Origin: Parapedobacter tibetensis | GTDB taxonomy: Bacteria > Bacteroidota > Bacteroidia > Sphingobacteriales > Sphingobacteriaceae | Assembly: GCF_024704835.1 (NCBI RefSeq) | Contig: NZ_JAMXBE010000021.1 | Coordinates: 1 to 51,768, forward strand | Reading direction: 5' to 3' | DNA: 51,768 nucleotides | Part shown: positions 1 through 51,768 of the stretch, piece after piece | How the letters are laid out: each line of letters begins with the position of its first letter | Numbering within the stretch: the stretch's first letter is position 1 | Translations under genes and position numbers: made by a program | Notes under the pieces: model-generated | What the model saw: the letters and a program-made list of their open reading frames with translations, nothing else | What the model was told of the DNA's origin: nothing | Databases searched by the model: none

Positions 1-1
1 A

Positions 2-650
2 ACAAGCTGGACCGCTAGTGTGACAACGGGCACGGTGACCTTGCCAAACACAACTGGCGTGGGTAACCTGAATGAGACCATTGCTAGCTTGCCGAACGGC
101 GCGATGGTGACCTATGTGGTAACCGTGCAGACCCCGTCAGACTTCATGGACGAACTGGTGAACGCGGTACAGGTAACGACACCTACCGAGGATCCCAATC
201 CGGAATGCCTGACCTGTACAACGCCACCATTGACCCCTGATCCACAAGCCGATATTGTAACGGTGAAGGTCATCAGTGATGCAGGACGGACAGAATACAC
301 CCCCGGTGAGGCGGTTGACTATACGATTACCATAAGGAACAATGGCCCGAACGATGCGATGGACGTGAATATCATGGATACGGCTCCTGCGGGAACCACC
401 ATCAGCAGTTGGACGGCGAGCGTGACAACAGGTACCGTGACCTTGCCGAACACAACTGGCACGGGTAACCTGAACGAGACGATCGCGGTATTGCCGAACG
501 GCGCGGTGGTGACCTATGTGGTAACCGTGCAGACGCCATCCGACTTCAGGGACGAGCTGGTGAACGCGGTACAGGTGACTAGCCCGACCAAGGATCCCGA
601 TCCGGACTGTCCAGATTGCGTGACCCCGCCACTTCCACCGTTGCCGGCAT
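2..650 (+). repeat. Tandem 402-bp coding repeat (DUF11 units)
   Basis: The block starting at base 20 (GTGACAACGGGCACGGTGAC) recurs at base 422 with only scattered substitutions, and the similarity continues for roughly 170 bases through 'ctatgtggtaaccgtgcag' and 'gtgaacgcggtacaggt'. The offset is 402 bp, i.e. 134 codons, so each unit is one DUF11 domain plus linker. The first copy is cut by the window edge, so the total copy number cannot be given. The third DUF11 unit (from about base 650) is diverged. Confidence 0.9.
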
Positions 651-1549
651 CGGACCTAAAGGTCACCAAAACTGTGGATAACAATAGCCCATTGATAGAT
701 ACCGAAGTCGTGTTCACGATTGAGGTATCCAACGCGGGTCCGAATGATGCAACAGGTGTGGAAGTTGTCGATAAATTACCTTCTGGCTATACCTTCGTTT
801 CCCATGAGACCGCAACCGGTTCTTATGATGAAACATCGGGCATATGGGCCGTCGGCAATCTTACGAATGGTGGTAATGCGTTATTGCGTATCACTGCCCT
901 GGTCAATCCTTCGGGAGATTATAGGAATACGGCCCAAATAACAGGAAATGAGCAAGATCCTGAAGAGGACGACAACGATGACGAAGTTACCTTGATACCC
1001 GTTCATCCGCCAGAGGCCGAAGATGATGAAATGGTTGGAAAGGCCAATGAAAATATCGTTATTCCAGTGGTAACGAATGATGAAGGAGCAACTTATCCGT
1101 TGGATCCATCATCCATCGAAATCATCAGTCAGCCTCAGCATGGCACAGTGGTGGTCAATGCAGATGGCACGGTGACCTATAGACCTAATCATGGGTATGT
1201 GGGGAATGACACATTCACCTATCGGGTGAAAGATAGCGAAGGGAATTGGAGTAACGTGGCGGTGGTATCCATCACGGTGGAAGCAAATCCATTGAAAATT
1301 CCGAATGTCTTCACCCCGAATGGTGACGGTCAGAATGATCTGTTTGAGATTGTCGGTATCGAAGGGTTCGACAGGGTTGAACTAACCATCTTCAATCGGT
1401 GGGGTAATGAGGTCTACCGCCATCGTGATTACAATAACACTTGGGATGGTAAGGACCTGACTGAAGGAACATACTTCTATATTTTGACCCTATACAGAGG
1501 AAGTACCCAACAAGTTGAAAAAGGCTGGGTGCTCCTTAAACGGCAATAG
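2..1549 (+). CDS. DUF11-repeat surface protein with T9SS type B (CHU_C) C-terminal domain, 5' partial
   Basis: The reading frame is open from base 2, so the true start lies left of the window; GTG codons inside the frame are not credible starts. The visible ~515 residues hold DUF11-type beta-sandwich repeats, recognisable by 'NNGPNDAMDV' and 'NAGPNDATGV', then a cadherin/Ig-like module ('GTVTYRPNHGYVGNDTFTY'), then a gliding-motility-type C-terminal domain with 'NVFTPNGDGQND', 'IFNRWGNEVY', 'WDGKD' and 'GTYFYIL', ending 'GWVLLKRQ'. In Bacteroidota that last domain is the type B sorting signal for the type IX secretion system, so the protein is inferred to be exported and displayed or released at the surface. 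Two adjacent repeats are nearly identical at DNA level with a 402-bp period. The PorP/SprF and OmpA-like genes that follow are the usual partners of such substrates. The specific binding target is unknown. Confidence 0.93.
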   Translation, partial: TSWTASVTTGTVTLPNTTGVGNLNETIASLPNGAMVTYVVTVQTPSDFMDELVNAVQVTTPTEDPNPECLTCTTPPLTPDPQADIVTVKVISDAGRTEYTPGEAVDYTITIRNNGPNDAMDVNIMDTAPAGTTISSWTASVTTGTVTLPNTTGTGNLNETIAVLPNGAVVTYVVTVQTPSDFRDELVNAVQVTSPTKDPDPDCPDCVTPPLPPLPASDLKVTKTVDNNSPLIDTEVVFTIEVSNAGPNDATGVEVVDKLPSGYTFVSHETATGSYDETSGIWAVGNLTNGGNALLRITALVNPSGDYRNTAQITGNEQDPEEDDNDDEVTLIPVHPPEAEDDEMVGKANENIVIPVVTNDEGATYPLDPSSIEIISQPQHGTVVVNADGTVTYRPNHGYVGNDTFTYRVKDSEGNWSNVAVVSITVEANPLKIPNVFTPNGDGQNDLFEIVGIEGFDRVELTIFNRWGNEVYRHRDYNNTWDGKDLTEGTYFYILTLYRGSTQQVEKGWVLLKRQ

Positions 1550-1560
1550 GATTGGATTAT

Positions 1561-1593
1561 GGGCAATCGGCTTGGTAAAAAAGTCGGTTGCCC
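1561..1593 (+). terminator. Intergenic hairpin between T9SS substrate and porP-like gene
   Basis: GGGCAATCGGCT pairs with AGTCGGTTGCCC (12 pairs, two of them G-U) around a 9-nt loop. Only a short T stretch follows, so it may attenuate rather than fully stop transcription into the PorP/SprF gene. This would give more substrate than accessory transcript; that is inference. Confidence 0.45.
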
Positions 1594-1618
1594 TTCTACA
1601 AACCAATAAGATAACACG

Positions 1619-2623
1619 ATGAAATTAAAAACCTTATTAACGATAATGGCCCTGGGTACTGCACTCATTGTCCGTGGACAGCAAAACATCCAGTTCACAC
1701 AGTACATCTTCAATTCGATGAGTATCAATCCCGCCTATGCAGGCTATAAAGAGGAATGGTTTGGTCAGTTGGGTTTGCGGAGTCAATGGGTGGGACTTGA
1801 CGGGGCGCCAGAAACGGGCTCATTGTCCGTCGATGGGGTATTGGATCCAACGAATAAACGGCATGGATTGGGTATTCAGATGACGGCCGACAGGATTGGC
1901 CCCCAAGCGGCCACCGCGTTTTACGCCAATTATGCTTTTCGGTTGCGCTTGAACGACGAGGATACGCAACGGTTGAGTTTTGGATTAGGGGCAGGTTTTA
2001 CCCAGTACAGCCTTGATGGCGTGATGCTAGACCCGGTGACACCAGGCGACCCGAACCTGCCGCCAAACAAAATCGCCAATTTCATACCCGATGTCCGTTT
2101 TGGTGTCTATTACTATAATCCGAGTTGGTATGCTGGGGTATCAATCATGGATTTATTGTCCGGCGACCAGAGCAACAATATTTTCCGCTGGGACAATACG
2201 ACCACCGATAACATCCGGCGTAAACGCCATATCTATTTTATGGGCGGGGCATTGGTCAACCTTAGTGAAGGGACCAAGCTGCGGCCCAGTCTATTGGTCA
2301 AGGAGGATTTCAAGGGCCCCACGAGCCTTGATCTCAATGCGATGTTCATCTTCGCCGACCGGTTTTGGATCGGGGGAGGATGGCGTACCGGGGTTACGGT
2401 ATTCAAAAAGGATTATGAACGCGTTACAGGAAACCGTTTAGATCGACGGAATTCGATTTCAGCCATTACCCAGATCTATATTACAGAGGCGTTGCGTATC
2501 GGTTATTCGTATGACCATATCCTGAGCAGGTTGAGTAATGTGCAGAATGGATCACATGAGGTGACATTGGGAATTACGTTTGGCAAGCGGGCGAATCGAT
2601 TGCTAAGCCCTCGGTTTTTCTAA
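1619..2623 (+). CDS. PorP/SprF family type IX secretion system outer-membrane protein
   Basis: A 334-aa protein with an N-terminal signal peptide (MKLKTLLTIMALGTALIVRG) followed by the family hallmark 'FTQYIFNSMSINPAYAG' and a beta-barrel with repeated aromatic strands, ending in 'LGITFGKRANRLLSPRFF'. PorP/SprF proteins are outer-membrane barrels; PorP is a T9SS core component, and SprF-type paralogues sit beside individual CHU_C-bearing substrates and are needed for their export or surface attachment. Position 70 bp after a type B substrate gene makes the SprF-like, substrate-dedicated role more likely than the core PorP role. The ATG at 1619 gives a proper signal peptide; no Shine-Dalgarno is visible, as is normal for this phylum. 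Confidence 0.93.
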   Translation: MKLKTLLTIMALGTALIVRGQQNIQFTQYIFNSMSINPAYAGYKEEWFGQLGLRSQWVGLDGAPETGSLSVDGVLDPTNKRHGLGIQMTADRIGPQAATAFYANYAFRLRLNDEDTQRLSFGLGAGFTQYSLDGVMLDPVTPGDPNLPPNKIANFIPDVRFGVYYYNPSWYAGVSIMDLLSGDQSNNIFRWDNTTTDNIRRKRHIYFMGGALVNLSEGTKLRPSLLVKEDFKGPTSLDLNAMFIFADRFWIGGGWRTGVTVFKKDYERVTGNRLDRRNSISAITQIYITEALRIGYSYDHILSRLSNVQNGSHEVTLGITFGKRANRLLSPRFF

Positions 2624-2691
2624 CGGGCGTATGGACATGTTTCGTTGACATTGCTGCGTTAATTGTGAGAATAGTTAAATATAACAAGAAT

Positions 2692-4677
2692 ATGAAGGAA
2701 TCGTTATTCGCTAAAATTTACGTGATTATGGCTTTGGCCATCATGGCTTTGATCACTATTTGCATATTATTGGTTGCCCCGGCCTATGCCCAGGAACAGC
2801 CTAATTTGCGTGACCGTGCAGACGAGTTGTACCGGCGTTATGAATATGCAAATGCTTCGGTGTTGTATGAGAAACTTGCGAACCGGAGGAAGCCCCGTTT
2901 ACAAGACCTGGAACGTCTTGCCGACAGCTACACGAAAATGAATGACTACGAATCTGCTGAAAAATGGTATTCCAGCGTCATCGAACATGAGGATAGTGCG
3001 CCCGAAAACTTGCGGCATTACGGCCAGGTGCTAAAAGTAAATGGGAAATATGAGGAGGCTAAGCAGCAATTGGAAGCGTATGCGTCCCTTGCTGGTGACC
3101 GTGAATCAGTGGCCAGGCAAATCGCGGGCTGTGACTCTTCCATGGTTTGGATCAAGCAACCTACGGGACATCATGTGCAAAATGAGGCGGCTGTGAACAC
3201 GGATTTGTCGGAGTTTGCCACGTTCCCTAATGATGGCGCAGTTTACTATACGGGTGAACCTGGAAAAGGACTGGGTTTCAATTCCTATGGTTGGACGGGC
3301 AACGCATTTCTACGGATTTATTCAGCTAAACGTTCCACGGATAATAGGTTATCCTCCCCACAGCTGGCAGATGCAGTGCCCAATGATGAACGTTACCATA
3401 TCGGCCCGATAGCGACGGACAACACGGGGAGCACCTTATTTGTAACCCGCACCTATCCCGGTAAGGAAGGAGAGGTGACCAAAGAACGGCGGAAAAAATA
3501 CCGCACCCAGAACTTGGAACTTTATATTTATACCAAAACTTCAGAAACCGGCCAATGGGAAGCTACACCATTTCCTTATAACGACGTGCAAAAATACTCT
3601 TTAGGCCATGCGGCATTGAGCAATGATGGCAATATACTCTATTTTGCAAGCGATATGCCGGGTGGTTACGGTGGTACAGATATCTGGTTTTGTAAAAAGC
3701 AAACGGATGGAAGCTGGGGCACTCCCGTAAATGCTGGATCCGCGGTAAACAGTGAAGGGGAGGAACTATTTCCAAACATTGGCCCAGATAACAGCCTGTA
3801 TTATTCCAGCGATGGATTGGTAGGGATGGGAGGACTGGATATTTTCCACGCGGAAGGAAGCGGGGATCGTTGGTCGGAATCAAAAAATCTGCGGTATCCC
3901 ATCAATTCATCAGGAGATGACTTCGCTTATATCGGTACATTGGAAGATGAAGAAAACGTATACGGCTACCTTTCATCCAATAGAACTGGGGGAAAGGGAG
4001 CCGATGACATTTATTCATTCACATTAGATAAACCAAAAATTATCATCATCCTGCAAGGGACAACATCCGATAAGCAGACTGGAGCACGCTTAGCGGGCAC
4101 CGCGATTACGCTTTTTGATGGCGAACGTGAAATCGTCGCACGGCAAAGCAGCACCCGTGAAGGGACATTTGAATTCGTGCTTGACCGCAACCGTGTATAT
4201 TCCGTGTTGGGCACAAAAGAGGGATATCAGCCTGATTCAGCGGCAGTGAGTACGATGGGAATAGTGAAAAGTGACACGTTAGAAGTGGCTTTATTGTTGG
4301 AACCCGAGTTTGTTGTAGGGCAAAATATTGAGCTGGAGAATATTTATTACAATTTTGATAAACACAATATCCGCCCAGATGCCGCGGAGATATTGGATAG
4401 GTTGGTACAAATCATGAATGATTACCCCACATTAAAAATCCGCCTCTCCAGCCATACCGACAGCCGTGGCAGCGATGAGTATAACATGGGCTTATCGCAG
4501 CGACGTGCGCAAGCCGCTGTCGACTATTTGGTAGGCAAAGGCATCGTTCGTGAACGGATGATTGCCCAAGGCTTTGGGGAGAGCCAACTGGTCAACAAAT
4601 GTGCTAATGGTGTGCCTTGCTCGCGGGAAGCCCACCAAGCTAATAGGCGGACCGAAGTGACCGTGCTGGAGTATTGA
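2692..4677 (+). CDS. OmpA family protein with TPR, PD40 propeller and carboxypeptidase-regulatory-like domains
   Basis: The frame extends up to a GTG at 2665, but the ATG at 2692 gives a clean signal peptide (hydrophobic to about residue 30, cleavage near AYA-Q at 33), so it is taken as the start (661 aa). Domain order: signal peptide; TPR-like helices about 40-150; WD40-like PD40 repeats about 165-440 ('ILYFASDMPGGYGGTDIWF', 'SLYYSSDGLVGMGGLDIF'); a small beta-sandwich about 445-530; and a C-terminal OmpA peptidoglycan-binding domain about 546-661 with 'YYNFDKHNIRPDA', 'SSHTDSRGSDEYN' and 'NRRTEV'. This architecture is typical of PorE-like and other OmpA proteins encoded after PorP/SprF; such proteins tie the outer-membrane complex to peptidoglycan. 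It is the last gene of the cluster and is followed by a strong terminator. Confidence 0.92.
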   Translation: MKESLFAKIYVIMALAIMALITICILLVAPAYAQEQPNLRDRADELYRRYEYANASVLYEKLANRRKPRLQDLERLADSYTKMNDYESAEKWYSSVIEHEDSAPENLRHYGQVLKVNGKYEEAKQQLEAYASLAGDRESVARQIAGCDSSMVWIKQPTGHHVQNEAAVNTDLSEFATFPNDGAVYYTGEPGKGLGFNSYGWTGNAFLRIYSAKRSTDNRLSSPQLADAVPNDERYHIGPIATDNTGSTLFVTRTYPGKEGEVTKERRKKYRTQNLELYIYTKTSETGQWEATPFPYNDVQKYSLGHAALSNDGNILYFASDMPGGYGGTDIWFCKKQTDGSWGTPVNAGSAVNSEGEELFPNIGPDNSLYYSSDGLVGMGGLDIFHAEGSGDRWSESKNLRYPINSSGDDFAYIGTLEDEENVYGYLSSNRTGGKGADDIYSFTLDKPKIIIILQGTTSDKQTGARLAGTAITLFDGEREIVARQSSTREGTFEFVLDRNRVYSVLGTKEGYQPDSAAVSTMGIVKSDTLEVALLLEPEFVVGQNIELENIYYNFDKHNIRPDAAEILDRLVQIMNDYPTLKIRLSSHTDSRGSDEYNMGLSQRRAQAAVDYLVGKGIVRERMIAQGFGESQLVNKCANGVPCSREAHQANRRTEVTVLEY

Positions 4678-4704
4678 TCGAATAAAACTTATTTTTCGAA
4701 ATGG

Positions 4705-4740
4705 TTGACCAATCCGGATTTCGGATTGGTCAATTTTATT
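4705..4740 (+). terminator. Rho-independent terminator after the T9SS cluster
   Basis: A perfect 12-bp stem, TTGACCAATCCG / CGGATTGGTCAA, with a 5-nt loop (GATTT), directly followed by TTTTATTTA. It begins 28 bp after the OmpA-like stop codon. Confidence 0.9.
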
Positions 4741-4788
4741 TACAAGCCCGTTTAATCGCAGCCATTTAATCGCAACAACCATGTCAGG

Positions 4789-4820
4789 TTTGTTATTTTT
4801 TTTACGATTCTGTAATTTTA
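4789..4820 (+). promoter_or_regulatory. Bacteroidota-type promoter for the TPR-AraC regulator
   Basis: TTTG (4789-4792), 20-nt spacer, TAATTTTA (4813-4820), compared with the Bacteroidota consensus TTTG-N19/21-TAnnTTTG. It lies 40 bp before the chosen ATG at 4861. Confidence 0.5.
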
Positions 4821-4860
4821 TTTCCATTTTTATGCATTTTTGTTAGCAAAACCAATAAAA

Positions 4861-6441
4861 ATGAAACATTTAGTTACTTGGATTATTTTTTTATTAATTT
4901 ATACTCCCGAAACCTTTTCACAAACCGGCGGAAACCAACAGGATGCTTTTGACAGTACCTTCTATCACATCTATATGCATACGGCCAGTGAAGATGTCAG
5001 GCTTGCCCTGAAGGCAGCCGATTCACTCTACCAAACTTCCGTCAGTGATATCCATAAAATACGTTCGTTGATGCTAATCGGTGATATGTATCACCGCATG
5101 GCCAATAGGGATTCCTCGATTTTTTATGCCATTGAAGCGGAAAAAATAGCGGTAAAGGCGAATATATACGATTGGCAAGCCCGCATATATGGCGTTCTTT
5201 CTACCCAATACCGAGAAACAGGATTACTAAGTGAGGGAAAAAAATATTTAGAAAAAGGGTTGAAAGCGATAGATAAGGTGGATGATGTAAACCGGTCGAA
5301 ACTATATAAAGGCCAATGTTATCAGGAAATGGGATTCTATGCCTTGGAAGAAGAGCATTTGCAAGAGGCTATCCAATCGTTCAAATGGGCAGCGACATTT
5401 TTCAATGACCTTCCTGAATCACCAACCGTAAACTTTGCACTGACACAAAACGAAGAGCGGCTGGGATTGTGTTATTTAGAACGGGGGATTGTCGATTCGG
5501 CAAACTGTCACTATTTGAATGCCTTGGCGTTAGGAACCAGCACTTCAGATGCTGAAACTCCGCTCCATGGCTTTATTTATAGTGGACTGGGGCGTGTATA
5601 TACGCTACAAGGTGCTTATCACGAAGCAAATGTGTATTTAGAAAAAGCACTTTCGACCGCGGAAACAACCGGGTTTCCCCACCTCAAAATCAGTGTATAT
5701 AAGAGCCTCGCTTTATATCATAAAGCCACCAATAACAATGAGGATTACATGCATTACAGTGAAAAACATATAGAAGCCGTAAGGGATAATGCATCTAAAC
5801 ACAGTAGGTATGCCGATAACGTATTGGTTGGCATCCAGCAAAAACTAGTTGAAATGACTGCCTCCCACAAGATCATGAGCTCCGTTGCATCCGTTTTGAT
5901 ATTGCTCGGAGGAATGGGCATGGGGATATACATTTGGCAACAAAAACGGAATTATCGGCGCTTCAAGGAGCTTATTCATAGACTGAGAAAAGAAGGGCAG
6001 GCCGCCGGCAAGCCAGCTCCAGTTATGGTTGACTCTAGGGATAAGGAGCTAATGCCGGAAGACAAGAAGCAAGAACTGCTGAAAAAACTGGAGCGTTTTG
6101 AATCTTCGCTGCAGTTTACCGATAAAAATATTTCCATTGCCGTGTTGGCAGGAAAAATGAAAACCAATACAAAATACCTCTCCCATATCATCAATAATTT
6201 TAGGCATAAAGACTTCAATACCTACATCAACGACCTCCGCATCAATTACATCATCGCCAAAATGGAAGAAGACAGCAGATACCTAAACTACAAAATCAGT
6301 TATTTGGCCGAGGAATGCGGCTTTTCCACTCATAGCCAATTTACGACCATCTTTAGAAACGTTACCGGTTTGGCACCATCAACTTTCATGACATACTTGA
6401 AAAAAACCAATAAGGACAAGAAACCTGTGATGGTCGATTAG
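4861..6441 (+). CDS. TPR-containing membrane-anchored AraC family transcriptional regulator
   Basis: The frame opens at a TTG (4840), but ATG 4861 begins a signal sequence (MKHLVTWIIFLLIYTPETFS) and is chosen (526 aa). Residues about 25-330 are TPR-like helical repeats, a single transmembrane helix follows at about 337-358 ('SVASVLILLGGMGMGIYIW'), and the C-terminus (about 420-520) is a double helix-turn-helix of AraC/XylS type ('ISIAVLAGKMKTNTKYLSH', 'ISYLAEECGFSTHSQF'). Periplasmic TPRs, one membrane helix and a cytoplasmic AraC domain form a common Bacteroidota one-component regulator, thought to sense an envelope or cell-state signal. It has its own promoter and a terminator upstream, so it is a separate unit. 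Its target genes cannot be read from the sequence. Confidence 0.88.
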   Translation: MKHLVTWIIFLLIYTPETFSQTGGNQQDAFDSTFYHIYMHTASEDVRLALKAADSLYQTSVSDIHKIRSLMLIGDMYHRMANRDSSIFYAIEAEKIAVKANIYDWQARIYGVLSTQYRETGLLSEGKKYLEKGLKAIDKVDDVNRSKLYKGQCYQEMGFYALEEEHLQEAIQSFKWAATFFNDLPESPTVNFALTQNEERLGLCYLERGIVDSANCHYLNALALGTSTSDAETPLHGFIYSGLGRVYTLQGAYHEANVYLEKALSTAETTGFPHLKISVYKSLALYHKATNNNEDYMHYSEKHIEAVRDNASKHSRYADNVLVGIQQKLVEMTASHKIMSSVASVLILLGGMGMGIYIWQQKRNYRRFKELIHRLRKEGQAAGKPAPVMVDSRDKELMPEDKKQELLKKLERFESSLQFTDKNISIAVLAGKMKTNTKYLSHIINNFRHKDFNTYINDLRINYIIAKMEEDSRYLNYKISYLAEECGFSTHSQFTTIFRNVTGLAPSTFMTYLKKTNKDKKPVMVD

Positions 6442-6582
6442 AACCTAGTTATAAATGCGGTTGCCGACAGGGTACAGCAGCTGTTTATGCCGTGAAAATA
6501 AACATTGTGATAAACTTTTCATTTATAGTTAATTATGGGAGAATTCACCTTTCAAAATTCCGTCATATGACAAGGTAAACAG

Positions 6583-6613
6583 TTTGATTTACGGCTGCCG
6601 ACCTGTAACTTTG
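6583..6613 (+). promoter_or_regulatory. Consensus Bacteroidota promoter for the orphan membrane protein
   Basis: TTTG (6583-6586), a 19-nt spacer, then TAACTTTG (6606-6613): an exact match to TTTG-N19-TAnnTTTG. The expected transcript start is near 6620, about 16-19 nt before the ATG codons at 6636 and 6639. Confidence 0.75.
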
Positions 6614-6635
6614 ACGCTTATTACTGCTTTTGTCC

Positions 6636-7127
6636 ATGATGGAAATTTCTATTGCGAGTTTGTTCCTTATTTACATCTTGGTGTTGTGTATTGTTGGGCT
6701 GCTTACTTTTTTTTACATGCAGCGGCATGATAGCCGTGGCCAATTGATTTTGGTCCAGGACGGATTTGATCGTGTGATGATGGAGGCTACCCTAGATAAA
6801 AGGGTAAGGAGGCCATTGCTGAGGGGATTCTCCCGAGGGAAGCCAAAGCGGCCTGTTTCATACTGCAGTTGTTACGATAAGTTGACCCAGTATTTGGAAA
6901 ATGCGGAACTTGATTTTTCCTATATCAGAGATGACTCCCGCATGGAGATTTGGATAAAAGAGAAGGAGTGGCTCCCCATCCTGATTTCCAGAATCGGTTT
7001 ACGCCGATATCTTGTTTCATGGTGTGGAATAGCGTATGAAGTGAACGATGAGAAAAAAGTATACCATTATGTTATGAGATTTTGTGTGAATATAAAAGAA
7101 AGCAAAAAGAACAATTGGGGGCTATAA
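6636..7127 (+). CDS. Small membrane-anchored protein of unknown function
   Basis: A 163-aa protein not recognised as a named family. A single N-terminal membrane helix (about residues 4-28, 'IASLFLIYILVLCIVGLLTFFYM') is followed by a basic, soluble, cytoplasm-type region with 'RRPLLRGFSRGKPKRP' and a short Cys pair (YCSCYDK). Start choice: an in-frame TTG at 6630 precedes two ATGs (6636, 6639); the first ATG is used. It stands alone between a consensus promoter and a terminator, so it is probably expressed by itself. It could be lineage-specific; no function is proposed. Confidence 0.65.
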   Translation: MMEISIASLFLIYILVLCIVGLLTFFYMQRHDSRGQLILVQDGFDRVMMEATLDKRVRRPLLRGFSRGKPKRPVSYCSCYDKLTQYLENAELDFSYIRDDSRMEIWIKEKEWLPILISRIGLRRYLVSWCGIAYEVNDEKKVYHYVMRFCVNIKESKKNNWGL

Positions 7128-7242
7128 CCGATGCAATGATTTAAGTATACCAACCGGATGGCGCTGGCACCTGAGGTGCCTATAGCGATACGTTACATCC
7201 ATCTACCAAACAACAAGAGGGCTGATTCCTAAATCACCAATA

Positions 7243-7276
7243 GGCCAATCAATTTAGTTTGATTGGTCTTCTTTTA
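7243..7276 (+). terminator. Rho-independent terminator
   Basis: GGCCAATCAA pairs with TTGATTGGTC (10 bp, one G-U) over a 6-nt loop, followed by TTCTTTTA. It separates the orphan membrane gene from the 7.4-11.1 kb cluster. A second palindrome, GGCACC-TGA-GGTGCC, lies just upstream near 7170. Confidence 0.8.
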
Positions 7277-7385
7277 TAGGTACATACCCAACCATTCTTC
7301 TTCAAAAACATTTAACTAGCCAACTTGTTATTGTTATCGATTGATAGCAATAGAAAAGAACTGTAATGATTGGAGATTTTCACCC

Positions 7386-8171
7386 ATGGAATTATCTTTT
7401 TCGATACACAAGGCGCAAAGCCCGATCATTGCAGCAGCTATTCATGATGGTCATTTGATAGACGCTTCCCTATTGGACGACCTAGCGCTGCAGGAGCATG
7501 AACGTTTTCGAGAAGAAGACCCCTATACAGCTTATATGGCAGATTTGCCGGTAAGCCGGATTGATGTGCGGACTTCGAGGTTCCAGATAGATTTGAATCG
7601 CGCACGCGAGCAAGCCATATATCGGCGTCCAGAAGATGCTTGGGGCCTACAGGTGTGGCGTCGGCCCTTGCCCAAAACCAGCATCCTACAGTTATTGGAC
7701 GAGTATGATCGTTTCTATACGGGGGTCGCGCAACTGCTTCAATGGACCATTGCGATGTTTGGGAAGTTCGTGGTTTTAGACATCCATAGCTATAATCATC
7801 GACGATCAAATCCTTTAGAAGCTGCAAGCATCAGTGAGAATCCGGAAATCAATATCGGAACGGCATTTAATTACGGAAAATGGCAGCTATTGGGCCGCCG
7901 TGTGGTTCGTTTCTTGTCGTATCATTCCATTTTGGGGCATTTCCCGGATGTTAGGGAGAATACGAAATTTGGAGGAGGGACATTTGCCGAATGGGTCAAT
8001 CGGTATTACGGTGAATATGGATGTGTGCTTTCCTTGGAATTCAAAAAAACGTTTATGGACGAATGGACAGGCAGGGTGGATATCCGGCATCTAAACGATA
8101 TTAGAATGGCATTAAAGGGGTGTATCCCTTTTCTATTGGATCAGCTTGATGTTCAAAGCAAACTTACTTAA
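7386..8171 (+). CDS. N-formylglutamate amidohydrolase family protein
   Basis: Start at ATG 7386; the frame reaches back to a TTG at 7341 but without family-like sequence (261 aa from the ATG). The fold family (FGase/HutG, zinc-dependent, related to M14 carboxypeptidases) is indicated by 'AIHDGH' at residues 18-23 (H20, D21, H23 as candidate metal/catalytic residues), 'DIHSYNHRR' from D132, and 'LSLEFKK' near residue 220, which places a conserved Glu. Characterised FGases remove a formyl group from N-formylglutamate in histidine breakdown, but no hut genes are nearby. Instead it is 6 bp upstream of a DUF1704 peptidase and in the same cluster as an ATP-grasp ligase, so a role in peptide or amino-acid amide hydrolysis within that cluster is a reasonable inference. 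The substrate is not determinable here. Confidence 0.82.
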   Translation: MELSFSIHKAQSPIIAAAIHDGHLIDASLLDDLALQEHERFREEDPYTAYMADLPVSRIDVRTSRFQIDLNRAREQAIYRRPEDAWGLQVWRRPLPKTSILQLLDEYDRFYTGVAQLLQWTIAMFGKFVVLDIHSYNHRRSNPLEAASISENPEINIGTAFNYGKWQLLGRRVVRFLSYHSILGHFPDVRENTKFGGGTFAEWVNRYYGEYGCVLSLEFKKTFMDEWTGRVDIRHLNDIRMALKGCIPFLLDQLDVQSKLT

Positions 8172-8177
8172 TGTGGG

Positions 8178-10025
8178 ATGGCCATTAACGAAAAAAAATA
8201 TATTAACCGTATCGTGGATAAACTCAAAAAGGGTCTTCCACTTCATATCAGTTTGCCCAATAAGGGTGAGTTGGTTATGGATAGACCAGTTCCCTTTTTG
8301 CTGGTTTACCGTATACCACCCGATAGTGAGGATGAATTTACATTAACCCTGGGCAAAACGGAGTCTGCTTATTTGGTAGCCCCGGATACCGATGACTGGA
8401 CAGTTACACCCATCATTAAGGCGATAGCTAATACCTTGGCAGATCAATTCGGAGGATTTATGCTGTTAGAAGTATGGTTATCCAATCAGGACGACTCGGC
8501 TACGTTTACCATCCATATTAACCAAAAAAGTGTGTTGCCGATAGCGGAAAAACTACAGACAGAGTTGCAAAATATTCAGCTTAGTCAGGGGATAGCTATG
8601 GATGTAACGCTCAGTAAACGGAAGAAAATGCCATCTCCGCCCTATTATGAGGCATTGTTAAGCAACGAGGAGGCCCGCAAAAGCGAAATCCATGTCATTG
8701 GGCTTGAAATCGCCCCCATTTATATCAATCGGCAAACTGGCTCACCGTATCCATTGTTTCTACGGGAATTGCGTGAGGGCTTTGGAAAGGCATTGCGGAA
8801 AAGTTTCTTCGAATTTGTACGGATGCAAACATCCTATAACGCGGCCCATTTTGAGATGTTGGGCACCACTGAACTGCATGAAACAGTATGGGAAATCGAT
8901 GATAAATTGGCTGAATATAGCAACCAGTTTGATTTCCTCCTGTTGGTAACCCCAATCAATGCCAAAGAGGCATGGGAGGATTTTTGTAAAAGCAAGTACC
9001 AGAAACCCCCAGTATTTCACTACCGCCCCATGCCTATAGATCCCGAGCTAATTAAAAGGAAGTTGTATTGCCTATCCATTGAAGATATAGCGGATCCAAC
9101 GATAGCCTACCTTTTTCGGGATAAACGCAAGGAAATAGACCGCATGCTCAACATGTTGGGTGAACGGGAGAAGCCCGATTTCCTCTATAGTAGCCAACAG
9201 CTATTTGGCAACATCGAGGAAAACTTGCTCGAAACGGCCCGTGCCATATTGGTGGCTGCCGAACTAAAACGGTCATCTGAAGAAAAGGAGATGTTGAATG
9301 CCAATGAATTTGCACAATTGGCGAGAGTTGAACTGCAATACCTGAAAAATCAATATGATATCGTATCCACCGCCGTACGTGTGAGAGACGACGTGGAAGG
9401 TGTCATGGTATCGCGGGGCACGCTCAATATCGGGAGCCGCTATCGCATTGCTAAGGAACGGGCCTTTGCATTGCTTCAACATGAGATTGGCACACATGTA
9501 GCCACGTATTACAATGGGATGGCCCAGCCTTTCAAGCTATTTCATGTAGGGGTGCCGGGCTATGAACAATTGCAAGAAGGGCTCGCCGTGCTAACCGAAT
9601 ATATGGCTGGGGGGCTCACTAATGATCGGATGCGTATACTTGCCGCCCGTGTGGTGGCAGTATATCACATGGTAGCGGGCAATTCATTCCCCGATACATT
9701 TGCCATGCTTACGGACAAATACAAGTTTAGGTCCGAGTTGGCATTTTATATTGCCATGCGGGTATATCGGGGAGGAGGGCTTACAAAGGATGCGGTATAT
9801 CTCAAAGGGTTGCTGAATGTGATCGAATACATCAAACAGGGCAAAGACATTACGAAGTTGCTCGTGGGTAAGATCCGGCAAGATTATCTGCCGGTTATCG
9901 AAGGGCTGATGCATAGGCAGCTGCTCCGGCCATCACCCCTGCGCCCCAGGTTTTTGGAGAAACCCTACTTCGATCGGATTGATGAAATCAAAAAAGGAGG
10001 TAGTGTGTTTAAAATGATAAATTAG
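8178..10025 (+). CDS. DUF1704 (MATCAP-like) metallopeptidase, 'QEGLA motif' protein
   Basis: A 615-aa protein of the DUF1704 family, often labelled in databases as flavohemoglobin expression-modulating QEGLP motif protein. It carries HEIGTH at residues 435-440, an HExxxH zinc signature, and downstream 'LQEGLAVLTEYM' with E467 as likely third ligand or catalytic partner. Eukaryotic DUF1704 members (MATCAP/KIAA0895L) are carboxypeptidases that remove C-terminal tyrosine from alpha-tubulin, so peptidase activity is well supported by family knowledge, though the bacterial substrate is unknown. The N-terminal ~160 residues form a separate region of mixed alpha/beta character. No signal peptide, hence cytoplasmic. 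It starts 6 bp after the FGase-like gene and is followed after 66 bp by an ATP-grasp ligase, so the three are probably co-transcribed. Confidence 0.85.
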   Translation: MAINEKKYINRIVDKLKKGLPLHISLPNKGELVMDRPVPFLLVYRIPPDSEDEFTLTLGKTESAYLVAPDTDDWTVTPIIKAIANTLADQFGGFMLLEVWLSNQDDSATFTIHINQKSVLPIAEKLQTELQNIQLSQGIAMDVTLSKRKKMPSPPYYEALLSNEEARKSEIHVIGLEIAPIYINRQTGSPYPLFLRELREGFGKALRKSFFEFVRMQTSYNAAHFEMLGTTELHETVWEIDDKLAEYSNQFDFLLLVTPINAKEAWEDFCKSKYQKPPVFHYRPMPIDPELIKRKLYCLSIEDIADPTIAYLFRDKRKEIDRMLNMLGEREKPDFLYSSQQLFGNIEENLLETARAILVAAELKRSSEEKEMLNANEFAQLARVELQYLKNQYDIVSTAVRVRDDVEGVMVSRGTLNIGSRYRIAKERAFALLQHEIGTHVATYYNGMAQPFKLFHVGVPGYEQLQEGLAVLTEYMAGGLTNDRMRILAARVVAVYHMVAGNSFPDTFAMLTDKYKFRSELAFYIAMRVYRGGGLTKDAVYLKGLLNVIEYIKQGKDITKLLVGKIRQDYLPVIEGLMHRQLLRPSPLRPRFLEKPYFDRIDEIKKGGSVFKMIN

Positions 10026-10091
10026 CTCTGCTGTCAGCTATGGGCCGTCAGCTTATCCCAGTTTTATAACATTTACTTTTCACTTTTGTAT

Positions 10092-11084
10092 ATGAACATC
10101 GCTTTTCTAGTCAATCAGACACACAAGGAAAAGGTGGATTACACCACCACCGGGCTTGCGCTTGAGGCCCACCGCTTGGGTCACAAGGTATACTACATCG
10201 GTGTGGGTGATTTGGCCTATTTTGCAAATGGACAGATAGGTGCCCATGCACGTGTTGTACCCCAAAAGGAGTTTCGCTCAACGTCCACCATGCTGGAAGC
10301 CCTACGGGAAAGTGAAAAACAACGAATCAGTGCCAAGGAATTGGATGTACTGTTACTAAGAAACGACCCCGTTATGGATATGGAAAGTCGGCCATGGGCA
10401 CAGGATGCGGGTATCCTATTTGGACAGTTGGCTAGCCAGCAGGGAGTGGTCGTGCTCAATGACCCAAATGGGCTTGCCCATGCTTCCAGTAAGCTATATC
10501 TGCAATATTTCCCGGCAAAGGTACGTCCCGATACCATCATCACCCGTAACCTGGTAGATGTGGAAAAATTCTATCACGACCACAAACGTAAAATCATCCT
10601 AAAACCATTGAAAGGCTCAGGGGGTAAAAATGTGTTTCTTGTGGATGGTAAAGAAGACAAAAACATGAAACAGATCGTGGAAGCTATTTGCAGGGACGGT
10701 TTCTTGATTGCGCAGGAGTATCTCCCTGAAGCAAGAAAAGGAGACATCCGTTTGTTCTTGCTCGATGGGGATGTGCTGCAAGTGGGTGGGAAGATAGCTG
10801 CTATCCGTCGCGTTCAAAAAACAGGCGATATCCGCAGCAATATCCACCAAGGTGGGCAAGCTCAAAAGGTGAAAGTGACCAAGCAATTGTTGGATGTCGC
10901 AGGAGCAGTTGCCCAGAAATTGAAAGAAGACGGAATGTTTTTAGCAGGATTGGATGTCGTAGGCAACAAACTAATGGAGATAAATGTCTTCAGCCCGGGT
11001 GGATTACAGGTAGCCAGTGAGTTATATGGTGTTGATTTCTGCAATGCCGTCATGACTACTGTGGAACAACGAGTTGGTGGGTAA
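10092..11084 (+). CDS. Glutathione synthetase-like (RimK-related) ATP-grasp ligase
   Basis: ATG 10092 is preferred to the in-frame TTG at 10086 (330 aa). It shows the prokaryotic glutathione-synthetase/RimK layout: an N-terminal pre-ATP-grasp Rossmann-like domain ('NIAFLVNQTHKEKVDYTTT', 'DVLLLRNDPVMD'), then 'IILKPLKGSGGKNVF' (ATP-binding lysine and glycine-rich loop), 'AQEYLPEARKGDIRLFLL', 'GGKIAAIRR' and the metal-binding 'LMEINVFSPGGL'. ATP-grasp ligases join a carboxylate to an amine through an acyl-phosphate. A true gshB role is possible, but no gshA is present here, while two putative amide-bond hydrolases precede it. Ligation of an amino acid to a peptide or protein end is therefore an equally good reading. 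It is convergent with the DUF2207 gene, 21 bp away. Confidence 0.85.
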   Translation: MNIAFLVNQTHKEKVDYTTTGLALEAHRLGHKVYYIGVGDLAYFANGQIGAHARVVPQKEFRSTSTMLEALRESEKQRISAKELDVLLLRNDPVMDMESRPWAQDAGILFGQLASQQGVVVLNDPNGLAHASSKLYLQYFPAKVRPDTIITRNLVDVEKFYHDHKRKIILKPLKGSGGKNVFLVDGKEDKNMKQIVEAICRDGFLIAQEYLPEARKGDIRLFLLDGDVLQVGGKIAAIRRVQKTGDIRSNIHQGGQAQKVKVTKQLLDVAGAVAQKLKEDGMFLAGLDVVGNKLMEINVFSPGGLQVASELYGVDFCNAVMTTVEQRVGG

Positions 11085-11105
11085 CGAGTCGGTCTGAAGG
11101 CGGCT

Positions 11106-13061
11106 TTACCAGCCACCGCCACCTCCGCCACCACCCCCACCGCTGGAGGAACCCCCGCCGGAACTACCAGAACTCCAACTGCTACTGCCCGATGAACCAG
11201 ATGAAGAACCTGAGGAGCTTGGTGGTGCTGGATTGACCGCTCCGCTGAAGCTGGCAAGCACGCCTACCGTGGCAACATTGAATGTGGTCATGGAATCGCC
11301 AGTATACCAATCGGGCTCATAGCCCAGTTTTTCCAATTCGTTCTTGAATTTTTCAGCCCATTGGTTTTCTACATCGAGGGCGAAGGCGTATGGAAGGAAT
11401 TTTTCAAACAGTTCGGGCGTATGGTCGGGCGGGTTGAGTATGTTCAGTCGGTGCTCTTCCACGGTTTCCAAGTACATTTTGAAACCCAGTATTTTGCTCA
11501 TCGTTGTGGCACCAACTTCAGTTGGCACTTTGACTAAACGTACAAACAACACATATAGACCGATGCATGCTACCATGAAAAAGGCCAAAACGTAGTTGAT
11601 TTGATCAGCAGTGGCAAGTATCGAAACCAAGGGCACCGCCCCGAAAATAAGCCCGAAACCAGTCAACAATAAGCCAATGAAAAAATTACCTTTGAATACT
11701 TCATTAATTCCCAGCACCGTAATAACACCTCCAAATGCAACAAAAGGAGTCACGAATAGCAATAAAAAGTCGGTATCCCGTGCTTCGACAATAAAATAGA
11801 CCACCAGTGCCAGCAACAGAGCAAGGAACCCCCAAATCGCCTGGCGGGTATTTTTTAGAAAGTAATCTTTGATACGGATATCATTGGTGATGGTTTTTTT
11901 CAATACGTCTTTGGTTGACCGGAGCGTGGTGCCATTGCTTGCCGCTGTGCTGATACTTTTACGCGAGCGAAATAATTTTTGAAAAACTTCGGCTTCTTCT
12001 TTTGATAGCCCATCAGGTTCCTCACTTCTTTTCCTGAGCATATAGTTTTCCTTTTTAGTCCGTGGCACGGCTATCGTAATATGCTTTTTAACCGCCATAT
12101 TGATCAACGCCGTTGTAAAGGTTTTGTCATCCACTTTCCGTTTATACAGGTAGCGCATTCGCGCAGGCGAAAGTTTGTCAGGTGGTTCATACTGGGCGAT
12201 GATCGTAGGCATTTTGGGGTCACGGCCATGCCGATTCCATAAGAAGTAATAATACAGGAACAGGCCGAACACTAAAATTGCGGCTAACACATAGCTCTTG
12301 TAATCATTATAAAATCCTTCCAATATGCCGGGGCGCCGAATAAATCCTGGGGTAAAACCTACAGCGATAGCAAACCCTTCCCATTGATTCACGTTGTCCT
12401 GGGTTTGAAAATGAAGGGTACCATCACTATTGTCCGCATAGGTGCAGGCATTGGTGCTTCGATCAGCTGGCCCAGTATAGCATTGATGTTGCAACACGGA
12501 CGCCCCCTTCGGGAGATGCAGGGTGATGGATGCGCGGCGTATGGTGAAATTCCATTTATCGCCCGTCACATTCCAGTAAATCTCATCATATCCATCGAAA
12601 AACCCTACATGGCCCTTTGTTTGGTAGGTGATGGTGTAGGTATGTATACCCGGTGTGAGCATCACATGCTCCTTGCCGATATAGATGCTGCGGTCATTAC
12701 GTGTTTCCTCCGTGAAGAAATGTTCCTCAGCCCCATCTTTCCTAATATCGGTGATTTCAAAATCTATCCGTTTACGTATCCCATGTTTATTTATGCGGGA
12801 GGTGGGGATGGTGCGTACTAATCCCCGTTTAAAATCACGGCCAAGCGCATGGATGGTGATCTGTTCCGTCACGAGTAGCATCCCTGATGAATCCAGTTTC
12901 ATATCCACATCAAAAGCGTGGATATATTCTTGGGTCATCCAATACAGACTGTCATTTCTAAATTCTTCAGACGATTGCCGGGCAGAAAGTTCCCCTTGGA
13001 AAAGGCACATGAAAAATGCACAAAGTACCAAAGGAAAAAGAATGATTGGATGTTTTAACAT
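11106..13061 (-). CDS. DUF2207 domain-containing membrane protein with Gly/Ser-rich tail
   Basis: A 651-aa protein with a signal peptide (MLKHPIILFPLVLCAFFMCL), an extracytoplasmic DUF2207 domain about 35-240 ('VDMKLDSSGMLLVTEQITI', 'YWNVTGDKWNFTI'), a transmembrane helix about 250-270 ('LAAILVFGLFLYYYFLW') and four more membrane segments between about 400 and 520. The last ~40 residues are almost pure Ser/Gly, ending in a run of glycines and a final Trp, which is usual for this family. The function of DUF2207 proteins is not established. It has its own promoter in the divergent gap shared with the 905-aa surface protein. The Gly/Ser tail is encoded by a simple-sequence stretch at 11106-11220, prone to length change. 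Confidence 0.88.
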   Translation of the reverse strand: MLKHPIILFPLVLCAFFMCLFQGELSARQSSEEFRNDSLYWMTQEYIHAFDVDMKLDSSGMLLVTEQITIHALGRDFKRGLVRTIPTSRINKHGIRKRIDFEITDIRKDGAEEHFFTEETRNDRSIYIGKEHVMLTPGIHTYTITYQTKGHVGFFDGYDEIYWNVTGDKWNFTIRRASITLHLPKGASVLQHQCYTGPADRSTNACTYADNSDGTLHFQTQDNVNQWEGFAIAVGFTPGFIRRPGILEGFYNDYKSYVLAAILVFGLFLYYYFLWNRHGRDPKMPTIIAQYEPPDKLSPARMRYLYKRKVDDKTFTTALINMAVKKHITIAVPRTKKENYMLRKRSEEPDGLSKEEAEVFQKLFRSRKSISTAASNGTTLRSTKDVLKKTITNDIRIKDYFLKNTRQAIWGFLALLLALVVYFIVEARDTDFLLLFVTPFVAFGGVITVLGINEVFKGNFFIGLLLTGFGLIFGAVPLVSILATADQINYVLAFFMVACIGLYVLFVRLVKVPTEVGATTMSKILGFKMYLETVEEHRLNILNPPDHTPELFEKFLPYAFALDVENQWAEKFKNELEKLGYEPDWYTGDSMTTFNVATVGVLASFSGAVNPAPPSSSGSSSGSSGSSSWSSGSSGGGSSSGGGGGGGGGGW

Positions 13062-13084
13062 GATAGTTATGGGTCAGTATGGTG

Positions 13085-13116
13085 CTAAGGTATCGTTTTG
13101 GGTGGAAATGACCAAA
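13085..13116 (-). promoter_or_regulatory. Bacteroidota-type promoter for the DUF2207 gene
   Basis: On the minus strand: TTTG (13116-13113), 20-nt spacer, TACCTTAG (13092-13085). The -7 box differs from TAnnTTTG at one base. It is 24 bp before the start codon at 13061. Confidence 0.5.
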
Positions 13117-13189
13117 CGATACATCCTTTCTTCCGGGAAAATATATCCAAGTCCTTGGAAGGAGTAAAATGTTAAAAAATGGGGAGTGG

Positions 13190-13221
13190 TTGGTGGGAAT
13201 TGCCAAAAAGCGATATATTAG
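13190..13221 (+). promoter_or_regulatory. Bacteroidota-type promoter for the 905-aa surface protein
   Basis: TTGG (13190-13193), 20-nt spacer, TATATTAG (13214-13221), 29 bp before the ATG at 13250. The -7 element ends in TTAG, as does the divergent promoter at 13085-13116. Confidence 0.4.
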
Positions 13222-13249
13222 CCAATGATTCCATACTAGATTGATTTGA

Positions 13250-15967
13250 ATGAACCCTATCAAAAAAATACTTACTTGCTTTATCCTTAGTTTATTTTCA
13301 GTAGTCGTGTATGCTCAAGACACGACAAGCATCAATACCGTAGTGGAAAAGACGCAAAAACTGTTGGAAGCGTATCCAATAGAGAAAGTCCACTTACATT
13401 TTGACAAGCCGTACTATGCTGTGGGCGATACACTTTGGTTTAAGACCTATCTCGTTAGCAACTTATATGATTATGACCTCAGCAATGTGGTTTATGTGGA
13501 CGTGATGAATGGACGCGATTCATTGATGCAGACATTACGTATCCCTTTGGCCAACAACACGGGGTCAGGGCATTTGGTGTTGGATCCAGAATGGTATGTA
13601 CAGGATAATTATCGCTTTAGAGCCTATACCAAATGGATGGTCAATTTTAATTCGGCCTATTTCTTCAACAAAGTCGTCCCTGTAGGCGATGCGCTCACCG
13701 ATGGGCTGCATTATACGATTATATATAACGATGCGAGCAAGGGGAAGGGTGCAAAGACCCAAGCCATTATCCAGTTTAAAGATCGGGAAGGCAAACCTTT
13801 GAGTAATAAAAAACTGACTTGGGCCGCAGTTGCTGGATGGGAGCCCATAGACGATGGCAAGGCACAAACGGATGCGATGGGCAACGCGACCATCAACATC
13901 ATCGGGAAGGATCGGGAACTTTTAAAGAAAGGGAACCTGCATGTTTCATTGGAAACAGGAGGTGGGGATACCCCGATGATGGGCGCCTTTCCACTCCGAT
14001 CGGCCCTTTGGGATGCCGATGTGCAATTTTTTCCGGAAGGCGGCGAACTCATTGCCGGACTGGTCAAGAAAGTTGCATTTAAGGCGGTGGGTAGCGACGG
14101 TTTGGGACTGACAGTGAAAGGGGAAGTGACCAACCAAAGCAACGAGGTGGTGGCCACATTTGCCGATACCAATTTGGGTATGGGGCATTTCACGTTCAAC
14201 CCGGAACTGGACCAGCGCTATACGGCCAAGATAACTTTTGACAACGGTGAAACCCGCAATTATCCGCTGCCGGAGGTTATGGAACAAGGAATCAGTGTAA
14301 CCGTACAGCATTCAGATACCGCCCAATTGCAATTGGCCATCATGGCCAATGAAGCGTATTACCAAGCACATAAGGACCAGGCATTTTACCTGATTGCGCA
14401 GAGCAATGGCATTTTGTGCTATGCCGCACAAGCGACATTGCGTACTGCAACGGTAGCAGTGAACTTGCCCAAAGAACGTTTTCCCACCGGCATTGCACAA
14501 CTTACCTTATTCACATCGGATGCCAAGCCAATAAGTGAGCGGCTGGTTTTCGTTGAAAATATTAAACCGCTGGATATCCAGGTTACCACTGACCAAAAGG
14601 AGTATTCGGCTAAGCAGCAGGTTAAGCTCGGACTAGCCGTAAACAACAACGGCGAGCCTGCCGCAGGCAGCTATTCGATTGCCGTGATTGATGAGGCCAA
14701 AGTGCCGTATGAAGAAAATAAGGAAATCACTATCCTGAGTAATTTGTTGCTTACGTCTGACCTCGCAGGATATGTGGAGCAACCGAACTATTATTTCAAC
14801 AAGCCAGACGAACAAAAGCGGGAAGCCCTCGATGCCCTATTGCTCACCCAAGGCTACCGCCGATTTTCCTATACGGATATTTTGGCTGATAAATACCCAC
14901 AGGTGTATTTCCTCCCGGAACAGGGGATTTCGATTTCTGGTGTTTTGCGGTTAAACAATGGTAAACCAGTACCCAATGGAGGCTTATTACTTTCCATACC
15001 CGACAGAAGTTTCCGTAAGGATACGTATACAGATGAAAATGGACGGTTTGTATTTAATGACCTCGTGTTTACCGATTCGTCAAGGGTAACCGTCAACGCC
15101 CGCGGCAATGACAATTACAGAAATTTGGTGATTACCATGGATCAAACTGAGTTTCCAGGCGTCGATTCAAATAGATATCGTGGGGATGGCTTGCTTAACA
15201 TCAATGATGCGATTGCACCTTATGTAACGAACAGCCGTAATGAGTATCGCACGTCCATCTTGCTTGAAGAGGTGGAGGTGACTGCTAGGGCCAAGCCATC
15301 AGCCTCACATAAGGATTACCCCGCCATTTCAGGATTGGGCATGGCTGATCACCGCATTGGGGTGGAGCGCCTCAAGGGTTGCAATATGTTGTTGATGTGC
15401 CTCCAAACCGCATTAACGGGGATTACATACGATAGCCAAAGCCAAAATTTCTTCATCACACGCGATTACAATGCCGGGGGGAGGATACCCGTACAGTTTT
15501 TTATCAATGGCATGGCGGTAGACGTGCCTTCGCTCAATGGTGTTGCTATAGCTGATATAGAAGGTATCGAGATTTTCCTGAGGGATGAGTTGGGTGTGGT
15601 GAGCCGAACCCACCAGAATAATGGCGTGGTATCCATCTATACCAAAAAGGTGGAGAAGGCCCCGAGAATGTCACTTAGCGAGATCGAAAGCTTATTGCCC
15701 AAAAGCAATATCATTGATCTTACTCCGCTGGGATATATCAAGGAGCGCAAGTTCTATACACCCAAATACGATACCCCTGAGCGGCGTGCGGTCAACGACA
15801 TCCGGACAACCGTGTATTGGAATCCCGCCGTGACCACAGGAGAGGATGGGCAAACCCATATCGATTATTATAATGCTGATGGTCTTGGAAATTATCGGGT
15901 TGTTGTGGAGGGTATCGATGCACGGGGTAATATTGGCCGTACCGTATATCGATACACGGTGAAGTAA
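13250..15967 (+). CDS. Large exported MG2/carboxypeptidase-regulatory/plug-like surface protein
   Basis: A 905-aa protein with a clear signal peptide (MNPIKKILTCFILSLFSVVVYAQ). The first module, about 40-140 ('KVHLHFDKPYYAVGDTLWF'), resembles the MG2 domain of alpha-2-macroglobulin-like proteins; further beta-sandwich modules follow ('VQFFPEGGELIAGL', 'RLVFVEN'), then a carboxypeptidase-regulatory-like domain about 560-620 ('ISISGVLRLNNGKPVPNGG'). Residues about 700-800 look like a TonB-receptor plug ('IPVQFFINGMAVDV', 'IEGIEIFLRDELGVVS', 'NNGVVSIYTKK'), but no 22-strand barrel follows. Such proteins are common in Bacteroidota and are usually annotated as TonB-dependent receptor plug domain-containing proteins; their function is not established. 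Dotted beta-modules suggest an envelope binding or scaffolding role. Confidence 0.85.
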   Translation: MNPIKKILTCFILSLFSVVVYAQDTTSINTVVEKTQKLLEAYPIEKVHLHFDKPYYAVGDTLWFKTYLVSNLYDYDLSNVVYVDVMNGRDSLMQTLRIPLANNTGSGHLVLDPEWYVQDNYRFRAYTKWMVNFNSAYFFNKVVPVGDALTDGLHYTIIYNDASKGKGAKTQAIIQFKDREGKPLSNKKLTWAAVAGWEPIDDGKAQTDAMGNATINIIGKDRELLKKGNLHVSLETGGGDTPMMGAFPLRSALWDADVQFFPEGGELIAGLVKKVAFKAVGSDGLGLTVKGEVTNQSNEVVATFADTNLGMGHFTFNPELDQRYTAKITFDNGETRNYPLPEVMEQGISVTVQHSDTAQLQLAIMANEAYYQAHKDQAFYLIAQSNGILCYAAQATLRTATVAVNLPKERFPTGIAQLTLFTSDAKPISERLVFVENIKPLDIQVTTDQKEYSAKQQVKLGLAVNNNGEPAAGSYSIAVIDEAKVPYEENKEITILSNLLLTSDLAGYVEQPNYYFNKPDEQKREALDALLLTQGYRRFSYTDILADKYPQVYFLPEQGISISGVLRLNNGKPVPNGGLLLSIPDRSFRKDTYTDENGRFVFNDLVFTDSSRVTVNARGNDNYRNLVITMDQTEFPGVDSNRYRGDGLLNINDAIAPYVTNSRNEYRTSILLEEVEVTARAKPSASHKDYPAISGLGMADHRIGVERLKGCNMLLMCLQTALTGITYDSQSQNFFITRDYNAGGRIPVQFFINGMAVDVPSLNGVAIADIEGIEIFLRDELGVVSRTHQNNGVVSIYTKKVEKAPRMSLSEIESLLPKSNIIDLTPLGYIKERKFYTPKYDTPERRAVNDIRTTVYWNPAVTTGEDGQTHIDYYNADGLGNYRVVVEGIDARGNIGRTVYRYTVK

Positions 15968-16029
15968 GAGAACACGTGCGCTTATGCCATCTCAGACGAT
16001 GGCCGTATGAGGTTTATTGAGTAATATCC

Positions 16030-17118
16030 ATGACGAAAGAAAGTGGAAAAAATATGCGGAAGATCATCCATATCGATATGGATGCCTTCTACGCCTCGGT
16101 AGAGCAGCGCGATTTTCCCGAATACCGAGGCAAGCCCTTAGTCGTTGGTGGTTCCCCAAATAGTCGTGGAGTGGTGGCCACAGCTAGCTATGAAGCCCGC
16201 CAATATGGGATACGCTCAGCCATGCCGTGCAGTATGGCGGCCAAGCTTTGTCCCCAAGTGTTATTTGTACCACCCCGATTTGATGCCTATAAGGCCGTTT
16301 CGATTCAAATAAGAGATATTTTTCGCCGTTATACCGATTTCATCGAGCCGCTTTCGCTTGATGAGGCTTATTTGGATGTAACGACCGATAAACTAGGGAT
16401 AGGCTACGCGATGGATATTGCCCGCCAAATCAAGGAGGCTATTCATGAGGAACTGCTATTGACGGCTTCGGCCGGTATATCCATCAACAAGTTTGTTGCC
16501 AAAATAGCCTCCGACATGAATAAACCGGATGGACTTACCTTCATAGGCCCTTCCCGGGTGGAACGGTTTATGGAAGGCCTTCCGGTGGAAAAATTCTTTG
16601 GGGTGGGGAAGGTGACCGCTGCGAAAATGAAACAATTACAGCTATTTACGGGTGCCGATCTCAAACGACTGACCGAAGCGGATTTAGTGAGGTTATTTGG
16701 TAAGAGTGGGCGTTTTTATTACCGTATTGTGCGAGGGATAGACGACCGGCCTGTACAGCCCGACCGTGAACGTAAATCGCTGGCGGTGGAGGATACGTTT
16801 AGTAAAGACCTCATCCATATGGATGCGATGGAGGAGGAGCTTGGCAAAATTGCCTCGAAATTGGCTAGCCGCCTAAAAAAAAGTCAACTTAAAGGACGCA
16901 CGTTTACCCTTAAAATTAGATTTGCTGATTTCAGGCTCATTACCCGAAGCCATTCTTTACCTTATTATACCGATGATTCCGAGGAAATGCTTGCTATTGC
17001 TCGCCAATTCCTCCAACTAGTGGTAGCACAGGATCCGATGCCTATACGGCTATTGGGTATATCGGTGAGCAATTTTGATAATATCCCGCTTACACCAAGC
17101 CAACTAAAGCTGTTTTGA
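16030..17118 (+). CDS. dinB: DNA polymerase IV (Y-family translesion polymerase)
   Basis: A 362-aa Y-family polymerase with the first catalytic aspartates in 'IIHIDMDAFYASVEQRD', the steric and palm motifs 'GVVATASYEARQYGIRSAMP', the second catalytic site 'SLDEAYLDVT', a helix-hairpin-helix thumb ('VGKVTAAKMKQL'), and a little-finger domain. It synthesises past damaged bases with low fidelity. The C-terminus ends 'LTPSQLKLF', which resembles a beta-clamp-binding peptide (QLxLF), expected for Pol IV. Start: ATG 16030 or the later in-frame ATG at 16054, which begins right at the conserved domain; the first is given. Convergent with the BrkB gene. Confidence 0.96.
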   Translation: MTKESGKNMRKIIHIDMDAFYASVEQRDFPEYRGKPLVVGGSPNSRGVVATASYEARQYGIRSAMPCSMAAKLCPQVLFVPPRFDAYKAVSIQIRDIFRRYTDFIEPLSLDEAYLDVTTDKLGIGYAMDIARQIKEAIHEELLLTASAGISINKFVAKIASDMNKPDGLTFIGPSRVERFMEGLPVEKFFGVGKVTAAKMKQLQLFTGADLKRLTEADLVRLFGKSGRFYYRIVRGIDDRPVQPDRERKSLAVEDTFSKDLIHMDAMEEELGKIASKLASRLKKSQLKGRTFTLKIRFADFRLITRSHSLPYYTDDSEEMLAIARQFLQLVVAQDPMPIRLLGISVSNFDNIPLTPSQLKLF

Positions 17119-17148
17119 TTCTAGCGCTATACCTGCTGCCCATACTCC

Positions 17149-18081
17149 TCATCCTATCTCCACTTCCTTTTGGACAATTTTGACGGCATAACTGGTCGGC
17201 AATACACCTTTACCGTATCGCTGTGCATATACTTTGGTGAATTCCGCCCCAAAATAGAGGATGGCAGCCGAGTAATAAATCCACAATAGGAGTACGATGA
17301 TGGAACCGGCAGCACCGTATGTAGAAGCTGGGGCACTATATAGCATGTACAGCGTGATGAGGTATCTGCCCAACATAAACAGCAATGCGGTAAAAACGGC
17401 CCCCCAAGCAATATCGCGCAGACGTAAACGGGCATCAGGTAAAACACCAAAAATAGTAGCAAAGAGGATGGTGATAACTAGGAAAGTAAGCCCAATATTG
17501 ACCCATTGGATCATCCACATGGAAATATCGGGGAAGTACCGATTGATTTGGTTACTTAGGGCCATAATTATCCCATTCAATAATAGGGAGGCAATCAACA
17601 AAAAGCCCAGCCCAATAACCATGGAAAAAGAAATGGCTCGGTTAAGCAGCATTTTTAACCACCCCTTCTTGGGTTTCGGCTTTACGCCCCATATCCGGTT
17701 TAGTGAATCCTGTATCTCCACGAAGATGGTAGTAGAACCCATCACCAATGCAGCGATCCAAATGGCGACGCCCATCCCAGATTTATCAGAAATGCGGATT
17801 CGCTCAATGATCTGTTGGATTTGCGCGGCGGCTTCGAGGCCAAATAAATCCGTGAATTCTTCAAACACCTGCGCCTGTGCTCCTTGTTGGCCCTCGACGC
17901 GTTCCCCATACAGAAAGCCTACCAACCAGATAACAATTAGTAACAATGGAGCAATGGAAAACACGGTATAATAAGCCAAGGAAGCACTCATCTTCATGGC
18001 TTTGTCGTTAGAAAATTCTGAAAATGTTTCACCAAACAGCCCAAATACTTCCTTATAATATGATTTCCTAAAGCGTTTCAA
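17149..18081 (-). CDS. YihY/BrkB family inner-membrane protein
   Basis: A 310-aa protein with about six membrane helices and the family motifs 'KMSASLAYYTVFSIAPLLLI' near residue 30, 'GSTTIFVEIQDSLNRIWGV' near 115, and a final helix pair 'SIIVLLLWIYYSAAILYFGAEF'. BrkB/YihY proteins were once taken for ribonuclease BN; that enzyme was later assigned to another gene, and the family is now seen as a membrane protein of uncertain transport function. The N-terminal ~25 residues are cytoplasmic and basic. Monocistronic; the acyl-CoA synthetase upstream ends elsewhere on the same strand, about 95 bp away. Confidence 0.93.
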   Translation of the reverse strand: MKRFRKSYYKEVFGLFGETFSEFSNDKAMKMSASLAYYTVFSIAPLLLIVIWLVGFLYGERVEGQQGAQAQVFEEFTDLFGLEAAAQIQQIIERIRISDKSGMGVAIWIAALVMGSTTIFVEIQDSLNRIWGVKPKPKKGWLKMLLNRAISFSMVIGLGFLLIASLLLNGIIMALSNQINRYFPDISMWMIQWVNIGLTFLVITILFATIFGVLPDARLRLRDIAWGAVFTALLFMLGRYLITLYMLYSAPASTYGAAGSIIVLLLWIYYSAAILYFGAEFTKVYAQRYGKGVLPTSYAVKIVQKEVEIG

Positions 18082-18175
18082 TATGGTAATGTGTTGATTC
18101 CCTTATGATAACCGAAATCAGCAAAATAAGTTTTATAATCGCTGCCTTGGAAAGCCTGCGCTAAGGTAACGGTGT

Positions 18176-19936
18176 CTATTCTTGATAGATGCTTTCTATC
18201 TCTTTTTCATAACGCTGCATGATTATTTTACGCTTTAGGCTCAGTTTCGGTGTAAGTTCCCCGGCGTCGATGGTCCATTCCTTTGGTAACAGCACGAATT
18301 TCTTTACTTTTTCCCATTGGCCAAAACCTTGGTTAAGCCGATCAAGTTCGCGCTGATACTTGTCGATTACCGCTGGTTTTTTAACAATTTCCATTTTTGA
18401 TTCAAAAGGAATTCCTTTGATTTTGCACCAATTTTCCAGTACATCAAATGCAGGAACAATTAGCGCCGAAGGGAATTTCCGGTTTTCGCCAATGACCATT
18501 ACATGTGCAATCAAGGTAGACTCCATGTATTTGTTTTCCAAAGCCTGTGGTGCCACGTATTTACCTCCCGCTGTTTTGAACATTTCCTTTTTACGGTCTG
18601 TGATCCGCAGAAAGCCATCAGCGGTTAATTCGCCAATATCACCGGTGTGAAAGTAGCCATCCTTATCAATAACTTCTGCGGTGGCAGCGTCATTTTTGTA
18701 ATAGCCCATGGTGACATTTGGTCCTTTGCACAGGATTTCGCCATCGGAAGCGATTTTGACTTTTACGCTTGCCAACAGCTTGCCTACCGTTCCGAATTTT
18801 ACCCCGCCTTTTTCCAAGCTGTTAACAGCGATGACAGGGGATGTTTCCGTAAGCCCGTATCCTTCGAGCACCGGTATGCCCGCTGCCCAGAATACACGTG
18901 CCAAACGAGGTTGGAGGGCTGCACCACCAGAGACAATAAGCTTGATATTGCCACCTAGCGCCGCTTGCCATTTGCTGAAAACCAATTTGCGGGCAATACC
19001 CAATTTGAAATTAAACCATGCGCTATTTTTACCGGGTTCTTTATTATTGAGCCCTAGATTGAGTGCCCAGAAGAAGATATGTTTTTTCAATCCGCTGAGA
19101 TCTTTGCCTTTGGAAACGATTTTGTCATAAACTTTTTCCAATACGCGTGGTACGGTGGTGAACCCGTCGGGTTTCACATCGTTGATGTCCGCCACAATAG
19201 TGTCCAAGCTTTCGGCGTAGTAGATTTCTACCCCCTTTACAAAATACAGGTAAACCACCATGCGCTCAAAGATGTGACATAATGGCAAAAAGCTAAGCGC
19301 TTTTTTGAAGTAGTCTGGCAGCAGGTGATGACAGTCGTGTACGTTGCTCATGACATTTTTGTGCGAAAGGTACACGCCTTTTGGCTTGCCAGTTGTGCCG
19401 GAAGTATAGATGAGGGTCAGCAAATCGTCTTCGTGAACGGCGTCACGATAAGCGGAGAGATCGGTATCGTGTTGTTTGCCTTCCTCGACCAATTGCTGCC
19501 AAGAAGGTACATTGTCCACAGGATCAAAGGAGTAGATGGGGGTATCCAGGTTGTTTGCTTGCAGCGCGGCTTTTACCTTTTCATGTAGATCCACATTGCT
19601 TAGGAAGATGATTTTTACTTCGGCATCATTAATGATGAAGGAAAGATCATGGTCGGACAGGGTGGGGTATAGCGGAATAACGGCAGCACCAAGCTGGTTG
19701 ATTGCGAAATCACAGAAATTCCATTCGGGTCGGTTAGATGACATCAATGCGATTTTGTCACCTTTGCCAATGCCCTTAGATACAAGCCCTTTGCTTAAGT
19801 TATCTACGATGGCCAAAAAAACATCAGTGGAATAGTTTGTCCACTTACCATCCGATTTCCCAGCTACCATTACAGGTTTGGCGTAGTTGTTTTTGTAGTG
19901 GGTCAATATATCAAAAATCCGGGTTGGTGACTTCAT
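18176..19936 (-). CDS. Long-chain acyl-CoA synthetase (AMP-forming)
   Basis: An ANL-superfamily adenylating enzyme of the long-chain fatty acid-CoA ligase type. The P-loop-like motif 'LIYTSGTTGKPKGVYLSH' is intact, followed by 'EGYGLTETSPV' and 'YFHTGDIGELTADGFLRI' and the C-terminal lid ('KTAGGKYVAPQALENKYM'). It activates fatty acids to acyl-AMP and then acyl-CoA for lipid synthesis or breakdown. The frame opens at 19984 (602 aa), but an ATG at 19936 (586 aa) starts directly at the conserved 'MKSPTRIFDIL' and leaves room for a leader after a TAACTTAG box (20000-19993), so 19936 is preferred. The large size and single ANL unit fit the FAA1/LACS subgroup. No beta-oxidation genes adjoin it. 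Confidence 0.93.
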   Translation of the reverse strand: MKSPTRIFDILTHYKNNYAKPVMVAGKSDGKWTNYSTDVFLAIVDNLSKGLVSKGIGKGDKIALMSSNRPEWNFCDFAINQLGAAVIPLYPTLSDHDLSFIINDAEVKIIFLSNVDLHEKVKAALQANNLDTPIYSFDPVDNVPSWQQLVEEGKQHDTDLSAYRDAVHEDDLLTLIYTSGTTGKPKGVYLSHKNVMSNVHDCHHLLPDYFKKALSFLPLCHIFERMVVYLYFVKGVEIYYAESLDTIVADINDVKPDGFTTVPRVLEKVYDKIVSKGKDLSGLKKHIFFWALNLGLNNKEPGKNSAWFNFKLGIARKLVFSKWQAALGGNIKLIVSGGAALQPRLARVFWAAGIPVLEGYGLTETSPVIAVNSLEKGGVKFGTVGKLLASVKVKIASDGEILCKGPNVTMGYYKNDAATAEVIDKDGYFHTGDIGELTADGFLRITDRKKEMFKTAGGKYVAPQALENKYMESTLIAHVMVIGENRKFPSALIVPAFDVLENWCKIKGIPFESKMEIVKKPAVIDKYQRELDRLNQGFGQWEKVKKFVLLPKEWTIDAGELTPKLSLKRKIIMQRYEKEIESIYQE

Positions 19937-20280
19937 ATACAAGTTTGTTTGGTTTATAATCCTAACGCTATGCAAGTTTAGCATTTAAGCACCTAAGTTA
20001 ATAATAATTCGATTAAATCATAGAAATCGAGTGCACGACAAACCTGCGAAGCAAGATTGAATGAACAATTCTCGCAAGCACGCGGAGACCCGTTGCGCAG
20101 AGGGCGCTAAGTTGACGTCTTTGTTACTTTGCGTGAACCTTGTTGGGCCGCGAATGAAAATTGTTGTTGTGCATCCGTGAAAGTGATGATTGAGTTTGAG
20201 TTGTTAAACTATTGAAACAATAGCAATGTTGGCATTTGTTTTGAGAGCCAAAAAGGAAACTATATTCATATCATTATTGC

Positions 20281-20775
20281 ATGGAAAAAAAACTCATTGC
20301 CTTATTAGTTGCCACAATTTTTGTCGGAATCACATATCACCAATCCTTAGCACAAGAAAGCAGTACATACACTCGGGCCATAGGTGGCCGTTTCGGTGTA
20401 GCGAACGGCATTACCTACAAACATTTCCTCAATGACACCCGTGCCATTGATGGGATCGTCAATTTCCAAGGCAATAGAAATTTTACGATTTTCAAGGTAT
20501 TGGGGTTGTACGAAATCCATAAGCCGATCGACTTCGTAGATGTTGAAGGCTTGCAGTGGTATTATGGTTTTGGTGGAGGCCTAGGCGGATATCGGTATAA
20601 AGATACGGATGAAAGTGGGTTGGCTTGGAGCTTCGATGGTGTAGTTGGCGTTGATTATAAAATAACAACGGCCCCGATTAACCTATCGCTGGATTGGAAA
20701 CCCACCATGGAACTGACTCCTGAATCGGGAGTTCGGTTTGACGGTATTGGGTTATCCATCCGGTTTGTATTTTAG
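20281..20775 (+). CDS. Small outer-membrane beta-barrel protein
   Basis: A 164-aa protein with a signal peptide (about residues 1-25, ending 'HQSLAQ') and an OmpX/OmpW-like sequence of alternating hydrophobic strands ('AIGGRFGVANGITYKHF', 'LQWYYGFGGGLGGYRY', 'VVGVDYKI', 'INLSLDWKPTMEL') ending with a C-terminal aromatic residue in 'IGLSIRFVF', the usual barrel-assembly signal. Predicted to form a small eight-strand outer-membrane barrel. The role is unknown. It is separated from the convergent M61 gene by a large inverted repeat. Confidence 0.8.
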   Translation: MEKKLIALLVATIFVGITYHQSLAQESSTYTRAIGGRFGVANGITYKHFLNDTRAIDGIVNFQGNRNFTIFKVLGLYEIHKPIDFVDVEGLQWYYGFGGGLGGYRYKDTDESGLAWSFDGVVGVDYKITTAPINLSLDWKPTMELTPESGVRFDGIGLSIRFVF

Positions 20776-20848
20776 TGGGCTATCGGCTATCAGCTTTCGG
20801 CTAATGACCGCTTGCTGATAGCCGATAATCGAAAGCCGATAGCTAACC
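20774..20848. terminator. Inverted-repeat, probable bidirectional terminator
   Basis: A run of related units (GCTATCGGCT, CGGCTATCAG, CTGATAGCCG, AGCCGATAGC) forms an extended inverted repeat between two convergent genes: the outer GCTATCGGCT pairs with AGCCGATAGC, and the inner ATCAGC with GCTGAT. A shorter related sequence (GCTGTCAGCTATGGGCCGTC) occurs near 10030, so it may be one member of an interspersed intergenic family. Confidence 0.55.
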
Positions 20849-20850
20849 AA

Positions 20851-22644
20851 TCATTCCAACGATAACCAAATCTTCCCCAGTTTTTCCTGCTCCGGTGTCG
20901 CATTTTGTAATGGAACGATATTGAATACTCCTTTCTTTTCTTTTCCTAAGGTGATTTCCAATTCACGTACCTTTCCATCCCTAGCGATCAATACCTTGGC
21001 CACATCTCCGATGGACGCTGATTGCAGAAAGCGGGTCATTTCTTTATTATTGGCATCCAAGCGTTCACCATTGATAGCAATAATTTCATCCCTTACATTG
21101 ATGCCTCCGTCCCAAGCACCGGTGCCCCGGGTTACGCCAGTTACCATAATGCGACCATCAGTTACCGAAGTTGACATACCAAAGTCGGGCAATTCGCGTC
21201 CTGAATTATAATCAATCAATTGATAACCTACGGCATTTAAATAATGGTTATAGTCTAATGGTTCCACAGTATGTGCTGCACGGAAAATGTCGGCGACGGA
21301 TATCGTGGCTATCTGCTCGATTAATGCTTGCAACTCATGTTCTTCGAAGCCACGTTTCTTCTTGATATAAAACTCCTCATAAGCCACCTTCAGGACATCG
21401 TCCAGCCGTTTTTCGCCGTTGGTTGCCGCAAGGATTTGCAAATCGAGCATCATGGCGAGCAAAGCGCCTTTGTTGTAATAAGAGACACTCGTGTTCGCTG
21501 AATTTTCATCGGGGCGATAATGTTTTATCCAAGCGTCGAAGCTAGCCAATGCCACAGGTTGTACCCGTTGGCCAGCGCGGTTTTCAACCGCATTTACATC
21601 ATTGGCCAATGCTTGAAGATAAGTCGCTTCATTCATAAATCCACTACGGCGGAGGATAAGGTTATCGAAATATGCCGTAAAGCCCTCCATTATCCATAAT
21701 GCGGTCGTGTAGTTTTCGGCATCGTAATTAAAGGGGCCGAGTTCGATCGGGCGGAGTCGTTTGACATGCCACAAATGGAAGTATTCGTGTGCCACAAGCC
21801 CTAGGAAACCTACGTAAGACCGTTCGTTTTGATAGCCGTTTCTGCTTGCCCCCAACACGGTGGAGTTGAGATGCTCAAGTCCACCACCACCCGATTGGAA
21901 GTTGTGCACGATAAACACATAACGTTTGTTTGGGTTTACACCAAACACGCTTGTTGCCTCCTCCACAATCGCTGCACAATCGCTTTTCAGGCGTTCCCGA
22001 TCATAATTGCCTCCTCCTACCATGGCAATCTCATGGTGCACACCAGCGGCATCGAATGTAAAGATATCTTGGTTACCCACCTCGATCGGCGAATCGAACA
22101 AAATGTCAAAATCTTTCGCGCTGAACGTGCCGGGTTTCCCAGCAACGGGTTTGAGTCCCGTAGAGATTTTAGACCATGAAGGATGTGGGATAACGGTCAC
22201 CTCTACCGGATGGTCTATCATCCCATCTACATACATGAATGTAGCCGCGGGCGATAGAAATGCATGCACATCATCTATAAAATTGGTTCGCACCGACACC
22301 TCAAATCCATAAATGCGGTAATGTATGATCACGTTGTCGCTTTTGTTTGATGCAATGCGCCATGTGTTCTTACTGGTTTTCTCAACGTCCATGGGATCTC
22401 CGTTTGCACTGCATGCTTCAACGCTTTCCACATGCCGCGAATATTCCCTGACCAAGTATGAGCCAGGAGTCCATACCGGCATTTTCACATCGATATAATC
22501 CTTGCGAAGGCCCGAAATCTCCATTTTGATTTCGGCATAATGTGCTTGTGGTTCTTTGAACGAAACTTCGAAATGGACACGGGTGTTGGCATAGGTAGTT
22601 ACAGTGGTCATAATGACTAATAGATTGACAACGATTCTTTTCAT
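20851..22644 (-). CDS. M61 family metallopeptidase with PDZ domain
   Basis: A 597-aa protein with a signal peptide (MKRIVVNLLVIMTTVTTYA). The N-terminal domain is followed by a thermolysin-like catalytic domain with HEYFH at residues 286-290 in 'LVAHEYFHLWHVKRLRP', and a downstream 'WIMEGFTAYFDNL' that supplies the third zinc ligand Glu. A C-terminal PDZ domain (about 490-575, 'WDGGINVRDEIIAINGERL') completes the M61 glycyl-aminopeptidase architecture. M61 enzymes are periplasmic or exported aminopeptidases with preference for N-terminal Gly or Ala in the characterised case. It has a perfect promoter upstream and is divergent from the RND efflux operon. Confidence 0.94.
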   Translation of the reverse strand: MKRIVVNLLVIMTTVTTYANTRVHFEVSFKEPQAHYAEIKMEISGLRKDYIDVKMPVWTPGSYLVREYSRHVESVEACSANGDPMDVEKTSKNTWRIASNKSDNVIIHYRIYGFEVSVRTNFIDDVHAFLSPAATFMYVDGMIDHPVEVTVIPHPSWSKISTGLKPVAGKPGTFSAKDFDILFDSPIEVGNQDIFTFDAAGVHHEIAMVGGGNYDRERLKSDCAAIVEEATSVFGVNPNKRYVFIVHNFQSGGGGLEHLNSTVLGASRNGYQNERSYVGFLGLVAHEYFHLWHVKRLRPIELGPFNYDAENYTTALWIMEGFTAYFDNLILRRSGFMNEATYLQALANDVNAVENRAGQRVQPVALASFDAWIKHYRPDENSANTSVSYYNKGALLAMMLDLQILAATNGEKRLDDVLKVAYEEFYIKKKRGFEEHELQALIEQIATISVADIFRAAHTVEPLDYNHYLNAVGYQLIDYNSGRELPDFGMSTSVTDGRIMVTGVTRGTGAWDGGINVRDEIIAINGERLDANNKEMTRFLQSASIGDVAKVLIARDGKVRELEITLGKEKKGVFNIVPLQNATPEQEKLGKIWLSLE

Positions 22645-22666
22645 GACTGTGTTAAGTAGGAAAGTA

Positions 22667-22697
22667 CAAAAGTATAAGTATAAGGTAAACCGCCAAA
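22667..22697 (-). promoter_or_regulatory. Consensus Bacteroidota promoter for the M61 peptidase gene
   Basis: Minus strand: TTTG (22697-22694), 19-nt spacer, TACTTTTG (22674-22667), an exact consensus match. It lies 22 bp before the start codon at 22644. Confidence 0.75.
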
Positions 22698-22740
22698 GGA
22701 ATATGCTAATAATTGCAAATTAAGATAACTAAAGGGACGC

Positions 22741-22766
22741 TAGCTGTAAAAAATGTGATACAGCTA
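22741..22766. promoter_or_regulatory. Operator-like perfect inverted repeat upstream of the RND efflux operon
   Basis: TAGCTGTA (22741-22748), 10-nt spacer, TACAGCTA (22759-22766): an 8-bp perfect dyad, 108 bp before the adaptor ATG. A possible -7 box, TACCTTTT (22772-22779), starts 5 bp after it, so a bound protein would cover the promoter. A dimeric repressor of TetR, MarR or similar type is the simplest reading; no regulator gene adjoins it. Confidence 0.5.
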
Positions 22767-22874
22767 AAAAATACCTTTTGATTACAGTAGTTTTGACAAA
22801 TGTAAAGGTGTATATTTATTTCTGATTGTTGCATCCAAACGAGACACCTTGCATCTATATTTCAGTTTATAACG

Positions 22875-23939
22875 ATGAAGAAAAAATACCTATATATTAC
22901 GATTGCCATTGTTGCTGTCGCTTTTGTGAGTTACCGACTAACCCGAAGTGACAACGCCAAAGTAGCTCCTCCAGAGGCAAGGCCTGGTGGGGGAGCTATG
23001 GAAGTCAATGCTATCGTGGTTAAACCCCGCCAGTTTGCTAATGTGATTACCCTGTCCGGCTCCATCGAACCCAATGAAAAAGTACAGATACGTAGTGAGG
23101 TGTCCGGTATTGTAAGAGCGCTATCATTCCGTGAGGGAGCTGCGGTGCAAAAAGGCCAGGTATTGTTTCGTATTGACGATTCGGAATTGCAGGCGCAGTT
23201 AATCCAAGCGCAAAGCAGTGAAAAATTGGCTGAAGATAATGAAAACCGTGCCCGTCTACTACTGGAGAAGGAGGCCATCAGCCAGCAGGAGTATGATGTG
23301 GCGCATGCTGATTATGAATCGACCAAGGCCCAGACCGTACTCATCCGTGCCCAGATAGCCAAAACCTCCGTTCGAGCTCCTTTTAGCGGGAAGATAGGTC
23401 TTCGATCGATTTCCGAAGGAGAATACCTCACTCCAACCACCGTAGTGGCCAATTTGCTGAGTATCAATCCGGTTAAAATTTTGTTTTCAGTACCCGAGAA
23501 ATACGGTAGCCATATCCATGTGGGGCAAGGGCTGAACTTTAGCGTTAGTGGATCCGACACCAAGTATCACGCGGAAATTTATGCCGTCGAACCAGGGGTG
23601 GATGCCACGACACGAACCATTAGTATCAGGGCAGTGGCTGAAAATCCGGGAGAGCAGCTTTTCCCCGGTTCTTTTGCACGTATTGAATTATCATTGGACA
23701 GTAAGGAAGATGCGGTATTGGTGCCCACCGAGGCGGTGATTCCCATCCAAAATGGCAAACAGGTGTATTTATTAAAGGATGGGATGGCTAGAGCCACCGA
23801 TGTTGAAGCGGAAAACCGCACCCGCACGGACGTATTGATCATCAACGGCGTAAATATCGGTGATACGGTATTAATTTCGGGTATCATGTCGCTCAAGGAT
23901 GGTATGCCCGTACGCGTACAGGTTGTTGAACATAATTAA
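22875..23939 (+). CDS. RND efflux periplasmic adaptor subunit (membrane fusion protein)
   Basis: A 354-aa protein with an N-terminal membrane anchor/signal (MKKKYLYITIAIVAVAFVSY). It shows the HlyD/AcrA order: a lipoyl half ('SGSIEPNEKVQIRSEVSGIV'), a helical hairpin about 100-160, the second lipoyl half ('TSVRAPFSGKIGLRSISEGEY'), a beta-barrel domain ('VKILFSVPEKY') and a membrane-proximal domain to the end. It bridges the inner-membrane pump to the outer-membrane channel. It is the first gene of a three-gene operon: the pump starts 10 bp after its stop codon. No lipobox Cys is seen, so anchoring is by the N-terminal helix. Confidence 0.95.
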   Translation: MKKKYLYITIAIVAVAFVSYRLTRSDNAKVAPPEARPGGGAMEVNAIVVKPRQFANVITLSGSIEPNEKVQIRSEVSGIVRALSFREGAAVQKGQVLFRIDDSELQAQLIQAQSSEKLAEDNENRARLLLEKEAISQQEYDVAHADYESTKAQTVLIRAQIAKTSVRAPFSGKIGLRSISEGEYLTPTTVVANLLSINPVKILFSVPEKYGSHIHVGQGLNFSVSGSDTKYHAEIYAVEPGVDATTRTISIRAVAENPGEQLFPGSFARIELSLDSKEDAVLVPTEAVIPIQNGKQVYLLKDGMARATDVEAENRTRTDVLIINGVNIGDTVLISGIMSLKDGMPVRVQVVEHN

Positions 23940-23949
23940 ATTCCAAGCC

Positions 23950-26900
23950 ATGAGTCTCTCCACCATTAGTATCAAAAGGCCGGTTCTTACCATGGTAATG
24001 AACCTGATGCTCATTTTATTTGGTATCATTGGATATACGTTCCTTGGTGTGCGTGAATTTCCTTCTATTGACCCACCGATGGTATCGGTACGGACGAACT
24101 ATGCGGGTGCCAACCCGGATATTATCGAATCTCAAATTACTGAGCCTTTGGAACGTTCGATCAACCAGATTGATGGAATCCGCAACATCTCATCGTCAAG
24201 CAGCCAAGGCTCCAGCCGGATCAACATTGAATTTCTGTTGAGTAAAGATTTGGAAGAAGCTGCCAATGATGTCCGGGATAAGGTATCACAGGCTATGCGC
24301 AGCTTGCCGCAGGATATCGATGCCCCACCCGTCGTATCCAAAGCCGATGCCGACTCTGAGGCTATTATCGTGATGACGGTCCAAAGCGAATCGCATTCAG
24401 CTCTTGAACTTGGTGACATTGCTGATAACATTATTGCGCAACGCTTGCAGACGCTGCCTGGAGTGAGCTCTGTACAGATTTGGGGCGAAAAGCGATATGC
24501 GATGAGGCTGTGGATTGATCCCATGCGCCTTTCGGCCTACGGGCTTACGCCGTTGGATGTTCGCAATGCACTGAGCAGACAGAATGTAGAGTTGCCCTCA
24601 GGGAAAATTACGGGAGAAAATACCGAGCTTTCTATCAAAACAATTGGAAATCTGACCACCGAGGAAGAATTTAACAACCTGATTATCCGCTCGGAAGGCG
24701 ACCGGATTATCCGGTTTGGTGATATTGGAAATGCCGTGCTCGGCCCGGAAAATCTGGAAAGTGAATTCCGGGAGTCAGGTGCTGTCATGGCAGCGATGGC
24801 CATCGTACCCCAACCGGGCACGAACTACATCGACATCGCCAATACGTTCTACGAGCGATTTGAACAACTCAAGAACGAGGTGCCGAGTGATATCAAAATG
24901 GAAGTAGCCATCGATAATACGTTGTTTATCAAGCGTTCGGTTACTGAGGTAGCGGAAACCATTGGCATCGCATTGATACTTGTAATTCTCGTCATTTTTA
25001 TTTTTTTTCGAGAATGGGGCATTGCATTCCGTCCGTTGATTGATATACCGGTATCACTGATTGCCACTTTTTTCGTGATGTACTTGTTCGGATTCTCTAT
25101 CAATGTGCTGACCTTGTTGGCTATTGTACTGGCTACCGGATTAGTGGTTGATGATGGTATCGTGGTTACCGAGAACATTTACAAAAAAGTGGAGGAGGGC
25201 ATGTCGCCGATTATGGCGGCAATAAAAGGATCAAACGAGATTTTCTTCGCTGTCATCTCCATTTCCATTACGTTGGCTGCCGTATTTTTACCGGTGATGT
25301 TCATGGAAGGGTTTGTAGGGCGATTATTCAGGGAGTTTGGGGTGGTCATCGCCGCCGCGGTATTGATATCCGCATTTGTGGCGTTGTCGCTTACACCGAT
25401 GCTCAACGCATACCTCATGCGCAGCGGGGCCAAGCATTCCAAGTTTTATAACGCTACTGAGCCCTATTTCGTGAAGATGACGACCGGCTATGCTAATTCG
25501 CTGCGCCGGTTCATGCATGCAAAATGGGTAAGCTTTCCGATATTGGCCATCTGCTTTGGACTTATTGCTTGGTTTTGGGTCAATTTGAGGAAAGAAACGG
25601 CCCCTTATGAAGACCGGGGTTTGGTGCGAGCCAGTGTGACCGCACCGGAAGGGAGCACATTTGAGTATATGGACCGTTTTATGTTGGGAATGATACAACT
25701 GATTAACGATTCCGTGCCAGAGAAAACCGTAAATATGGTAAACACATCGCCGGGATTTTCAGGTACCGGGTCAGCCAACACAGGAATGATGCGTATTGGC
25801 CTTGTACCACCTGAAGAACGGGAACGGTCGCAGGATGAAATCGCAGAGGCTCTGATCAAGCAAACCAGCAGGTTTACCGAAGCCCGTACATTTATTTCCC
25901 AGCAACCTACGATAGCAGTAAGTAGGAGGGGAGGTATGCCCATCCAATACATCATTCAGGCACCGAATTTTGAGAAGCTTGAAGAAAAGATACCTGAGTT
26001 TATGGATCGGGCGACCGCAGACCCCACATTTGCCAACGTGGATGTGAATCTCAAATTCAATCGACCCGAACTTAATATCAGCATTGACAGGGATAAAGCG
26101 CAGAGCCTTGGTGTATCGGTATTGGACGTGGCGCAGACCTTGCAGCTTTCATTGAGTGGGCAGCGGTTTGCCTATTTCCTGATGAATGGAAAGCAATATC
26201 AGGTGATTGGCCAGTTTTCCAATCTGGATAGAAGTTCGCCTTTGGACTTAGCTACCATTTTTGTCCGTAGTAGTACAGGCGAGTTGGTACAGCTCGATAA
26301 TGTGGTGGATATGGCCGAGCAGAGTAGTCCCCCCCAATTGTATCACAACAATCGTTTTATGTCTGCCACGGTCTCTGCCTCACTGGCTCGTGGAAAGACT
26401 ATAGAAGAAGGAATCGATGCAATGGATCGGATTGCGGATCAAGTGCTGGACGACAGTTTCTCCGTCGACTTGGGTGGTGAGTCCCGTGACTTCAGAGAAA
26501 GTAGCTCGAATGCACTCTTTGCCTTCTGTCTAGCCTTGCTGCTCGTATACTTAATCCTTGCCGCCCAATTCGAGAGTTTTCTGGATCCATTTATCATTAT
26601 CCTTACGGTGCCTATGGCGGTGGCCGGCGCCATGTTGTCCTTGTGGATTACGGGTGAATCGTGGAATATTTTCAGTCAGATAGGTACCGTGATGCTTATC
26701 GGACTGGTCACAAAGAATGGTATCCTGATCGTTGAATTTGCCAATCAGCTAAAGGAACAGGGAAGACCAGTCAAGCAAGCAATCATCGAAGCCGCTGAAG
26801 CAAGGCTCCGCCCGATATTGATGACTAGCCTGACCATTTCATTGGGTGCGTTGCCCATTGCAATGGCCTTTGGTGCTGCCGCTACAAGCCGCATTGGGAT

Positions 26901-27057
26901 GGGGGTAGTGATTGTTGGTGGCACCATGTTTTCCTTAATACTCACCTTGTACATTATTCCTGCAGTTTATGCCATGTGGTCAAGGGAATATAAGGCTAAT
27001 CCCGAACTGGAAGAAGCCAAACGTATAGAGGAAGAAGTGGTGGCAGCTACCGATTAA
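23950..27057 (+). CDS. RND (HAE1-type) efflux pump, inner-membrane subunit
   Basis: The frame extends back into the adaptor gene (23899), but ATG 23950 begins at the conserved 'MSLSTISIKRPVLTMVMNL', giving 1035 aa, the normal size for AcrB/MexB relatives. Twelve membrane helices are arranged 1+5 / 1+5 around two large periplasmic loops. TM4 carries the proton-relay aspartates in 'ATGLVVDDGIVVTENI', and 'GLVTKNGILIVEFANQL' marks TM10 with its lysine. The sequence has the HAE1 signature 'REFPSIDPPMVSV' near residue 30. It is a proton-driven exporter of hydrophobic or amphiphilic compounds, drugs or metabolites; the substrate cannot be read from sequence. Confidence 0.96.
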   Translation: MSLSTISIKRPVLTMVMNLMLILFGIIGYTFLGVREFPSIDPPMVSVRTNYAGANPDIIESQITEPLERSINQIDGIRNISSSSSQGSSRINIEFLLSKDLEEAANDVRDKVSQAMRSLPQDIDAPPVVSKADADSEAIIVMTVQSESHSALELGDIADNIIAQRLQTLPGVSSVQIWGEKRYAMRLWIDPMRLSAYGLTPLDVRNALSRQNVELPSGKITGENTELSIKTIGNLTTEEEFNNLIIRSEGDRIIRFGDIGNAVLGPENLESEFRESGAVMAAMAIVPQPGTNYIDIANTFYERFEQLKNEVPSDIKMEVAIDNTLFIKRSVTEVAETIGIALILVILVIFIFFREWGIAFRPLIDIPVSLIATFFVMYLFGFSINVLTLLAIVLATGLVVDDGIVVTENIYKKVEEGMSPIMAAIKGSNEIFFAVISISITLAAVFLPVMFMEGFVGRLFREFGVVIAAAVLISAFVALSLTPMLNAYLMRSGAKHSKFYNATEPYFVKMTTGYANSLRRFMHAKWVSFPILAICFGLIAWFWVNLRKETAPYEDRGLVRASVTAPEGSTFEYMDRFMLGMIQLINDSVPEKTVNMVNTSPGFSGTGSANTGMMRIGLVPPEERERSQDEIAEALIKQTSRFTEARTFISQQPTIAVSRRGGMPIQYIIQAPNFEKLEEKIPEFMDRATADPTFANVDVNLKFNRPELNISIDRDKAQSLGVSVLDVAQTLQLSLSGQRFAYFLMNGKQYQVIGQFSNLDRSSPLDLATIFVRSSTGELVQLDNVVDMAEQSSPPQLYHNNRFMSATVSASLARGKTIEEGIDAMDRIADQVLDDSFSVDLGGESRDFRESSSNALFAFCLALLLVYLILAAQFESFLDPFIIILTVPMAVAGAMLSLWITGESWNIFSQIGTVMLIGLVTKNGILIVEFANQLKEQGRPVKQAIIEAAEARLRPILMTSLTISLGALPIAMAFGAAATSRIGMGVVIVGGTMFSLILTLYIIPAVYAMWSREYKANPELEEAKRIEEEVVAATD

Positions 27058-27059
27058 TT

Positions 27060-28361
27060 ATGAAGAGACTTATTTATATTGTATTTTATATCATTCCCTT
27101 CTATGGGACTGCCCAACAGGAGTTCACCTTAGAAGAAGCCGTCGCTATCGCGTTGGAAAATAATTATGATATTCGCTTGGTGTCTAAAGATGTAGCTATC
27201 GCTGAGAACAATGTGAGCATCGGAAATGCTGGTATGCTGCCCGTTGTCACTGGGGATGTATCTGCGGCTGCAGGTATCCAAAATACTACGCAGACTTTGT
27301 TAAGCGGAGAAATCCGTGCATTACGTGGGGCTACAAACCGATCATCGGCTTATGGCGCCAATCTGGACTGGACCATATTTGATGGGCTTCAAATGTTTAC
27401 CCGCTATGAGCAGCTTAAGGAATTGAAGGCATTGGGTGAAGCCAATTTAAAAGCGGCCATATTGGCTACTATCTATGAGGTGGTGAGTAGCTACTTTAAC
27501 TTGGTGCAGCAACAACAACTCATCAATGCTACTCAAACAGCGCTAGATTTATCCGCCTTTCGTTATCAAACCGCCGAAAACCGGTATCAGATTGGCCGGG
27601 CTTCCAAATTGGAGGTATTGGCGGCCAGCGTGGATCTCAATACCGATACCACCAACTTGCTGCGGCAGCGCGATCAATACCGAAGCACACAAATCCGCCT
27701 TAATGAACTGCTGGCACGTGATGTGAATACGGAATTTAGTATTGTAGATACCATGATCATCACTGCCGACCTTCATTATGAAACATTGTCCAAACAGGCA
27801 AAGCAACTGAATCCGACTTTACAGTCGGCTATCGTCAACCACCGGATTAGCGAATTGGAGCTAAAACGTGTTAAAGGCGAACGTTATCCGGTGGTCAGCG
27901 TTTCATCGGCTTATACCCGTTCCCAATCTAGGACCGAACTTGGGTTTTCTACCCAGTCAAGAAACAATGGATTCAATTACGGCATTTCGGCTTCCATGAA
28001 TATCTTCAATGGATTTATGCAACGGAGGAATGAACAGAATGCGCAATTTGCCGTGGAGGCTGTGGAAATTGAAGTCGATAAAATCAGCAAGAATATAGAA
28101 GCGCAGTTGCTTGCTGCATATCAGACCTATTTGATGAACTTGGATTTAGTAAGGCTTGAAGAAAGAAATAAGGACATCGCTAAGGAGAATATGGACATTA
28201 CGCTGGAAAAATTCAAACTCGGCAGTATTGCTCCTTTGGAGTTCCGTGAGGCCCAACGCAATTTTGTGGATGCCAGCGCAAGGTACACCACTGCACAATA
28301 CCAAGCCAAGCTGGCTGAAATAACATTGAACCAGATAGCCGGAACGTTGAAGGTGGATTAA
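27060..28361 (+). CDS. TolC family outer-membrane efflux channel
   Basis: A 433-aa outer-membrane factor with a signal peptide (about residues 1-18, ending 'YGTAQ') and the duplicated TolC helical layout: 'EFTLEEAVAIALENNYDIRL' at the start, heptad-rich helices, and a second repeat from about residue 230 ('HYETLSKQAKQLNPTLQSA'), ending 'LAEITLNQIAGTL'. It forms the trimeric channel that completes the tripartite pump. Start is 2 bp after the RND stop, consistent with translational coupling. The next gene downstream has its own promoter. Confidence 0.95.
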   Translation: MKRLIYIVFYIIPFYGTAQQEFTLEEAVAIALENNYDIRLVSKDVAIAENNVSIGNAGMLPVVTGDVSAAAGIQNTTQTLLSGEIRALRGATNRSSAYGANLDWTIFDGLQMFTRYEQLKELKALGEANLKAAILATIYEVVSSYFNLVQQQQLINATQTALDLSAFRYQTAENRYQIGRASKLEVLAASVDLNTDTTNLLRQRDQYRSTQIRLNELLARDVNTEFSIVDTMIITADLHYETLSKQAKQLNPTLQSAIVNHRISELELKRVKGERYPVVSVSSAYTRSQSRTELGFSTQSRNNGFNYGISASMNIFNGFMQRRNEQNAQFAVEAVEIEVDKISKNIEAQLLAAYQTYLMNLDLVRLEERNKDIAKENMDITLEKFKLGSIAPLEFREAQRNFVDASARYTTAQYQAKLAEITLNQIAGTLKVD

Positions 28362-28383
28362 TTGTGGTTTCGGACTTACTGAC

Positions 28384-28415
28384 TTTCGGTCTTTCCAACT
28401 TTTTTCGTAAATTTG
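28384..28415 (+). promoter_or_regulatory. Bacteroidota-type promoter for the BadF-type ATPase
   Basis: TTTC (28384-28387), 20-nt spacer, TAAATTTG (28408-28415, exact -7 consensus), 36 bp before the ATG at 28452. The spacer contains GGTCTTTCCAACTT, a 14-mer that recurs at 31963-31976 in another intergenic gap. Confidence 0.6.
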
Positions 28416-28451
28416 ATATCCTGAAGGAAGCTAACGCATAAACACTATTCA

Positions 28452-29315
28452 ATGATATTAGTAGCAGATAGCGGTTCCTCCCAATCGGATTGGATGCTGG
28501 CATTGCCGGGAGAAGAGCCACTGGCATTTACGACCAAAGGGTTGAACCCTTTTTTTGTAAACGAAAAGGATATTGCAAAAATCATCCAGAATATACCGGA
28601 AATTAAACCTTATACCGACCATATAAGTGAAGTATATTTTTTTGGTTCCGGTTGCTCGAGTCCTGATAGACGCGAAATGGTTTCCAATGCGTTATCGCAA
28701 TTATTTATCAATGCCTTTGTTTCCGTGGAGACGGATCTCATTGGTGCAGCATACGCCACTTGTGGTAATCGTAAGGGATACATTGCAACCTTAGGGACAG
28801 GATCCGATGTGAGCTTTTTTGATGGCCAAGAAGTGCTGCCTACTAGACAGGGCATCGGGTATGTCCTTGGCGATGAGGGTTCAGGAGTTTGGTTCGGTAA
28901 ACAACTGATAACGAATTTTCTGTATGGCACCATGCCCACTGATCTAGCTGAAAGATTTAATGCCAAATACCGGATTAATAAGGAAATCGTTATCAAGAAT
29001 GTATACCAACGGGCTTCCCCCAATGCCTACTTGGCATCATTCGCCCGATTTATGGGCGAGTATATAGATCATCCATTCGTGGATGAACTACTGAAAGTGG
29101 GCTTTAAGGAATTTATCACAACGAACATCAAACCTTTTCCAAATTACCGGGAGTATATTTGCCATTTTGTGGGGTCTATAGCGTTTTATTTCAAGGATCA
29201 GCTGCACTATATTTGCGAGCAGAATGGGGTCAAAATCGGCAAGGTGTTAAAACGACCCATTGAGGAATTGTTTAACTATGTCATCCAACGGGAAAAAAAC
29301 TATGAGATACAGTAG
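28452..29315 (+). CDS. BadF/BadG/BcrA/BcrD-type ATPase, probable N-acetylglucosamine kinase-like
   Basis: A 287-aa ASKHA-fold protein with phosphate-1 'MILVADSGSSQSDWML', phosphate-2-like 'ATLGTGSDVSFF' and 'GYVLGDEGSGVWFGKQL' typical of eukaryotic-type GlcNAc kinases and bacterial relatives. The family phosphorylates amino sugars; in Bacteroidota such genes are usually annotated as N-acetylglucosamine kinase and may serve cell-wall or chitin recycling. No sugar transporter or murein-recycling gene adjoins it, so the substrate is inferred only from family. It has its own promoter and is followed by 136 bp before the glutathione peroxidase gene. Confidence 0.85.
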   Translation: MILVADSGSSQSDWMLALPGEEPLAFTTKGLNPFFVNEKDIAKIIQNIPEIKPYTDHISEVYFFGSGCSSPDRREMVSNALSQLFINAFVSVETDLIGAAYATCGNRKGYIATLGTGSDVSFFDGQEVLPTRQGIGYVLGDEGSGVWFGKQLITNFLYGTMPTDLAERFNAKYRINKEIVIKNVYQRASPNAYLASFARFMGEYIDHPFVDELLKVGFKEFITTNIKPFPNYREYICHFVGSIAFYFKDQLHYICEQNGVKIGKVLKRPIEELFNYVIQREKNYEIQ

Positions 29316-29451
29316 TCCTGAAGTTCGGGATCTGGAATACAACGGTTCCATCCCGCTAAGACGGGACAGGTATTGACTGTTGAAAATTAACCCCGCAAAT
29401 CGGGCTCCTGAGTGCAAATGAATACATATAAAGACGATTAAAATAAACATA

Positions 29452-29967
29452 ATGAAATTAATGATTTTAATGCTGACTACCGTTGTCATGGCTTCATCAG
29501 CCGACAATGTATATCAATTTTCCATCACATCTATTGATGGCAAAGAAGTGAATCTTTCTCAATTTAAGGGCAAGAAAATATTAATTGTCAATACGGCATC
29601 CAAATGTGGATTTACTAAGCAGTATGCAGGTTTGCAGGAGTTATCAGAACAATATGCGGATAAGGTGGTTGTCATCGGGTTTCCCGCTGATAATTTTGGT
29701 GGTCAGGAACCGGGAAGCAATGAAGAAATCCAGGGATTTTGTGAAAAGAATTTCGGGGTAACGTTTCTATTGGCTGAAAAAAACAGTGTGAAAGGGGATG
29801 ATATATCGCTGTTGTTCGAATACCTCACCGGAGCCCAAAACAGTGATTTTACTGGCGAAATCAACTGGAATTTTGAAAAATTTCTCATCGACGAACAGGG
29901 GAATCTCGTCCATCGTTTCCGGTCTAAGGTGGAGCCGATGAGTGAAGAACTTACGAGTAAACTCTAG
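29452..29967 (+). CDS. Glutathione peroxidase (Cys-type, thioredoxin fold), probably exported
   Basis: A 171-aa protein with the GPx signatures 'VNTASKCGFTKQY' (peroxidatic Cys in place of selenocysteine), 'GFPADNFGGQEPGS' (Gln of the catalytic tetrad) and 'INWNFEKFLID' (Trp and Asn). A short hydrophobic N-terminus (MKLMILMLTTVVMASSA) suggests export to the periplasm. It reduces hydroperoxides; most bacterial Cys-type members work with thioredoxin rather than glutathione. A second in-frame ATG at 29461 is an alternative start. Standard length for the non-animal family. Confidence 0.94.
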   Translation: MKLMILMLTTVVMASSADNVYQFSITSIDGKEVNLSQFKGKKILIVNTASKCGFTKQYAGLQELSEQYADKVVVIGFPADNFGGQEPGSNEEIQGFCEKNFGVTFLLAEKNSVKGDDISLLFEYLTGAQNSDFTGEINWNFEKFLIDEQGNLVHRFRSKVEPMSEELTSKL

Positions 29968-30000
29968 ATGAACTGAAAATAAGCGAAGGTTAAAATAAAA

Positions 30001-30027
30001 AAAGCCTCCTGGTGGGCAGGAGGCTTT
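30001..30027 (-). terminator. Rho-independent terminator of the thymidine kinase gene
   Basis: A perfect 10-bp stem, AAAGCCTCCT / AGGAGGCTTT, with a 7-nt loop. Read on the minus strand it is followed by TTTTTATTTTA, a proper U-tract, and lies about 145 bp after the tdk stop codon. The plus-strand side has no T run, so the intended direction is probably minus, unless it belongs to the plus-strand leader-like element next to it. Confidence 0.65.
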
Positions 30028-30053
30028 AAACTAACCAATTATAAACCTAAATT

Positions 30054-30095
30054 ATGAAAAGTCTTATCTATAGGCCTAAGACCTATTTTATCTAA
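30054..30095 (+). other. Possible 13-codon leader peptide and leader-like sequence
   Basis: After the hairpin at 30001-30027 comes CTAACCAATTATAAACC and AATTATG, an A/T-rich start context of the kind seen before Bacteroidota genes, then an ORF MKSLIYRPKTYFI ending at TAA 30095. No plus-strand gene follows, because tdk is encoded on the other strand. It may be the orphaned 5' leader of a lost gene, or chance. Confidence 0.3.
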
Positions 30096-30170
30096 TGATC
30101 TATGACTATAACGCAAAGATAAGCCTTGTAGTCTGTGGGGCTTTAAATATTTATGTAATTTTATTAATAC

Positions 30171-30749
30171 CTATTTATTCCGGTAAAAACATGACCTGCA
30201 TCTGGGTTCATAACTCTCTTTTTCGCCCAACAATAGTTGCTGCTCATCTTTGGCAATACGGAAAGAATAATTTGCGGGCGCACCGCACCGTACACATACG
30301 GCATGTACTTTGGTGATATGCTCGGCGATAGCCATCAACGCGGGTATTGGACCGAAGGGTCTGCCCTTGAAATCCATGTCCAGTCCAGCTACGATGACAC
30401 GGATTCCACGATTGGCCAGTTTGTTGCATACCGTTGGCAATTCATCGTCGAAGAACTGCGCTTCATCAATGCCCACTACCTTTGTAGTGCTGCCCACTAG
30501 CAAGATATCCGATGAATGGTCTACCGGTGTAGATTTGATACTATTACTATCGTGCGATATAATATCGATATTATGGTAGCGCGTGTCTATTTTTGGTTTG
30601 AAAATTTCCACATCCAGCTTGGCAAACTGGGCACGTCGCATCCTGCGAATGAGCTCTTCTGTTTTGCCCGAGAACATCGAACCGCAAATCACTTCGATAC
30701 TTCCGTATGCTGCACTTCCTTGTGCAAATCGATGTTCAGAAAATAACAT
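30171..30749 (-). CDS. tdk: Thymidine kinase, type II
   Basis: A 192-aa enzyme with the P-loop '[14 protein letters not shown]' at about residues 23-36, the DExQ-like '[14 protein letters not shown]' with the catalytic Glu, the substrate lasso, and the zinc-binding cysteines 'CVRCG' and 'CRSC'. It phosphorylates thymidine to dTMP in the salvage pathway, in the cytoplasm. Standard length and complete. It is divergent from the acidic-protein gene and terminated by the hairpin at 30001-30027. Confidence 0.96.
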
Positions 30750-30830
30750 AGTCTAACTCCTATTCCTCGAAGACTTGAATTTTACATTCTTTTAAGGCCC
30801 TGAAGGCCCGCTAATATCAGAATTTAATGC

Positions 30831-30838
30831 TAAATTTG
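30831..30838 (+). promoter_or_regulatory. -7 element (TAAATTTG) before the acidic protein gene
   Basis: An exact TAnnTTTG match 34 bp before the ATG at 30873. No convincing TTTG -33 element is seen at the usual spacing. Confidence 0.45.
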
Positions 30839-30872
30839 GCTAATAAATCACCAAGAAATACGTTTCAATACT

Positions 30873-31922
30873 ATGGCGACAAAACAGCAGATTTTTGAAA
30901 AAATAACGGAACTACTTAACGACATCAACGACCAGTATGATGATTTGCAAGCTGATAAGTTATCAGAGGATGGTCTAGAAACGGATCTTTTTGAGGCTAC
31001 AGCAAATTATTTTGCTGCCCATGTGGCCTTGTATAATAAGCTTCATAAAAGGGACACCGGGGAGGTTGGTGCCTCTGCACCCCCTATTCAGGATTCCGAT
31101 GACGAATTGGAGAGTGAGCAAGCAGATGAACCCGATGATGTCCAACAGATTGTTTTCACACCTCCCATCGATTCAGAAGCAGAACAAGCATCACATGCGG
31201 AACAAGTTGAAGAAGTAAGCTCGGATGACAACAATGAAGGCGACGACCAATCTAATGAAGATACAGATCAGGAAGATACCGATAATGATTCGCAGGAAAA
31301 AGTAGCTGATACTATCGCAGAAGATACATCGGATGATGAGGAAGAACCTGTATCTGCCAAAGATGAACAGGATGCCGAAGAAGACGAAGGGAATGCCGAT
31401 GAGGAAATCAAGCAAGCTGTCGATACAGATGAAGAAAAAGGCAATGGCGAATCTGATGAAAGGAAGGATAACAATTCAGAACCGGTCGACGAAACGAACG
31501 ATGAGTTTGTGAATGAAGTAACCATTGCGGAAAAGGAAGTAAGTGTTGAACCAATGGATGCCCCTCAAGCGACACCTTCCGAAGCAGAGAAACCTGCAAG
31601 GCCCCTCTCCATCAACGAAATGATGTCTGCCCAACGGAAGGCAGGCACCAATCCGATTTTTGCGGCGCGTCGTGGGGAATCCGAAAGGATCGCTGACCTT
31701 AAATCAGCTATCAGCCTCAATGACAAATTGCTTTTCATCAAAGACCTCTTTAATGGGTACAGCCTTGCCTACAGTGAAGCAATCGAGTTACTTAACCGGT
31801 ATGATGATTTTGCCGCTGCAGAAGCATTTCTACAGGCCAATTATGCCGAGAAAAACAATTGGGCGGCTAAACAGACCACAGTAGACAAGCTGTATGCCGT
31901 TATGCGGAAACGGTTTGGTTGA
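30873..31922 (+). CDS. Acidic low-complexity protein with conserved C-terminal helical domain, unknown function
   Basis: A 349-aa protein with three parts: an N-terminal helical segment (about 1-65, 'ITELLNDINDQYDDLQADKL'), a very acidic linker of about 170 residues rich in Asp, Glu, Ser and Asn (about 80-245), and a C-terminal helical domain of about 100 residues ('SINEMMSAQRKAGTNPIF', 'ISLNDKLLFIKDLFNGY', 'YSEAIELLNRYDDFAAAEAFL', 'LYAVMRKRFG'). The ends look conserved and structured while the linker looks disordered. No signal peptide or membrane segment, so cytoplasmic. No named function is known to me; the layout suggests a scaffold or tether. Monocistronic, convergent with the DUF4097-like gene. 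Confidence 0.8.
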   Translation: MATKQQIFEKITELLNDINDQYDDLQADKLSEDGLETDLFEATANYFAAHVALYNKLHKRDTGEVGASAPPIQDSDDELESEQADEPDDVQQIVFTPPIDSEAEQASHAEQVEEVSSDDNNEGDDQSNEDTDQEDTDNDSQEKVADTIAEDTSDDEEEPVSAKDEQDAEEDEGNADEEIKQAVDTDEEKGNGESDERKDNNSEPVDETNDEFVNEVTIAEKEVSVEPMDAPQATPSEAEKPARPLSINEMMSAQRKAGTNPIFAARRGESERIADLKSAISLNDKLLFIKDLFNGYSLAYSEAIELLNRYDDFAAAEAFLQANYAEKNNWAAKQTTVDKLYAVMRKRFG

Positions 31923-31933
31923 TTGGAAGTCGG

Positions 31934-31969
31934 AAAGTCCGGAAGTTTCTTTGGCAACTTTAGGTCTTT
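31934..31969. terminator. Imperfect bidirectional hairpin between convergent genes
   Basis: AAAGTCCGGAAGTT and AACTTTAGGTCTTT pair at 11 of 14 positions across an 8-nt loop. It lies in the 52-bp gap between the acidic-protein gene and the DUF4097-like gene. Confidence 0.4.
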
Positions 31970-31974
31970 CCAAC

Positions 31975-33243
31975 TTATTTCAACTTCACGCTCCCATACC
32001 GTGAGCTGATGTTAAGGGAGTTGCCGCTCGTCTTATTCCAATAGCCTTCATAACTTTTTGACGTGTTATTTTCAGATTTGCTGTCGATATGAGCAAGGTT
32101 ATGGTCATATTCAAACCCTCCATAATTGACGGCTACGTTGAGGTTGAAAGCGGCATTAGATGCCGGATTGATGTTGACACTAGAGTATGAAGCAGCCACA
32201 TTGGCTTTTCGAATCGCCGAGCCAAGGCCCATTTTGAAACCTCCACTGTACCGGAGGCTGATGTTTGCTTCACGATTCACTTTCCCAATTTCGCTCCCAC
32301 TGGTATAACTCAGGGACAAGGAGAGTTTTTCCGCTTCGGATAGGGTGAACCCACCATAGCGTACGGATACTTCCCCTTCGTTGAGGTATTCAACTTCAGC
32401 CTTTGAATATGCTATGGCAAGCGAATTGCTTTGGGCACTGAGGCGGCCGGCTTGGAGACTGCCATAGCTTATAGAAACAGACACTTTGCCGTCCCTATCG
32501 TCCATTTCAATGGATCCATATCGATTGACGAGCGCCAATTCATTCCCTTTCGGCATATAGACCTCATAGTCTACATTCAAGGCACGGTTGCTCCCACTAC
32601 CTGTCAGCGAAGACCACCAATTGGAATCCCCTTGGGAGATGTTTGTCTTGAAGGAAATGTTATTGCCCGATTTTGATTCGTCAATACGCACGCGATCTAA
32701 TGCTTCCTGAGCTTTTCTTTCTGAGTCTTCAGCAGTACGTATCCTCACCGTTACTTTGATTTCATTACGATTCCAATTGCGTACAACAATTTTACCGTAC
32801 CGATTATCGATATTGAGCTTGTTATTGATGTTGACCGGATAGCTTTTTTCGATGACTTTTTCCCTTTGGAAGCCAATATGGTTGGCATCCACTTCTTCCC
32901 AAATATGTCCCCAGTCAATTTTGGCAGCCTCTTCGGCGATTGCTTGACTTTGTTGTATAATGGGCGTGAAATCTATTCTTTCGATTTCGCATACGATTTT
33001 TTGTGCTTCCACTTCCGACAATACTGCAGTTTTTTCTGCATCTCGGCTTAGGGCCTCAAAATCGATTTCCTTTACGGCATTGGCCACTTCCACGCTGATT
33101 TCGGTAGCCAGCTGGCCGATGCTTCTTACCGCTACCTTCAATGCCTTTTCGTTTGCATTATGTGTCGGAGGCTGCGCAAATGTTGCCATACTGGACAACA
33201 AAAACGCCATGGTTAATAAGATATATGAATTAAATCTGTTCAT
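31975..33243 (-). CDS. DUF4097-like beta-helical exported protein, third gene of an ECF sigma operon
   Basis: The frame opens at 33267 but the ATG at 33243 begins a signal peptide (MNRFNSYILLTMAFLLSSMATFA), giving 422 aa and a 14-bp overlap with the upstream anti-sigma candidate, which suggests translational coupling. After a helical stretch to about residue 110, the rest is short repeating beta-strands ('VNINNKLNIDNRYGKIVVRN', 'LALVNRYGSIEMDDRDGKV', 'NISLRYSGGFKMG', 'LNISSRYGSVKLK'), the pattern of DUF4097 and related putative adhesins. The RYG/SYG phrase recurs roughly once per turn. Envelope-located by inference, and likely part of the response controlled by the sigma factor. Confidence 0.8.
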   Translation of the reverse strand: MNRFNSYILLTMAFLLSSMATFAQPPTHNANEKALKVAVRSIGQLATEISVEVANAVKEIDFEALSRDAEKTAVLSEVEAQKIVCEIERIDFTPIIQQSQAIAEEAAKIDWGHIWEEVDANHIGFQREKVIEKSYPVNINNKLNIDNRYGKIVVRNWNRNEIKVTVRIRTAEDSERKAQEALDRVRIDESKSGNNISFKTNISQGDSNWWSSLTGSGSNRALNVDYEVYMPKGNELALVNRYGSIEMDDRDGKVSVSISYGSLQAGRLSAQSNSLAIAYSKAEVEYLNEGEVSVRYGGFTLSEAEKLSLSLSYTSGSEIGKVNREANISLRYSGGFKMGLGSAIRKANVAASYSSVNINPASNAAFNLNVAVNYGGFEYDHNLAHIDSKSENNTSKSYEGYWNKTSGNSLNISSRYGSVKLK

Positions 33244-33787
33244 CTTTTGCTTGGTTTTTAGTGTCATTAATATAGTCTAATATTTCTAATTGTTGTCCAA
33301 GCACCTCGATTTGTGCGCGGAGATTACGAATCATGGCTTCCAGTGTCAGTTGCTTGTTAGGGCTCTCCGTCAGTTCTCGTTTCAGTGTCTCATAATTTGC
33401 TTCCATTTGGTTGAGCACTGCCGAAAACTCGCCATAAAGTGCAGGATTAGACGCCGCAATAAAGGCAATTGAATCCTTTTTCTGTGTCACTAATTGGGCG
33501 TAGTTTTTTTGCTCAGCAGCCAACGTGGGGTTTATTTGACTGTAATCTTCATAGGCTTGTTTTCTTCCATAAAAATACACCGTGATACCGGCTACACCAA
33601 TCAGGAAGGTCACGGCGGCTACTTTCAGCACTTGTATGAGCCATATTTTCCTGATAGGCGCTTTGCCCTGGGGTGTACCTTTTTGATCCAATTCACTTGC
33701 TATCCGTTGCCAAAGCTCCTTTGGTGGGGTTCCATGGTCAAACGCAGCCCTGTTTTCCGTGATGAATGTTTTCAAATCCTTTTTCAT
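33230..33787 (-). CDS. Single-pass membrane protein, candidate anti-sigma factor
   Basis: A 185-aa protein: a cytoplasmic N-terminal ~45 residues ('TFITENRAAFDHGTPPKELW'), one membrane helix at about 52-72 ('VLKVAAVTFLIGVAGITVYFY'), then a periplasmic coiled-coil segment ('LNQMEANYETLKRELTE', 'LEAMIRNLRAQIEVLGQQLEIL'). The order sigma factor, then single-pass membrane protein, is the standard ECF sigma / anti-sigma pairing, so the function is assigned by context and topology, not by a recognised anti-sigma domain. It starts 28 bp after the sigma gene and overlaps the DUF4097-like gene downstream. Confidence 0.75.
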   Translation of the reverse strand: MKKDLKTFITENRAAFDHGTPPKELWQRIASELDQKGTPQGKAPIRKIWLIQVLKVAAVTFLIGVAGITVYFYGRKQAYEDYSQINPTLAAEQKNYAQLVTQKKDSIAFIAASNPALYGEFSAVLNQMEANYETLKRELTESPNKQLTLEAMIRNLRAQIEVLGQQLEILDYINDTKNQAKDEQI

Positions 33788-33815
33788 TTCTTTCTCCTCC
33801 TATGTTAGCTCCGTT

Positions 33816-34352
33816 TTAATTCGCCAAGTAGTCCAATAATTTTCGTTTTCCGCGAAAGAATTGGCTCCGGGAAGTCGCTTCGCTTATCCGCAGAATATGT
33901 GCGATTTCCTCGTGATCGTATCCTTCGAGCAGGTACAGTGTCAGCACCAACCGATAGCCGTCAGGCAATTTGTTGATGGCCTCCTTGATCGCTTCCACCT
34001 GGAATGCGATATCACCTTCTTCCGGTTCATCTTCAATGATATGGTCTCCTTCTTCGAGCGGTTGCAACTCCAGTTTCCGCTTGCGCAAGGCGGATATGGA
34101 TTTGTTGACTACAATTTGTTTCATCCAAAGGCCAAACGTGCTCTCTTGGCGGAAACCATCCAAGCGGGTGAAGGCGTCAATGAATGCCTCCTGCAGCACA
34201 TCGGCAGCCTCATCTTCATCGCGTACGATGCGAAGAGCCGTGTTATACATGGCTTTTGCATACAGATTGTATAGCTTGAATTGGGACTGGCGATCGCCTT
34301 GTTTGCAGGCCACTACCAATTCATAATGCTTGTCACCAAATGAGGCTTCCAA
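33816..34352 (-). CDS. ECF RNA polymerase sigma factor
   Basis: A 178-aa ECF sigma factor with region 2 ('YNTALRIVRDEDEAADVLQEAF', including the -10 recognition helix) and region 4 ('LPDGYRLVLTLYLLEGYDHEEIAHIL', 'SEATSRSQFFRGKRKL'). It is the first gene of an operon with a membrane anti-sigma candidate and an envelope protein, so it likely responds to an envelope signal. A TATTTTTG box sits 25 bp upstream. Divergent from rlmI. Confidence 0.94.
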   Translation of the reverse strand: MEASFGDKHYELVVACKQGDRQSQFKLYNLYAKAMYNTALRIVRDEDEAADVLQEAFIDAFTRLDGFRQESTFGLWMKQIVVNKSISALRKRKLELQPLEEGDHIIEDEPEEGDIAFQVEAIKEAINKLPDGYRLVLTLYLLEGYDHEEIAHILRISEATSRSQFFRGKRKLLDYLAN

Positions 34353-34376
34353 CTAGCTGTGTTTTTCTATGATTCA

Positions 34377-34384
34377 CAAAAATA
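34377..34384 (-). promoter_or_regulatory. -7 element (TATTTTTG) for the ECF sigma operon
   Basis: Minus strand TATTTTTG, an exact TAnnTTTG match, 25 bp before the sigma gene start at 34352. The -33 position shows only TGTG at an 18-nt spacing. Confidence 0.5.
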
Positions 34385-34499
34385 ACGTTATTCCGCTTTT
34401 TCCACACGTTGTTTCCTAACTCACTTAATCAATAGACGCGCGCGGTGTGGTGTGTGTTGCATCATTCCGAAAAAAACGAGAAGTGTTTCACAAAAAAAG

Positions 34500-34507
34500 T
34501 ATTTTTG
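34500..34507 (+). promoter_or_regulatory. -7 element (TATTTTTG) just before the rlmI start
   Basis: TATTTTTG ends 6 bp before the ATG at 34514. With the usual distance from this box to the transcript start, the mRNA would begin at or within a few bases of the start codon, i.e. a leaderless or nearly leaderless message. No -33 TTTG is visible. Confidence 0.45.
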
Positions 34508-34513
34508 TTCCCA

Positions 34514-35701
34514 ATGCATACCATCCAACTAAAGAAAAATAAAGACAAGGCCGCCTTCCAGCTTCACCCCTGGGTGTTCTCGGGCGCTATTGAGAACATC
34601 CAGGGAAATCCAGAAAATGGCGATATCGTACAGGTAATGAACTTTTCGGGTGAATTTGTTGCCTATGGATATTACAACAACCTATCTCGCGTAGCGGTCC
34701 GGCTTATCGAATGGCATCCGGATCAGTTACCGGACGAACAATGGTGGCGCATGCGGATACAACGGGCCGTTCAAGCCCGGGAGCACCTGCTCCGATCGGG
34801 AGATACCGATACATTACGGCTTATTTTTGCAGAGGCTGATTTCCTTCCTGGTCTGATTGCTGATAAATATGGCGATTTTATTTCCCTCCAAGTACATGCA
34901 TCCGGTGTGGAGCGGGTAAAACCGATTATCATTGATGAGCTGGATCAATTGCTTAAACCCAAGGGAATATATGAACGCAGTGATGACAATGCCCGTGGCC
35001 ATGAGGGGCTGGCCGGCAGTAATGGGTTGTTATTTGGCTTGCATCCTCCTGAATTTGCGCCAATCAGAGAAAATGGCATCCTATACGAGGTCAATATTGC
35101 TGAGGGGCAGAAATCCGGCTTTTACTGCGACCAGCGTGACAACCGCTTACTAACGGCGCAATACGCCAAAGGCAAACGGGTACTTGACGGTTTCTGCTAT
35201 TCCGGCGGGTTTTCGTTGAATGCCCTGGCCCAAGGGGCAAGGGAAGTGGTCAGTGTGGATAGTTCGGCTCTGGCCTTGGAAACCCTGCAACGGAATATCA
35301 CGCTGAATGGCTATGACGCTGCCAACCATACAGCCATACAAGCAGATGTGAATAAACAGCTCCGGGCTTTTTCAGAGGCAGGAGAGCGGTTTGACCTTAT
35401 CATCTTGGATCCGCCTAAATATGCACCCTCGCGTTCCAGTCTGGGCAAGGCAGCGCGAGCTTACAAGGACTTGAATAGGAGAGGACTAATGTTGTTGGAA
35501 AGCGGGGGTCTACTGGCCACTTTTTCCTGTTCGGCGGCAATGGATATGGCTACTTTCAAGCAGGTATTGGCTTGGGCAGCGCTGGACGCAGGCAAGGAAA
35601 TCCAGTTCATTCGCCAATTCACGCAGCCCGAAGACCATCCCGTACGGGCTTCCTTTTCAGAAGGGGAATACCTGAAGGGGTTGTTGTGCAGGGTGGTGTG
35701 A
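34514..35701 (+). CDS. rlmI: 23S rRNA (cytosine-C5) methyltransferase, RlmI family
   Basis: ATG 34514 is chosen over the frame opening at 34445, because conserved sequence begins there ('MHTIQLKKNKDKAAF') and the upstream codons have no family likeness (395 aa). Order: N-terminal PUA domain ('HPWVFSGAIENIQGNPENGD'), EEHEE-like linker, and a C-terminal SAM methyltransferase with 'GFYCDQRDNR', 'VLDGFCYSGGFSLNAL' (SAM loop), 'ILDPPKYAPSR' (motif IV) and 'TFSCSAAMD', whose Cys is the expected catalytic nucleophile. E. coli RlmI methylates C1962 of 23S rRNA; same-position activity here is by homology. Monocistronic. Confidence 0.92.
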   Translation: MHTIQLKKNKDKAAFQLHPWVFSGAIENIQGNPENGDIVQVMNFSGEFVAYGYYNNLSRVAVRLIEWHPDQLPDEQWWRMRIQRAVQAREHLLRSGDTDTLRLIFAEADFLPGLIADKYGDFISLQVHASGVERVKPIIIDELDQLLKPKGIYERSDDNARGHEGLAGSNGLLFGLHPPEFAPIRENGILYEVNIAEGQKSGFYCDQRDNRLLTAQYAKGKRVLDGFCYSGGFSLNALAQGAREVVSVDSSALALETLQRNITLNGYDAANHTAIQADVNKQLRAFSEAGERFDLIILDPPKYAPSRSSLGKAARAYKDLNRRGLMLLESGGLLATFSCSAAMDMATFKQVLAWAALDAGKEIQFIRQFTQPEDHPVRASFSEGEYLKGLLCRVV

Positions 35702-35727
35702 TGTAATCTTCCTGAGTTTCCATACTG

Positions 35728-36921
35728 TTACTGCGATGCATAGCGTTGCAGGCCGCGCAGGATCACTTCACAGGCCATTTTAATTTCCTGGTCACTGATA
35801 GTGAGCGGCGGAGCGATGCGCAATGCGGTTTCGCAATGCAGGAACCAATCAATGATGACCCCATGCTCTGCACAGTACTTGCTGATGTTTTCTACCTGTG
35901 CAAAACTAGCGAGTTGCAGGCACATCATCAGGCCAAGGCCTCGGATTTCCCGGATGGCGGGATGCCGCAAGTATTGGCGGAACAGTGTCGCTTTCCTTGC
36001 TACCCCTTCTACCAAATGCTCATCCAGTATGACGTTGAGTGACGCCAATGCTGCAGCACAGCTCACCGGATGGCCACCAAAAGTAGTGATATGTCCAAGC
36101 ATGGGGTTATCCTTGATAACATCCATTACCGCCTTGTTGGCGACAAATGCACCAATGGGCATGCCGCCACCCATACCCTTGGCAAGCAAGAGGATATCAG
36201 GCACCATACCATAATGTTCAAAGGCAAACAGCTTGCCTGTGCGGCCGAAACCCGTCTGTATCTCATCAAAGACAAGCAAGGTTCCTGTCTCATCACAGCG
36301 TTTTCTTACCGCTTGCATGTATTCAACATCCGGTACACGTATCCCTGCCTCCCCCTGCACGGCTTCAAGGATAACCGCGGCAGTGGATGAGGTTATCTTA
36401 GCAAGACTATTCAGGTCATTATAGCGGATGAATGTGATTTCCGGTAGAAGAGGAGCATAAGCTATGCGGTATTCAGGATTTCCGATGAGACTCAGCGCGC
36501 CCTGTGTGCTCCCATGGTACGCTTTTTCGGCTGCGACGATTTCACGCCTTCCTGTAAATTTCTTGGCGATTTTCATGGCGCCCTCTGTGGCTTCGGCTCC
36601 TGAATTGGTGAAGTAAACCGTATCGAACCTTTCGGGCAGTACGGACAGGAGCTTGGTTGCCAATGCTACTTGTGGAGCCTGTACAAATTCGCCATATACG
36701 GTAACATGTAGGTACTTGTCGAGCTGCTTGGATATGGCTTTGAGCACGTTGGGATGTCGATGGCCGATGTTGCTCACCGCAAAACCTGAAACCAGATCAA
36801 TGTACTTCTTGCCATCTGGTCCATAGAGGTAAACCCCCTCAGCATGTTCGATTTCGATAAGCCGGGGAGAACAAGAGGTTTGAGCCGTATTTAACAGAAA
36901 AAGCTGTCGATTGCTAAGCAT
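35728..36921 (-). CDS. Class III PLP-dependent aminotransferase (acetylornithine/ornithine type)
   Basis: A 397-aa fold-type I aminotransferase with the subgroup III signatures 'FTNSGAEATEGAMKIAK', 'VFDEIQTGFGRTGKL' (D219 to the PLP ring nitrogen) and 'LLAKGMGGGMPIGAF' with the Schiff-base lysine at K248, numbered from the ATG at 36921; an ATG two codons earlier is equally possible. Substrates in this class include acetylornithine, ornithine, 4-aminobutyrate and other omega-amines. No arginine-biosynthesis genes lie near, so substrate is left open. It follows the Spy-like gene by 16 bp and may be the last cistron of the sigma operon. Confidence 0.9.
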   Translation of the reverse strand: MLSNRQLFLLNTAQTSCSPRLIEIEHAEGVYLYGPDGKKYIDLVSGFAVSNIGHRHPNVLKAISKQLDKYLHVTVYGEFVQAPQVALATKLLSVLPERFDTVYFTNSGAEATEGAMKIAKKFTGRREIVAAEKAYHGSTQGALSLIGNPEYRIAYAPLLPEITFIRYNDLNSLAKITSSTAAVILEAVQGEAGIRVPDVEYMQAVRKRCDETGTLLVFDEIQTGFGRTGKLFAFEHYGMVPDILLLAKGMGGGMPIGAFVANKAVMDVIKDNPMLGHITTFGGHPVSCAAALASLNVILDEHLVEGVARKATLFRQYLRHPAIREIRGLGLMMCLQLASFAQVENISKYCAEHGVIIDWFLHCETALRIAPPLTISDQEIKMACEVILRGLQRYASQ

Positions 36922-36937
36922 GCGCAATGTGGCAAAT

Positions 36938-37402
36938 TTACTCGTTTTCCTTATCGCGCCTTCTGTGCTGCAGTTGGCGCATTAAGTAATTGCGGAACTC
37001 CTCTTCAACTTCAAAGAATTGTGAGGCACGGGCCTGCCCAATCACATTGGCAAAACGTTTCCTATAGATTTTCTTCACTTCCAACTCTTTGGCATCAAAA
37101 GCGAGGACATCACGGTTGGTGGGATTAAGGCTATTTCCCGGGAGTTTCTGGCTTCGCAGGTTCTGCGATTTCCTATCCCGTTTCTCATGCCTTAGATTGG
37201 ATATTTCCTTATAATATTGATTGTATATTGGGAAAAATTTCTGCGCTTCCGACGGCGTTAGATTGAGTTCTTTGGTAATGAACGCTACTTTCTCCGCCTC
37301 GATTCGCTCAAATCGCTTTGACCTGTTCTCCTGAGCCATTGTAAAAGCAGTGGAAAATAGCAAAATAGTTGCAATGAGATTCAAATATTTTATTAAGGTC
37401 AT
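36938..37402 (-). CDS. Small exported Spy/CpxP-like helical protein in the ECF sigma operon
   Basis: The frame opens at 37447 within the upstream gene, but ATG 37402 begins a signal peptide (MTLIKYLNLIATILLFSTAFTMA), giving 154 aa and a 4-bp gap from the previous stop codon. The mature part is highly charged and helical ('FERIEAEKVAFITKELNLT', 'EAQKFFPIYNQYYKEISNL', 'QFFEVEEEFRNYLMRQL'), resembling periplasmic Spy/CpxP/CnrX-like proteins; Bacteroidota homologues are often labelled as sensor of ECF-type sigma factor. It probably modulates the sigma / anti-sigma pair encoded just upstream, in the periplasm. Confidence 0.78.
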   Translation of the reverse strand: MTLIKYLNLIATILLFSTAFTMAQENRSKRFERIEAEKVAFITKELNLTPSEAQKFFPIYNQYYKEISNLRHEKRDRKSQNLRSQKLPGNSLNPTNRDVLAFDAKELEVKKIYRKRFANVIGQARASQFFEVEEEFRNYLMRQLQHRRRDKENE

Positions 37403-37406
37403 TTTT

Positions 37407-38207
37407 TTAAAGCGTATTATTAAGGTATGCTTCGATATCTTCTTCACTTAATCCCTCCCCGATATTACGCCCACCGAAGTCATCGAGATGCTCCGAAATG
37501 TAGGTGAAATCGCTGGTTGTGCCATAAAACTCAAGATAATTGAGTATTTCTTGGTCAGATACAGCGGTTAAATGGTTGGTGCTTATGGACTGCTCGCTGT
37601 CAGCGAACCTTAAAAACCCAACAATACTTACAGCCAATGCGACACAGGCCGCGGCAGCATAAGCCATCCATTTTGGCCGGCTAATCTTCCTAATGGGTGT
37701 TAATTCTCCTTGGGACGTCCTTTTGGTGATGGCATGTTGCAGATTATCAAAATAATCCGCTGGCACGATAAAGCCCGGTTCGTTTACTTTTTCCTTGAGT
37801 TTTTGCGCTGAAACCTCAATCAGAATATCTTCCTGTAATTGTTGAAAATAGCCCGGCGGAACGGGCATTGACAGCAGCGAACCATTGCCAATGTGCCTAC
37901 ATCTTTCGGATAGGTTTCTTTCCAAGCCTACAAAGTAGCCTTCCGGAACAGAAAAACCAGGCTCATCCACGATTTCTTTCAGTCTTTGCTCGGCAATTTT
38001 TGTGGTTATATTATCCCGCAGTTCATCAAAATAACCCGAGGGAACCATGAATGAGGCTTGTGAATCTTCGATATGGCGACACCTTTGGAGAATACATACA
38101 TGTAGGTCCTCGAAATAATCGGCTGGCACTGTATATGGATTCATTTGCAATGCATCCGGCAGTCTTCCCGATTCATCCAAGTGGCGATATGTGTGTTTAT
38201 CCTTCAT
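37407..38207 (-). CDS. Repeat-bearing membrane protein, candidate anti-sigma factor
   Basis: A 266-aa protein whose cytoplasmic ~165 residues hold five copies of a short motif of the form VPxxYFxxL (TVPADYFEDL, MVPSGYFDEL, SVPEGYFVGL, PVPPGYFQQL, IVPADYFDNL), each leading a helix with 'RDNITTKI', 'QEDILIEV' or similar. A single membrane helix (about 178-200, 'KWMAYAAAACVALAVSIVGFL') and a periplasmic tail of about 65 residues ('EILNYLEFYGT') follow. Copies 2-3 and 4-5 form two ~40-residue units with matching 'QRLKEIVDEPGF' and 'QKLKEKVNEPGF'. It is encoded 33 bp after an ECF sigma factor, the normal place for an anti-sigma factor; the repeats may bind sigma. Confidence 0.75.
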   Translation of the reverse strand: MKDKHTYRHLDESGRLPDALQMNPYTVPADYFEDLHVCILQRCRHIEDSQASFMVPSGYFDELRDNITTKIAEQRLKEIVDEPGFSVPEGYFVGLERNLSERCRHIGNGSLLSMPVPPGYFQQLQEDILIEVSAQKLKEKVNEPGFIVPADYFDNLQHAITKRTSQGELTPIRKISRPKWMAYAAAACVALAVSIVGFLRFADSEQSISTNHLTAVSDQEILNYLEFYGTTSDFTYISEHLDDFGGRNIGEGLSEEDIEAYLNNTL

Positions 38208-38240
38208 GGTACTTCTTAGATGGTATTGTTACGTGAAGGT

Positions 38241-38789
38241 TTAATCGTTTGCCTCAAAAAAATGCGCTATTTTCTTTACAGCTAAGTGATATGATGCTTT
38301 CAATGCACCCACACTGGTGCCTACGATGTCTGATATTTCCTCATATTTTAAATCGTCAAAATATTTCATGTTAAACACCAGGCGTTGTTTTTCAGGAAGC
38401 GTAAGCAACGCCTGCTGTAGCTTTAGCTGGGCTTGATTGCCATTAAAATAGGTGGTGTCCGTCAGCGAATCGGCTAGGTATGCAGAGCTTTCATCGTCTA
38501 ATGAAATATTTTGCCGTTGTTTTTTCTTGTTCAAGAACGTAATACATTCATTGGTAGCGATGCGATATAGCCAGGTGTATAATTGGGCGTCTTCCCTGAA
38601 ATTCGCCAAGTTTTTCCATACTTTGATGAATATATCCTGTACCAAATCATCTGCATCGTCATGATCGATTACCAAACGTCGGACATGCCAATATATTTTT
38701 TGCTGGTATTTTTTCAACAATAGGACAAACGCCTCTTCACGTGTACGTTCATCTGCAAATTTCTCCAATATCTGGGCGTCTTCCATCAT
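38241..38789 (-). CDS. ECF RNA polymerase sigma factor
   Basis: A 182-aa sigma-70 family ECF factor with region 2 ('YWHVRRLVIDHDDADDLVQDIFIKV' region, WKNL), a linker rich in Ser and Asp, and region 4 ('LTLPEKQRLVFNMKYFDDL', 'SVGALKASYHLAVKKI'). Two in-frame ATGs open the gene. It lies 25 bp after the transketolase C-terminal gene, so it may be read through from that transcript, and leads the anti-sigma and Spy-like genes. Confidence 0.93.
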   Translation of the reverse strand: MMEDAQILEKFADERTREEAFVLLLKKYQQKIYWHVRRLVIDHDDADDLVQDIFIKVWKNLANFREDAQLYTWLYRIATNECITFLNKKKQRQNISLDDESSAYLADSLTDTTYFNGNQAQLKLQQALLTLPEKQRLVFNMKYFDDLKYEEISDIVGTSVGALKASYHLAVKKIAHFFEAND

Positions 38790-38814
38790 GCACTGGATTG
38801 GGTGCTTATCATCC

Positions 38815-39771
38815 CTACTGTTTCCGTTTGATTACGCGCTGTACAGCGCTTACGATGTTGGCGGCATCTAATCCGTATTTTTTCATCAGGTCGGCCGGTT
38901 TGCCACTTTCGCCAAAGCTGTCATTCACGGCTACATATTCCTGAGGTGTTGGATTGTTTTTGGCCAATACTTGTGCAACACTGTCGCCAAGTCCACCAAG
39001 CCTGTTATGCTCTTCTGCCGTCACTACACAGCGAGTTTTGGCCACTGATTTCAAGATGGCGGCCTCATCCAATGGTTTAATCGTGTGGATATTGATGATT
39101 TCCGCATCGATACCTAACTCAGCCAGTTGTTCTCCGGCTTGAATAGCCTCCCACACCAGATGGCCCGTGGCAAAAATACTGACATCCTTGCCTTCATTAA
39201 CCATCCATGCCTTGCCGATTTCGAATTTTTGGTTGGGATCCGTAAAAATAGGGACAACTGGACGGCCGAAACGCAAGTATACGGGGCCTTCATAGTCGGC
39301 GATGGCAATAGTCGCTGCCTTGGTCTGGTTGTAATCACAAGGATTGATAACGGTCATACCCGGCAACATCTTCATCAACCCGATGTCTTCCAATATTTGG
39401 TGAGTAGCCCCGTCTTCGCCCAAAGTGAGGCCTGCATGTGATGCACAAATTTTCACGTTTTTGCCCGAATAGGCAATAGACTGCCGAACCTGGTCGTAAA
39501 CACGTCCTGTAGAAAAGTTGGCAAATGTACCAGTATATGGAATTTTACCTCCAATCGTAAGCCCAGCCGCGATACCCATCATGTTGGCCTCAGCAATGCC
39601 GATTTGGAAAAAGCGTTCAGGAAACTCCTTGATGAAATCATTCATTTTGAGTGAACCAACCAAATCAGCACATAGTGCCACCACGTTTTGATTTTTTTGG
39701 CCCGCTTCCAATAACCCCGCGCCAAATCCTGAACGGGTATCTTTTTTATCTGTATAAGTGTATTTTTTCAT
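38815..39771 (-). CDS. Transketolase, C-terminal subunit
   Basis: A 318-aa protein matching the pyrimidine-binding plus C-terminal domains of transketolase: 'VALCADLVGSLKMNDFIKEF', 'FFQIGIAEANMMGIAAGL' (the conserved Glu that activates thiamine diphosphate), 'SHAGLTLGEDGATHQILED' and 'EEHNRLGGLGDSVAQVL'. With the N-terminal subunit encoded just upstream it makes a two-chain transketolase of the pentose phosphate pathway. The subunits are 44 bp apart; the gap holds three tandem copies of AGATATG. Confidence 0.94.
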   Translation of the reverse strand: MKKYTYTDKKDTRSGFGAGLLEAGQKNQNVVALCADLVGSLKMNDFIKEFPERFFQIGIAEANMMGIAAGLTIGGKIPYTGTFANFSTGRVYDQVRQSIAYSGKNVKICASHAGLTLGEDGATHQILEDIGLMKMLPGMTVINPCDYNQTKAATIAIADYEGPVYLRFGRPVVPIFTDPNQKFEIGKAWMVNEGKDVSIFATGHLVWEAIQAGEQLAELGIDAEIINIHTIKPLDEAAILKSVAKTRCVVTAEEHNRLGGLGDSVAQVLAKNNPTPQEYVAVNDSFGESGKPADLMKKYGLDAANIVSAVQRVIKRKQ

Positions 39772-39815
39772 TTTTCATTTTTTAGATATGAGATATGAGA
39801 TATGAGTAGCTAAAG

Positions 39816-40661
39816 TTAATAGTCTCCCAAAGTTTCCTCCAATTGCGCCAGAGCCAATGCCAATTGCTCATCATTAGGCGCCACACCATGCCATTTATGC
39901 GACCCCATCATGAAATCCACACCGTTACCCATTTCTGTTTTCATCAATATCAATACAGGCTTGCCCTTACCGGTGCGCGATTTGGCATCGGTCAACCCGG
40001 CCAGTACTTCGCTCATGACATTGCCATTCATTTCAAGCACATCCCATCCAAAAGCCTCCCACTTGGCCCTGAGGTTGCCAAGAGACAGCACATCTTCCGT
40101 AGCCCCATCTATTTGCTGCCCATTGTAATCGATGGTCGCGATGAGGTTATCTATTTTGTTGTATGGGGCATACATGGCAGCTTCCCAGACTTGTCCTTCT
40201 TGCTGTTCGCCATCGCCCATTAGCGCATATACCAAATGGTTGTCATTATTGAGCTTTTTGGCTCGGGCGGCTCCAATGGCTACGGAAAGCCCTTGGCCTA
40301 GTGATCCGGAAGCCACACGTATTCCCGGTAACCCTTCATGCGTAGTGGGGTGACCTTGGAGACGTGAATTAATTTTACGGAATGTAGCTAATTCGCTGGC
40401 ATCGAAATAGCCTGCCCGCGATAATGTGCTATAAAACACTGGAGAGATATGGCCGTTTGATAAGAAGAAGATATCTTCTCCGATGCCATCGATATCAAAA
40501 CCAGGTTTTCGATCCATGGCGCTAAAATACAGTGCAACAAAAAATTCGGTGCAACCTAATGATCCGCCAGGGTGTCCCGATTGGCAAGCATGGACCATCC
40601 GCACAATGTCACGTCGAACCTGGGATGCAATTTTTTCCAATTTTGTGATGTCTTCGCTCAT
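39816..40661 (-). CDS. Transketolase, N-terminal subunit (thiamine diphosphate-binding)
   Basis: A 281-aa protein with the PP domain of transketolase: 'CQSGHPGGSLGCTEFFVALY', 'LQGHPTTHEGLPGIRVASGSLG' region, and the ThDP/Mg motif 'ALMGDGEQQEGQVWEAAMYA' through 'IDYNGQQIDG'. It shuttles two-carbon ketol units between sugar phosphates together with the partner subunit. Split transketolases are normal in Bacteroidota and archaea. A TAACTTTG box lies 30 bp upstream. Confidence 0.95.
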   Translation of the reverse strand: MSEDITKLEKIASQVRRDIVRMVHACQSGHPGGSLGCTEFFVALYFSAMDRKPGFDIDGIGEDIFFLSNGHISPVFYSTLSRAGYFDASELATFRKINSRLQGHPTTHEGLPGIRVASGSLGQGLSVAIGAARAKKLNNDNHLVYALMGDGEQQEGQVWEAAMYAPYNKIDNLIATIDYNGQQIDGATEDVLSLGNLRAKWEAFGWDVLEMNGNVMSEVLAGLTDAKSRTGKGKPVLILMKTEMGNGVDFMMGSHKWHGVAPNDEQLALALAQLEETLGDY

Positions 40662-40690
40662 TATTATAAGGTTAATTCAGTTTTTGCGGC

Positions 40691-40698
40691 CAAAGTTA
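40691..40698 (-). promoter_or_regulatory. -7 element (TAACTTTG) for the transketolase operon
   Basis: Minus-strand TAACTTTG, an exact TAnnTTTG match, 30 bp before the start codon at 40661. No clear -33 box; the upstream sequence is a degenerate GAGATATG-type repeat. Confidence 0.5.
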
Positions 40699-40752
40699 GT
40701 GATTTTACGTTAGATGTGGGTTATGAGATGTGAGACTTGAGATATGTGATGA

Positions 40753-41433
40753 CTACAATAACGGTTTCAACACTTCCCATACATTCTCAGCAAGGATTTT
40801 ATGCCCTTCTTCGGTTGGATGAATGCCATCCCGTTGATTTAGCTTAGTTTCACCAGCCACACTTTCCAATAAGAAGGGTACATAAGCCATATCATTCTCT
40901 TCAGCCAACTTCGGAAAGATGGCTGTAAACGCCTTGCCATATTCGCCGCCCATATTGGGGGGCACCATCATGCCTGTGAGCACCAATTTGCAGCTAGGAT
41001 ATTTATTTTTTACTTTATCGATGATGCCTTGTAGATTTTTCCGGGTTTCTTCGGTGGGAATACCCCGAAGGCCATCGTTGGCGCCTAACTCCAATACGAA
41101 TACTTCGATTTCCTCATTAAGTAGCCAATCAATGCGTTCATTTCCGGCAGCAGAGGTCTCGCCACTTAATCCTGCATTGATAACCTGATAAGGGAGTCCC
41201 AACGAATCTATCCGTTGTTGAATAAGACTAGGAAATGCCAAGTCAGGGCTGTCGAGACCATAGCCCGCAGTGAGACTATTGCCAAAAAAAAGAATGTTTT
41301 TGGTTTCCGTCTTTGATTTTGCTGAATCCTGCTGGCTTGTTTGTGTATTGTCTTTCTCCGTTTGGCCAGTTGGATTGCCACAACCAATTATGAAACAAAG
41401 CCCTAATAATGCAATCAATGTTTTGAAAAACAT
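40753..41433 (-). CDS. SGNH/GDSL arylesterase-type lipoprotein (TesA-like)
   Basis: A 226-aa protein with a lipoprotein signal (MFFKTLIALLGLCFIIGC, lipobox Cys at 18) and a Thr/Ser/Gln-rich linker, then an SGNH hydrolase: block I 'ILFFGNSLTAGYGLD' (nucleophile Ser), block II Gly in 'INAGLSGETSAAG', block III 'LELGANDGLRG' (Asn), and block V 'DGIHPTEEGH' (Asp and His). All catalytic residues are present. TesA-type enzymes hydrolyse acyl esters and thioesters; here it is anchored to the envelope by lipid. Four bases separate it from the NifU-like gene, so the two form an operon. Confidence 0.92.
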   Translation of the reverse strand: MFFKTLIALLGLCFIIGCGNPTGQTEKDNTQTSQQDSAKSKTETKNILFFGNSLTAGYGLDSPDLAFPSLIQQRIDSLGLPYQVINAGLSGETSAAGNERIDWLLNEEIEVFVLELGANDGLRGIPTEETRKNLQGIIDKVKNKYPSCKLVLTGMMVPPNMGGEYGKAFTAIFPKLAEENDMAYVPFLLESVAGETKLNQRDGIHPTEEGHKILAENVWEVLKPLL

Positions 41434-41437
41434 ATCG

Positions 41438-41992
41438 CTACATTGCTTCCGCTACTACCTCTTGCACTTCGGGTACCATCCGCTTAAGCAGGCCTTCGAT
41501 ACCTGCCTTGAGGGTGATGGTAGATGATGGACAACCGCTGCACGATCCGCGTAGTTCTACAAACACAGTGCCTTCATCAAATGATTTGTAACTGATGGCT
41601 CCACCATCCTGTTCCACGGCAGGCCGTACATAGTCATGTAGGATTTGCTGTATTTTGATTTCGGTTTCTGTACCTTCAAAATTCACATCCTCATCCTTCG
41701 CCACTTCTTGTACCTTGAGTTCAGACTCCACGGCACCTTTCACAAATTCCTTGAGCAAACCTTCGATATCTTCCCATTCCGCGTCTTCGGTTTTGGTGAC
41801 CGTTACGAAATTGCTGGCAAAAAACACACCGTTTACAAAGTTGAACTTGAACAATTCCCGTGCGAAAGGCGATTCTTGTGCCTTCTGCTTATCGGGGTAA
41901 TCCAAACTTCCATTAATCAGCAGCTTATTAACCAAAAATTTCATGGTAGCCGGGTTGGGAGTATATTCCGTATAGACGTTTATCGTTGCCAT
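41438..41992 (-). CDS. Nfu-type iron-sulfur cluster scaffold protein
   Basis: A 184-aa protein with an Nfu N-terminal domain ('YTPNPATMKFLVNK', 'FASNFVTVTKTEDAEW') and a C-terminal NifU-like domain carrying the cluster-binding CxxC at C151 and C154 ('LRGSCSGCPSSTITLK'). It carries assembled Fe-S clusters to target apoproteins in the cytoplasm. A TACCTTTG box is 17 bp upstream, followed by the esterase gene as second cistron; the pairing has no obvious functional link. Confidence 0.95.
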   Translation of the reverse strand: MATINVYTEYTPNPATMKFLVNKLLINGSLDYPDKQKAQESPFARELFKFNFVNGVFFASNFVTVTKTEDAEWEDIEGLLKEFVKGAVESELKVQEVAKDEDVNFEGTETEIKIQQILHDYVRPAVEQDGGAISYKSFDEGTVFVELRGSCSGCPSSTITLKAGIEGLLKRMVPEVQEVVAEAM

Positions 41993-42008
41993 GTTTAATT
42001 AATTTATA

Positions 42009-42016
42009 CAAAGGTA
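42009..42016 (-). promoter_or_regulatory. -7 element (TACCTTTG) for the nfu-esterase operon
   Basis: Minus-strand TACCTTTG, exact TAnnTTTG match, 17 bp before the start codon at 41992. Confidence 0.5.
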
Positions 42017-42065
42017 TTAATAATTCATGACTGTTTTGGTCAGGGTGAGGTCAAAGGTTCGGTGT

Positions 42066-43409
42066 TTATACGCCTGTGTAGCTCCATGGTGTTATCGCTT
42101 TCAACTCCGCTTTCACGGCATCGCTCACATTGAGGGTGTCTACAAAGGCGGCAATAGCCTCCTGGGTGATGGCCTCATTGGTGCGGGTCAATTCTTTCAA
42201 TGTTTCATAAGGTTTCGGATAGCCTTCACGTCGCAGGATGGTCTGTATGGCTTCGGCCACCACTGCCCAGTTTTGCTCCAGATCGGCCTTCAAGACACTT
42301 TCGTTGAGGATAAGTTTTTTTAAGCCCCTAATGGTGGATTTGATGGCAATGAGGGTATGGGCCAATGGCACGCCGATATTGCGGAGCACGGTGGAATCCG
42401 TGAGGTCACGTTGCAAGCGCGATATGGGCAATTTGGCTGCCAAGTGTTCAAATAACGCATTGGCCATGCCAAGATTGCCTTCGGCATTTTCGAAATCAAT
42501 GGGATTCACCTTATGGGGCATGGCCGATGATCCGATTTGTCCTTTGGTAATTTTCTGCTTGAAGTAATCCATGGAGATATAGGTCCATACATCCCTACAT
42601 AGATCTATCAATATGGTGTTGATGCGTTTCAGTGCATCACAGTGGGCTGCGAAATGGTCGTAATGCTCGATTTGTGTAGTTGTTTGTGAACGCTGCAGTC
42701 CCAATGTTTCATTGACGAACATATTGCCAAAGGCCACCCAATCTGTATCGGGATAAGCCACTTTATGGGCATTGAAATTGCCCGTGGCACCGCCGAATTT
42801 AGCGGCATAAGGAATAGTTTCCAAGCCTTGGATCTGGTTGCCTATCCTTTCGACGAAAACCTTGATTTCCTTACCCAACCGGGTGGGAGATGCCGGCTGT
42901 CCATGCGTGCGGGCAAGCATCGGTACGGTGGCCCATTCAGTAGCCAATTGTTCCAGTTCCGTTACGAAGCTGTTGAGTTGTGGAATATATATATTCGTGA
43001 GTGCTTCTTTCCATGAATAGGGAATAGCGGTATTGTTGATATCTTGTGAAGTCAGTCCAAAGTGAATGAATTCCAATGAATCCACCAAACCCAAGGCTTC
43101 AAATCTATCTTTGAGAAAGTATTCTACGGCTTTTACATCGTGGTTGGTTTCTTTTTCTTTTCCCTTGATCCATTGGGCATCTTCCAATGAAAAGTGTTTA
43201 TAAATATCCCTTAATTTGTCATTAAGACTACCATCAAAATGCCGCAACTGAGGAATCCCCTTGTTACAGAGCGTTATAAAATATTCAATCTCCACGAATA
43301 CCCGGTATTTAATAAGGGCATATTCAGAAAAATAGTCGGATAATTCCTGTGTAGCATTATGATAGCGACCGTCTATGGGAGATACGGCCGTGAGTGGTGA
43401 TAAGGACAT
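42066..43409 (-). CDS. purB: Adenylosuccinate lyase
   Basis: A 447-aa fumarase/aspartase superfamily enzyme with 'SPIDGRYHNATQELSDYFSE' at the start, 'FIHFGLTSQDINNTAIPY' (catalytic region 1), 'MLARTHGQPASPTRLGKE' (His of region 2) and the signature loop 'GSSAMPHKVNPIDFENAEGN' with the catalytic Ser. It removes fumarate from SAICAR and adenylosuccinate in purine synthesis, acting as a tetramer. Length and sequence match the E. coli-type PurB. A TACCTTTG box lies 20 bp upstream. Confidence 0.97.
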   Translation of the reverse strand: MSLSPLTAVSPIDGRYHNATQELSDYFSEYALIKYRVFVEIEYFITLCNKGIPQLRHFDGSLNDKLRDIYKHFSLEDAQWIKGKEKETNHDVKAVEYFLKDRFEALGLVDSLEFIHFGLTSQDINNTAIPYSWKEALTNIYIPQLNSFVTELEQLATEWATVPMLARTHGQPASPTRLGKEIKVFVERIGNQIQGLETIPYAAKFGGATGNFNAHKVAYPDTDWVAFGNMFVNETLGLQRSQTTTQIEHYDHFAAHCDALKRINTILIDLCRDVWTYISMDYFKQKITKGQIGSSAMPHKVNPIDFENAEGNLGMANALFEHLAAKLPISRLQRDLTDSTVLRNIGVPLAHTLIAIKSTIRGLKKLILNESVLKADLEQNWAVVAEAIQTILRREGYPKPYETLKELTRTNEAITQEAIAAFVDTLNVSDAVKAELKAITPWSYTGV

Positions 43410-43428
43410 ACTGAATAATAGTTTGCTA

Positions 43429-43436
43429 CAAAGGTA
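43429..43436 (-). promoter_or_regulatory. -7 element (TACCTTTG) for purB
   Basis: Minus-strand TACCTTTG, exact TAnnTTTG match, 20 bp before the purB start codon. A TTTC lies about 21 nt further upstream as a weak -33 candidate. Confidence 0.5.
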
Positions 43437-43496
43437 GAAAAAATGAAGGGGAGATACGAAAATCTTACATCACAGAAACGAGCGGTTGTTATAGAC

Positions 43497-43605
43497 TCAT
43501 ATCGTAATGCGTCCTCCCGTTACCGGTATCGTAGCACCGAAGATGTAGCTGGCTTCTCGCATGCAAGGAAAACAAAAGCAGGAACTATCTCAACATAGGT
43601 GGTGC
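43497..43605 (-). pseudogene. C-terminal remnant of a short-chain dehydrogenase/reductase (SDR)
   Basis: Read on the minus strand, one frame gives '...YVEIVPAFVFLAC', and after a one-base shift near 43560 another gives 'EASYIFGATIPVTGGRITI' and a TGA stop at 43499-43497. Joined, this is the usual SDR C-terminus (EIAPxxVFLAS-xEASYxxGxxIPVxGG). No start, no Rossmann N-terminus and no catalytic YxxxK precede it, so it is a broken gene. A matching SDR N-terminus remnant lies at 46847-46952 on the other strand. Confidence 0.75.
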
Positions 43606-43686
43606 GATAAGTATGCATCGATTATATGGTTATTAAATCGCTACGACATCGTGCTGATGGACTAGACTATTCTTGCAATCGATTTG

Positions 43687-44199
43687 TCAATGGTCTCTAG
43701 AATATGGTTTGAGCTTTTTCTTTAATTGTTGCCGCGCCACATGAATACGGGTTTTTACCGTCCCTATCGGAATTTTAAAATGCTCAGCAATTTCATGGTA
43801 TTTATACCCTTCAAAATACATAGAAAACGGATAGTAATATTCTTCCGATAGGTGCGACAAAGCCTGCTCAATATCTTCCATCACGAATTTCCCTTCTGCA
43901 CCATTATTTAGCGCACTTTTAAAAAGATCTGAAGACGAAATATTATCGGATTTAATCATGATTGAGTTGGTCTTGACCTTTCTCCTGTAATAGTTGATGA
44001 AGGTGTTTTTCAATATCGTGTAAAGCCATGCCTGCAAATTCGTTCCTTCCTTAAATTTGTTGTAATATGAAAATGCTTTTAGCATGGTATCTTGCACCAA
44101 ATCATTGGCATTTTCCTCATCATGAGTGAAATAGAAAGCGTAATTGTTTAGTGAGCCAGCCTCATTTATAACTTTGGCATTAAATTCAACCTTATTCAT
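43687..44199 (-). CDS. ECF RNA polymerase sigma factor (stress-type, no adjacent anti-sigma)
   Basis: A 170-aa ECF sigma factor with region 2 ('AFYFTHDEENANDLVQDTML', 'NLQAWLYTILKNTFINYYRR') and region 4 ('LSEEYYYPFSMYFEGYKYHEI', 'PIGTVKTRIHVARQQLKKKL'). Unlike the other two ECF genes in this window it has no membrane partner downstream; instead an SDR fragment follows. Paralogues of this short type are common and multi-copy in Sphingobacteriaceae, often beside general-stress genes, which fits the PA2169, DUF892 and SDR genes or remnants in this region. Confidence 0.93.
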   Translation of the reverse strand: MNKVEFNAKVINEAGSLNNYAFYFTHDEENANDLVQDTMLKAFSYYNKFKEGTNLQAWLYTILKNTFINYYRRKVKTNSIMIKSDNISSSDLFKSALNNGAEGKFVMEDIEQALSHLSEEYYYPFSMYFEGYKYHEIAEHFKIPIGTVKTRIHVARQQLKKKLKPYSRDH

Positions 44200-44218
44200 A
44201 ACTTATAGAATTTATTGT

Positions 44219-44449
44219 TCACGATATATTTTTACTGTCGATGCTTTTAACTATCCTTATTAACATAATTAACATAGCCAACTGCTCGCTCATGCCTTCA
44301 ACTCTCCACTTTTTAACTGGTAAAAAAGGAACAGACCCCAACGACCAATGGCCGATAGCACCTATCGATTGTTCTGTCTGGAAAAGAGATAAGATATTAC
44401 CGAATGATAACGGGCTATCACCGGAATGCATAACGATATTTGTCAACAT
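44219..44449 (-). CDS. Possible small ORF upstream of the ECF sigma gene
   Basis: A 76-aa open frame (MLTNIVMHSGDSPLSFGNIL...) ending 20 bp before the sigma factor start. No recognised domain; the C-terminus has a hydrophobic stretch ('EQLAMLIMLIRIV'). An overlapping plus-strand frame (44241-44552) is equally open, so this may simply be non-coding leader DNA. Reported because its position would allow it to be a leader or partner of the sigma gene. Confidence 0.22.
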   Translation of the reverse strand: MLTNIVMHSGDSPLSFGNILSLFQTEQSIGAIGHWSLGSVPFLPVKKWRVEGMSEQLAMLIMLIRIVKSIDSKNIS

Positions 44450-44591
44450 CGTCTACCTTTTATCATCAACATTTAAAGAAACAATCAAATACTTGCCTAG
44501 TTTTTTATGCTTGTCTAGTTTTTCCATATTTGAGTTAGACCCTGTTCTTTAGTAATAATGAAAATGAATTGGTAATAAAATGCTGTTTGTT

Positions 44592-44858
44592 TTAATGGAT
44601 ATAATTAGCAACTGCTTGCGAAGATAATAACAACATAGGAAGTGTTTTGTTTGAATTAATTATAAAAAACTGAAAGGGGTCATCGTGCTCAATAATAGAG
44701 ACCTCAATATGGTCACCTGGGAGCACGTATGTTATCTGGAGAACCCAAATTTGATATGAGATGGACTTGCATCCGAGGCGATCACTGCATGAATGCAAAG
44801 AATAATAGGGATAATTCATTAACAAAACCATCCATGAAAGTGGAGCAATGGTCGACAT
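44592..44858 (-). CDS. Possible small protein or gene remnant
   Basis: An 88-aa open frame in an otherwise empty stretch. Residues about 35-75 look protein-like ('WVLQITYVLPGDHIEVSII', 'HDDPFQFFIINSNK'), with alternating beta-type sequence, while the N-terminal third does not. No family recognised. It may be the remaining end of a decayed gene. The rest of 44450-45027 shows nothing I can name. Confidence 0.25.
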   Translation of the reverse strand: MSTIAPLSWMVLLMNYPYYSLHSCSDRLGCKSISYQIWVLQITYVLPGDHIEVSIIEHDDPFQFFIINSNKTLPMLLLSSQAVANYIH

Positions 44859-45027
44859 ATCTATACACCGACAACTAAAATTAAGACATAGTGAGCGGCT
44901 AAACCCTTACCGCAATAACGGTATCCTAGTTGGTGTATATCCATAATTACTTGATATATGTGTTGTATGCATATTGGGTATGACGTTTGATTAATGTATA
45001 TTTTTCTCAAGATTATTAGTTGGCACA

Positions 45028-45765
45028 ATGAGCAAGGTTGAATTGACGATAATTGGATGCGGTGACGCATTCGCGAATGGAGCACGGATGCATACATGCT
45101 TTTATATAAAAGCATCCCATTGCGGCTTGTTGCTTGACTGTGGTGCAAGTGCCGTACCGGGGTTGAAAAAATATGGTGTGGATAGCAATGATATAGATAC
45201 CATAGTAATATCTCATTTCCATGGTGACCATTTTGGAGGTATACCCTTTTTATTGCTAGAAGAATCTTTAAGGCAACGTGAAAAACCACTGACGATTATC
45301 AGCCCACCAACAGGTAGGGAGCGGATTACGCAACTTCTCAATCTTTTATATCCAAGCAGTGATGTATTAGGAAGGCTTAATCTCCTATTCAAGACGTTTA
45401 TTCCTGGCGGAATGTTGCAAGCTGATCATTTGGAAGTATGCGCGTTCCCTGTCGTCCATACGGAGGAGGCTTTTCCGCACGGGTTACGGATAGGGATAGG
45501 CGGTAAAATAATAAGTTATTCGGGTGATACGGAATGGACACCGGTACTGATCGAATTGGCTAGGGATGCCGATTTGTTTATTTGCGAATGCAATTTTTAC
45601 GATTCAGCGATAAAAGGCCATATGAATTACATGACCCTGCGGGCATACGACAAACAACTTACCTATAAGCAAATATTACTAACGCATTTTGGTGCCGAGA
45701 TGCTCCAAAACCTTGATCAGGTGAGGCATGCATGTGCAGAAGATGGCTTAAAAATCGTATTATAG
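45028..45765 (+). CDS. MBL-fold metallo-hydrolase (RNase Z / PQQ-like subgroup)
   Basis: A 245-aa metallo-beta-lactamase-fold protein with 'IIGCGDAFANGARMHTCFYIK' at the start, the metal motif HFHGDHFGG at residues 63-71, 'FPVVHTEEAF' (third His region), 'GKIISYSGDTEWTPVLIELA' (bridging Asp) and 'ILLTHFGAEML' (last His). All ligands for a binuclear zinc site are present. The sequence is of the tRNase Z-like class but lacks the long exosite arm, and its substrate may be a small molecule or phosphodiester. It stands between an accessory stretch and a convergent CvpA-CAP gene. Confidence 0.88.
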   Translation: MSKVELTIIGCGDAFANGARMHTCFYIKASHCGLLLDCGASAVPGLKKYGVDSNDIDTIVISHFHGDHFGGIPFLLLEESLRQREKPLTIISPPTGRERITQLLNLLYPSSDVLGRLNLLFKTFIPGGMLQADHLEVCAFPVVHTEEAFPHGLRIGIGGKIISYSGDTEWTPVLIELARDADLFICECNFYDSAIKGHMNYMTLRAYDKQLTYKQILLTHFGAEMLQNLDQVRHACAEDGLKIVL

Positions 45766-45793
45766 CAGGGGTTTAGGCAGTGCAAAATGACCA

Positions 45794-46747
45794 TTAATTG
45801 CGAAATTTTTGTGTTACCATTAAACCGTATACACCACCATCCAGAATGCCTATCCCCACACGGCCGAATGCTGGACGGAGGATGTTAGCACGATGGCCTG
45901 GCGAATCCATTAAACCTTCATGGGCCAATAGTAAGGTTTGGGCAATGGCCAGATTTTCTCCAGCAGCGAGAAAGGTAAGATTGGCCTTTCGTATGCGATC
46001 GAACGGTGTGTCGCCTTCCAGCGTGATATGCGAAAAATAGCCCCGTGCAAACATGTCTGCTGAATGTTGCCGGGCTACCGGTATCATTTCCACATCATTT
46101 TTTAATGGAGGGAGATCGACTTTCGCACGTTCTTCATTAATCAATTGAAGCATCTCAGTTTCTAAGTCGGGTCGAGGTTTGGGGTTTTTAACGGTGAAGG
46201 GGAGATCCACTTTTTTGGTGGAAGCCGGGTCGATAGTCATTTTGTTCATCGATCGGTTTACAGCCTCTTCAAATACAGGGGTCAATTGTTGCTCTACTCG
46301 TTCTAATTTAGTTGTTAATCGTTGTGCTAGCCAACTATTACGCGTATGAGATGAAACGGTGTCTGATAACGGGAGCAGCAACAGTAAAGCCGACACAATA
46401 GCTGCATAAAGGATTCCCATTATGGCTCCGGGCAAAAGACCAAGCAGCTTGTTTAATTTATGGTCATGAGTTTTCTGAGGAATTGTCCGGATTACTTGGC
46501 CTGTCAGCGTTGAAAAAATGATGCTGACTACTAGCAATGTAATTAAAAATGTCAGGGGAATCGTCCATATACTGGCAATGACATGTGTTTCCACAAATTC
46601 GGAGAGATAACGATATAGCCAAAAAGTAACCAAAAGGCTTCCCAGCCATGAAATCAATCCGGCCATTCCTGAATAAAACCCTTTGGATATTCCATTCCAG
46701 AGAGCCAGTAAAATGATCAAGGCAAGTATGATATCTATAATATTCAT
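45794..46747 (-). CDS. CvpA family membrane protein fused to a CAP (SCP-like) domain
   Basis: ATG 46747 is taken as start (317 aa), since 'MNIIDIILALIILLALWNGI' is the CvpA beginning; the frame extends nine codons further without likeness. Residues about 1-150 form four membrane helices of the CvpA family. After a linker, residues about 200-317 form a CAP/SCP domain ('MLQLINEERAKVDLPPL', 'HSADMFARGYFSH', 'GENLAIAQTLLLAHEGLMDSPGHRANI' in part) with the conserved His and Glu. CAP domains of bacterial YkwD type are extracytoplasmic with unknown activity. CvpA proteins act in envelope homeostasis and colicin V export. The fusion implies a membrane-tethered periplasmic CAP module. Confidence 0.9.
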   Translation of the reverse strand: MNIIDIILALIILLALWNGISKGFYSGMAGLISWLGSLLVTFWLYRYLSEFVETHVIASIWTIPLTFLITLLVVSIIFSTLTGQVIRTIPQKTHDHKLNKLLGLLPGAIMGILYAAIVSALLLLLPLSDTVSSHTRNSWLAQRLTTKLERVEQQLTPVFEEAVNRSMNKMTIDPASTKKVDLPFTVKNPKPRPDLETEMLQLINEERAKVDLPPLKNDVEMIPVARQHSADMFARGYFSHITLEGDTPFDRIRKANLTFLAAGENLAIAQTLLLAHEGLMDSPGHRANILRPAFGRVGIGILDGGVYGLMVTQKFRN

Positions 46748-46846
46748 TTGCTCCCTTACTTTACTGTATAACAATGAAAGGGGTATGGGGTTTTATGATA
46801 ATGCTCAAACAAAAAATATAGGCTGGTGTTCTCATGGTAACTTGGT

Positions 46847-46952
46847 ATGAATAAACTGAAAGATAAAGTAGCATTGGGTTACCGGGTCAGATTCCGGGAT
46901 TTCAGCTAGGGCACGGGGCACGGGTGTCGCAATGCAGGATAATCAGACATAG
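46847..46952 (+). pseudogene. N-terminal remnant of a short-chain dehydrogenase/reductase (SDR)
   Basis: ATG 46847 opens 'MNKLKDKVAL'; a one-base insertion in a G run (46876-46878) then shifts the frame, which continues as 'VTGSDSGISARARGTGVAM' and stops at TAG 46950-46952. Joined, this is the SDR cofactor-binding start (KLKxKVALVTGSDSGIGxAxA). The third Gly of TGxxxGIG is Ser and several codons are missing, so it is decayed. The next gene begins 21 bp later. Confidence 0.8.
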
Positions 46953-46973
46953 ACCTCCATGGTTAATTAAAAA

Positions 46974-48167
46974 ATGCCGGAAAAGAAAACAGCTAATCAT
47001 CAAGATTATTATCCTAATCAAAAAGTAAGATTACTTTTAGGCGGCAATGCGTATTTTACATTGCTTATTCAGCTCATTGAACAAGCAAAAGAACATATTC
47101 ACTTACAGGTTTATATTTATGAACCAGATGAAACAGGACAACAGGTAGCTGATGCGTTGATTGCTGCGGCGAAAAGAGGAGTGACTGTATATATACTTGT
47201 AGATGGCTATGGTTCGCAGGGCCTGAAAAAAACCTTTACAAGGCAATTTGAGGAAAATGGTGTGCATTTCCGGTTTTTCGAACCCTTGTTCAAAAGTAAA
47301 AACTTTTATGTAGGTAGGCGGATGCATCAAAAAGTGTTTGTAGTAGATGCCCATTGTGCATTGGTAACGGGCGCTAATATTGGCGATAGGTATAATGATA
47401 AGCCAGGCCAAGCCGCTTGGTTGGATTTTGCGCTTTACGTGGAAGGTGAAATTGCTATAAAGTTATGTGAGTTATGCTGGATGACTTGGAAGAACTTCCA
47501 GCGGATTAGGCATATTCCGCGTTGTGAGGTTTATCCCACTAAGATTGACTTTGGACCCAAAGAAACCTGCGCCGTGCGGATGTGTCGGAATGACTGGGTA
47601 CGGCGGAAACATGAAATTAGCAGAACCTATGCACAAATATTACGAAATGCCGAGGCAAAGGTCATTATACTCTCCAGTTATTTTTTGCCGGGGACAGCTA
47701 TACAAAATCATATCAAGGCGGCGGTGAAGCGTGGTGTAAATGTGAGGCTAATTATTTGTAGCCGTATGGACGTTCCGCTGGTGAAAGATGCCGAACGGTT
47801 TATGTATGGTTGGCTTTTGAGACACCATGTAGAAATTTATGAATACACCGGAGAGATGCTCCACGGTAAATTGGCTACCTGTGATGAAGAATGGATGACT
47901 ATCGGTTCTTTCAATGTCAATGACCTTAGCGCTAAGGTTAGCGTGGAATTGAATCTGGATGTACAGGGGGAAGCTTTTGTACAACACACAATTCGTGAGT
48001 TGGAATCCATTATGCAAAATCATTGCATACGCGTGTGCCCCGATAGTTTTTCTAATAACAATGGTTTGCTGACCAGGTTTATGAGATGGTTTTCCTTTAA
48101 GATGTTGCGTATCATTTTTTTCCTAGGTACTTTTTATATGAAACAAGAAAAGCGAAGGAATGATTAA
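46974..48167 (+). CDS. Phospholipase D-like / cardiolipin synthase family protein
   Basis: A 397-aa protein with two HxKxxxxD motifs: H118-K120-D125 in 'MHQKVFVVDAHCALVTGANIGD' part, and H297-K299-D304 in 'LHGKLATCDEEWMTIGSFN' part. Both are intact, as needed for a PLD-superfamily phosphatidyltransferase or phosphodiesterase. Compared with cardiolipin synthase A it lacks N-terminal membrane helices, as in the ClsB-like group; the C-terminal ~40 residues contain one short hydrophobic segment ('MLRIIFFLGTFYM') that may touch the membrane. It likely makes or remodels phospholipids. The start follows directly after an SDR remnant. Confidence 0.9.
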   Translation: MPEKKTANHQDYYPNQKVRLLLGGNAYFTLLIQLIEQAKEHIHLQVYIYEPDETGQQVADALIAAAKRGVTVYILVDGYGSQGLKKTFTRQFEENGVHFRFFEPLFKSKNFYVGRRMHQKVFVVDAHCALVTGANIGDRYNDKPGQAAWLDFALYVEGEIAIKLCELCWMTWKNFQRIRHIPRCEVYPTKIDFGPKETCAVRMCRNDWVRRKHEISRTYAQILRNAEAKVIILSSYFLPGTAIQNHIKAAVKRGVNVRLIICSRMDVPLVKDAERFMYGWLLRHHVEIYEYTGEMLHGKLATCDEEWMTIGSFNVNDLSAKVSVELNLDVQGEAFVQHTIRELESIMQNHCIRVCPDSFSNNNGLLTRFMRWFSFKMLRIIFFLGTFYMKQEKRRND

Positions 48168-48206
48168 CAACAAGTCGCTATACTATTGCCTTAGTTTCCA
48201 TTTCGT

Positions 48207-49724
48207 TTATACTGTAAATTCCAACCAAGAGCTATTATCCGTATAGTCAAATACGACATGAATCGTATTTTCAAATTCGAAGGAGCGAACCAAACCAGCA
48301 ATTTCATGTTTAACGGTATTGATGCATTGATGGATTAAGTCGTTTCTAAATCCACTTGCTTGTAAGTCCAATACATATCCGATGGATATGATCCTGGCCA
48401 ATACCTTACCTAAATCGACCAATTTTCGTTGTGGCAAAACAGTGTCAATCTGAAAATCGGTTTCCTTTTTGAAGAAATCAACGGCATTGGCGGTAAGGGG
48501 ATGCCGCTTCAAAAAACTGAAAAGATGTTGCTCCTTTTCCTTTTTCATCATCCGGTACATCGTTTCAGCAATTTGACCATATAACATTTCATTGGAACCT
48601 TCAAATATTTGAAACGAGCGGCTATCTGTTGTCCCTCGGCCACCGATATGGCTTATTCTGTACCCTTTTGCCCCAGAAACCTGCAAGAGTATTTGCGCAG
48701 ATTCATGCATCATATCAGTCACCACTGCTTTCATACTATTTGCCTCAAGGCCTGCCAAGGCTAGGTTGTTTTCAATGCCACTTATGGTGCAGCTTCGGGC
48801 GCACATGGCGGAACATAAGGTATATGCCGCTTGTATCCGTGAAAGCTGAAACTGGATTTGGTCCATGTCAAAGAGGCTGCTTGCTCCGATGGTTCTGTTT
48901 TTACAATGGGTGATGGCTTCATCCAACATCCGTTTGATAAATCCCATACCCATCCCCGGAAATTGCAACCTGCTTCTATGTAGAATGTCAAGCATCATTT
49001 TTATACCGGTAGATTCCGGCTGTAGCTTGAACGACTTCGGTACTTCAATGTCAAGTTCATTGCGCCCATAGGGAATCATATATAGGCCTAGATTGTCATA
49101 ATATTCTTCTACTTTGATTTGTTGTTTTTCCTGCCGAGTATCGCAGATGAAAAAACTGAGGTCGCGATCCAATTGACCGCTGGGCAATTGCTTCCTTGAA
49201 GCAACGAGCCAATAATCGGCCATTCCGGTCAATCCCTGCCAGTGTTTTGTCCCTTTTATTTGATAGCTATGTTCCTGTTCTTTATGATAGGTTTGCATAT
49301 TCAAGGCATCGCTTCCGAAATCAGGTTCGGTAATCATCAGTCCCCCCATACCCCGTTCTTCGATAAACCGCTTAAAAATAGCCTCTTTAACGGCCGGCTT
49401 GGCATATTTAGCCACAGGTTCCAGAAATAAGGCAATGTTAATTCCAAAAATTAAAGAGAGTGAGAGCGATTCATAGGATGCGGAGGCCAAGATACCCAGG
49501 CATTCTTTCACATGTAGCCCACGGCCTCCGTATTCTTTGGGGATAGCTACCGATAAAGGGTGCTTGTCTAAAATTTCATTGCTAATGGAAGATGGTAAAC
49601 CCCTCCTTAGGCTTAATTGATCGATGTCATTTCGTTCATGAAAAAGATGCTTCAGCGTTTGTTCAAAATCCTTTATAAAGGATTTGAAATTTGTATTTAT
49701 TGGTGGTGTTAGTGTATCCAGCAT
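48207..49724 (-). CDS. Acyl-CoA dehydrogenase family protein
   Basis: A 505-aa flavoenzyme-like protein: N-terminal helical domain ('LSVAIPKEYGGRGLHVKECL'), beta-domain with 'GGLMITEPDFGSDALNMQT' and 'IKGTKHWQGLTGMADYWLV', and C-terminal helical domain with 'QVSGAKGYRISHIGGRGTTDSR' and 'FQIFEGSNEMLYGQIAE'. The 'FEGSNEM' phrase replaces the classic 'YxGTxEI', but the conserved Glu is kept. About 110 extra residues follow the usual end of the domain. Substrate unknown; no acyl-CoA partner genes adjoin, so a specialised lipid or secondary-metabolite role is possible. Convergent with the PLD gene, 39 bp apart. Confidence 0.87.
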   Translation of the reverse strand: MLDTLTPPINTNFKSFIKDFEQTLKHLFHERNDIDQLSLRRGLPSSISNEILDKHPLSVAIPKEYGGRGLHVKECLGILASASYESLSLSLIFGINIALFLEPVAKYAKPAVKEAIFKRFIEERGMGGLMITEPDFGSDALNMQTYHKEQEHSYQIKGTKHWQGLTGMADYWLVASRKQLPSGQLDRDLSFFICDTRQEKQQIKVEEYYDNLGLYMIPYGRNELDIEVPKSFKLQPESTGIKMMLDILHRSRLQFPGMGMGFIKRMLDEAITHCKNRTIGASSLFDMDQIQFQLSRIQAAYTLCSAMCARSCTISGIENNLALAGLEANSMKAVVTDMMHESAQILLQVSGAKGYRISHIGGRGTTDSRSFQIFEGSNEMLYGQIAETMYRMMKKEKEQHLFSFLKRHPLTANAVDFFKKETDFQIDTVLPQRKLVDLGKVLARIISIGYVLDLQASGFRNDLIHQCINTVKHEIAGLVRSFEFENTIHVVFDYTDNSSWLEFTV

Positions 49725-50050
49725 TGTTTAAAGATGTTATATTTTTTTTACCACCTCTGTATAAGTGGCCAATTTTTCAGCATGCCTTCTCATTTTGAGA
49801 TGACAATTTAATGCGACTTTAGTTTTGAGAAAATTGAAGAGCTAGGGCGATCATTCGCTAACAACCAATGACTAATCCTAGCATATTAAAATTAAACATT
49901 TAGGTACGGAATCTCAAGTTGGCACGGGTGTACTAAAAAAAGCAACCACATGTTCAGAAAAAAAGAGATTATATCGCAACCTATTTACATTCATGCAATG
50001 ATAAGGAATAGACAGCATTTGGCCCAATTTTGAACGATAAATATTAGTTG
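49725..50050. other. Non-coding stretch, A+T rich
   Basis: No ORF longer than about 30 codons with a plausible start was seen here, and no hairpin with a T run. It presumably contains the upstream region of the acyl-CoA dehydrogenase gene and of the small ORF at 50051; no convincing TTTG / TAnnTTTG pair could be named. Confidence 0.5.
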
Positions 50051-50212
50051 ATGATGAATTTTTTGTGTGAATTAGATGAAGCAAAAGAAAATATCGTCAT
50101 TGTCGAAAAAGATGGGATATGGCAGGTAATGGATGGTGAAATCCATCCTGATATTGTGAGTGCAATAGGTAAAGCATTGCGCTCATACGCTCGTTATAAT
50201 TCATTAACCTGA
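50051..50212 (+). CDS. Small hypothetical protein (53 aa)
   Basis: A short ORF, start ATG ATG at 50051, stop TGA 50210-50212. The sequence 'IVIVEKDGIWQVMDGEIHPD' and 'IVSAIGKALRSYARY' looks like a compact beta-beta-alpha unit, not random, and the acidic N-terminus is in keeping with a real soluble peptide. No family recognised. It precedes the PA2169 array and may belong to the same stress-associated block. Confidence 0.45.
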   Translation: MMNFLCELDEAKENIVIVEKDGIWQVMDGEIHPDIVSAIGKALRSYARYNSLT

Positions 50213-50260
50213 CATGAATTCATTAACCTATATGTTTGTTCGAAATTCTTCAAACAATAA

Positions 50261-50374
50261 TGCCCACAGATTGTCAACACCTTAGAAGCATTGATTGGTA
50301 GCGCAGGCTCATCATTTGGAGATGCGGAGATCAAAAACGGGAAGAGACAATTAGTTTTAGAAGAATTGCAATAG
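50261..50374 (+). pseudogene. C-terminal remnant of an unidentified gene
   Basis: An open frame without a start codon, between a TAA at 50258 and TAG at 50372-50374, encoding 'QIVNTLEALIGSAGSSFGD' and then 'AEIKNGKRQLVLEELQ'. It is helical and protein-like, and stops 20 bp before the first PA2169 gene, as the end of an upstream cistron would. The upstream part is missing. Family not recognised. Confidence 0.35.
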
Positions 50375-50394
50375 CTTAAAAGAAAGGAACAATC

Positions 50395-50856
50395 ATGGAA
50401 GACTTGAAAAAAACAGCTGAAGTGTTAAATGACTTAATCAAAATCAACAATGACCGAATCGCAGGCTACCAAAAAGCAATAGCCGAATTGCCAGCTGCCC
50501 ATGTGGACCTCAAAGCACTTTTCAGTGGATTGATAGAACAAAGCCAAAATCTAAAAACCGAGCTCCAAGAACACATCAGTTCACGGGAAAATGTGGTAGA
50601 TGAAGACACCACCATGGCCGGTAGAATATACCGTGCATGGATGGATGTCAAGGTGATTATGGCTATGGATGACCGTAAAGCGCTTTTAGAAAGCTGTGAG
50701 TATGGAGAAGACGCTGCGCAAAGAGCCTATCGGCAGGCAGAGCAAGAAGAAGGAATATCCATTGCTGCCAAGTCGCTTATTTCCAAACAAAAAACACAAT
50801 TGTTGGCTTCACATGACCATGTCAAGCAATTAAGAGATCGTGAAAAGGTGATATAA
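50395..50856 (+). CDS. PA2169 family four-helix-bundle protein (DUF2383), copy 1
   Basis: A 153-aa protein of the DUF2383/PA2169 family: 'TAEVLNDLIKINNDRIAGYQ' (helix A), 'LKALFSGLIEQSQNLKTELQ' (helix B), 'TMAGRIYRAWMDVKVIMAM' (helix C) and 'LLESCEYGEDAAQRAYRQA' (helix D). The fold is ferritin-like; the biochemical role is unknown, though such genes sit with general-stress genes. An AAAGGAA sequence 8-14 bp before the ATG resembles a Shine-Dalgarno. First of three tandem paralogues. Confidence 0.88.
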   Translation: MEDLKKTAEVLNDLIKINNDRIAGYQKAIAELPAAHVDLKALFSGLIEQSQNLKTELQEHISSRENVVDEDTTMAGRIYRAWMDVKVIMAMDDRKALLESCEYGEDAAQRAYRQAEQEEGISIAAKSLISKQKTQLLASHDHVKQLRDREKVI

Positions 50857-50892
50857 TGGAGGTAGATGAGAATAATAGTCAACAACATATTT

Positions 50893-51393
50893 ATGATGAT
50901 GAAGAACCTGAGTACAACGGCGGAATGTTTAAGGGATTTGGTAGCATTCCATGCCGAACGCATAAATGGTTATGAAAACATGCGGAATAAGTTTAGTCCC
51001 GAGGAGACCTGTTTAGAATCGTTATTCACTGGATTCATCAGGCAAAGCAAGATGATGAAGAAGGAGTTATATGATATTGGAACCTCCATGGGAATAAAAG
51101 AAGAGATGTTGCTGCCTCAACAGGAAGGTGAATACGGACTGGCATGGTCTGTAGTGAAAGCCGTTTTTTCCGACCGGATGCCCAGTTATTCTTTGGACAA
51201 ATGTAAATCGGGTGAAAATGCACTATTAATTGCTTATCATAGTGTAGAAGGTACAGATGGATTGAATGCCGAAGTAAGAGCATTGGTTAATAAGCAGAAA
51301 CGGGAGGTAATAGCTGCCCGTGATTGGATTGCTCATTTTGAGCGATTACTGCATAAGCAAGCCATGAAAGAGCCTTTGGCAGCTGTCTCATAA
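50893..51393 (+). CDS. PA2169 family four-helix-bundle protein (DUF2383), copy 2
   Basis: A paralogue of the preceding gene. The frame opens at 50866, but alignment of 'MKNLSTTAECLRDLVAFHAERINGYE' (in part) with copy 1 supports a start in the ATG triplet run 50893-50899; 50893 is given (166 aa). It keeps 'ESLFTGFIRQSKMMKKELY', 'YGLAWSVVKAVFSDR', 'KCKSGENALLIAYHSVE' and an extended C-terminus. Sequence identity to copy 1 is low, so the duplication is old. Same strand and only about 36 bp after copy 1: an operon. Confidence 0.85.
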   Translation: MMMKNLSTTAECLRDLVAFHAERINGYENMRNKFSPEETCLESLFTGFIRQSKMMKKELYDIGTSMGIKEEMLLPQQEGEYGLAWSVVKAVFSDRMPSYSLDKCKSGENALLIAYHSVEGTDGLNAEVRALVNKQKREVIAARDWIAHFERLLHKQAMKEPLAAVS

Positions 51394-51459
51394 TCCGGTA
51401 TGTGTTTGATAATATTAAAGCAAGTTCCCATTTTTATGGGATTTCCAACACTATAAATC

Positions 51460-51626
51460 ATGACAGACCAATCAAAAACAACATTGGAATTGCTGAATGA
51501 CTTGATCGAAGTGAATGGGCGGCGTATATGGAGCTATCAATCCGTACTTGAAGGCCCCATTGATCGCACCGATGAAGGCCTGATACGGTATTTACGCAGA
51601 TAATTGCCCAAAGGGGGCGGGAATAA
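51460..51626 (+). pseudogene. PA2169 family copy 3, frameshifted and truncated
   Basis: ATG 51460 opens a normal PA2169 helix A ('TTLELLNDLIEVNGRRIWSYQ') and runs into TAA at 51601-51603 after 47 codons. Adding one base in the T run at 51590-51593 restores 'GLIRYFTQIIAQRGRE', the expected helix B, which then stops at 51624-51626. So this copy has lost a T and everything after helix B. Whether the loss is real or a sequencing error in a homopolymer cannot be decided from the text alone, but the missing second half argues for real decay. Confidence 0.8.
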
Positions 51627-51644
51627 GGTTACTTGGACGCCTTG

Positions 51645-51768
51645 TTATTGAGCCACGTTAGCTTCCTTCATGGCGATTTCTGTCAATTTTGCATCGGTGT
51701 CTGATGCAATCTTTGGCCTACTGGGAGAGTGTAACACCAACTGTGTCACTGGATAAAACGAATAAATA
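51645..51768 (-). CDS. C-terminal end of a probable DUF892 (YciE/YciF ferritin-like) protein, partial, possibly decayed
   Basis: Minus-strand frame entering from the right edge and ending at TAA (51647-51645). The last 22 residues, 'KIASDTDAKLTEIAMKEANVAQ' in part, match the end of DUF892 ferritin-like proteins (EEKxxDxKLTxIAxxxxN). Just upstream of that the frame reads 'VLHSPSRP', which does not fit the family helix, while a neighbouring frame reads 'YTLPVGQRLHQ', so a frameshift is likely. DUF892 and PA2169 genes often occur together in stress-related blocks. Confidence 0.45.
   Translation of the reverse strand, partial: IYSFYPVTQLVLHSPSRPKIASDTDAKLTEIAMKEANVAQ

Follow-up and report, generated by a model that had tools for sequence, protein, structure and literature searches.

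An FGase-family (PF05013) metallo-amidohydrolase, a DUF1704/QEGLA protein with a MATCAP-type metallopeptidase domain, and a GshB-like ATP-grasp ligase are encoded by adjacent genes on one strand of a Parapedobacter-like genome, and these genes form a conserved unit that is patchy in its distribution (ligase and peptidase occur together in 15 of 296 Bacteroidota genomes) yet spread over about ten phyla. The chances are about even that the three enzymes work as one module, forming and trimming amide bonds on a peptide-like substrate that they have in common. The names given in databases to two of the proteins, 'glutathione synthase' and 'flavohemoglobin modulator', are misleading. No description of the trio was found in the open literature searched, and an earlier in silico proposal is possible; the work of Iyer et al. 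(2009) on amidoligases is a likely place for a discussion of such gene neighbourhoods.

Gene layout

In the window, which is the whole stretch of 51,768 nucleotides that was analysed, the coordinates of the open reading frames agree with the preliminary description of three co-directional genes separated by 6 and 66 bp. The FGase gene (7386..8171, plus strand) encodes 261 residues from an ATG and is followed after 6 bp by the DUF1704 gene (8178..10025, plus strand; 615 residues), and after a further gap of 66 bp by the ATP-grasp gene (10092..11084, plus strand; 330 residues from an ATG). The open frame of the FGase gene also permits a TTG start at 7341, and the ATP-grasp gene has an alternative TTG start at 10086.

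The FGase-family protein

The first protein scores 75.0 bits against the Pfam FGase model (gathering cut-off 28.9), agrees with the family in fold, and contains both of the sequences singled out earlier, HDGH and DIHSYNHRR. Residues H20, E43, E44, D132, H134, and E218 are invariant in 49 aligned rows, and the enzyme looks catalytic. It shares its family with N-formylglutamate amidohydrolase (PF05013; 2q7s, 2odf), but differs from that enzyme in that it matches no NCBIfam family at an E value of 0.001 and that a scan of seven neighbouring proteins turned up no histidine-utilisation family.

The DUF1704 protein

The second protein matches the Pfam MATCAP family (PF08014) with 296.4 bits against a gathering cut-off of 27, and the NCBIfam QEGLA model TIGR02421 with 337.6 bits (E = 1e-100), one bit under the curated cut-off of 338.65. 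'QEGLA' is also the name carried by many plasmid homologues. The MATCAP-fold gluzincin domain (8937..10022, plus strand; residues 254–615) contains the metal/catalytic HExxxH motif HEIGTH (9480..9497, plus strand; residues 435–440), the letters of which are identical in human MATCAP, and the downstream QEGLA sequence (9573..9587, plus strand; residues 466–470), as the preliminary description had stated. E467 aligns with the glutamate of the EEG motif of MATCAP, which is described as metal-binding in PMC10499314, and H435, E436, H440, Q466, E467, and G468 are invariant in 63 aligned rows, the window protein included. The comparison with MATCAP that had been proposed thus reveals a common fold and an intact HExxxH...EG site, in which the HExxxH motif is joined by the downstream metal-ligand glutamate. 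The DUF1704 protein is 20% identical to MATCAP/TMCP (KIAA0895L, KIAA0895; PF08014; PDB 7z5g); unlike these enzymes, it is fused to a pseudo-FGase domain and has a ligase encoded next door, and its role as a peptidase is a predicted one.

The pseudo-FGase domain (8256..8831, plus strand; residues 27–218) does not qualify as a catalytic domain, since the residues invariant in the trio FGases are absent. The positions of FGase E43, E44, S64, and R65 are gapped in 63 of 63 rows, and that of H134 is occupied by tryptophan in 59 of 63 (W100 in the window protein). The domain may be a relic of an FGase–MATCAP fusion that now probably serves in substrate or partner binding.

The ATP-grasp ligase

The third protein matches PF02955 (GSH-S_ATP) with 166.2 bits against a Pfam cut-off of 23, and also PF02951. 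The nearest NCBIfam model is PRK12458 (NF009110), against which the window ligase scores 391.1 bits, under the cut-off of 408; matches above that value occur in 13 Bacteroidota genomes (of 296) and 9 Planctomycetota genomes (of 149). The protein remains below the curated cut-offs of both glutathione synthetase models, TIGR01380 (216 against 299.05 bits) and PRK05246 (224 against 272 bits), and below that of the RimK model TIGR00768 (83.9 against 143.4 bits), and it is closer to GshB than to RimK whether compared with PDB chains (142 vs. 46 bits) or with NCBIfam models (216 vs. 84 bits). No NAGGN model is among its NCBIfam matches. The domain order is common to the trio ligase, GshB (TIGR01380, 1gsa), and PRK12458; a difference from GshB is that, in some lineages, a single locus carries two or three trio-ligase genes.

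The ATP-grasp motifs noted earlier are indeed intact, as the ligase keeps K125, K160, R210, R225, D273, E281, and N283 of E. coli GshB, which we take to be the ATP/Mg residues. Other GshB-invariant positions are altered: the GshB sequence INVTSPT reads INVFSPGG or VNVLSPGG in the trio ligases, and the invariant T288 is replaced by glycine in all class A (42/42) and class B (9/9) ligases. The RSNIHxGG loop resembles RimK, but it is uninformative and no argument for a RimK role, because two alphaproteobacterial GshB proteins carry the similar RSNMHVGG or RANMHVGG.

Judged by its sequence, the trio ligase is not an ordinary GshB, because trio ligases and GshB form separate groups in the tree, INVTSPT is changed, and neither of the two gshA families searched, PF04107 and PF04262, has a match in the window's own genome. 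An ordinary glutathione synthetase with a gshA elsewhere, which the preliminary description had named as part of what would refute its own proposal, is not what these scores and searches point to. PF04262 has no match in any of the 41 genomes of a set of relatives, and of the 13 genomes of that set with the trio, 12, including the window's own, lack a PF04107 match. Among 20 named trio genomes, 12 do have a PF04107 match, which is not counted as proof of gshA either way because this family includes several ligases. In Sinorhizobium sp. C101, a GshB 42.9% identical to that of E. coli is encoded on one replicon and the DUF1704 gene on another; in other Sinorhizobium, the trio ligase shares about 32% identity with E. 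coli GshB.

Conservation and linkage

Among the closest 80 of 567 candidate loci from a genome scan, which cover about ten phyla, the fetched flanks contain the ligase at 76, the FGase at 72, and both at 69, and two or more full-length ligase copies are present at 7. At 6 of 78 loci with the upstream flank covered, no FGase lies close to the DUF1704 gene, and at one locus (L101) the flanks contain neither partner. The neighbourhood of DUF1704, ATP-grasp, and FGase genes is therefore conserved, where its absence from other genomes would have counted against the original proposal.

The linkage exceeds chance. In the 41-genome set, the genomes with a strong GSH-S_ATP match (E ≤ 1.4e-48) and those with PF08014 are the same 13, and the match is on the same contig as PF08014 and adjoins it; the best match in the remaining 28 genomes is 7.7e-24, and the hypergeometric probability of this co-occurrence is 5.7e-11 with shared ancestry ignored. 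Across 296 Bacteroidota genomes, PF08014 is found in 16, of which 15 also have PRK12458 at no less than 390 bits; no genome outside the 16 does, and all 17 PRK12458 matches at that score lie at most 2.5 kb from PF08014. A trio-type FGase (E ≤ 1e-20) is present in 14 of the 296, 13 of them among the 16 with PF08014; one genome (G164) has such an FGase but neither the ligase nor the DUF1704 gene within 10 kb of it, and another (G222) has PF08014 with neither a trio-type FGase nor a PRK12458 match of at least 390 bits. Of 149 Planctomycetota genomes, 29 contain PF08014 and 11 contain PRK12458 (E ≤ 1e-60), with 10 of the 11 among the 29 and one (G369) that has the ligase and lacks PF08014. The other 19 PF08014 genomes have no ligase at this threshold, and in 16 of these the open frames are only 407–508 residues long.

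The FGase and MATCAP domains are fused in Photobacterium and Vibrio (two Vibrionaceae) and in one Bacteroidota genome; both families exceed both Pfam cut-offs in the Photobacterium and Bacteroidota proteins, and the Vibrio fusion (L019) has no ligase in 17 kb. The trio gene order is kept on Rhizobiales plasmids, and the DUF1704 gene is also present in Sinorhizobium meliloti 2011. In two loci from Flavobacteriaceae (L119 and L120), the ligase and FGase genes are separated by a gene for a protein with two stretches of Rhodanese (PF00581).

Flanking genes

When the flanking open reading frames of 89 loci (L014–L102) were clustered, with cluster identities judged by eye, no fourth conserved partner emerged: the widest clusters reach 13, 10, 10, and 10 of the 89 loci and were rejected as partners, because they seem to reflect ubiquitous families or synteny within a genus. 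No gene for a carrier or target protein was seen to travel with the trio, either in these flanks or among the small upstream frames. The latter were compared in the 900 bp upstream of 67 of 69 FGase genes (two minus-strand ones were left out) and of that in the window; a conserved RiPP-like precursor gene was rejected, the eight largest clusters each being confined to one genus. A defence or phage origin was likewise rejected, since none of the three proteins matches a PADLOC anti-phage defence model at an E value of 0.01 and the only PHROG match is that of the ligase to phrog_2599 (E = 3.8e-7).

Possible functions

One enzyme that looks amide-forming and two zinc-type ones that look amide-cleaving, kept adjacent in many unrelated bacteria, probably make and trim a small peptide or peptide end together, presumably in the cytosol. 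With ATP, the GshB-type enzyme would activate a carboxylate and couple it to an amino group; the MATCAP-type metallopeptidase would take a residue off the carboxyl end, and the FGase-type enzyme would cleave either a gamma-type amide or the bond to an N-acyl cap. Their common substrate would most likely be a non-ribosomally made amino-acid conjugate or small peptide, because two or three ligases in some relatives suggest stepwise small-peptide building and because no carrier or target gene was found. Co-regulation also speaks for a joint role, as the ligase and DUF1704 genes of Photobacterium damselae both rise at low salt in one study (see below). As a counterpoint, ligase and peptidase could constitute a futile cycle unless regulated apart. 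Amidoligase–peptidase operons, such as the LysX/LysK carrier systems, NAGGN synthesis, and RimK, combine an ATP-grasp ligase with a peptidase; the trio shares their logic of ATP-grasp amide formation beside a metallo-hydrolase, but differs in its peptidase families and in that no carrier gene was found.

The preliminary description had also set the trio beside the tubulin tyrosination cycle (TTL and MATCAP). Its reading stands in part: ligase, peptidase, and FGase are linked, and the eraser belongs to the MATCAP family, but the tubulin analogy extends only to the peptidase fold; the writer is of the GshB/RimK type, and the third enzyme has no counterpart. It is a speculative idea that the trio writes, erases, and uncaps, with the ligase and the MATCAP-type carboxypeptidase acting on the same carboxyl terminus to yield a new non-ribosomal peptide or terminal modification, and that the eukaryotic tubulin detyrosinase family traces back to this prokaryotic system. 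If the trio does make a new peptide metabolite or edit protein ends, it would open a new branch of bacterial amide-bond biology. It also offers a genetically simple bacterial context in which the substrate of the tubulin-detyrosinase fold could be found.

Alternatively, the target could be a cellular protein whose C-terminus is extended by the ligase, by one residue or several, and trimmed back by the MATCAP-type enzyme, as happens with TTL/TTLL and MATCAP on tubulin (compare RimK on ribosomal protein S6). According to PMC10499314, MATCAP/TMCP take off a single C-terminal residue, which can be Tyr, Glu, Ala, or Gly, and the DUF1704 domain has their fold and motif. RimK, a protein-tail ligase, is also a relative of the trio ligase, but a more distant one than GshB, no target-protein gene accompanies the trio, and the multiple ligase copies and the FGase fit a one-residue cycle poorly, which leaves this explanation rather unlikely.

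It is doubtful that the trio serves scavenging or detoxification, in which an unusual peptide from the environment, N-acylated or gamma-linked, would be opened by the hydrolases and its pieces reused or tagged by the ligase, much as gamma-glutamylation is the tagging step in putrescine breakdown. Two of the three enzymes are hydrolases, and the genes are patchy across phyla and found on large plasmids. In Photobacterium damselae at low salt, PMC10308900 lists a 38-fold increase for 'GshB' (RS17020) and a 27-fold increase for QEGLA (RS17025), in a table that also includes polyamine genes; this co-expression comes from one study of one species. Against scavenging, recurrence in the flanks is limited to ubiquitous families (13 of 89 loci at most), with no further transporter or catabolic family, and the most constant partner is the ligase (76 of 80).

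A role in making glutathione or a close thiol analogue, with both hydrolases recycling the tripeptides, is similarly improbable, although the ligase has the family and domain order of GshB, databases label its gene glutathione synthase or synthetase, and the two-Rhodanese protein at two loci counts in its favour. The sub-threshold GshB scores, the replaced T288, the separate GshB of Sinorhizobium sp. C101, and the missing PF04262 and PF04107 matches argue against it, the last point being weakened by the PF04107 matches in 12 of the 20 named genomes. Accidental adjacency of three common families in this genus is refuted by the surveys, with linkage in about ten phyla and fusion in three proteins examined, and nothing was found in its support.

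Transcription signals

The Bacteroidota promoter consensus TTTG/TAnnTTTG has 3 matches in the window against 2.3 expected, none of them directly upstream of the FGase gene. A terminator-like hairpin of 11 pairs with a T-rich tail (7242..7269, plus strand) lies between the upstream gene and the FGase gene; it was identified by a consensus scan of the window, which found 10 such hairpins against 4.4 expected, and it hints that the trio could be set off as its own transcription unit.

Gene Composition and Predicted Function

The window is contig C14 of the 6.0-Mb genome (85 contigs), and its open reading frames agree with the preliminary description, which reported three co-directional genes separated by 6 and 66 bp: an FGase (7386–8171), a DUF1704 protein (8178–10025), and a GshB-like ATP-grasp ligase (10092–11084), all on the forward strand. 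Each product scores well above its Pfam cut-off (PF05013 FGase, PF08014 MATCAP, and PF02951/PF02955 GSH-S_N/GSH-S_ATP, respectively). Among NCBIfam models, the DUF1704 protein falls one bit short of TIGR02421 (QEGLA; 337.6 bits, cut-off 338.65), and the ligase is closest to PRK12458 (391.1 bits, cut-off 408), with GshB and RimK scoring lower. The trio is best read as a module that builds and trims a small peptide-like compound: the ligase would build amides, the FGase and the MATCAP-type enzyme would open them, and the decayed FGase domain of the DUF1704 protein may act as a binding scaffold. Such a module would be of the same general kind as known ATP-grasp-plus-peptidase systems.

The HEIGTH motif of the DUF1704 protein has the same letters in human MATCAP, Glu467 of its QEGLA motif aligns with the metal-binding Glu of the MATCAP EEG motif, and a KD-x2-YL-x-G segment further on is common to both proteins. 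In PMC10499314, TMCP1 and TMCP2 are reported to cleave off single C-terminal residues (TMCP1 acts alike on Tyr, Ala, Glu, and Gly, and TMCP2 prefers Glu and Ala), and mutation of the catalytic or metal-site Glu strongly reduced TMCP1 activity and abolished that of TMCP2. Because the motifs match MATCAP and TMCP1/2 trim single C-terminal residues, a carboxypeptidase function is plausible for the bacterial domain. The main rival is a ligase/peptidase cycle that would act on a protein end. The small-peptide module is favored because up to three ligases occur at one locus (L054, L059, L089, and L095) and no carrier, transporter, or target gene common to the trio loci was found.

Conservation of the Trio

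A scan of genome contigs yielded at least 567 confirmed candidates; only the best 80 were retained, which biases the sample toward the window's own clade. Going by record titles, the phyla among these 80 include Bacteroidota, Balneolota, Planctomycetota, Verrucomicrobiota/Kiritimatiellota, Acidobacteriota, Calditrichota, Gemmatimonadota, Poribacteria, Campylobacterota, Actinomycetota, and Pseudomonadota, with many metagenome bins. By our own profiles, DUF1704 is accompanied by the ligase at 76/80 loci, by the FGase at 72/80, and by both at 69/80. Of the four ligase-less loci, three end 10–230 bp past the DUF1704 match; among the eight FGase-less loci, two start less than 900 bp ahead of it. 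Where the flank suffices, the proportions are 76/77 (ligase) and 72/78 (FGase), and a rescan of the six flank-complete FGase-less loci found no FGase. The plain order FGase–DUF1704–ligase occurs at 56 of the 80 loci, and in L074, L081, and L091 the genes are adjacent, partly on opposite strands. Two to three diverged ligase copies are present per locus in L054, L059, L089, and L095 (Planctomycetota), and in L071 and L072; L054, L089, and L095 also hold a second MATCAP match. In two Flavobacteriaceae loci, a two-domain rhodanese (PF00581) gene lies between ligase and FGase (L119, 7319–8155, reverse strand; L120, 4761–5606, forward strand).

Among 296 Bacteroidota genomes, PF08014 is present in 16, and PRK12458 scores are bimodal, with 17 matches of at least 390 bits in 15 genomes and the next at 214.8 and below. 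Each of the 15 ligase-bearing genomes also carries PF08014, and the distance between the two matches is 36–2,486 bp in all 17 cases; the remaining PF08014 genome, G222, has a short open frame (429 aa). Trio-type FGase (profile A7, E ≤ 1e-20) was detected in 14 of the 296 genomes, including 13 that have PF08014, and was not found in the other PF08014 genomes, G091, G222, and G309. The fourteenth genome, G164, has a partnerless FGase (locus L139, 4240–5055), with no MATCAP or ligase in the 10-kb region analyzed. Among 149 Planctomycetota genomes, 29 have PF08014 and 11 have PRK12458 (E ≤ 1e-60); ten genomes have both. Of the 20 ligase matches, 17 are no more than 2.8 kb from PF08014, and the other three are on contigs that lack it. 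Open frames are 407–508 aa long in 16 of the 19 ligase-less PF08014 genomes, and these short proteins look like a stand-alone subfamily. Hypergeometric probabilities for the co-occurrence of ligase and PF08014, which ignore shared ancestry, are 2.6e-24 (Bacteroidota) and 1.8e-7 (Planctomycetota).

In a set of 41 genomes (the organism's own and 40 relatives), PF08014 occurs in 13: 9/9 of the genus, 4/16 others of the family, and 0/16 of the class. PF02955 at E ≤ 1.4e-48 is found in exactly these 13, adjoining PF08014 (best match elsewhere, 7.7e-24). At all 13 short loci, a 333–356-aa open frame flanks that of DUF1704 on one side, and the frame on the other side is cut by the locus end.

Relationship of the Ligase to Glutathione Synthetase

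In a 61-row ligase tree, for which the program warns of long branches and whose deepest group depends on the root, three GshB and two Bacteroidota sequences of 194–215 PRK12458 bits form the canonical GshB clade (support 100/99). Ligases of the ligase–FGase–MATCAP layout form a separate clade (97/99), the window's ligase class forms a third group with weaker support (80/73), and RimK is far off. The ATP- and magnesium-binding residues of GshB are kept in at least 41/42 class A and 9/9 class B ligases. GshB D9 and T288, presumably contacts to the peptide substrate, are invariant in five GshB sequences and changed in all class A and class B ligases.

The gshA-type families PF04107 and PF04262 gave no match in the organism's own genome; in the relatives set, G008 is the only one of the 13 trio genomes with PF04107. 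Of 20 named trio genomes, 12 have a PF04107 match and 8 have none. Gamma-Glu-Cys is therefore probably absent from some genomes that hold the ligase.

Mobile Elements, Expression, and Neighboring Genes

The DUF1704 protein matches 127 of 72,556 plasmid records, nine of which were examined for gene neighbors. The trio is in the same order in Pararhizobium, Shinella, Aminobacter, and a record labelled Roseateles; one S. meliloti record has all three genes, and another annotates only the FGase and DUF1704 genes of the trio. An FGase–MATCAP fusion occurs with the ligase in Photobacterium (L018) and without a ligase within 17 kb in Vibrio (L019). Pseudoalteromonas L020 (7860–9227) and Aeromonas L022 (7635–9026) encode a different QEGLA type, about 450 aa long, in which HEGWVH replaces HEIGTH, and have no trio FGase or ligase within 17 kb. 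The PLSDB records (NZ_AP026896.1, NZ_OL790696.1, CP090105.1) include 4.9- and 4.8-Mb "plasmid" entries that look chromosomal, and also a 1.66-Mb S. meliloti replicon labelled pSymA, yet bearing a locus assigned to pSymB in another record. Of 50,697 phage records, only Pseudomonas phage Y1 (OQ572403.1, 63605–64642, E 3e-9) has a DUF1704 match at E 1e-5, which could be an auxiliary gene or a misfiled bacterial gene.

In Photobacterium damselae at low salt, RS17020 (called GshB) is reported to be upregulated 38-fold and RS17025 (QEGLA) 27-fold (PMC10308900), and Vibrio vulnificus VV2_1203 (COG3930) and VV2_1204 (glutathione synthetase), which bear consecutive numbers, are clade 2-specific (PMC3091676); in their passages on these genes, neither paper discusses the trio.

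Upstream of the trio, a 165-aa protein (6630–7127, forward strand) matches nothing in Pfam, NCBIfam, or PHROG at E 0.001. Positions 1619–4677 encode a PorP/SprF-family protein and a PorE-like OmpA protein, the latter below its cut-off, which are associated with type IX secretion, and a TPR-AraC regulator (4840–6441) adjoins them.
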